From a virus: a DNA stretch of 26,421 nt. Both the position numbers and the translations under genes were made by a program. Shown one piece after another: positions 1-26,421 of this stretch; positions within the stretch are counted from its first letter, which is position 1, and each line of letters starts with the position of its first letter. The stretch is from the IMG/VR virus record IMGVR_UViG_3300049617_000041, positions 1 to 26,421 of that record; one strand, 5' to 3'. The notes below the pieces were generated by a model. It searched no databases and was not told the origin of the DNA. It saw nothing but the letters and a program-made list of their open reading frames with translations.

Positions 1-1
1 G

Positions 2-283
2 CCGCCGTCGGTTGTCCATTTCGCCGTCAGCGACGGGCAGGGTGACTACCAGTTTCAGGTGGCGGTGGAGGAGGAATCAACCGGGGGCACGGTGGTCACG
101 CTGACGAATAAGCAAATTCAGATGGACAGCCCGATACGCACCGTGGAGATCGAAGTTTCCATCCCCGCGATACCGTACAAGCGGCCGGGCCACTACTGGT
201 TCAAGCTTTACGCCAACGGGGCGTTGATCGCTCAGCGGGCGATCTGGGTAGGGCCGGTCCCCGCGCGCAAGCCCAAGGCGTGA
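2..283 (+). CDS. DUF6941-like protein, C-terminal part (5' end outside window)
   Basis: The reading frame is open from base 2 to the TGA at 281-283, so the gene starts before the window and only about 93 C-terminal residues are seen. The visible part is a beta-rich fold with the pattern VVHFAVSDGQGDY, then IQMDSPIRTVEIEV, then RPGHYWFKLYANGALIAQR. This resembles the C-terminal half of DUF6941 proteins, which are common in planctomycetes and have no known function. There is no signal peptide or membrane segment in the visible part. It belongs to the host side of the att site. The family call is from pattern memory and is moderate; the coding call is firm because the frame is open, GC-rich and has a plausible protein pattern. 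Confidence 0.55.
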   Translation, partial: PPSVVHFAVSDGQGDYQFQVAVEEESTGGTVVTLTNKQIQMDSPIRTVEIEVSIPAIPYKRPGHYWFKLYANGALIAQRAIWVGPVPARKPKA

Positions 284-639
284 GGGATTGATGAATACAC
301 CATGGACCAGTTTCACCTCCCCTGGGGAAATTCACACGCTCTCGCCTTTCCGCCTGCATCATGTTTCGCGTTTGCTCGGCTATGCCCCAGACCAAATAGC
401 CTTCCAAATGTCCACTGCCTTGACCGCCTCGCATGGCCGCGGAATGCCGGCGAAGGCACCGAGTAAATTATTCGGCCGTCTTTCCATTGTGGCGATGCCT
501 TCGACCGAGACGCGGGGCAAGAAGTCAGGCCGGGTTTTGCAGCATGAGTGCGGCAAATTTGCAGTTTTCAGTAAATGCCGTATGTTCTCAAGTCGATTTT
601 GAACATCTCCATCTCTGGTCGCTTGGGGAGAATCGCTGA
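284..639. other. 356-base stretch without a convincing gene
   Basis: A 104-codon open frame starting at 288 covers most of this stretch, but its predicted product has no recognisable fold, no convincing ribosome binding site and no family pattern. I see no strong terminator or repeat. It may be decayed host sequence or an intergenic promoter region for the membrane protein at 640. Confidence 0.4.
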
Positions 640-1095
640 ATGAATTCGATGAAAGTGATGATCAGTTTGGTGCTTCCGGTATTGCTAATGGTTGCGGCCG
701 GTATCGTGAAGAAGATCACCCGTGGAACCGGCTGGAAGGTAGCAGATTTTTATCTCGGCGTTGAAATGGCGTTCACGTGCGTATGCTCGGGGATCTTGCT
801 TCTGCTGGATATACTCAAGCCTTGTGTATCAGGGCTCCCCCTGCCGGCGGCATCGACCGGCCCGTTAGTTCGAGCATGTGCCTTTACCGGTGCTTCATTC
901 GTGGTGTTTTTGGTAGTGATGGCCCTGCATCAGGACCACGGAACTGATGAGCATGGCAACGAAAAAAAGCCCGACTCGCCCCAAAAATTCTGGTTGGGGT
1001 GTGTTGCAAACGGCGCGGGAATTGTCACACTCTTCGCGTTCCTATTGTGGGTGAAGGGCCTAAAATGGCGTCCAATACCGATAGGGCCGTCTTAA
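640..1095 (+). CDS. hypothetical multi-pass membrane protein
   Basis: 151 residues. There are about four hydrophobic segments: residues 4-22 (MISLVLPVLLMVAAGIV), roughly 42-60, 85-104 (FTGASFVVFLVVMAL) and 125-141 (GIVTLFAFLLWV). A charged loop with HQDHGTDEHGNEKKPD lies between the last two. I do not recognise the family. The start at 640 is preceded by GGGAG nine bases upstream; an in-frame ATG at 649 is an alternative. The gene is on the host side of the att site and is followed after 28 bases by another small membrane protein, so the two may form an operon. No function is claimed. Confidence 0.55.
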   Translation: MNSMKVMISLVLPVLLMVAAGIVKKITRGTGWKVADFYLGVEMAFTCVCSGILLLLDILKPCVSGLPLPAASTGPLVRACAFTGASFVVFLVVMALHQDHGTDEHGNEKKPDSPQKFWLGCVANGAGIVTLFAFLLWVKGLKWRPIPIGPS

Positions 1096-1123
1096 GCGGC
1101 TTGTTTAAGTCCGGAGGACGCAT

Positions 1124-1348
1124 ATGACGATACTTCAGGAACCAGAGCCGTCAGTTACCTCCGACCCTCACCGTCCGTCTAAGCGAATGACCCGCAGTAC
1201 CTCCAACATCATCGCCGTCACGACTATGGTCATCATGCTTGCGATGCTCATGGTCGGTTTAGCGGTCTCGTCACCCGCGACCCTGATCTCCTCGGTCGCG
1301 ATTGGCGCGTTCGGCGCCGGGGTGCGCGTCTTTGCGGCGCGTCGGTGA
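1124..1348 (+). CDS. small membrane protein, hypothetical
   Basis: 74 residues. A polar, Ser/Thr/Pro-rich N-terminal tail of about 28 residues is followed by two hydrophobic segments (about 29-48 and 52-70), which looks like a helical hairpin in the membrane, and a short basic end (VRVFAARR). The start is well supported: GGAGG lies six bases before the ATG. It follows the larger membrane protein closely and could be co-transcribed with it. No family is recognised. Confidence 0.6.
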   Translation: MTILQEPEPSVTSDPHRPSKRMTRSTSNIIAVTTMVIMLAMLMVGLAVSSPATLISSVAIGAFGAGVRVFAARR

Positions 1349-1489
1349 TTGGGGCAAATCCTTGAAAAACAGCGGCGTAGCTATTTTCGGGTCACATTGT
1401 TCTCTGAAGATTTTATCCCTCAGACGGCGGCGAGCGATCCGAAGGCTCCGTGGCCCCAGAAGTGTTTCTGGGCGCCTCATGGGCAAATA

Positions 1490-1741
1490 ATGGCAAGACT
1501 TATCCGATTGAAAAATCAGATCCTCGACCTGGACGCGATCCAGTGGGCCGCATATGTCCCGGCCGACGAGAAAGTCCCCGATGCCAAGTCGCCTTCGAGC
1601 CTTCACCTGATTCTGGGCGGCGTGCCGGTGGACCTGGATCAAGATGATGATGCCGATGCGCTGTGGAAGATCATCGTAGAGAAGCTCAAGGTGGACTGGG
1701 TGGACGAGCCGCCGCCGGCGCCTTATGTCCGCGGCAAATGA
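1490..1741 (+). CDS. hypothetical protein, host side
   Basis: 83 residues if started at ATG 1490. The frame is open back to a TTG at 1349, but codons 1349-1489 give an unconvincing peptide, while from 1490 the sequence reads MARLIRLKNQILDLDAIQWAA and later LHLILGGVPVDLDQDDDADALW. This pattern, a strand leading to a residue-lined beta sheet and then 'D-x-D-D-A-x-A-L-W', is seen in small planctomycete hypothetical proteins. There is no clear Shine-Dalgarno sequence for 1490. It is the last host gene before the att site and runs towards it. Function unknown. Confidence 0.5.
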   Translation: MARLIRLKNQILDLDAIQWAAYVPADEKVPDAKSPSSLHLILGGVPVDLDQDDDADALWKIIVEKLKVDWVDEPPPAPYVRGK

Positions 1742-1827
1742 CGGGGAGCGTCGTTTGGGAAGGGAACTCAATCAACTTCGAGTGCCTTCTCGGCTTTCTC
1801 CTTTCTCCTCACCCCGCTCTCCACTCT

Positions 1828-1847
1828 AATTTTGCCGAGGCAAAATT
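1828..1847 (-). terminator. palindromic hairpin just downstream of the tRNA-Val 3' end
   Basis: AATTTTGCC and GGCAAAATT form a perfect 9-bp stem with a 2-base GA loop directly after the last base of the tRNA fragment in its reading direction. It probably ended the original tRNA transcript, although there is no T-run after the stem. Confidence 0.45.
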
Positions 1848-1888
1848 GGGCGTTGAGGGATTTGAACCCCCGACCTCCACCTTGTAAG
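1847..1888 (-). other. attachment site: 3' half of tRNA-Val (TAC)
   Basis: Read on the minus strand, this holds the anticodon loop CTTACAA (anticodon TAC at 34-36), the 3' anticodon stem GGTGG, the variable loop, a T arm (GGGGG TTCAAAT CCCTC) and the acceptor 3' strand AACGCCC plus discriminator A. No CCA is encoded. The 5' half is missing: the bases before the loop (CCTCA) do not pair with GGTGG and no D arm follows. Integrases often use the 3' half of a tRNA as core site, so one prophage end keeps only this piece. Host sequence lies to the left and phage to the right, so the complete tRNA should be at the other prophage end. Confidence 0.75.
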
Positions 1889-1955
1889 TGAGGAATTTTT
1901 CTCTTGACAAGGTGTAAAAAACGCTTTGTTTTTCGGTGTTTCCTGCACTTTCGGT

Positions 1956-2048
1956 CTGACACTTATCCGGCCGATAATCGTCCGGTTTTTGGCCTATAAG
2001 TGTCAGGAATAAGTGTCAGGTCACTGGGCCACCCTGATAAGTGTCAGG
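1956..2048. repeat. four copies of ATAAGTGTCAG next to the att site
   Basis: ATAAGTGTCAGG occurs directly at 1996-2007, 2009-2020 and 2037-2048, and its 11-base core occurs inverted at 1956-1966. The inverted copy and the first direct copy could also pair as an 11-bp stem around a 29-base loop. Placement within 170 bases of the att core fits arm-type integrase or excisionase binding sites. This is an inference from position and repetition only. Confidence 0.6.
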
Positions 2049-2079
2049 CGTTTGCAAGCACTTAGGCGTAAGGATCGGA

Positions 2080-2529
2080 CTAAGCGAAATATTTCTTGCC
2101 TTTGGCCTTGCCTTCGGACTTGAAGTTTCCTTTTTGGCCGTACTGCTCAAGAAACTTCTCGGCCGACTGATACTTGACGTTCGGGAATTGGGCCTTGATC
2201 TCGCTCCCGCTGGTTCCCTCTTTGCCCTTGCTCTTGATGAACGAAATCATGTCGGCGGCGGCTTGTTCCAGGTCGGCCCGTTTTGCTCTCTTGCCAGTGC
2301 TGGCGGTGCTGGCCTTAACCGTGGTGCCGTTCACCTTGGCCTTGATCTTCTCAAGTTCGAAAATCTGGCGCTCGGCATCGTCCCGTACTGCTTTCAGGCG
2401 GGTTAGTTCCTGGTCGAGCGGCCCTAACACCTTTTGTTCTGCCTCCCGCAACTGCCTGCGGATTTCCTCCAGGTCGAATACCTGCGGCTGTTCCTCGTCG
2501 GGTTTGCTAGTGGGTTTTGCTTTTGCCAT
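2080..2529 (-). CDS. basic coiled-coil protein with C-terminal winged-helix-like domain
   Basis: 149 residues from ATG at 2529, chosen because AAAGGA lies seven bases upstream; a longer frame reaches 2550. The N-terminus is Lys/Pro-rich. Residues about 20-65 are a strongly charged coiled coil (EEIRRQLREAEQKV ... LKAVRDDAERQIFELEKI). A Ser/Thr/Lys linker follows, then a small domain (DMISFIKSKGKEGTSGSEIKAQF) that looks like a winged helix-turn-helix. It is the last gene of the late direction, between the methyltransferase and the att site. A DNA-binding role is possible from the basic charge and helix pattern but is not shown. No named family is recognised. Confidence 0.6.
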   Translation of the reverse strand: MAKAKPTSKPDEEQPQVFDLEEIRRQLREAEQKVLGPLDQELTRLKAVRDDAERQIFELEKIKAKVNGTTVKASTASTGKRAKRADLEQAAADMISFIKSKGKEGTSGSEIKAQFPNVKYQSAEKFLEQYGQKGNFKSEGKAKGKKYFA

Positions 2530-2551
2530 TGGTTTCCTTTCTGACGGCAAC

Positions 2552-3193
2552 TTACCCGGTTAATCGGTTAAACTCAAATACTGCTTGGCTAAATCCTTTG
2601 GGCGTGGCCGATCTAAGGTTTTTTGTTCGCAATGATTTTCCGCCCATTTTCTGGTTCCAAAATCCGGTTGGGCAAGTCTTGATCGGCTCCACGGGCTTAG
2701 GCGGCGGCATCACAAACCCGCCACCGGCCCAAAGCAGCGTTTGCTTACGGTACGCTTCTCCTGGTGGTTCCAGGTATCCGCCATAATCGCAAGGCTCGAA
2801 ACGATAGGTCGGTTCTCCACAATAAGTTATTGTTGTACTTCTGGGCTGTTCCCAAAAGAACGGACAATCCAGCCACTTCAAAAGCTGGTCCACCCTGGCA
2901 ATCAAGGTGAATGCTTCCGCCGCTGCCGCTGGTCCCTTGCTTTGGAAATGGCGTGCGCCTGCAACTGCGGTATGGGTACAGGGCGGAAAGCCGAAAGCGA
3001 TTACCGGATTTAGGTCTTTCGGCATCCAGGTTGAAACACAATCCAAAATGTTCGCACCGATCTTGATGATATTTCGCTCGTCCGTGGTCTGTCCTGATGG
3101 GTGTTGTAGGTCAAAGCAGTAACAGGTATATCCCGCCTCGCTCCAGGGCCTAACAATGTTTCCAGTGAAGTCGCACAAGCTGATAACGTCCAC
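2552..3193 (-). CDS. small phage cytosine-C5 DNA methyltransferase-like protein
   Basis: 213 residues. The SAM-binding motif I reads LCDFTGNIVRPW (residues 6-17), the catalytic Pro-Cys motif is FGFPPCTHTAVAG (Cys72), and WEQPRS (114-119) stands where the ENV motif VI of C5 methyltransferases would be. These place it with short phage Dcm-like enzymes that would methylate cytosine in DNA. It is much shorter than standalone bacterial C5 enzymes (usually over 300 residues) and a target recognition domain is not obvious. The annotated GTG start is embedded in the Shine-Dalgarno sequence AGGAGG (3198-3193), so translation more likely starts a few codons later, for example at ATC 3184. No restriction partner is nearby, so it is probably an anti-restriction or epigenetic enzyme. 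Confidence 0.65.
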   Translation of the reverse strand: MDVISLCDFTGNIVRPWSEAGYTCYCFDLQHPSGQTTDERNIIKIGANILDCVSTWMPKDLNPVIAFGFPPCTHTAVAGARHFQSKGPAAAAEAFTLIARVDQLLKWLDCPFFWEQPRSTTITYCGEPTYRFEPCDYGGYLEPPGEAYRKQTLLWAGGGFVMPPPKPVEPIKTCPTGFWNQKMGGKSLRTKNLRSATPKGFSQAVFEFNRLTG

Positions 3194-3200
3194 CTCCTAA

Positions 3201-3479
3201 TTAGAGTTTTCCCTGTCGTTTTTCTTTCAACGCCAATTTGGCGGCGGCTTTTCGTCCGCATGGTTTGCATGGTCTTACCCGTGGTCGGCTCACTGGCCTA
3301 TTCCTGAATCGGCGTGGCGGCTCCACTGGTGCGGGCGTCGTCATGGTGGCTGGCGGGTCAATTTTATCTGGGCAATTGGCACAAGTGCCAAGTGAGGGCC
3401 TGCCACCAAATTTGCCAAGCTGACAACATACGCCATTCTTGACGCCACAATCATTAGCATGGATACAAGGTAAAATCAT
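3201..3479 (-). CDS. small Cys-rich protein, zinc-finger-like N-terminus and basic C-terminus
   Basis: 92 residues from ATG 3479, which overlaps the TGA of the upstream gene (ATGA), a typical coupled start. The N-terminal 45 residues hold about seven cysteines (PCIHANDCGVKNGVCCQLG, GTCANCPDK), which suggests a metal-binding module. The rest is Pro/Arg/Lys-rich, with another Cys pair (RPCKPCGRKAAAK). Similar Cys-rich proteins sit after the tail genes in planctomycete prophages as far as I recall. A tail-tip or regulatory role cannot be decided from the sequence. Confidence 0.6.
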   Translation of the reverse strand: MILPCIHANDCGVKNGVCCQLGKFGGRPSLGTCANCPDKIDPPATMTTPAPVEPPRRFRNRPVSRPRVRPCKPCGRKAAAKLALKEKRQGKL

Positions 3480-3949
3480 GATACAACTACATTCTTCCAA
3501 CAACCCAAAACTCCACAAGAATCGTCATATGTTCCTATAGGGTCTTCGGTCAAATCACTTGTGTTTCTTTCGCCTTCACCGATTGAAACAAACCATCCAC
3601 AAGGCGGCGTCGTTCCTGATCCTGATAAAGAACCATAGATAATTCTCACTGTTCCAACATCTCCGTTACTTCCTTCAAAATAACAGGCTCCTGGCGGTCC
3701 TGTATTCGGTCCAGAACAAGTTACCGTGATGTGTTCGATGAAAGTGGTCCCGTCCGATTCATACCAATCGAAATTGACTGTGTACGAAGTAGCTAAATCG
3801 TCCGGGCAAGTGCAATCGCCACAACATGCACAACTACTGTCAAGCGTGTAAGTGGTCACAGTTCCAGGGTCGTTATCACTCGGAGTTGAATCGGTGCTGC
3901 TGCTCGTTACCGATGTGCAACCACTCGTGCAAAGGGTAAAAGTCGCCAT
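3476..3949 (-). CDS. Cys-rich acidic distal tail/virion protein, hypothetical
   Basis: 157 residues, rich in Ser, Thr, Gly, Asp and Cys. A dense cluster SCACCGDCTCPDD lies near residues 38-50, and further cysteines are in the second half (CSGPNTG, ACYFEG, PPCGWF, DSCGVLGC). The rest looks like beta sheet, as in exported or virion surface proteins. The start overlaps the stop of the upstream 415-residue gene (TAATG), so the two are translated together. Its place after the tape measure fits a tail-tip or receptor-contact role. No family is recognised. Confidence 0.6.
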   Translation of the reverse strand: MATFTLCTSGCTSVTSSSTDSTPSDNDPGTVTTYTLDSSCACCGDCTCPDDLATSYTVNFDWYESDGTTFIEHITVTCSGPNTGPPGACYFEGSNGDVGTVRIIYGSLSGSGTTPPCGWFVSIGEGERNTSDLTEDPIGTYDDSCGVLGCWKNVVVS

Positions 3950-5196
3950 TATTTCCGCCTCACTCTGGCCAGTGGTTTTTTAACCATCTCCTCATCGCAA
4001 TTGGCCAAAACTGTCACCGTCGTAGTCTCATAGCTCAACACTCCATCGGTACAGGTGATGGAAGTAACAACATCAATATCCTGGGTACAGATACCGATGT
4101 TGTAGTAACATCCATCATCGTCCGATTCTGCATCCGCAAACATGTAATCGGCCGAATCTTCATCAATTTGTATATCAACATCAACCGTTACCTGCGAATC
4201 GCCTGTAGAACAATCTCCTGTTTCCGTTACTGATAACCCTTGTCCGAAAGTAAAAGCGGCTACCGATGCCTGCATGTTGTCATTGCAATCGTAAACATCA
4301 GGAAAGTAATCGCATGGGTTGATGTAGACTAACCCTTCAACATATGCCGATTTCCTTGTTTCCGTGGTGTCTGGCGTCGAATGGCATTCGCAAACGGCCT
4401 GATCTCCAGGTTCCGTTACCTTGAAATAAACATCATACTGGTTGTAGGTCTGCGGCGGGTTTGTAAGGTCTGGGTTTGCATTGCTTACGTTGGTAGGTAC
4501 GGCGTTGTTACCATCGTCCACCGTGAAATCATTGAAAATAATGTTCTTGATGTCGCAATGGTCATCGTTCGGCCCGTTCCCTGCGTACTGCTCTACCCTG
4601 ATATTAATTGGCTTACTCTCGATGAGTACCGTTTTTGTGTCGCACGGGCTTTCGGTTTCGCTGGAAATCGGCTGAGTGATGTCGAAATCGTCGGCGTGGA
4701 ACAGAAGGTTATTCACCTTGTCATATTCATCGACAATCGTTGGCACATTCGCATCGGAATCCTGACAAGCGGGTGCCTCATTGCTTATAGGGCAATAGGT
4801 CATCACGTTTACCTGGTCGTCTTCAATGGCAAGGTAAATCGGGATAGGGTTTTTCAGGTCGGTGCAATCAAAATCCTGCCTAATCAAAACTACAGGGTTA
4901 TCCCAATCTCCATCAATCGGCCCGTTGGCCACAATTCCAGTTCGGCCGTTCGGCAGGTCGTTCCAGGTGAGGGTATCATCGGGATAGGTCGGGTACTGCT
5001 CAACGAAATCGGTATCGGTGCCGTCGTCGTCGGGCGACAGTTCGGCCCAAAAGAAACGGTTATCGTTCACTCTAGGGATTACTCTTGAACCGTTTGCGTT
5101 TACAGGTGTGGCAAGAACGGTTTTGGTGGCCTGCACAATCTTATCGGCGGCGGGCTGGCTGAATACCACTTGAGGCTGTGACGTTTGATCCGGCAT
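3949..5196 (-). CDS. acidic distal tail/virion protein, hypothetical
   Basis: 415 residues, very acidic (many Asp: SPDDDGTDTDF, DDHCDIKN, AESDDDGCYY) except for a basic tail (KKPLARVRRK). Cysteines are frequent in the second half (CECHSTPDT, NPCDYFPDVYDCND, GDCSTGD). No signal peptide or membrane segment. The composition, with many beta-prone stretches, fits a virion surface protein. It lies between a 319-residue tail protein (5-base gap) and the Cys-rich 157-residue protein (1-base overlap), so the three probably form one distal-tail unit. No known domain recognised; role inferred from position. Confidence 0.6.
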   Translation of the reverse strand: MPDQTSQPQVVFSQPAADKIVQATKTVLATPVNANGSRVIPRVNDNRFFWAELSPDDDGTDTDFVEQYPTYPDDTLTWNDLPNGRTGIVANGPIDGDWDNPVVLIRQDFDCTDLKNPIPIYLAIEDDQVNVMTYCPISNEAPACQDSDANVPTIVDEYDKVNNLLFHADDFDITQPISSETESPCDTKTVLIESKPINIRVEQYAGNGPNDDHCDIKNIIFNDFTVDDGNNAVPTNVSNANPDLTNPPQTYNQYDVYFKVTEPGDQAVCECHSTPDTTETRKSAYVEGLVYINPCDYFPDVYDCNDNMQASVAAFTFGQGLSVTETGDCSTGDSQVTVDVDIQIDEDSADYMFADAESDDDGCYYNIGICTQDIDVVTSITCTDGVLSYETTTVTVLANCDEEMVKKPLARVRRK

Positions 5197-5200
5197 CTAA

Positions 5201-6160
5201 TTAAAATCCTGAAAAGAGGCTCGATAGGTCCGTTTGTGGAACCACGTAGAAACAAAGGAATGTCGGGTCGTCTCCACTATCCGCAAGCTGGCCACTGCCG
5301 TTTAAGTTCATTTGAGTAGCGGTTTCGCTGCCATTGGTATCCCTCGCTCTGCTGAACGTAAACCCTACGGTCTGAACCGTTCCCATGTTGGCATTCTGCT
5401 GGTTCCCACCTACGCATACGTTTGGGCTGGCCTGCGGGCTGCTTAACTGGTGGAACCCTCGGTCTAAAACGCATTCAACGAAAGTGTCCTGGCGGTTAAG
5501 GAAAACAAGTTTGACGGTCCAAACCGGAGTTGGGCTTGTATTGCTGTCGCCTAGGGTTATTGTGGTGGAAATCTCTCCATCGGACAACATCAAAGTACGT
5601 GCGGCATATGTGCGGCTGACGTTCGCAACATCGAATGATAAACTTGACGTGTTGCAATAACCTCGATAACTGCGCAGGTCTGGCGGCGTCGTGGTCTGAT
5701 ATTGAAGTGTCATCACTTCATCGTAAAAGGTTTCCTTAACCGATGGGTCAAATCCATCGCCTGCCGAGTTCACGATAGGTGAATTGAAAATATCAACCCA
5801 AGCATCTTGAGAATACTTTTCTCCGCTGAAAGAAATCTCTGCATTCCACTTGTCTTTACTCTCTGGCTGCAAGGCTATCTTGCGATAGAATTGGGCTTGA
5901 ACGTAGAAAAGGAATGGGCTTTTCTGGTCCCGTTGAGGCATAAGATTATTGCACAACCAATAATCGGTTCCAGAAATTGAATAGTAGGCTCCGAGTACCG
6001 GAATGCCGCTGGCGTACATGGCATCAACGGGCGTTACTTCCATGTCGTCCGATACTGCGGTATAAACCTGAATGCACGTCTGTTCAACCGATCCATCGTC
6101 ATTCAATTTGCTGGTGACTTGATCGTTTCTCGCAATGTCTAATTCTACTGTCCATGCCAT
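5201..6160 (-). CDS. distal tail protein, hypothetical
   Basis: 319 residues, directly downstream of the tape measure, where siphoviruses encode the distal tail protein or tail hub. The sequence is beta-rich (WTVELDIARNDQ, YYSISGTDYWLCNN, FYVQAQFYRKIAL) without a recognisable catalytic motif. It overlaps no neighbour: 12 bases separate it from the tape measure and 4 from the next gene. The only upstream sequence resembling a ribosome site is CGGA. The assignment as a tail component rests on gene order; the protein itself is not recognised. Confidence 0.6.
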   Translation of the reverse strand: MAWTVELDIARNDQVTSKLNDDGSVEQTCIQVYTAVSDDMEVTPVDAMYASGIPVLGAYYSISGTDYWLCNNLMPQRDQKSPFLFYVQAQFYRKIALQPESKDKWNAEISFSGEKYSQDAWVDIFNSPIVNSAGDGFDPSVKETFYDEVMTLQYQTTTPPDLRSYRGYCNTSSLSFDVANVSRTYAARTLMLSDGEISTTITLGDSNTSPTPVWTVKLVFLNRQDTFVECVLDRGFHQLSSPQASPNVCVGGNQQNANMGTVQTVGFTFSRARDTNGSETATQMNLNGSGQLADSGDDPTFLCFYVVPQTDLSSLFSGF

Positions 6161-6172
6161 ACTGTCCGATCT

Positions 6173-7852
6173 TTAGAAGTTGTATAAATACACCTTCGGT
6201 TGTGTCTGACTCTGATTGTAAAACTGATCCTGAATAAACCGGATACGGTTGGTGTCAATCGCCTGCTTGCGGGCCTGCTCCAATAGCTGGGCCTGGGTCG
6301 AATCTGTTTTCTTACCGTGCTTGCTGAAATCAAATCTTCGTGTTTCCGCTGCCGATTTCTGGTCCTTGTCCTTGTCTTTCTTATTGAGTTCGTCCGCTGC
6401 TTTGTTAAGTGCATCCTGGCGCTGCTTGGCATCTAACAAATGTTCCCGGTATAAGCGGGCAATGTCTGCTAGTTTCTTTTGGTATTTGTCCAATGGTGAA
6501 AGGCTATCCTCGATAAGCTGCTTGCTTTCTTCCTGGTCTTTCTTGTATTTCTCCAGGGCGTCCAGTTTCTTGGCCAAAGTTTCGGCCGTTGAGATATCGA
6601 ATTCATCGCCACCGGCCTGCTTGATCTCGAAAACCTTTTTCTGTGCGTCCGTCATCCCAAATTCAGTGATTTGGTCGTGCATCTTCTGCAACATCTCCTG
6701 AACCTTTTCGGCGGTATCACTGATATGGTCTGCTACTTGTGCAATCGGCTGGTCTATGCCGTTTTCCAGGGCTTGGCCTGCTTGGTTGGCCTTGTTGGTT
6801 ATTTCGTCCAGCCACTTTGCGGCCTCTTCTGCCGAGTGGCCTGTATCGGCTCCGATCAAATCATGGAATGTAAAGGAAGCTACGGCCTCAATGATCCCTG
6901 CGCAGGCTTTGGCAATGTTCCATAGGGTCTGTTCAATCGGATACATGAAATCCTGAACCTTGGCCACCAGTAACACGATGTCCCTGAATGCTTGGATGAA
7001 TACCGTTTTGAATTCATCCGCTGGCGGTAACAAATTTATTATGGAATCGGCAATGGCCTTGATTGCTGGTGCAAGGGCTATTGTCAGTTGGTTCTTGATT
7101 CCCTCGAAATGCTCACCTACTTCATCAATGCTGGCCTGGGCCGATGCCAATTTACCGGCGTCAACGTCATCCAGGGCGACACCGGCCTTTTTCGCTTCCT
7201 CGGTGATCTCGGCAATGCCTGCCGATCCCTTCTGCAAGAGCGGCAACAGGCGTGGGCCAAGGCGCTCTCCGAATATCTCACCGGCTGCGGCTGCCTGTTC
7301 GGCAGGGTTCTTGATTGCGGCAAGGGCATCGGCCATTTGGCCAATACTCTTGTCAAGGCTCTGGCCTGCCAGTTGTTTGACGTTCAAGCCGAGTGACGTG
7401 AATGCCTTGGTGGCATCGCCACCCTTGGTAGCGGCCTCGCCTATGGCGTGGTTGGTTTTAGCAAGGGCCTCGTTAAGCTCGTCCGTGCCGATCCCTGCCC
7501 GTTTGCCTGCGGCCTGCAAACCTTCCAGGGTGTCAACGTGTACGTGTAGGGCTGCGGCCGTCCTGACGGCGTTTTGCTGCGTTTTTAATGATTCTCCGAC
7601 CCACTCCCTGACTTTGCTTACGGCCTCGCCTATGGCCTCTGTGGCACCTTCAAACCCTTGTTTGACAAGCTCGATGCCTGTACCGATGCCGAGTCCTTCG
7701 GCCAGTCCAGCGAAGAATTCGGACAAGCCACCACCGGCCGATTCGGCGCTGGCGGTCAAGCTGGTAAGGCTCTGGCCTGCCTGCTCTGTCCCTTGTTGGA
7801 ATTGGGCATATTGGGCTTCCAGTGAAATTGTGACTTTGCCAAGCGAAGCGAT
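6173..7852 (-). CDS. tail tape measure protein
   Basis: Scaffold that sets tail length and probably helps DNA ejection. About 559 residues if started at ATC 7852. The first standard-type start is TTG at 7759, but it would cut off 31 residues (ASLGKVTISLEAQYAQF...) that match the usual beginning of tape measure proteins. No ATG, GTG or TTG exists between 7759 and the in-frame TAA at 7856-7858, and AAAGG lies six bases before the ATC. The middle holds the typical helical block (LAGQSLDKSIGQMADALAAI, FGERLGPRLLPLLQ). Hydrophobic segments follow (IALAPAIKAIADSIINLL; ACAGIIEAVASFTF), and the C-terminus is a long charged coiled coil. Position after the chaperone pair supports the call. Confidence 0.85.
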   Translation of the reverse strand: MASLGKVTISLEAQYAQFQQGTEQAGQSLTSLTASAESAGGGLSEFFAGLAEGLGIGTGIELVKQGFEGATEAIGEAVSKVREWVGESLKTQQNAVRTAAALHVHVDTLEGLQAAGKRAGIGTDELNEALAKTNHAIGEAATKGGDATKAFTSLGLNVKQLAGQSLDKSIGQMADALAAIKNPAEQAAAAGEIFGERLGPRLLPLLQKGSAGIAEITEEAKKAGVALDDVDAGKLASAQASIDEVGEHFEGIKNQLTIALAPAIKAIADSIINLLPPADEFKTVFIQAFRDIVLLVAKVQDFMYPIEQTLWNIAKACAGIIEAVASFTFHDLIGADTGHSAEEAAKWLDEITNKANQAGQALENGIDQPIAQVADHISDTAEKVQEMLQKMHDQITEFGMTDAQKKVFEIKQAGGDEFDISTAETLAKKLDALEKYKKDQEESKQLIEDSLSPLDKYQKKLADIARLYREHLLDAKQRQDALNKAADELNKKDKDKDQKSAAETRRFDFSKHGKKTDSTQAQLLEQARKQAIDTNRIRFIQDQFYNQSQTQPKVYLYNF

Positions 7853-7893
7853 AACTTACCTTTCGTTTAATCTAGGTATTTAGGGCCTCGCCA

Positions 7894-8238
7894 TTAACCT
7901 CTAAATCTCCCTAGTGCTGCCTGTACTCTCGAAACTGCTTCCTCCGTGGTTTCTGCCTGTTCTGCCAGTTCCCGATATGGTTTGGCGTAATCAGGTATGA
8001 AATCATCCTGGGTCTTGGCCTCGCTCTTATCCTGGTCCCTGTTGCTGTTGAATATCAGGGCGGAAATCGTCGCCAATTGGAATTCAATCCTCCCTATGTG
8101 GTCGAGCGGGTCTATCCGGTTTCTGGCCTCGATTTCCGAAAGTTCCCTGCTATCGTGGCATTCAAGAAACTGTTTCAGGCTCATACCCTTTAGGTCTGCG
8201 GCCCGATGCCATAACAGGCGGTCGGGTCGCCTGATTAG
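7894..8238 (-). CDS. tail assembly chaperone, frameshift extension (GT-like part)
   Basis: This frame is entered from the upstream chaperone by a -1 slip at 8238-8244. The first codons after the slip read LIRRPDRLLWHRAADLKG, and then the frame continues through MSLKQFLECHDSRELSEIEARNRIDPLDHIGRIEFQ to the stop at 7894. An internal ATG at 8184 could give a separate 96-residue protein, but the codons upstream of it are protein-like and in frame with the slip. The motif S-E-x-E-A-R-x-R-I-D-P with the following helix resembles the T-domain of tail chaperones that recruits the tail tube protein. It lies just before the tape measure, as in other siphoviruses. Confidence 0.75.
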   Translation of the reverse strand, partial: LIRRPDRLLWHRAADLKGMSLKQFLECHDSRELSEIEARNRIDPLDHIGRIEFQLATISALIFNSNRDQDKSEAKTQDDFIPDYAKPYRELAEQAETTEEAVSRVQAALGRFRG

Positions 8239-8576
8239 TTTTTTACTAACTCCGTTACATCTTCCTTCCCTAATCCGTTATGCTTCATTGCAACATCGAA
8301 CAATCGGGAAAGAACGATACCGGATTTACTGGCCAGTGCTTCCAGGTCTGAATCTGAAAACACTCGATTGCCTTGCTCGTCGGCAATGCAGCGCACCAGT
8401 AGCTTTGCCCTTAGTTTGTCCGGGTTGGCCCTACCATCCTTGAATACTTGTGATTCCCACAAGTCCCGTTCATCGCCTCGCATTACCCTGATATGTACAG
8501 TAGTATTCCACTCTGGAACTACAACTGGAAGGGTGCTGCTGTCCTTGGCCTTCAAGATTAAATCTTTCAGGTCCAT
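8235..8576 (-). CDS. tail assembly chaperone (G-like part)
   Basis: 113 residues. Begins MDLKDLILKAKDSSTLPVVVPEWNTTVHIRVMRGDERDLWE, the typical layout of short phage tail assembly chaperones: a helix, a two-strand segment and a helical remainder (KLRAKLLVRCIADEQGNRVFSDSDLEALA). The start overlaps the stop of the major tail protein (TAATG) and AAGGA lies five bases upstream. The protein ends ELVKN at a TAA placed right after the slippery heptamer, so a fraction of ribosomes should make the longer G-GT form. These proteins bind the tape measure during tail assembly and are absent from the virion in known cases. Confidence 0.8.
   Translation of the reverse strand: MDLKDLILKAKDSSTLPVVVPEWNTTVHIRVMRGDERDLWESQVFKDGRANPDKLRAKLLVRCIADEQGNRVFSDSDLEALASKSGIVLSRLFDVAMKHNGLGKEDVTELVKN
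8238..8244 (-). promoter_or_regulatory. -1 programmed ribosomal frameshift site (A AAA AAC)
   Basis: On the minus strand the zero frame reads GTA AAA AAC TAA, so the heptamer A AAA AAC is in the exact X XXY YYZ phase and the stop codon follows at once. A -1 slip gives AAA AAA CTA ATC AGG and joins the next open frame. Tail chaperone pairs of this kind are classical sites for such slips. Confidence 0.85.
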
Positions 8577-9013
8577 TACGATCCTTGGGTGTAAGTGATT
8601 GCGCCGGAAACGGAAATCTTGATTTTAGAAGTCATGTTAGACTTGAGCGGCGTTTCTTTTCCGATCTCGGAAATGAAACCTGCAATCAAGTCAACGTCGC
8701 CAACAGAGTTTTGGCTTCCCACCAGTGGATACGTTACCTTGTAAAAGGCTGGTACTCCGCTTAATCCCTCGATTACCGTTCTCATGGCAGGGTTATAGGT
8801 AATCTCCATTTCAACATCTTGGATTTCTGTCCATCCAGGAATACGTTCAACCACTGCGGAAGTGTTATCACTTCGGTAGATGTTGACTACATCAACCTTA
8901 ACACCGGGCGGTGTAATGGAAAGAATTTCGGCAAATGCCGTATATGATCCACCGGAAGTGGTGGAATGTGAAAGGCTAATCCCATAGCCGATGCGAGCGA
9001 TAGTAGCAGACAT
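8576..9013 (-). CDS. major tail (tube) protein
   Basis: 145 residues. The sequence begins MSATIARIGYGISLSHSTTSGGSYTAFAEILSITPPGVKVDVVN and is almost entirely beta strands, the pattern of tail tube proteins (phage_TTP family type). It continues with YRSDNTSAVVERIPGWTEIQDVEMEITYN and ends in a sheet that closes the barrel. It lies between the tail completion protein and the chaperone pair, the standard place of the tube gene. Its ribosome binding site (AAAGGA) lies in the 3' arm of a perfect hairpin at 9024-9043, which may tune its translation or protect the messenger. Confidence 0.8.
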   Translation of the reverse strand: MSATIARIGYGISLSHSTTSGGSYTAFAEILSITPPGVKVDVVNIYRSDNTSAVVERIPGWTEIQDVEMEITYNPAMRTVIEGLSGVPAFYKVTYPLVGSQNSVGDVDLIAGFISEIGKETPLKSNMTSKIKISVSGAITYTQGS

Positions 9014-9023
9014 AGATTAAATT

Positions 9024-9043
9024 CCTTTGTTCAAGAACAAAGG
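9024..9043 (-). promoter_or_regulatory. perfect hairpin holding the ribosome site of the major tail gene
   Basis: The arms CCTTTGTTC and GAACAAAGG pair over 9 bp with a 2-base TT loop. The Shine-Dalgarno AAAGGA overlaps the 3' arm, nine bases from the ATG at 9013. A TAAATA box (9044-9049) touches the other side. Confidence 0.6.
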
Positions 9044-9065
9044 TATTTAGCCTTGCCATGTAGAA

Positions 9066-9488
9066 TTATAACGGATTGAATGCTACTTGGAATTCAAGCT
9101 GACAAATAAAGTACAAGATACTTTCTGAATCCTGTTGTGTAATAACCTCGTCCGTTCGGCCGTCAGGTTCCAGAAACACGCCTTGAATGTTGATGTTGTT
9201 ATCCGAATCGGTCCAGGTCGCACCGTCCAAGTTGGCTTGCAATTTGTCTGCAAGCTGGCTGCTGCCCTTATATGTCTGGTCGATGGCGGCAATGGTGTAG
9301 GTACAGGTGGCAAACCCGGTAGGTCCGTCACTGGCGGTTAATGTCGTTACCTTCTCAATTTTGTACACTGCAAGCGGATAGGTTTTGTCCGATTCACGGG
9401 CGTATTCTGGATATACTCGATTACCGATTATTCCTGATACGGTCGAGTCGGTGGTAAGGCGGGTGTAAAAGGTTGGTCCTACGCTCAT
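9066..9488 (-). CDS. tail completion protein (DUF3168-like)
   Basis: 140 residues, with the start MSVGPTFYTRLTTDSTVSGIIGNRVYPEYARESDKTYPLAVYKI. The pattern L-x-x-D-x-x-V-x-x-x-x-G-x-R-V-Y-P with a following P-L-x-V-Y is characteristic of DUF3168 / gp17-like tail completion proteins, which cap the tail tube and join it to the head. GAGGAAG lies upstream of the ATG. The start overlaps the stop of the preceding gp10-like gene (ATGA), and the major tail gene follows after 52 bases that carry a hairpin. The gene order supports the call. Confidence 0.8.
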   Translation of the reverse strand: MSVGPTFYTRLTTDSTVSGIIGNRVYPEYARESDKTYPLAVYKIEKVTTLTASDGPTGFATCTYTIAAIDQTYKGSSQLADKLQANLDGATWTDSDNNINIQGVFLEPDGRTDEVITQQDSESILYFICQLEFQVAFNPL

Positions 9489-9913
9489 TTGGTTTCTTCC
9501 TCGATTAAATCTTTCCAGGTTTCTGTAGTGGCCTCAATTGCTTCCTCGCTCGATTCCTCGAAAGCTCGCTCCAGGAAGTTGTTCGGCTCAACGAAAGTTC
9601 TCTTATTTCCTAGCTTGCGGTCGCCAACAAAGTGGCCATAAATAACGAAACTGAGATAGAACGCTTGGCCGAAATCTTTAGCTGATGCTCCCACCGTTAA
9701 GGCAATTGTGCCTTTGGAAGATTTCCCGGCCTTTACCTTGATCTTCCCTTTGCTGAATCCCGTTCTGGTGGGTGCCTCGGCTCTGGCGGCGTCTCTAATC
9801 ACGTTGGCACCTTGGCGCAGTCCCTTCCTGATAATGGATTTCTCTGCCTTCGTGCCGAGTGCTTCCATTTTGGCCTTAACTTCGTTAAGTCCCTCTACCT
9901 TGAATCCGTCCAT
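9485..9913 (-). CDS. HK97 gp10-like head-tail joining protein
   Basis: 142 residues from ATG 9913. A longer frame goes to 9964, but it would run deep into the previous gene, while MDGFKVEGLNEVKAKMEALGTKAEKSIIRKGLRQGANVIRDAARAEAP is the classic beginning of the HK97-gp10 family. The stretch RTGFSKGKIKVKAGKS and the later YLSFVIYGHFVGDRKLGNKRTFVEPNNFLERAFEES (G-x-x-x-x-P-x-x-F-x-x-x-A) complete the family signature. It forms part of the neck of the tail. The start lies one base after the stop of the head closure gene. Confidence 0.85.
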   Translation of the reverse strand: MDGFKVEGLNEVKAKMEALGTKAEKSIIRKGLRQGANVIRDAARAEAPTRTGFSKGKIKVKAGKSSKGTIALTVGASAKDFGQAFYLSFVIYGHFVGDRKLGNKRTFVEPNNFLERAFEESSEEAIEATTETWKDLIEEETK

Positions 9914-9914
9914 A

Positions 9915-10349
9915 TCACACCATGATTTCCGTTGCCAAAAAACGTAACTCTCGTTTGGCCTCATCTACATCGTGAACACTGTTAATGGTCAAGTACCTTG
10001 GCGGCGGGCTGGCGGTATCGTTCATTGAATTAAACTGCGCATCGGATAGGGCCTCATATTCGTCGTCCGTCATGTCGAAAAACGAAAACTCCTGGCCGAT
10101 CCTGATACGGTTAATCACGGTCTGCAAGCTGCCGTTGTACCTAATGCAAATCTGGTGAGTTGCCGTTGTGGTAATCGTGTCGGCCTGCAACAATGCAAGG
10201 TTCTGGCCTGTCAATGATTTGACGTATGCCCAACATGTTTGGATGTCGGTCCATCCCGGTACATCCTGGCCGTACTCGTCCCTTGCTGGCGTTGGCGAGC
10301 AAAAGGTAATTCGGGTCCGAATTTTTCCCCTCGGTGTAAAGTCGGCCAT
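9915..10349 (-). CDS. head closure / stopper protein
   Basis: 144 residues. It starts MADFTPRGKIRTRITFCSPTPARDEYGQDVPGWTDIQTCWAYVKSLTGQ and ends with YLTINSVHDVDEAKRELRFLATEI. The layout 'R-I-x-F, ... D-x-x-G-x-x-x-x-x-W, ... W-A-x-V, ... H-x-I-x-I-R-Y' matches SPP1 gp16-like head-tail joining proteins (Phage_H_T_join family), which plug the portal channel. AGGG lies four bases before the ATG. One base separates it from the connector gene upstream and one from the gp10-like gene downstream. Confidence 0.8.
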   Translation of the reverse strand: MADFTPRGKIRTRITFCSPTPARDEYGQDVPGWTDIQTCWAYVKSLTGQNLALLQADTITTTATHQICIRYNGSLQTVINRIRIGQEFSFFDMTDDEYEALSDAQFNSMNDTASPPPRYLTINSVHDVDEAKRELRFLATEIMV

Positions 10350-10350
10350 G

Positions 10351-10926
10351 TTACCCTACTAATTCGCTTGCTCGATACTGGTCGTAAATACACTCCAAAC
10401 CGTTCGGCACTTGGCTTAGTGTCTTCTCCGATACTGATTCACGGTTTGAATACAGGGTTGCGACGTGCAACAGAATCCCTAACGAAATGTCTCCAGGTAC
10501 ATCCGCTGCCTCTCCATACCCTGCCAAGTATTGAACGGTAATCGGTGCGTTTGGCACCGTTCCCGTGAAATAAACATAATACGTATTCCCGTCTTGACGG
10601 AGTTCGTATTGGCCTGAATCAATGGTGTTGTCGTTTGCGTCTACAATGCTGGTGATGCTTTGTACCGGGCCTCGTGGCAAGTTAAGGTGTTGGTGTGAAT
10701 AGTAGAATGTCGCCTGCACATTCCTTTGCACAAGGGTCTTTCCCATGTAACCCTCGGCATACAGGCGAGCGGCGGTAATGTAACTTGTAATCAGGCTCGA
10801 TTCGGTTTCATCGTCGGCCCTAACCTGGGCAATGGCGGTATCCACCGATACGGGTTCCTCTTCGGGCTGGCTGGTGTATTGCCAGTTATACCGTTGATTG
10901 AAATATGGGTATGGGTAGGTAGACAT
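10351..10926 (-). CDS. head-tail connector (gp6-like)
   Basis: 191 residues. After a Tyr-rich start (YPYPYFNQRYNWQYTSQ) comes SVDTAIAQVRADDETESSLITSYITAARLYAEGYMGKTLVQRNV, the helical pattern of the gp6-like connector family (V-x-x-A-x-x-H/V-L-R-x-x, D-D-x-x-I-x-x-Y-I-x-A-A). The second part, beta strands with a long insert, and the C-terminal helix (ISLGILLHVATLYSNRESVSE) also fit. It adds a ring under the portal vertex. The ATG overlaps the stop of the frameshifted small gene (TAATG) and GAGG lies seven bases upstream. Confidence 0.8.
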   Translation of the reverse strand: MSTYPYPYFNQRYNWQYTSQPEEEPVSVDTAIAQVRADDETESSLITSYITAARLYAEGYMGKTLVQRNVQATFYYSHQHLNLPRGPVQSITSIVDANDNTIDSGQYELRQDGNTYYVYFTGTVPNAPITVQYLAGYGEAADVPGDISLGILLHVATLYSNRESVSEKTLSQVPNGLECIYDQYRASELVG

Positions 10927-11151
10927 TAGACGGCCTCCGCTTTCACTGATTCCACTTTGCTTAACTTGCGGGATTTGGCCTTGTCTGTCTTTGCCGAAAC
11001 AACGGAATCGGCAAACACCTTGGCAATCTTGTTATCAAGAAATGCTTTGGCCTGGTCGTCGGCCACTTCGTAGGTCGTAGGTCTGCCCTTGAACGTATAC
11101 TTTGGCCTCGGGAAGTACGGCCGAAAACGACTGAACGAAAGTTATCCTCAT
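10926..11151 (-). pseudogene. small head-module gene broken by a 7-base tandem duplication
   Basis: The ATG at 11151 overlaps the TGA of the glycosyltransferase gene (ATGA) and the TAA overlaps the ATG of the connector gene (TAATG), so both ends are exactly where an intact gene should have them. The length of 226 bases is one base out of frame. Reading frame 1 gives MRITFVQSFSAVLPEAKVYV then QGQTYD; another frame continues YEVADDQAKAFLDNKIAK to the TAA. At 11069-11082 the 7-mer CGTAGGT is repeated twice in tandem; removing one copy restores a 72-residue protein with QTYEVADD at the junction. The restored N-terminal part resembles residues 1-43 of the adjacent glycosyltransferase. A true mutation, phase variation or an assembly error are all possible. 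Confidence 0.8.
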
Positions 11152-12092
11152 GCCTTATTTAGTCTGGCAAGAACGGTTTCGATTACTTCCTCTGGCTTAT
11201 CCCAAACATTAGGTAAGTAGGTAATGCGGTCGTTTACCTGTTGCATCCTCGGGATATAGTTTCGGTGCTGCCGAGTATGCAATCCGAAAACAATCATTTC
11301 CGTTCGGCATGTGGCGGCAAGGTGGGTGGTTCCTGAATCGGTGCCGATGTACAGGGCTGGGCTTTGCAAAAGCTCGATGGCGGCATCGGTATCCATGTCG
11401 CCAGTGTGAAGGGTCTGGCCTTCCAGGTCGTGGCTACCGGGCTTGCGGCCGATCACTGCATAGGTGTAACCGTGGCGGCGCAGGGCCTCGGCAAGCTGCG
11501 GGTAATGCTGCCAGTTCTTTTCCGGGCAAAATCCTCTGTGCCGAGTTCCGATCAATACATCGGCCTGCAAACCTCGTCGGCGTGGCCTGAACGGTATCGG
11601 CTGTGCCGGGTTGATGGCGGCGGCTGCCTGCTCCTGGTCCAGGTTTCCGGCTGGCACAACTTCGGCATGAGGATAGCGGGCCTCTAGGTCGTACCAGTCG
11701 GCCCGATAGCGTTCCATTGTTCCGACCCTTTCCAGGTCGTTCACCGGGTCTTGCCAGTCAGTCACAAATTCATCGGCTGATGGGTAAAGGGCCTCATTTC
11801 CAGGTCGGCAACAAACTATCTTGTATTCGGCCTTGTTGAAGTGAACAATACGTAAATGGGTCATAACCTCATGGCCGAATTCACCAATGAATGGCAGGAA
11901 TAGGGCGGTCTGATTTCTGCCGATGTCCAGCCGATCAAACAAGGGTCGGATGTCGTGCGGGATGTCGGCCGATGGTTTGGCAATGTTGGAATCAATCCAG
12001 GGCTTGGCAAAGGCTGGCGGTACATCATACACCATTCCTTGATAGAACGTCTTAACGGGCGTACTTATGGTTTCTACGATCTCGATTATCAT
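11148..12092 (-). CDS. GT9-type glycosyltransferase fused to a small head-module domain
   Basis: 314 residues. Residues 1-43 (IVETISTPVKTFYQGMVYDV, then AKPWIDSNIAKP) are a small domain related to the neighbouring 72-residue gene product. Residues about 62-145 contain LPFIGEFGHEVMTHL, as in phage and bacterial glycosyltransferases with a G-E-F-G-x-E motif. The C-terminal half has a Rossmann-like fold with ALYIGTDSGTTHLAA (247-260), the nucleotide-sugar binding motif of the GT9/heptosyltransferase family. The donor and acceptor are unknown. It sits between the major capsid gene and the connector genes, right after a strong terminator, so it is probably made at lower level than capsid. A role in modifying the capsid or the host envelope is inferred, not shown. 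Confidence 0.75.
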   Translation of the reverse strand: MIIEIVETISTPVKTFYQGMVYDVPPAFAKPWIDSNIAKPSADIPHDIRPLFDRLDIGRNQTALFLPFIGEFGHEVMTHLRIVHFNKAEYKIVCCRPGNEALYPSADEFVTDWQDPVNDLERVGTMERYRADWYDLEARYPHAEVVPAGNLDQEQAAAAINPAQPIPFRPRRRGLQADVLIGTRHRGFCPEKNWQHYPQLAEALRRHGYTYAVIGRKPGSHDLEGQTLHTGDMDTDAAIELLQSPALYIGTDSGTTHLAATCRTEMIVFGLHTRQHRNYIPRMQQVNDRITYLPNVWDKPEEVIETVLARLNKA

Positions 12093-12105
12093 ACCCTATT
12101 AAAGC

Positions 12106-12137
12106 AAAAGGCCACCGATTTTACTCGGTGGCCTTTT
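12106..12137 (-). terminator. strong intrinsic terminator after the major capsid gene
   Basis: On the minus strand, AAAAGGCCACCGA pairs with TCGGTGGCCTTTT (13 bp) around a 6-base loop, so the T-run is part of the 3' arm. It ends 23 bases past the capsid stop and about 13 bases before the glycosyltransferase start, so that gene depends on read-through. Confidence 0.85.
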
Positions 12138-12159
12138 ACCATTGAGGTAAAGAACACGA

Positions 12160-13338
12160 TTAGGAAGCGCCTTGGGTGAAAGTAGTCGTTCCCTGCGGAA
12201 CGAAACCTGCTCCGGCGTTCATGTACAGTTCCAAACCAAACGCATCGGTGTGAGTTGGAAGGTTCATGTAACGGACCAATCGGCGGTTGGTGCAGATACG
12301 GAGTTTGGCGCATTCGCCACTGAATGCCAGTCCGCTTACGTTGTTTGCGCCGACTGCTGAAAGCGAGTCATTGACAAACAACGGTCGGCCGAACAACTTG
12401 TCGGGCATGTCGGCAACCATTGATTCTACGTAAATCGGTCGGCCGTAGCTATCCACGATACCACGCATTGCCTGAACCAAGCTATCACTTGCGGTAAACA
12501 CAAGGTCGTTACGGTACTGCGGCGGTGTTGCATGGAACCATCCGATAATGTCGGCAAAGGTCACTCCGCTGGCACTGCTTCCGGTCTTGTTGTTGATAGA
12601 AGACGTACCCAAAGCTGCGGCGGTCCAAACGGCCTGCATTTTGTGGTCTACTCTCTTCTGTAGGTGAGGCTCTGAATAACTGAGGATATCAAATCCAGGT
12701 GCAAGCAACAGGGTATTCGAGAACCATAGGGCCTCGGAATCATACAGAGTTGCGCCCAATGTGATATTGGTAAGCGTTACGTCTTGATCCTCTTCGGTGG
12801 TGTTCGATTCACTTGGGTTAATGGCGTTGTTGGAAACGTCATTGAATACTGGAATCGAGTAGGTAGCGGTATCACTCGTGTAGAGCGGCTGATATCCACT
12901 GGCCAGTACACCGGCAATAATGGCGTTATTCAGACGACGAATGGAAACAGGCGGCCCAACAAAGGTTGGCAGCAAGGCGCTTGAACCACTGGTAGAAATC
13001 AACGTGAATTCCTGGCGGTCGCCTCGAATCCATGCGTTTACTTCCTGGCGGGCCTTGGCATACTGCTCCTGGCTGTCAGTGCCTTTGACGGTGGAAACCT
13101 TGGCCATAGGCTCATGGGCCTGACGGGCAAACTGTTCCAGGGCCTTGTCGGCTTCCAGGGTGTAGGCTGCGGCCTCTGCCTCTGCCTTCACGATACTCTT
13201 GATTTCATCAAGGCGAGCAAACCTTTTCTTGTTAGATTCGGTTTCCTCATTGGTCAATCCACGGCCTTCGGCCTTGGCTTTGTTGATTAGGGCAACAGAC
13301 TGTTCCTTAATCGAATTAAATTCTTCATGCAGTGTCAT
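12160..13338 (-). CDS. major capsid protein, HK97 fold
   Basis: 392 residues. Residues 1-105 form a charged helical delta/scaffold domain (FNSIKEQSVALINKAKAEGR, ARLDEIKSIVKAEAEAAAYT), which in HK97-type phages is removed by the prohead protease. The core starts with the typical EFTLISTSGSSALLPTFV, followed by an E-loop-like segment, and ends with the P-domain and A-domain pattern (RLVRYMNLPTHTDAFGLELYMNAGAGFV). The gene lies after portal and protease, and intrinsic terminators flank it on both sides, so it looks like a separately expressed high-level unit. The Shine-Dalgarno GGGA lies six bases before the ATG and is part of an alternative pairing in the leader. Confidence 0.9.
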   Translation of the reverse strand: MTLHEEFNSIKEQSVALINKAKAEGRGLTNEETESNKKRFARLDEIKSIVKAEAEAAAYTLEADKALEQFARQAHEPMAKVSTVKGTDSQEQYAKARQEVNAWIRGDRQEFTLISTSGSSALLPTFVGPPVSIRRLNNAIIAGVLASGYQPLYTSDTATYSIPVFNDVSNNAINPSESNTTEEDQDVTLTNITLGATLYDSEALWFSNTLLLAPGFDILSYSEPHLQKRVDHKMQAVWTAAALGTSSINNKTGSSASGVTFADIIGWFHATPPQYRNDLVFTASDSLVQAMRGIVDSYGRPIYVESMVADMPDKLFGRPLFVNDSLSAVGANNVSGLAFSGECAKLRICTNRRLVRYMNLPTHTDAFGLELYMNAGAGFVPQGTTTFTQGAS

Positions 13339-13343
13339 ATTGT

Positions 13344-13387
13344 GTCCCGTAAGTTGGGCGTTTCTTTTGTCCCAAGCTCTGCGGGAC
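13344..13387 (-). promoter_or_regulatory. capsid leader with alternative pairing over the ribosome site
   Basis: On the minus strand GTCCCG (13387-13382) can pair either with GGGAC (13373-13369) as a short hairpin or with CGGGAC (13349-13344). The second partner contains the likely Shine-Dalgarno GGGA. The two pairings exclude each other. Confidence 0.4.
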
Positions 13388-13444
13388 GATTAAGGCGCTC
13401 TGGCCTTCAATCGTTATGTATGAATCCGAAATAAAATTCTCACT

Positions 13445-13483
13445 GCAAAAGAAAAGGCGGATTGCCGAGAAGACAATCCGCCT
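13445..13483 (-). terminator. intrinsic terminator between prohead protease and capsid genes
   Basis: AGGCGGATTG and CAATCCGCCT form a perfect 10-bp stem with a 9-base loop, followed by TTTCTTTT. Another hairpin with arms ATGCAGG/CCTGCAT lies upstream at 13518-13536. It separates the protease transcript from the capsid transcript within a 216-base gap. Confidence 0.8.
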
Positions 13484-13554
13484 GAGTGGTGATTCATGGG
13501 CACTATAAAGAATGCCGATGCAGGATTTCCCTGCATACCACAACCACTTATTCC

Positions 13555-14202
13555 TTAATTGAGTGTCAATACTTCCAATTCCATCAGGTCGAGTTCAAGG
13601 GCCTGACGGTTCAAGTCTGCTTTGGCCAATTCCAAACCGATTGACGTTGATTTGAAAGCTGGGCCTGCGGTGATTGAAACCTCGTCTACCGTGTATTCAG
13701 TATAGGTCCGAATGGTTCGGCCCATTTCATCCTCGGAATCGTCCCACTTGCTGGGATACATTCCAAAGCTCATACCCTGTACGTATTTCTTTCCTACCAA
13801 TTCAACGGCGTCCTTGGCATAACTGGTATTGGGTGGCGTAATTGTTACCTGTAACCCGTATTCGTCGGCCGTATATTCCAGGGTGCCATTGTTGGTATTG
13901 CCCATTGGCATATTCAAATCGTGGCCAAACAATGCCAGCATTCCACCGGCATCGGGCTGAAATCCTTTGGCGTCAAATTTGGCGTGGTATCCGCCACGGT
14001 CATCGGAAATATCGTCCCACTTAATGGCGTATCCAATGAGGATCGGTAGTTCCTCTGTCTCTGGCGGAAGTCCTTCCGCTTCGTCATCCAGTTCTGGCGG
14101 CTCGGGCACTACCGGCATTTGGGTGGCACCGTCGAATTTCTTTCGTGGCTTCAATTCAAAGCGGCAATCACTTGCCTTAGTTGTCAAAATGACTTTTTCC
14201 AT
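13555..14202 (-). CDS. prohead protease, HK97 family (peptidase S78)
   Basis: 215 residues. Serine protease that cleaves the delta domain of the capsid protein and itself during head maturation. The family features are visible: GYAIKWDD near residue 57, the catalytic His in ALFGHDLNMPMG (His94), the catalytic Ser in YVQGMSFGMYPSKW (Ser145), and the C-terminal strand VDEVSITAGPAFKSTSIGL. AAGGGA lies upstream of the ATG. The first 19 bases overlap the end of the portal gene. The N-terminal extension with an acidic Pro/Glu stretch (VPEPPELDDEAEGLPPETE) is unusual for the family and could be a flexible insert. Confidence 0.9.
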   Translation of the reverse strand: MEKVILTTKASDCRFELKPRKKFDGATQMPVVPEPPELDDEAEGLPPETEELPILIGYAIKWDDISDDRGGYHAKFDAKGFQPDAGGMLALFGHDLNMPMGNTNNGTLEYTADEYGLQVTITPPNTSYAKDAVELVGKKYVQGMSFGMYPSKWDDSEDEMGRTIRTYTEYTVDEVSITAGPAFKSTSIGLELAKADLNRQALELDLMELEVLTLN

Positions 14203-15833
14203 TTGGTCCCTTCGTAGTTATGCGTAATCCTGCCTAAATCGGGCGGGCTGCTTTGCTCACCTCTACCGATGGCGTACAGGTGCGGGCGCAGGGCGTTGGC
14301 GTACTGCTGGCCGATCTCCTGGGCGTGGTGGGCTGGGTCCAGGTCGTGGCCTGTGACTCTGGCAAACGTCGCCAGTACCGGCGTGATGGCCTGGGCGGAA
14401 TACTTGGCCTGTTGATCGGCAAAGGCGTTGGCAAACGGCGTCCAGTTCGGTGAGTTCGTTCCGTGTTTGGCTAGGGCGTTACTGGTGGCCTTGGCGGTCT
14501 TGCGGTGTACCCTGTCGGCGGCGTCGGTAATCAGGTCGGCAAAGGCGTCCAGGTCCACCGTTGCCTTTGCAAATTCGTCTGCTCCGGCGCTCTCGGGCTG
14601 GTCAAGCTCCTGTGGCTGGTCCAGTAGTCGTTCCACGTTCTGCCAGTTGGCTGGAACCATGTGAATTTTCCCGGCTGGGCCGATTGACGGTAAGGACCAT
14701 TCGGCCCGTTCCTCGTCGATGCAGGCAATGCCGTTGCCTAGGCGTTTGGTCATGTTGTCGATTCTTTGGGTCGTGTCGCCTCGCTCTAAGGCTCTCACGT
14801 CAAACCTGACTCCATACCCTGCCTTGCGTTCTTGCTGGGTGAATAGCTTCCGTTTTATTTCTTGTTCCAGTGGAACAATCCACCGTGAAAGTGAATCCTT
14901 AACGACTTGAACTTGCATGGCCGAAATGTTGTTCCAGGTCTGCCGATCCATTTCATAAAGAACGTGCGGCGGCACGCCGAAAATTCTGCAAATGTCGATG
15001 TCTGAAAACTGACGTGTTGCCAGCAATTCACTATCAACAGGGTTCAAGGTAAAGGGCTTGGCCTTCAATCCGCCTTGCAAAATCAACCACTGGTGGGAGT
15101 GGTCTAACCCAACATGCTGTTCCCTGATTGCCGTTCTAAGGCTCTGCAATTGTTCGGGTGTTAATCTCTGATCGGTTTCCAAACTGCCGATACCACTTGC
15201 TCCATTGCGGAAGAAATCGCCAGAAAATAGCTCTGCTGCCTTACCGATCCTGAGTGCATTGGTCATTAGCTGCACAACGGGATAACCCTTCATTCCATCA
15301 AATCCCAAACCGGGTAAATGGAGTATCTGGTATCCAGGTACGGCAATTGGCATATCATAACCATCAACCACTACGGAATAATACTGATTACCCATGTATC
15401 GGAATGGAATGCACCTATCAGGCGGAAGGTTGTACATTGCCACGGGCTTACCATTCTCAAAGGATAATGAGGCGTAACCATTGCCGAAATCAACGGCGTG
15501 ACTCACTAATGTTTGCCAGAATGTGAAACAGGTATTGAGGTTATTCACTTCCTCGTTAAGAATGTACTGGTTTGGGTGTTCGGGCTTGCAAACATTCAAA
15601 CCGTTTACCTTTTGAATAACGTCTTTTGGCAAGTGGGCTATGGTAGAGGAAAGATAATCAATCGCTCTCCATGCTCCCGGTATGGTCATTACCGTGTATT
15701 CGTTGATAATGGCCGATCCCTGCCAAGCTAACGGGTCGCCTAGTACGGAAGTGGTATAGAGTGTGGTAACTCCGGTTTGGCCTCCGGTCCCTGCTCCGAA
15801 TGGCACTGGAATATCTGATAATGTAGCCGACAT
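14184..15833 (-). CDS. portal protein, HK97 family
   Basis: 549 residues. Forms the dodecameric ring at the packaging vertex. The signature of the HK97-type portal is clear: WRAIDYLSSTIAHLPKDVI near residue 56, LHLPGLGFDGMKGYPVVQLM, GDFFRNGASGIGSLETDQRL, DIDICRIFGVPPHVLYEMDRQTWNNI and the wing SLSRWIVPLEQEIKRKLF. The protein is longer than the usual 380-430 residues; the extra C-terminal 140 residues (ATVDLDAFADLITDAADRVHRK...) are mostly helical and Ala-rich. There is no Shine-Dalgarno sequence before the ATG; instead a TAAATA box ends seven bases upstream (15840-15845). Confidence 0.9.
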   Translation of the reverse strand: MSATLSDIPVPFGAGTGGQTGVTTLYTTSVLGDPLAWQGSAIINEYTVMTIPGAWRAIDYLSSTIAHLPKDVIQKVNGLNVCKPEHPNQYILNEEVNNLNTCFTFWQTLVSHAVDFGNGYASLSFENGKPVAMYNLPPDRCIPFRYMGNQYYSVVVDGYDMPIAVPGYQILHLPGLGFDGMKGYPVVQLMTNALRIGKAAELFSGDFFRNGASGIGSLETDQRLTPEQLQSLRTAIREQHVGLDHSHQWLILQGGLKAKPFTLNPVDSELLATRQFSDIDICRIFGVPPHVLYEMDRQTWNNISAMQVQVVKDSLSRWIVPLEQEIKRKLFTQQERKAGYGVRFDVRALERGDTTQRIDNMTKRLGNGIACIDEERAEWSLPSIGPAGKIHMVPANWQNVERLLDQPQELDQPESAGADEFAKATVDLDAFADLITDAADRVHRKTAKATSNALAKHGTNSPNWTPFANAFADQQAKYSAQAITPVLATFARVTGHDLDPAHHAQEIGQQYANALRPHLYAIGRGEQSSPPDLGRITHNYEGTKWKKSF

Positions 15834-15849
15834 TGAGTTTATTTAGTGT

Positions 15850-17451
15850 TTAGCATGATGAAACCAAACTGGTTACGTCAAAGGTTTGTGGTTCATCCAT
15901 CAATGAGGCTCGGCGGGCGGCAATTATCATTGCAACAATTCCATCTATGCAGAATTGTTTGGTTCCAGCGTACTTGCCTTTGGCCTGTGGCTTCACCGGC
16001 CTAATGTTCCCGTGCTTATCCGATTCCACTTCCACGTTAGATGCGCAGTAACGCATAACAGGGTTTTTGTGGATTAGAATATTTCCATTAACTAGTCGTC
16101 GTTCGATTTCCTTTGCCGCTGGCGACATTTCCTTGTATTGCTGGTAGACGGGTACTGTGGTGATTCCTGCTTGTTCCAGGTGGTTCACAAGGCTCGTGGC
16201 GTTGTAAGGGTCGTAAGCCACTTCTAGGATTTGGTACTTGCTGGCAAGCTCGATGATTTGGGCCTCGATACGGTCAAAGTCGGTGGTTGATCCTGGCGTT
16301 TCGATTAGGTGGCCTGCATCGGCCCATGTTCGATAGTGCAAACCCTCGTCCCTTGATCGGCGGTTGATTGTGTCCCGTGGTGCGTACAGGTAGGGATAGA
16401 CAAGCCACGTATCGGCCGTGGGAAAGATGAGAACAACGGCCGTGAGGTCGTAGCTTTGGCTGGTGTCCAGTCCGCATATGACTGGCTGGCCTGCAAGGGC
16501 CTCCAGGTCCACGTTTCCGGTTCGGCTGTCCCAAAGGTCCAGGTCAAGCCAGCGTGTGGCCTGCTCGGTCCAGACGTTGAGGTAAAGGCGCAGGAATTCG
16601 TTGAGGTATGCCGGGCTGGAAGCGGCCTTAATCGCCTCACGCCGAATGAAATCAAGGCTGACGGTGTGGCCTAGTCCTGGTATCGCCTTGTGCCAAGTGG
16701 CCTCGGCCTGCCAGTCGTCGTTCGGATCGGCGGCATGAATGACTGGAAAGAACGTGTCATCGTATTCGGCATCACCGGGTTTTACCTGGCCAGTGAGGTA
16801 CTGAACGGCCTTTTCGTGTAGTTCCCTGCAAAGGGTCTGGTCGCCTCCGTGGCCTGCGGTCGTGATACAGACCGTCAAGGGCTGGCGGCGGTGTCCCATA
16901 CTGGTTTGCATGGCCGAAAACACTTCTCTTTCCGACGGGCCATATTCATGGATTTCGTCGGCAATTAGACCGTGAACCGACAAACCATGTTTACCTGTTC
17001 GCTCGCCACTTAATGCCTTGTATGTTGATTTGCTGGCTGGGTGTTCCAGGTGCCACCGTCTAGGAATAATCCGTTTCGACAATGGCGGGCTGGCCGATAC
17101 CATCTGCTTGGCATTCTCGAAAGTGATACTGGCCTGTGAGGTCGTGCAAGCCATTGAATAAACTTCGGCTCCGGGTTCGTTATCTGCGCAGGTTAGGTAC
17201 AGGGCGATGCCACTTGCAAAAAAGCTCTTGCCTGTTTTCCTAGGGCATTCGATGTAGGCGAAACGGTATCGGCGGGTTCCATCCTTCTTACGCTTCCAGC
17301 CAAACACTTGACGTAGGATGTACCTTTCCCACTCAAGTAACTGGAATAGCTTTCCAGCATGTTCGCCTTTCCAGTGGTGCAAGAATTTCTCGAAAAACCT
17401 GCAAACCCGGTCGGCCGATTCTTCATCAAAATAGTAAAGGTCTTCATTCAA
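15850..17451 (-). CDS. terL: terminase large subunit
   Basis: About 533 residues. ATPase-nuclease motor that packages DNA into the head. The Walker A motif is PRKTGKS (residues 70-76) and the Walker B is HGLIADEIHEYG (Asp165-Glu166). The C-terminal nuclease has acidic positions in ICGLDTSQSYDL, EVAYDPYNA and QFCIDGIVAMI. The start is uncertain: TTG 17451 has GAGG only three bases upstream. The frame is open back to the stop of the small subunit (17479), and ATT at 17469 has AAGGA at a good distance of six bases. Together with the small subunit, HNH and PLD-like genes it forms the packaging module. Confidence 0.9.
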   Translation of the reverse strand: MNEDLYYFDEESADRVCRFFEKFLHHWKGEHAGKLFQLLEWERYILRQVFGWKRKKDGTRRYRFAYIECPRKTGKSFFASGIALYLTCADNEPGAEVYSMACTTSQASITFENAKQMVSASPPLSKRIIPRRWHLEHPASKSTYKALSGERTGKHGLSVHGLIADEIHEYGPSEREVFSAMQTSMGHRRQPLTVCITTAGHGGDQTLCRELHEKAVQYLTGQVKPGDAEYDDTFFPVIHAADPNDDWQAEATWHKAIPGLGHTVSLDFIRREAIKAASSPAYLNEFLRLYLNVWTEQATRWLDLDLWDSRTGNVDLEALAGQPVICGLDTSQSYDLTAVVLIFPTADTWLVYPYLYAPRDTINRRSRDEGLHYRTWADAGHLIETPGSTTDFDRIEAQIIELASKYQILEVAYDPYNATSLVNHLEQAGITTVPVYQQYKEMSPAAKEIERRLVNGNILIHKNPVMRYCASNVEVESDKHGNIRPVKPQAKGKYAGTKQFCIDGIVAMIIAARRASLMDEPQTFDVTSLVSSC

Positions 17452-17478
17452 GGGCCTCGATTCGCAAATACGTATTCC

Positions 17479-17865
17479 TTAGATGAAATCGTCCGTACTA
17501 TCCTCGGGTTCTACCATTTGCAATCTCGCTCTGGCTGAAGGTGTCAAACCGAATTCCGCCAGCAATGGCCTGATCCTATCCCAAGCTGCATTAGCTGCCG
17601 TTACCCAAGGTGATTTCTGCGGTACGCCACTTTGAGATAAACCCACTTGGCCAGTTTCCTTAATCTGTCTCATGGCCTCCCGATAGTCGGCGTAACTGGT
17701 GGCATAGACATACAGGGCGGCTAGGTCGGCCTCGGTCAATACCCGATGCGGTGTGAGGATTTTGATTATCCTCTTCCATTCGATCAAGGCATCTCCATCC
17801 AGGTCGGCGGGTGCCTTTGGCAGGTTGCCGTTACTTTGTTTCGGTTTTGGCTTCGGGCCTCTCAT
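17479..17865 (-). CDS. terS: terminase small subunit (P27 family)
   Basis: 128 residues. Recognises phage DNA for packaging. Pattern of P27-like small terminases: start MRGPKPKPKQSNGNLPKAPADLDGDALIEWKRII, middle LTEADLAALYVYATSYADYREAMRQIKETGQV, and PQKSPWVTAANAAWDRIRPLLAEFGLTPSARARL at the end. AAAGGA lies four bases before the ATG, which sits within the last 35 bases of the PLD-like gene. The next gene is the large subunit, in the same frame after the TAA. Confidence 0.9.
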   Translation of the reverse strand: MRGPKPKPKQSNGNLPKAPADLDGDALIEWKRIIKILTPHRVLTEADLAALYVYATSYADYREAMRQIKETGQVGLSQSGVPQKSPWVTAANAAWDRIRPLLAEFGLTPSARARLQMVEPEDSTDDFI

Positions 17866-18490
17866 GGAATCCTTTAATGTAATTGGCGTACATGTCGTAC
17901 AAATCTTCGTCGGCCCAGACGTGGGCTTGTTCGGTCATCCTGGCCGATCTCATATTGATTGATCCGTCAACCACGTAATGGCGTCCGTCGTCAAACTTCA
18001 TCCCGATTAGCTTGGCGTGGTTCCTGGCTGGTGCAATCTGGCTGCCTCGCTCCGTGAGTACCTTCCTGAATGCCTCGTAGATGTCTGAGTCTGCGGCGGT
18101 CGTAAAGGTCGAGCAAATCATCCATACCTTTTTAACTTGGCCTCGGTCAATCAAATCAATGATCTGGCCTGCATTCCTTTGGCTGAATCCGTAGGTGGCC
18201 AGTACCAGTTCGGTAATAGTGGCTGGGCTGGCCAGTTTCAGAGCGGCGGGAACGAAATCAAACCCTGAGAAATTGCCTCTCATTAGGATCGTAAACACTT
18301 CACCGGGTTCGGGAAGTCTGGCCAGTGCTTTGGCGGCGTTCCTCGTCCTGGTTTCCATCTGGTATTGATGTTTACTGTACTTGGCCCTAAGTATGGCCTC
18401 GTCGTCCAGGTGCTTGGTAACGGCCTGAAAAGGTTTCAGGTTGCCAGCAATGGTTTTCAATCGGCCGTTGTTAATGGGTTTCAGGCTCAC
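17831..18490 (-). CDS. PLD-like (phospholipase D fold) phage protein
   Basis: 219 residues from GTG 18490. The single HKD-like region reads RNHAKLIGMKF (156-166), then VVDGSINMRSARMTEQ (174-189). The His-x-Lys and Gly-Ser-x-Asn elements of the PLD superfamily are there, but the aspartate expected four residues after the lysine is replaced (GMKF). Proteins of this layout are found beside terminases and HNH nucleases in phage genomes; their substrate is unknown. Nuclease action on DNA is a possibility. It lies between the HNH gene (131-base gap) and the small terminase (overlap 35 bases). Confidence 0.65.
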   Translation of the reverse strand: MSLKPINNGRLKTIAGNLKPFQAVTKHLDDEAILRAKYSKHQYQMETRTRNAAKALARLPEPGEVFTILMRGNFSGFDFVPAALKLASPATITELVLATYGFSQRNAGQIIDLIDRGQVKKVWMICSTFTTAADSDIYEAFRKVLTERGSQIAPARNHAKLIGMKFDDGRHYVVDGSINMRSARMTEQAHVWADEDLYDMYANYIKGFHERPEAKTETK

Positions 18491-18621
18491 ATAGGTAAGT
18501 AGAGTAGCTAATTAGAAAATTGGTGTCCTACGATCAATTTTGTAAATGGGCTGGTGAATGTAAAACAGGGTGGTGCGGCGTGGCGTTTCGATTGGAAAAA
18601 GTTTTTTGGTGGCCTACCCTC

Positions 18622-18984
18622 TCACTGATAGTACCTTTGCCGATCCTCGGCCGACTTGGTGGCGTGGCATCGGTTGCAAAGGGCTTGGCAGTTCGTCGGT
18701 TCAAGCTCCAGGTCCGGGCGCACCTTCCTAGGTATTACGTGGTCCACTTCCGTTGAGAATGCCTTACGGCACTTCTGGCATACCGGGTTATGTCGCCTGA
18801 TGCGGGCCGACAGTTTCCGCCAGCGTGTTGAGTTGTAGAACTTATCTGCCTCACGGTCCCTGCCAGTGGTCGCCAGTCGAGCGGCCGGGCCTCGGTGACG
18901 GTCGCAATAGGGTTGATCTCGGCTGGTGAGTTCCCGGCATCCTGGCCACTTGCACGGTCGTTTCACATTTTCCGTTCGCTCCAA
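18622..18984 (-). CDS. HNH endonuclease
   Basis: 120 residues. The HNH core reads STEVDHVIPRKVRPDLELEP, then TNCQALCNRCHATKS: Asp81-His82, Asn98, His107, with structural zinc cysteines C69, C72, C103 and C106. An N-terminal Cys/His cluster (CKWPGC, YCDRH) may bind a second zinc. Phage HNH proteins next to terminase genes support cleavage of DNA by the large subunit in cos-type phages. The start overlaps the end of the small coiled-coil gene by 22 bases. The gap to the PLD-like gene shows no strong signal. Confidence 0.85.
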   Translation of the reverse strand: MERTENVKRPCKWPGCRELTSRDQPYCDRHRGPAARLATTGRDREADKFYNSTRWRKLSARIRRHNPVCQKCRKAFSTEVDHVIPRKVRPDLELEPTNCQALCNRCHATKSAEDRQRYYQ

Positions 18985-19181
18985 GCTCGTACATGGTCGT
19001 AAACGGGCTGGAACAATTTCATTACTTCCTGTTCCATGAATGCCTGAGTTGTTTCAATCATGTATTCCCGCATTTCGGCCAGTTTCAAATCGTATTGACG
19101 GTAAAACTCATTATGGATCATGTCGGCCTGCTCAACCGAAATAACCTTTTCCTCAACCAATTCATTAAGTGTTTCGCTCAT
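18963..19181 (-). CDS. small helical protein, hypothetical
   Basis: 72 residues, almost entirely predicted helix: MSETLNELVEEKVISVEQADMI, then QYDLKLAEMREYMIETTQAF and MKLFQPVYDHVRAW. No domain recognised. The gene starts 2 bases after the membrane protein gene ends and overlaps the HNH gene by 22 bases. The region just before its ATG is A-rich (AAGAAATAAT). Role unknown; its place suggests a virion assembly or packaging helper. Confidence 0.5.
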   Translation of the reverse strand: MSETLNELVEEKVISVEQADMIHNEFYRQYDLKLAEMREYMIETTQAFMEQEVMKLFQPVYDHVRAWSERKM

Positions 19182-19182
19182 A

Positions 19183-19407
19183 TTATTTCTTGAGGTTAAG
19201 TATCCATGCCTCGATTGACTTGATTCGGGCTTCCAGGTCGTTCACCACCTTACCCTTTACCGATGCCAAGTCTGATTTCACTTTGGCAAAGTCGGCCTCA
19301 ACATCGGCAACAATTGTGGTGGCGGTCTGGTTGTGGTGCTTGGCGGCAATCACAACGGCAACAGAAACGGCAACCACTACACCAATAACAAACAATACGT
19401 ATTCCAT
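19183..19407 (-). CDS. small membrane-anchored coiled-coil protein
   Basis: 74 residues. One hydrophobic segment at the N-terminus (MEYVLFVIGVVVAVSVAVVI) followed by a polar coiled coil (ADVEADFAKVKSDLASVKGKV, DLEARIKSIEAWIL). The layout, N-terminal anchor and helical outside or cytoplasmic part, is compatible with a lysis accessory or a phage membrane protein, but the charge and length are not diagnostic of a holin. It is the only obvious transmembrane protein in the late region, so it is the best lysis candidate here, with low certainty. Confidence 0.5.
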   Translation of the reverse strand: MEYVLFVIGVVVAVSVAVVIAAKHHNQTATTIVADVEADFAKVKSDLASVKGKVVNDLEARIKSIEAWILNLKK

Positions 19408-19412
19408 CTGTC

Positions 19413-19811
19413 TTATTTCTTAACTGGTGGCACTGGTTTGGCTGGTTCCTTCACCACTGGTGCGGTCGTAGAAGGTGCTGGTGCGGGTGTTGGTGCCGTC
19501 AATGTCACGGTTCCATCGGTGGCGGCGCTCCAGGTCCATCCCGTCGGAATTGGGTTTGGAGTTTGCCCGGTCACTGCTCCAATGAGTTGGCACAAAAGAC
19601 CGGACAACTGGAAAAGGTTAGCGGCATAGGTGCCGAAAGCGGCGACCACTTCTTGTGGCGTATATTTCGGATTATTCCAAACGAATCTGGAAAGCCCGTT
19701 TAGCAACTGAAATAACTGGCGGTATTGGGCATTAATCTGGGTAATGGCGTTCTGTACTCCGGCCGTCAATGGGTCGGTTGGTGCTGGATTAGGATTGATG
19801 ATATTTGGCAT
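19413..19811 (-). CDS. hypothetical late protein with Pro-rich tail
   Basis: 132 residues. N-terminal 85 residues are helical (TAGVQNAITQINAQYRQLFQ, NGLSRFVWNNPKYTPQEVVAAFGTYAANLFQLSGLLCQLI) followed by a short segment with strands (PTGWTWSAATDGTVTL) and a Pro/Ala/Thr-rich end (APAPSTTAPVVKEPAKPVPP). Similar proteins recur among phage virion genes as far as I recall, without known function. It lies between the fibre gene and the membrane protein. A role in the virion is only suggested by the neighbourhood. Confidence 0.5.
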   Translation of the reverse strand: MPNIINPNPAPTDPLTAGVQNAITQINAQYRQLFQLLNGLSRFVWNNPKYTPQEVVAAFGTYAANLFQLSGLLCQLIGAVTGQTPNPIPTGWTWSAATDGTVTLTAPTPAPAPSTTAPVVKEPAKPVPPVKK

Positions 19812-19834
19812 ACAATTAGATAGTCCTAATTTAA

Positions 19835-21586
19835 TTATTCTTGAAGTAGTCCGTATGATTTCAGTGCGATAACAATGTCGTTGATTGTGTATTCCGTTCC
19901 GCCGTTGCCTTGAAACTCTGTATCAGAGTATACTTGCGTGCCTGCGCCGCCGGGTTCGCCAGTAGCCGTTGAGCCTGTTCCAGTTTGCTGGCCGACTGGT
20001 GAATTACCAAAAAAGCCCAGTGATCCATCACTGCCTTGCGACAGTGAAGCAAGGTTCAAAATGCCGACGCCAGACATGTCAGCGTAAGTGATGTTGTTGA
20101 ATTCGATTGTGCCGTCATTGTTGCTGGTCAGATTCATTCCGTTGTTGTCGAAATACAGCGAGTTCCCTTGCATGTTCAGGTTGCCTGACATGTTGCCACC
20201 GCTCGTTGAGAGATAGCTACCGCTACCCGTGAATGCAGTTGTTTGTGTGGTGCTGTCGGCAAAGGTGATGCTTGCCACTCCACTGATGAATGGGCCTGTT
20301 CCACCGGACATAGTAATGCTTGGCACTCCGGTAATGCTGCCAGATGAGTTGATGCCACCCCCAGTTCCTCCCTGCCAATAAAAGCCACCTTCGTTATCGG
20401 TTTGGATGTATCCGCCACCGGAGAAGTTTATCCCGCCACCGCTTGAAATGAAAATGTTATAAGCATTGTATTCGGTTTCGTTGTTTCCGAATATGTTGGC
20501 ATCATAAATGACACCAGCAGTGTCGGTCATTGTAGTGCCATTCATATAGATGTTGAATGCGCCGTTGAACCATAGATTGCCTTGGATGCTCAAACCGTCT
20601 TGGTCCCACTGGTTCCAATTGAGCACATTTCCGCTTTGGTCTACAAAGTTAATGCCACCGTCGTTGTCGGTTGTAATGTAGGCTCCGCCACCGGCGAAAA
20701 TAACACTACCATCATACAGAGTTCCGTTGAATTGTCCGTAGAAACTTGTAGTGCCGTTGCCAAAACTGTTGTTCGTATATATGGCACCATACCCGCCATC
20801 AACAATTTGTCCACCGTCCATTGAAAGCGTTCCGCCACCCGTTCCGCCTCCAAGGTCCATGTTAATCGAATTGCCGAACATGGACAAAGTGCCGTTCTGG
20901 AAAATGAGGGTATCAACGTTGTTGGCGTCGTCATATGATCCGCCGACGGTCAACACAGACAGGTTGTTCAAATTTCCGCTGCGGAAGTCGAGAGTTCCGG
21001 TGTCGGCAAGCGACAGGTTCCCTGTCAGGCTTCCGCCAGCAAGCGGCAAATATGTAGCGGCGGCGTTGCTCTCGGCCGTGGCAAGGGCGGTCGATGCTGC
21101 TCCGGCCGAATCGAAAGCGGATGTATTGCTTAATGCGGCCGATCCTAACCCGGTTACTTGGCTGTGGCTGATGTTGCCGCTGATGGTTCCGGCGCTGGTG
21201 GCTGTTGTGGCTGTTCCTGTGAGATTTCCGGCAAAGGTTCCTGTGACTGTTCCGGTGAATGTCGGGCTGGCAATCGGTGCTTTTGCGGCCAAGCTCGTGG
21301 CAAGGCTGGCAAGGCTCGTGGTGTGGGTTCCTACGGTCGTGGTAAGGCTGGCAAGGCTCGTGGTGTGACCACTGACCGTGGTGCCGAGATTCCCGATACT
21401 GGTCGTGTCACTGCTGACGGTGGAAGTGAGGGCGGTAACTGCGGCCTGTAGAGCGGTGATTAGAGAATTGGCCTCTGTAATCAGGCTCGAAATCTGGCCA
21501 AAATTGGAATCAATGTTTTGGCCTGCATCGCCTGTCGGTGTTGGTGAGAATCGGGCGATGCCGTTACTGTCTGTTGAAAAACCCAT
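19835..21586 (-). CDS. long tail fibre-like protein
   Basis: 583 residues. The first 50 residues are a short head (STDSNGIARFSPTPTGDAGQ), followed by a heptad-type coiled coil (about residues 35-100) with a 14-residue repeat, T-T-S-L-A-S-L-x-T-x-V-x-x-H. Then comes a Gly/Thr/Ser-rich stretch typical of trimeric fibres (GNLTGTATTATSAGTISGNI, LAGGSLTGNLSLADTGTLDF) and a very Gly/Asn-rich beta part to the end. No C-terminal chaperone motif is seen. Receptor binding is the likely role. The location, first large gene of the late region upstream of the terminase, is unusual, since most fibre genes lie after the tape measure. Confidence 0.75.
   Translation of the reverse strand: MGFSTDSNGIARFSPTPTGDAGQNIDSNFGQISSLITEANSLITALQAAVTALTSTVSSDTTSIGNLGTTVSGHTTSLASLTTTVGTHTTSLASLATSLAAKAPIASPTFTGTVTGTFAGNLTGTATTATSAGTISGNISHSQVTGLGSAALSNTSAFDSAGAASTALATAESNAAATYLPLAGGSLTGNLSLADTGTLDFRSGNLNNLSVLTVGGSYDDANNVDTLIFQNGTLSMFGNSINMDLGGGTGGGTLSMDGGQIVDGGYGAIYTNNSFGNGTTSFYGQFNGTLYDGSVIFAGGGAYITTDNDGGINFVDQSGNVLNWNQWDQDGLSIQGNLWFNGAFNIYMNGTTMTDTAGVIYDANIFGNNETEYNAYNIFISSGGGINFSGGGYIQTDNEGGFYWQGGTGGGINSSGSITGVPSITMSGGTGPFISGVASITFADSTTQTTAFTGSGSYLSTSGGNMSGNLNMQGNSLYFDNNGMNLTSNNDGTIEFNNITYADMSGVGILNLASLSQGSDGSLGFFGNSPVGQQTGTGSTATGEPGGAGTQVYSDTEFQGNGGTEYTINDIVIALKSYGLLQE
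21302..21367. repeat. 24-base exact direct repeat, period 42, in the fibre gene
   Basis: 21302-21325 and 21344-21367 are identical (beginning AAGGCTGGCAAGG). The 42-base period equals 14 residues, i.e. two heptads of the coiled coil. Confidence 0.7.
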
Positions 21587-21594
21587 ATCCTTAT

Positions 21595-22023
21595 TTAGTT
21601 ATCCTGTTCTAATCTCTCCGAATATTTCACCAGCAATGAGTCGTATGAAAATTGTCGGCGTTGAATCTGCTTGATCGAGTTCCGCATACAGGTTGTGAAA
21701 AAGTTAAAGGCGGAATTTGATCTGGCAGGATTGAAACAGGCTAATTTCGGCATCGTTTCCACAATCAAGGTGTGTGCTGCATCCTCAACGTCAATTCCTC
21801 GGGCGTAAGTGGCGGCAAGGTTTTTCGCAAGTATTGCAATCATTTCCCACAAACTGTTCCTGGCCTGTTCCAGGGCGGTGCGGGCCTCGGCTCTGGCCTT
21901 GTAGTATCGGTATCTGTTTCGGAATGCTGCCCGATGTGTTTCCAGCCATACCAGTTTCTTACTGGCCTGCTGATACCGGATGATCTGGCCAGTGAATTCT
22001 TTGTTGTTTAGGTAATTCGCCAT
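21595..22023 (-). CDS. gp55-like late sigma factor (sigma-70 region 2)
   Basis: 142 residues. After a basic helical N-terminal part comes IDVEDAAHTLIVETMPKLAC then FNPARSNSAFNFFTTCMRNSIKQIQRR (about residues 74-122). This is the region-2 pattern of sigma-70 factors, and the phrase F-x-P-x-R-S-x-x-A-F-x-F-F-T is especially like T4 gp55, the late sigma. It should direct RNA polymerase to late promoters with an AT-rich -10 box. There is no region 4, as in gp55. The gene overlaps the small gene upstream by 16 bases and is followed by the fibre gene. Its position at the front of the late region fits a regulator of that region. Confidence 0.7.
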   Translation of the reverse strand: MANYLNNKEFTGQIIRYQQASKKLVWLETHRAAFRNRYRYYKARAEARTALEQARNSLWEMIAILAKNLAATYARGIDVEDAAHTLIVETMPKLACFNPARSNSAFNFFTTCMRNSIKQIQRRQFSYDSLLVKYSERLEQDN

Positions 22024-22229
22024 TTGATTTCACAAGTGGGCGTTTGTACATCCGCAATAATGGTAAGGGTCCGATCCTCGATTTGAGTCCTAACCCGGTT
22101 CTGGCTGACTCCACCACAATGGAAGTGATGGGTTCCGAATTCGGTCCAAACGAAAGTCGGATGAAAGGCCAGTGGTATGCCGATCTCGTGATGGCCTGAG
22201 CGAAGATGGATTTTACCTGATTCGGTCAT
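22008..22229 (-). CDS. hypothetical small protein
   Basis: 73 residues, His-rich (SGHHEIGIPLAFHP, GTHHFHCGGVSQN) with beta-strand pattern and no known domain. The N-terminal part HLRSGHHEIGIPLAF looks like a strand-turn-strand. There is no Shine-Dalgarno sequence; a TAAATA box ends five bases before the ATG (22235-22240). Overlaps the sigma gene start by 16 bases, which suggests coupled translation. Function unknown. Confidence 0.5.
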   Translation of the reverse strand: MTESGKIHLRSGHHEIGIPLAFHPTFVWTEFGTHHFHCGGVSQNRVRTQIEDRTLTIIADVQTPTCEIKWRIT

Positions 22230-22237
22230 ATTCGTAT

Positions 22238-22375
22238 TTAGGATTTGGCCTGCTTCTTCTCACGCATGTATTCCCGCATTCTGGCCAGTCTTCGTTCCCG
22301 GTTCTTGTAGTACCATGCCAAAGCTCGTTTAGAATTCGCCTGCCTTTGCTCTGGCGTATAAGCTCTTTTCTGCAT
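22238..22375 (-). CDS. small basic protein, hypothetical
   Basis: 45 residues from ATG 22375 (a longer frame reaches 22462 but would run into the upstream gene). Highly basic and helical: MQKRAYTPEQRQANSKRALA, then WYYKNRERRLARMREYMRE. The pattern Y-T-P-E-Q-R followed by basic helix is found in many small phage proteins that may bind nucleic acid. A TAAATA box lies five bases before the ATG. It follows the first gene of the late region by 8 bases. Confidence 0.55.
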   Translation of the reverse strand: MQKRAYTPEQRQANSKRALAWYYKNRERRLARMREYMREKKQAKS

Positions 22376-22383
22376 GTCTCTAT

Positions 22384-22602
22384 TTATGCAGTGGATTTCG
22401 AATCTGGCGGTGAATGGTGCATTTCGATTACTGCCCTTTCGTTCAAAGCCAGTCGAATACACTCACTGGCCTGGGCTTTGGTCTTACAGAATTTGCGCAC
22501 GAAATGGCGACTGCGCCCAAGGGAATAAAGCAGTTGTCGTTGCGCACTGGTCGAGAGTTCCAGTCGGTCGAGTTCTGCCGTAATTTCTTCCAGGTCCACC
22601 AT
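22384..22602 (-). CDS. hypothetical protein, first gene of the late region
   Basis: 72 residues. Acidic helix at the start (MVDLEEITAELDRLELSTSA) followed by a basic middle (YSLGRSRHFVRKFCKTKAQA) and a C-terminal part with His residues. No family recognised. It is the first gene of the minus-strand block, and upstream lies the hairpin and iteron region. A TAAATT box lies five bases before the ATG (22608-22613), with AGG between. Confidence 0.5.
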   Translation of the reverse strand: MVDLEEITAELDRLELSTSAQRQLLYSLGRSRHFVRKFCKTKAQASECIRLALNERAVIEMHHSPPDSKSTA

Positions 22603-22669
22603 AACCTAATTTAGTGTTTGGGCTGGTAGGAATTCGTCCGAGTAATGCGCAATTGGAAAAGTTAGTTGC

Positions 22670-22701
22670 ACTGGCGGGAGTTGGTATGGGTACTGGCGGG
22701 A
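22670..22701 (+). repeat. 10-base direct repeat ACTGGCGGGA, 22-base spacing
   Basis: Copies at 22670-22679 and 22692-22701. The spacing of 22 equals that of the iterons further right. Flanking bases (GTTGC and GGGTA before the repeat) recall the iteron start, so these may be degenerate relatives. Confidence 0.45.
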
Positions 22702-22734
22702 TAAGTCTAGTAATGCTTGATTACATTATGTATT

Positions 22735-22812
22735 CCGGGCGAAGCCCGGTCTTCCTCTTACCCTCCTTCTGGCGAAGCCAGAACCGCCGTCTGGCGAAGC
22801 CAGCGAGCGGTT
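22735..22812. repeat. three mini-hairpins with GCGAAGC core
   Basis: CCGGGC-GAA-GCCCGG (22735-22749), TTCTGGC-GAA-GCCAGAA (22767-22783) and CTGGC-GAA-GCCAG (22791-22803). The third is enclosed by a further pairing AACCGC/GCGGTT (22782-22787 with 22807-22812). GCGAAGC is known as an unusually stable DNA mini-hairpin. There is no T-run, so these are not ordinary terminators. They lie between the late-region start and the iterons. Confidence 0.75.
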
Positions 22813-22860
22813 AATGGAAGGGTTTAGTTGTATTCTTTTCTTACCAGTTCCTTATATGTG

Positions 22861-22946
22861 GGTGCAAAGTAGGCATCAGGATAGGTACAAAGTGGGCATT
22901 TGATAGGTACAAAGTGGGCATTTAGATAGGTACAAAGTAGGCATTT
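22861..22946 (+). repeat. four iterons, probable replication origin
   Basis: Core GGTACAAAGTGGGCAT at 22884 and 22906; variant GGTACAAAGTAGGCAT at 22929; divergent first copy GGTGCAAAGTAGGCAT at 22861. Start-to-start spacing is 23, 22 and 23, i.e. two helical turns. They adjoin the 3' end of a replication-initiator-like gene and lie beside an AT-rich stretch at 22702-22734. This is typical of iteron origins. Confidence 0.75.
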
Positions 22947-23743
22947 CAATTTATGGCCTCACTGACGTATCTGGTTGGCTGTTGGATGGGCGTTGGGTTC
23001 CTCAAGGCTTCCAGCATGGCCAGTCGTACAGGCCCAAGGGTCGGCTTTGGTTCCGGTGCTTTGGCCTGTTCGGCGGCTTTGGCCTGTTCGGCGGCTTTGG
23101 CCTGCTCCTGGTCGAGTTGGACGAAAAGCGGGTTTTTTCCTGGCGACTTGTGACAAAGTATTTCATACCCTTTGAGAGAGGTCTTGAGGACTATTAGTTT
23201 AGAATCGGCCAGTATCTTGAGGTACGTTCTCACCGTTCTTTTGTCCTTCAAGGCGAATAACCCGCATAGCTGCCGATTCGTCGCCCTAATTGCGCCTTTT
23301 CGATTTGCAATGGATCGGAGTTTGGCAAAGGCAACGGCGTGAATCATGTCAAACCGTTTGCCTCCCACCTTGGCGTTCGTTACTGGAAATAAGTAGATTT
23401 TGGTGTAGGCAAAGTGGTCCGACCAATGGCTATTGGTTTGCCTCTGTCGGCAGGTGGCGAACATGGTTGCGGGCGGCTCCACGGCCACCCACTTCCGGCC
23501 GATCCTCATTGCTAGATGGAGTTGTTCCAGGGTGGCCAGTGCTTTGGCAACCGTATGGGCCTTCAACGTGGTTTTCATGGCCAGTAACTTGGCTGTTGCC
23601 GATTTCTCTAATCGGTCCAGGTATGCTAATCTCGAATAGACGATTAAGGCGTAATCGTCGCAAACTCTTTGGCCTTTTGCAAAGGTGAAAAGTTTGAAAC
23701 GATTTATTTTGGTTTTTTTTGGCTGGGAGACTATACTATCCAT
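22946..23743 (-). CDS. replication initiator-like protein with winged-helix domain
   Basis: 265 residues. The first part has two helix-turn-helix-like segments: about 27-80 (DYALIVYSRLAYLDRLEKSA, AHTVAKALATLEQLHLAMRI) and about 150-200 (LRSIANRKGAIRATNRQLCG, LKDKRTVRTYLKILADSKLI). Such winged-helix domains occur in plasmid and phage initiators that bind iterons. The C-terminal part contains a 6-residue repeat (EQAKAA, 2-3 copies) and a Pro-rich tail, which may contact other replication proteins. Four iterons lie directly after its stop codon. I do not recognise a named Rep family, so the call rests on domain pattern plus the iterons. The start at 23743 has no clear Shine-Dalgarno sequence. 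Confidence 0.6.
   Translation of the reverse strand: MDSIVSQPKKTKINRFKLFTFAKGQRVCDDYALIVYSRLAYLDRLEKSATAKLLAMKTTLKAHTVAKALATLEQLHLAMRIGRKWVAVEPPATMFATCRQRQTNSHWSDHFAYTKIYLFPVTNAKVGGKRFDMIHAVAFAKLRSIANRKGAIRATNRQLCGLFALKDKRTVRTYLKILADSKLIVLKTSLKGYEILCHKSPGKNPLFVQLDQEQAKAAEQAKAAEQAKAPEPKPTLGPVRLAMLEALRNPTPIQQPTRYVSEAIN
23060..23107. repeat. 18-base tandem repeat within the initiator gene
   Basis: TTTGGCCTGTTCGGCGGC occurs at 23060-23077 and 23078-23095 with a partial third copy to 23107. It encodes the EQAKAA hexapeptide repeat and may vary in copy number between strains. Confidence 0.7.
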
Positions 23744-23751
23744 GTTAGTGC

Positions 23752-23800
23752 TTTCTGTTCTTTCTGTTCTGCCTCACTTGGGAAAGTTGGTCGGCAGAAC
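23752..23800. promoter_or_regulatory. tandem and inverted repeats upstream of the initiator gene
   Basis: TTTCTGTTC is repeated directly at 23752-23760 and 23761-23769. GTTCTGCC (23766-23773) is repeated inverted as GGCAGAAC (23793-23800) with 19 bases between. The cluster lies 9-57 bases before the ATG at 23743 and is a likely operator, possibly autoregulatory. Confidence 0.55.
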
Positions 23801-23810
23801 TAAATTAGTT

Positions 23811-23845
23811 AAACCCGATGCGTTTTCCGACGCATCGGGTTTTTT
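23811..23845. terminator. bidirectional intrinsic terminator
   Basis: AAACCCGATGCGT and ACGCATCGGGTTT form a 13-bp stem with a 6-base loop. The + direction ends in six T in a row; the minus direction has a weaker AT-rich tail. In the minus direction it ends the transcript of the PD-(D/E)XK-like gene. Confidence 0.8.
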
Positions 23846-23874
23846 AATTATATCAATAACAGCGCTGTCAAACA

Positions 23875-24321
23875 CTAGATTTCTCGTCCGTTGATTTCAT
23901 CAATCACGGTGGCGGCATCCAGTTCGCAACGTGCTAATACATCTTCGGGTACAGGGCGGTTCCTGAGTTCATACAGGAATGATACGTATTCTTTAGTATC
24001 CATTATCCTGGTCCCGTACTTTTCAACACCAATCTGGTTGTATGGGCGGGCCACAAATCGGGTAAGGGCCTTGTTGTAATGAACAACAAAATAGGGCACT
24101 TCCAGTTTGTCCGCTGTGTTCCTTCCAGTTTTAGCCTGCGGGTCATTGTTCGGTAAGATCGGCGCATGCTCTGACTTGAGTTCCAGCAATGCTATCGGCA
24201 TGAAATTGTCGTATTCAATTAACAAGTAATCTATATCCTGAAATGGCAAATCCCGGCCGAGTAGCCGATGCCACTTACTATATGATTCATCCCTCCATCC
24301 AGTCTTTTCTAATTTGGCCAT
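23875..24321 (-). CDS. PD-(D/E)XK nuclease-like phage protein
   Basis: 148 residues from ATG 24321; a longer frame to 24342 adds MTCINNF, but the region between carries a TAAATA box. N-terminal pattern WRDESYSKWHRLLGRDLPFQ followed by DIDYLLIEYD, then IALLELKSEH: Asp31, Glu47 and Lys49 fit the D...E-x-K active site of restriction-nuclease-like folds, and the S-x-x-H-R-x-x box is seen in a broad phage/plasmid family. The rest (FVVHYNKALTRFVARPYN) completes a mixed fold. It is divergent from the + strand Cys-rich gene with only 32 bases between the starts. Nuclease activity is inferred from the motif. Confidence 0.6.
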   Translation of the reverse strand: MAKLEKTGWRDESYSKWHRLLGRDLPFQDIDYLLIEYDNFMPIALLELKSEHAPILPNNDPQAKTGRNTADKLEVPYFVVHYNKALTRFVARPYNQIGVEKYGTRIMDTKEYVSFLYELRNRPVPEDVLARCELDAATVIDEINGREI

Positions 24322-24353
24322 GAAATTATTTATGCAGGTCACTCTAATACTTC

Positions 24354-24596
24354 ATGGAAAATATTGATTGTAATAGACATGGTACAGGTCAATGGTTCGT
24401 CGCCTGCGACCACGCCTTAGCTGGTAAAGCGGCGTTCTACTTTCCTGGTGAATGCGGGACGTTCGTTTGCATGGCCTGCCTCGATGCCTGCATGGCGGAT
24501 GAACCGGGAGTTGTTGAGCGGTTAAAGATGGTTTGCTCCAGGTGTGTTGAGGAAGTGCGGCAACAGGTTGAAGGGTTTGAAGCGGGTGAGTGTTAG
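24354..24596 (+). CDS. Cys-rich zinc-binding-like protein
   Basis: 80 residues with ten cysteines: MENIDCNRHGTGQWFVACDH, then GECGTFVCMACLDAC and VCSRCVEEV. The spacing C-x2-C and C-x2-H suggests one or two zinc sites, as in small phage regulators, but no named family is recognised. No Shine-Dalgarno sequence precedes the ATG. It is the first gene of the + strand early series, opposite the nuclease-like gene. Confidence 0.55.
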   Translation: MENIDCNRHGTGQWFVACDHALAGKAAFYFPGECGTFVCMACLDACMADEPGVVERLKMVCSRCVEEVRQQVEGFEAGEC

Positions 24597-24665
24597 GGTT
24601 TTTGAGAGTGATGAGATTTATCCAAAAACGAATAAGGCCATTTGTGTTAAGTTTCAGAATTCTAC

Positions 24666-24693
24666 TTTACGATCTTTCCTACTGGGTTATAAT
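24666..24693 (+). promoter_or_regulatory. sigma-70-type promoter for the SWIM gene leader
   Basis: -10 box TATAAT (24688-24693) is a perfect consensus; TTTACG (24666-24671) 16 bases upstream is a fair -35. The transcript should start near 24700, giving a leader of about 110 bases before the ATG at 24809. Confidence 0.75.
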
Positions 24694-24699
24694 GGGATA

Positions 24700-24799
24700 G
24701 TCAAAATAACGCCTATCCACACTACTGGGCGTTCCCGAAAAGCGGCTTCGGCCGTCAAGTCCCGTCAGTCGAGTAGTGTCGGCTGGCGGGCGTTTTTTT
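24700..24799 (+). ncRNA. leader RNA with terminator loop complementary to upstream segment
   Basis: Terminator stem CCCGTCAGTCG (24761-24771) with CGGCTGGCGGG (24780-24790): 11 pairs including two G-T, followed by CG and seven T. The whole 8-base loop AGTAGTGT (24772-24779) is the exact complement of ACACTACT at 24719-24726. That segment lies in the loop of a possible upstream hairpin AACGCC/GGCGTT (24708-24713 with 24728-24733). A UUCG-capped hairpin (CGGC-TTCG-GCCG) lies between. The Shine-Dalgarno GAGG follows the T-run directly. It is either an attenuator for the SWIM gene or a short RNA of about 100 nucleotides. Confidence 0.65.
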
Positions 24800-24808
24800 G
24801 AGGTAGTC

Positions 24809-25015
24809 ATGCTGGAACTAAAAAGGGTCAAATCGTCGGATGGCATTAAGGAATACGTAATCAGTCTCGACGGCGAGCGGCTACATTGTTCGTGCGATGG
24901 ATTTAAGTTTCGTCGGGCCTGCTCCCATGTTAAGGGAATAAGTCAATCCGAAATCGAACATTTGGCGCAAGAGGCTTATGAAGCCGACATACATTTGTTG
25001 AAAGACGATGACTGA
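24809..25015 (+). CDS. small SWIM zinc-finger protein
   Basis: 68 residues from ATG 24809, chosen because GAGG lies five bases upstream; the frame extends to 24776 but that part overlaps the terminator. The motif HCSCDGFKFRRACSHVKGI contains C27-x-C29-x8-C38-x-H40, the SWIM zinc-finger signature, which acts in DNA or protein binding. The rest is acidic helix (SEIEHLAQEAYEADIHLLK). Its messenger has a regulated-looking leader. It is followed closely by another small gene with a good GGAGG site, so the two are likely one unit. Confidence 0.7.
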   Translation: MLELKRVKSSDGIKEYVISLDGERLHCSCDGFKFRRACSHVKGISQSEIEHLAQEAYEADIHLLKDDD

Positions 25016-25028
25016 ATCGGAGGTCGTT

Positions 25029-25226
25029 ATGCGATTATCTGATGCGGTAATTGAGTGCTACAAGCTCATGCCTGATGATCCAGAATCGGAAACTAAGGTA
25101 ACGGCAATGTTGGCGGCGCTCTCACTCACTGGCCTTCCAGCCGAAAAGCGGGCTGAAATCCTGATAGATGTCGTGCGGCGTATGGCCTCGGTCAAGGCTC
25201 GTCCGTCAATGCGGCTAGTCCGCTGA
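25029..25226 (+). CDS. small helical protein, hypothetical
   Basis: 65 residues from ATG 25029, chosen because GGAGG lies seven bases upstream; the alternative start at 25008 would overlap the SWIM gene. Predicted helices: LSDAVIECYKLM, ETKVTAMLAALSLTG, AEKRAEILIDVVRRMASV. No domain recognised. It is translated with the SWIM gene (13-base gap) and is followed by a 70-base gap before the secreted protein gene. Function unknown. Confidence 0.6.
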   Translation: MRLSDAVIECYKLMPDDPESETKVTAMLAALSLTGLPAEKRAEILIDVVRRMASVKARPSMRLVR

Positions 25227-25296
25227 CTAGATGTTGTCAGTCAGGTTTATTAGATTAAGTCCAGGTCGAAACCCTCTACCCTGAAAGGTGGCTTCT

Positions 25297-25869
25297 ATGA
25301 GAGTTCTCCCGATGGCGTTTGCTGGCGTTCTGTGCCTGTTTTCCGGCGTGTTGGCTGGTCCAACGTCCAAACCCTCAACCAAACCGGCCGAAACGCAACC
25401 CGTGACCTTTGTGCCAAAGGTCGGTATGGCCATGTGGGCGGTCGAGAAAAAGGCGGGAATGAAGGCAATCAACATGCGCCAAACCTGTCGGGCTGGAAAT
25501 ATCCAGTGCCAAGCATGGCGGCTCACTGCAAGCGGCGTTGAATACGCTCTGGCGGTTGATGCTAAGGGCGTGGTGCGTGACTTGACGGTTATACCTGCTC
25601 CGGGTTCTGATGCAGCTAAGGCCATTTCACCACCACCTACAGAAATACATGAGGGTATTACCTTAGCCGATGCAGAACGGATTGCCAAATCTAAGGCGGT
25701 GCTTTCAAGCGGTACTGACTTTGATAAAACCTATACCGTCTCGATTTGGGATAGGTCGTCGGCCGATGAGGACATTGAAACGCAATACTTATTCTCGATT
25801 CGCAATTCCACCGGGCGGATATCGACTTGTACTTATTCCGTGTTCCATCATCCGAAACCGGGTAAGTAA
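25297..25869 (+). CDS. secreted protein carried by the prophage, hypothetical
   Basis: 190 residues from ATG 25297 (AAAGGTGG lies six bases upstream; a GTG at 25288 is less likely). The N-terminus MRVLPMAFAGVLCLFSGVLA is a clear Sec signal peptide with a cleavage site after the final Ala; no lipobox Cys follows. A Pro/Thr-rich linker (STKPAETQP) leads to a domain of about 150 residues with two cysteines (TCRAGNIQCQAW) and GITLADAERIAKSKAVLSSG, followed by TYTVSIWDRSSADEDI and a strand-rich end. No family recognised. A secreted protein in a phage early region could be a cargo gene that alters the lysogen. Confidence 0.65.
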   Translation: MRVLPMAFAGVLCLFSGVLAGPTSKPSTKPAETQPVTFVPKVGMAMWAVEKKAGMKAINMRQTCRAGNIQCQAWRLTASGVEYALAVDAKGVVRDLTVIPAPGSDAAKAISPPPTEIHEGITLADAERIAKSKAVLSSGTDFDKTYTVSIWDRSSADEDIETQYLFSIRNSTGRISTCTYSVFHHPKPGK

Positions 25870-25887
25870 AATAATTTTCATTTCGAT

Positions 25888-25923
25888 TTGATTTGCCATT
25901 TCACTAAAAGATAGACTTTAGTG
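25888..25923 (+). promoter_or_regulatory. promoter with palindromic operator over the -10 box
   Basis: TTGATT (25888-25893), 18 bases, then TAGACT (25912-25917). CACTAAA (25902-25908) and TTTAGTG (25917-25923) form a 7-bp inverted repeat that encloses the -10 box. A repressor bound here would block the promoter. Both boxes deviate from consensus. Confidence 0.45.
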
Positions 25924-25990
25924 CTGGCAAGCAAAACGGCATTTAGTTTTTTGGGCTACCCTGCTTGCCAGTTGGGTGGCCCTTTTTTTT
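25924..25990 (+). ncRNA. second leader RNA with terminator loop complementary to upstream segment
   Basis: Terminator stem GGGCTACC (25953-25960) with GGTGGCCC (25975-25982), followed by eight T (25983-25990). The 14-base loop contains TGCTTGCCAG (25962-25971), the exact complement of CTGGCAAGCA at 25924-25933, which would be near the 5' end of the transcript. The Shine-Dalgarno GGAG starts at the base after the last T. Same plan as the leader at 24700-24799 with unrelated sequence. Confidence 0.65.
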
Positions 25991-26002
25991 GGAGTTAATG
26001 AA

Positions 26003-26218
26003 ATGAAAACTTATGAAGTAACGTATAAGGATGCGGATGGCCATTTCGTCAGTCGTGGTGGCAATTGCATCTTGAGGCGAGTTAAGGCGAACACTTTGAA
26101 GTTGGCCATTGAAAAGAGTAAGAAACTGAAACCGCCCAAATTGGCAGCGAGGATGATCGTAAAGGAATTCGATCTGGTATCCCTTCCCTTGCGGTTCAAT
26201 GACGATGATAGGATGTAA
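26003..26218 (+). CDS. small basic protein, hypothetical
   Basis: 71 residues from ATG 26003, chosen because GGAG lies eight bases upstream; the frame extends to 25976 but would run through the terminator. Begins MKTYEVTYKDADGHFVSRGG, then a Lys-rich helix (LKLAIEKSKKLKPPKLAAR) and a strand (MIVKEFDLVSLPLRF). Looks like a small alpha/beta domain; no family recognised. Its expression should depend on read-through of the leader terminator. The next gene starts 20 bases later with its own ribosome site. Confidence 0.6.
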   Translation: MKTYEVTYKDADGHFVSRGGNCILRRVKANTLKLAIEKSKKLKPPKLAARMIVKEFDLVSLPLRFNDDDRM

Positions 26219-26238
26219 TCTTAATTGAGGTAAATCAA

Positions 26239-26421
26239 ATGACAGTGACAGAATTGAGAAAAGCGTTACGTGGAATTCCTGGTGAAACGCAAGTGGATAT
26301 CAGGAGGGCGGTACATCATGCCGATGGTTCAACCGAATACGAAAGTTTTGCACTGGGCGCTGTGGATTGTGATGATTTGGATTTCAAAACCGACTATTCA
26401 CCACAAGGTTATATTTACCTT
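26239..26421 (+). CDS. hypothetical protein, 3' end outside window
   Basis: 61 codons from ATG 26239 to the window end with no stop. GAGG lies eight bases upstream. Begins MTVTELRKALRGIPGETQVD and continues with IRRAVHHADGSTEYESFALG; the opening 'L-R-x-A-L-x-x-I-P-x-x-x-x-V' resembles small phage and plasmid proteins of unknown function. It follows the 71-residue gene in the same direction and may be co-transcribed with it. Confidence 0.65.
   Translation, partial: MTVTELRKALRGIPGETQVDIRRAVHHADGSTEYESFALGAVDCDDLDFKTDYSPQGYIYL

Follow-up and report, generated by a model that had tools for sequence, protein, structure and literature searches.

A candidate transcription attenuator that may act through pairing with its own terminator loop in a small phage operon

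Intrinsic terminators placed inside operons can set how much of a transcript reaches the genes beyond them, and the locus described here raises the question of whether one such terminator, whose loop is the exact complement of a segment slightly upstream in the same RNA, works as a switch or as a plain, leaky stop. The window, meaning the whole stretch that was analysed, is a linear IMG/VR virus record of 26,421 bases from an unclassified phage. Its left 23.7 kb consists mostly of a leftward operon with terminase, HNH endonuclease and replication-type genes (assigned by family match), among which portal-, capsid- and tail-like ORFs are interspersed (recognised by eye in the ORF list). From about 24354 small genes form a short operon in the rightward direction, which is cut by the contig end. 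A near-perfect hairpin (23805-23842) with flanking A and T runs lies between the leftward and rightward genes, and is probably a bidirectional terminator. The leader under study, the second of two in the rightward operon and here called leader 2, sits between a 190-aa gene that ends at 25869 and an ORF of 71 aa on the plus strand (26003-26218). The 71-aa product is an orphan: it has no Pfam match and no convincing PHROG match, and no relative of its gene was found among viral contigs and phages.

Inspection of the sequence, a hairpin search and folding all identify an intrinsic terminator at 25953-25990 on the plus strand, as are all leader features given below. It is composed of a 5' arm GGGCTACCC (25953-25961), a 12-nt loop TGCTTGCCAGTT (25962-25973), a 3' arm GGGTGGCCC (25974-25982) and a run of eight T (25983-25990), the G+C-rich hairpin and T-run that define the type. 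The original prediction had counted an 8-bp stem before the T8; the T-run stands, and the stem, once its innermost pair is counted, has 9 bp, of which one is U.G. The gap between the loop segment and the 3' arm, three bases in the 8-bp reading, is accordingly two in the 9-bp stem. Within the loop, segment 3 (TGCTTGCCAG, 25962-25971) is complementary over ten bases, without exception, to segment 2 (CTGGCAAGCA, 25924-25933), and G25923.U25972 extends the helix to 11 bp. The Shine-Dalgarno sequence GGAG (25991-25994) abuts the T-run and is followed by the ATG of the 71-aa gene at 26003, an arrangement that leaves no room for a promoter, so that expression of the gene would require read-through. 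The terminator, the complement of its loop and the Shine-Dalgarno sequence directly after the T-run are thus all present as first described.

Folding of longer RNAs adds a third element that the original prediction lacked, an upstream hairpin spanning about 25889-25933, in which 25925-25931 is sequestered. In its lower stem, segment 1 (TTTGCCA, 25892-25898) pairs with TGGCAAG (25925-25931) through one U.G and otherwise standard pairs, and its upper stem (25902-25923) joins CACTAAA (25902-25908) to TTTAGTG (25917-25923). The fold of 25888-25935 reaches -15.9 kcal/mol, a stability equalled by one of 2000 shuffles. For transcripts that start between about 25898 and 25910, an alternative hairpin is predicted at 25920-25943 (AGUGCUG/CGGCAUU), with GCAAGCAAAA in a 10-nt loop facing the terminator loop; a loop-loop contact between the two is possible. 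As modelled, leader 2 would have three competing states: the upstream hairpin, in which segment 1 holds segment 2, a helix of segments 2 and 3 that blocks the loop, and the closed terminator. The pairing of 25924-25933 with 25962-25971 is predicted to exclude the terminator, as an attenuator demands of its alternative helix, because the linkers, of 0 and 2 bases, are too short to bridge a helix of 10 bp. The same geometry led us to reject a pseudoknot with both helices at full length, and the earlier statement that they can hardly coexist holds in the sense that they are sterically near-exclusive. A shortened blocking helix of about 5 bp alongside the terminator stem is possible and lies outside the scope of the energy models used.

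Which state prevails is predicted to differ with the start of the RNA, and the start site therefore matters greatly. For an RNA beginning at 25924, the blocking helix is calculated at -21.8 kcal/mol and the terminator at -22.9 kcal/mol, and the two states lie within 2.7 kcal/mol under four parameter sets at 37 C. At equilibrium, the helix has a probability of 0.97 for RNA ends up to 25979, after which the terminator takes over at about 0.8. For an RNA beginning upstream of 25889, the terminator is ahead by 3-10 kcal/mol and is predicted to form completely (1.00 at equilibrium), with the blocking helix still populated at 0.3-0.8 when the RNA ends at 25971-25976. The predicted order in the growing RNA is the blocking helix first and the terminator after. 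Against shuffled controls the energy gap stands out only a little: of 1000 upstream shuffles, 20 show a gap no larger than that for the start at 25924, and with a start at 25898 (82/1000) or in the longest construct (206/1000) the gap is unremarkable. The switch between terminator and antiterminator that had been proposed thus gains support from a predicted near-isoenergetic pair for a start at 25924 and none for a start upstream of 25889, where the terminator is predicted to win. As a consequence, RNAs arriving from upstream would stop at the terminator, whereas those begun at 25924 would tend to continue beyond it. The original prediction had assumed a 5' end at 25924; this fares poorly, since it implies a weak promoter-like pair (TTGATT - 18 nt - TAGACT, 25888-25917) that scores only 8/12, with an implied start near 25924, and was not called by the promoter scan. 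The only candidate leader peptide in leader 2 is a GTG-started frame of 25 codons (25921-25998) with no run of regulatory codons and no Shine-Dalgarno sequence, and control by a ribosome on a leader peptide was rejected for the latter reason.

The complementarity is rare by two different measures. When the upstream sequence was shuffled with dinucleotide content preserved, a 10-base match to the leader 2 loop arose in 21 of 50,000 shuffles. A harder null was built from 134 terminator-like hairpins in phage loci totalling 0.94 Mb (lambda, P4 and three further phage records among them) by pairing each loop with the 75 bases upstream of every other hairpin (17,822 pairs). Only three of these cross-pairs reached -22 kcal/mol or better; the leader 2 loop pairs with its own upstream RNA at -22.8 kcal/mol, ranking first of the 134 and being the sole one to reach -22. 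The chance per terminator is thereby put at about 2e-4 to 4e-4 for leader 2 and 1e-3 for the first leader, whose 8-base match arose in 49 of 50,000 dinucleotide shuffles of its upstream sequence. In a ranking of 135 by how much of the loop is already occupied by upstream RNA when the 3' arm has yet to emerge, leader 2 comes third and leader 1 seventh; those in first, second and fourth place are weaker terminators. Exact complementarity is the stronger statistic here, compared with the energy gap.

The first leader, 1.2 kb upstream, repeats the three-part logic in unrelated sequence with a match above chance, as the original prediction of a shared design had it. Its promoter (TTTACG - 16 nt - TATAAT, 24666-24693) scores 10/12 in the promoter scan and implies a start near 24700. 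A hairpin found by folding at 24708-24733 (AACGCCTA/TGGGCGTT; -9.1 kcal/mol, matched by 18 of 2000 shuffles) holds in its loop (24716-24725) most of segment 2 (ACACTACT, 24719-24726), to which the loop AGTAGTGT (24772-24779) of the terminator at 24761-24799 is complementary. The arms of this terminator (24761-24771/24780-24790) are followed by a T-run, GAGG and an ATG at 24809. The alternative folds are calculated at -39.6 and -39.9 kcal/mol, a gap that is not unusual (126/1000 shuffles). GGGCGTT occurs twice, in the upstream hairpin (24727-24733) and at the 3' end of the terminator (24788-24794), which gives AACGCC (24708-24713) two possible partners; given this choice of partner and the nearly equal energies, leader 1 would be a cleaner two-state switch than leader 2. 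The leader (24700-24809) also contains a UUCG-capped hairpin (24742-24755), and the product of the gene that follows (24809-25012) has 68 aa and matches a SWIM zinc finger weakly, at a score that does not reach the curated cut-off.

The best explanation for leader 2, to be held tentatively and with slightly more doubt than would suit an even call, is an intra-operon transcription attenuator in the rightward, early-side operon. If segment 2 were free when the loop emerges, the blocking helix of 10-11 bp would form first and grip the loop; with 0 and 2 linking nucleotides the 9-bp terminator stem could not close, and polymerase would read through to the Shine-Dalgarno sequence and the 71-aa gene. 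If the upstream hairpin kept segment 2 engaged, the terminator would close and transcription would stop. The decision might fall to the choice of start site, to pausing or to something bound to the upstream hairpin. The rarity of the complementarity under both nulls, the near-isoenergetic states for a start at 25924, the stability of the upstream hairpin, the recurrence of the logic in leader 1, behind a good promoter, the apparent dependence of the 71-aa gene on read-through and the want of strong loop pairing at the other terminators of this phage all argue for this reading, and from these observations together with the predicted energies and folding order we infer that the folds may switch in cells and that the switch may be used. 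Against it stand the predicted victory of the terminator in RNAs begun upstream of 25889 and the failure to find a relative of leader 2 or of the 71-aa gene, hence the lack of covariation or conservation. The unremarkable energy gaps of the other two leader 2 constructs and of leader 1 also weigh against it, and so does the absence of a sensor domain, a leader peptide and an Rfam match.

Comparison with known systems places such a device in a general kind rather than in a family. Attenuators of the trp/his type alternate between a 1:2 hairpin, a 2:3 antiterminator and a 3:4 terminator, and leader 2 resembles them in that its upstream hairpin, antiterminator helix and terminator would be mutually exclusive, with a free segment 2 deciding the outcome. 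It differs in that segment 3 is the loop of the terminator and not its 5' arm, and in that it precedes an orphan gene in a phage operon and lacks the translated leader peptide with regulatory codons. By analogy, leader 2 would work like a three-part attenuator that pairs with the terminator loop instead of an arm. In the P4 CI immunity RNA, the complementary segments are reportedly not a terminator loop; judged from its sequence, leader 2 does share the self-complementarity. Like the P4 CI RNA and IsrK of Gifsy-1, which has short and read-through forms from a single promoter, it is a phage leader RNA complementary to parts of its own transcript, but trans action has been shown for those RNAs (PMC4825925), whereas for leader 2 it is hypothetical. 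The countertranscript attenuators of pT181 and pIP501 also use pairing of a leader RNA to choose between read-through and premature termination, and loop contacts are important in pT181; these systems control plasmid replication and require an antisense RNA gene (PMC3753616, PMC4981023), and none is evident at leader 2. As a start for such an antisense RNA, the minus strand offers one weak promoter match (26234-26205) with no matching terminator, and promoter-like matches are below chance level. The HMP-PP (thiS) riboswitch, a similarly small element with an aptamer embedded in a terminator beside thiamin genes, likewise has a terminator loop that joins a pseudoknot-like alternative and prevents termination (PMC6478431). 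Unlike that riboswitch, which has a highly conserved, ligand-binding loop, leader 2 has no conserved loop, no Rfam match and no thiamin gene, its downstream protein being without a Pfam match. It fits none of the HMP-PP, pT181/pIP501 and IsrK/P4 CI systems as a family member.

The principal alternative is a terminator between genes that is constitutively leaky and does no more than fix how much upstream transcript is made relative to downstream transcript, in which case the complementarity would be incidental, a copying relic or a mild, signal-free brake on termination; this is a serious contender, although we would sooner doubt it than accept it. Compact terminators directly ahead of a Shine-Dalgarno sequence are ordinary in phages and occur without loop pairing, which also tells against an attenuator. 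An unrelated phage contig has the identical stem GGGCTACCC/GGGTGGCCC after a capsid gene (379-406, minus strand), with a T-run before it, then T5 and GGAGG directly ahead of a gene, and its 5-nt loop, GTTGC, has no meaningful upstream pairing. The same phage has others in its late operon, where strong minus-strand terminators at 13456-13482 and 12110-12133 bracket the probable major capsid gene (13338-12160) and probably tune its expression; in the hairpin search, neither these two nor the other terminators of this phage showed strong loop pairing. A general excess of own-upstream pairing among the 134 phage terminators is unclear (18 against 14.7 expected at -10 kcal/mol, 7 against 4.9 at -12), so the regulatory class that the original prediction had suggested is not clearly above the cross-pairing background, and the feature is rare and local, with no class seen elsewhere. 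A leaky terminator leaves unaccounted for the low per-terminator chances in both leaders and the use of the same segment 2 by a stable upstream hairpin.

No relatives of the early proteins or of leader 2 were found among viral contigs and phages; relatives of the terminase, 20-41% identical, served as background (10 viral loci at first and 36 later, plus one genome locus). The exact repeat pair of leader 2 gave 14 matches across viral contigs, all unrelated, and its stem with any loop occurred in 17 contigs, all of which lack the loop pairing. Rfam searches of the window and of each leader separately, with the PyrR and Phe leaders among the families covered, stayed far below the gathering scores: the best match had 21.1 bits where 55 are needed, and that of leader 1 had 16.7 where 45 are needed. 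If the attenuator is real, it is a very small one (about 100 nt) that blocks termination via the loop and has arisen twice in one operon, which would suggest that phages easily evolve such switches from any terminator, and it could readily be reused as a genetic part; otherwise, leader 2 is a leaky terminator accompanied by a curious repeat.

A trans action of the terminated short RNA is improbable; on this reading its exposed loop would pair with segment 2 in a newly emerging leader of the same type, keep that segment from the cis loop and so increase termination in a self-reinforcing shut-off like that of an immunity RNA. The terminated RNA would expose a loop complementary to each new transcript, and the P4 CI RNA and Gifsy-1 IsrK are precedents in which a leader-made RNA targets transcripts from its own promoter (PMC4825925), but a stable short RNA has no support here, cis pairing should outcompete trans pairing, and no integrase or repressor that would mark the phage as temperate was identified in the window. 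The trigger by a trans RNA or protein that had been envisaged gains no support from the present analysis. More improbable still is the broader proposal that two unrelated leaders control the early-side operon by an autogenous, sequence-specific, immunity-like shut-off through the loops of their terminated RNAs; if true, such a control would need no parts beyond an intrinsic terminator and ten bases complementary to its loop.

Least credible is that the repeats are DNA half-sites for a regulator and not RNA helices, since three TTGCCA within 80 bp (25893-25898 plus, 25925-25930 minus, 25966-25971 plus) and an enrichment of TGCTTGCCAG-like sequences in the window fit such sites, but the remaining copies fall within late coding genes, and the exact terminator-loop match and the leader 1 parallel would be left unexplained. 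With one mismatch, these sequences number 7 in the window against 1.78 in shuffles, none of 100 shuffles being as high, and the copies outside the leader lie at 2895, 11164, 15510, 16241 and 20269, all in the late-gene region.
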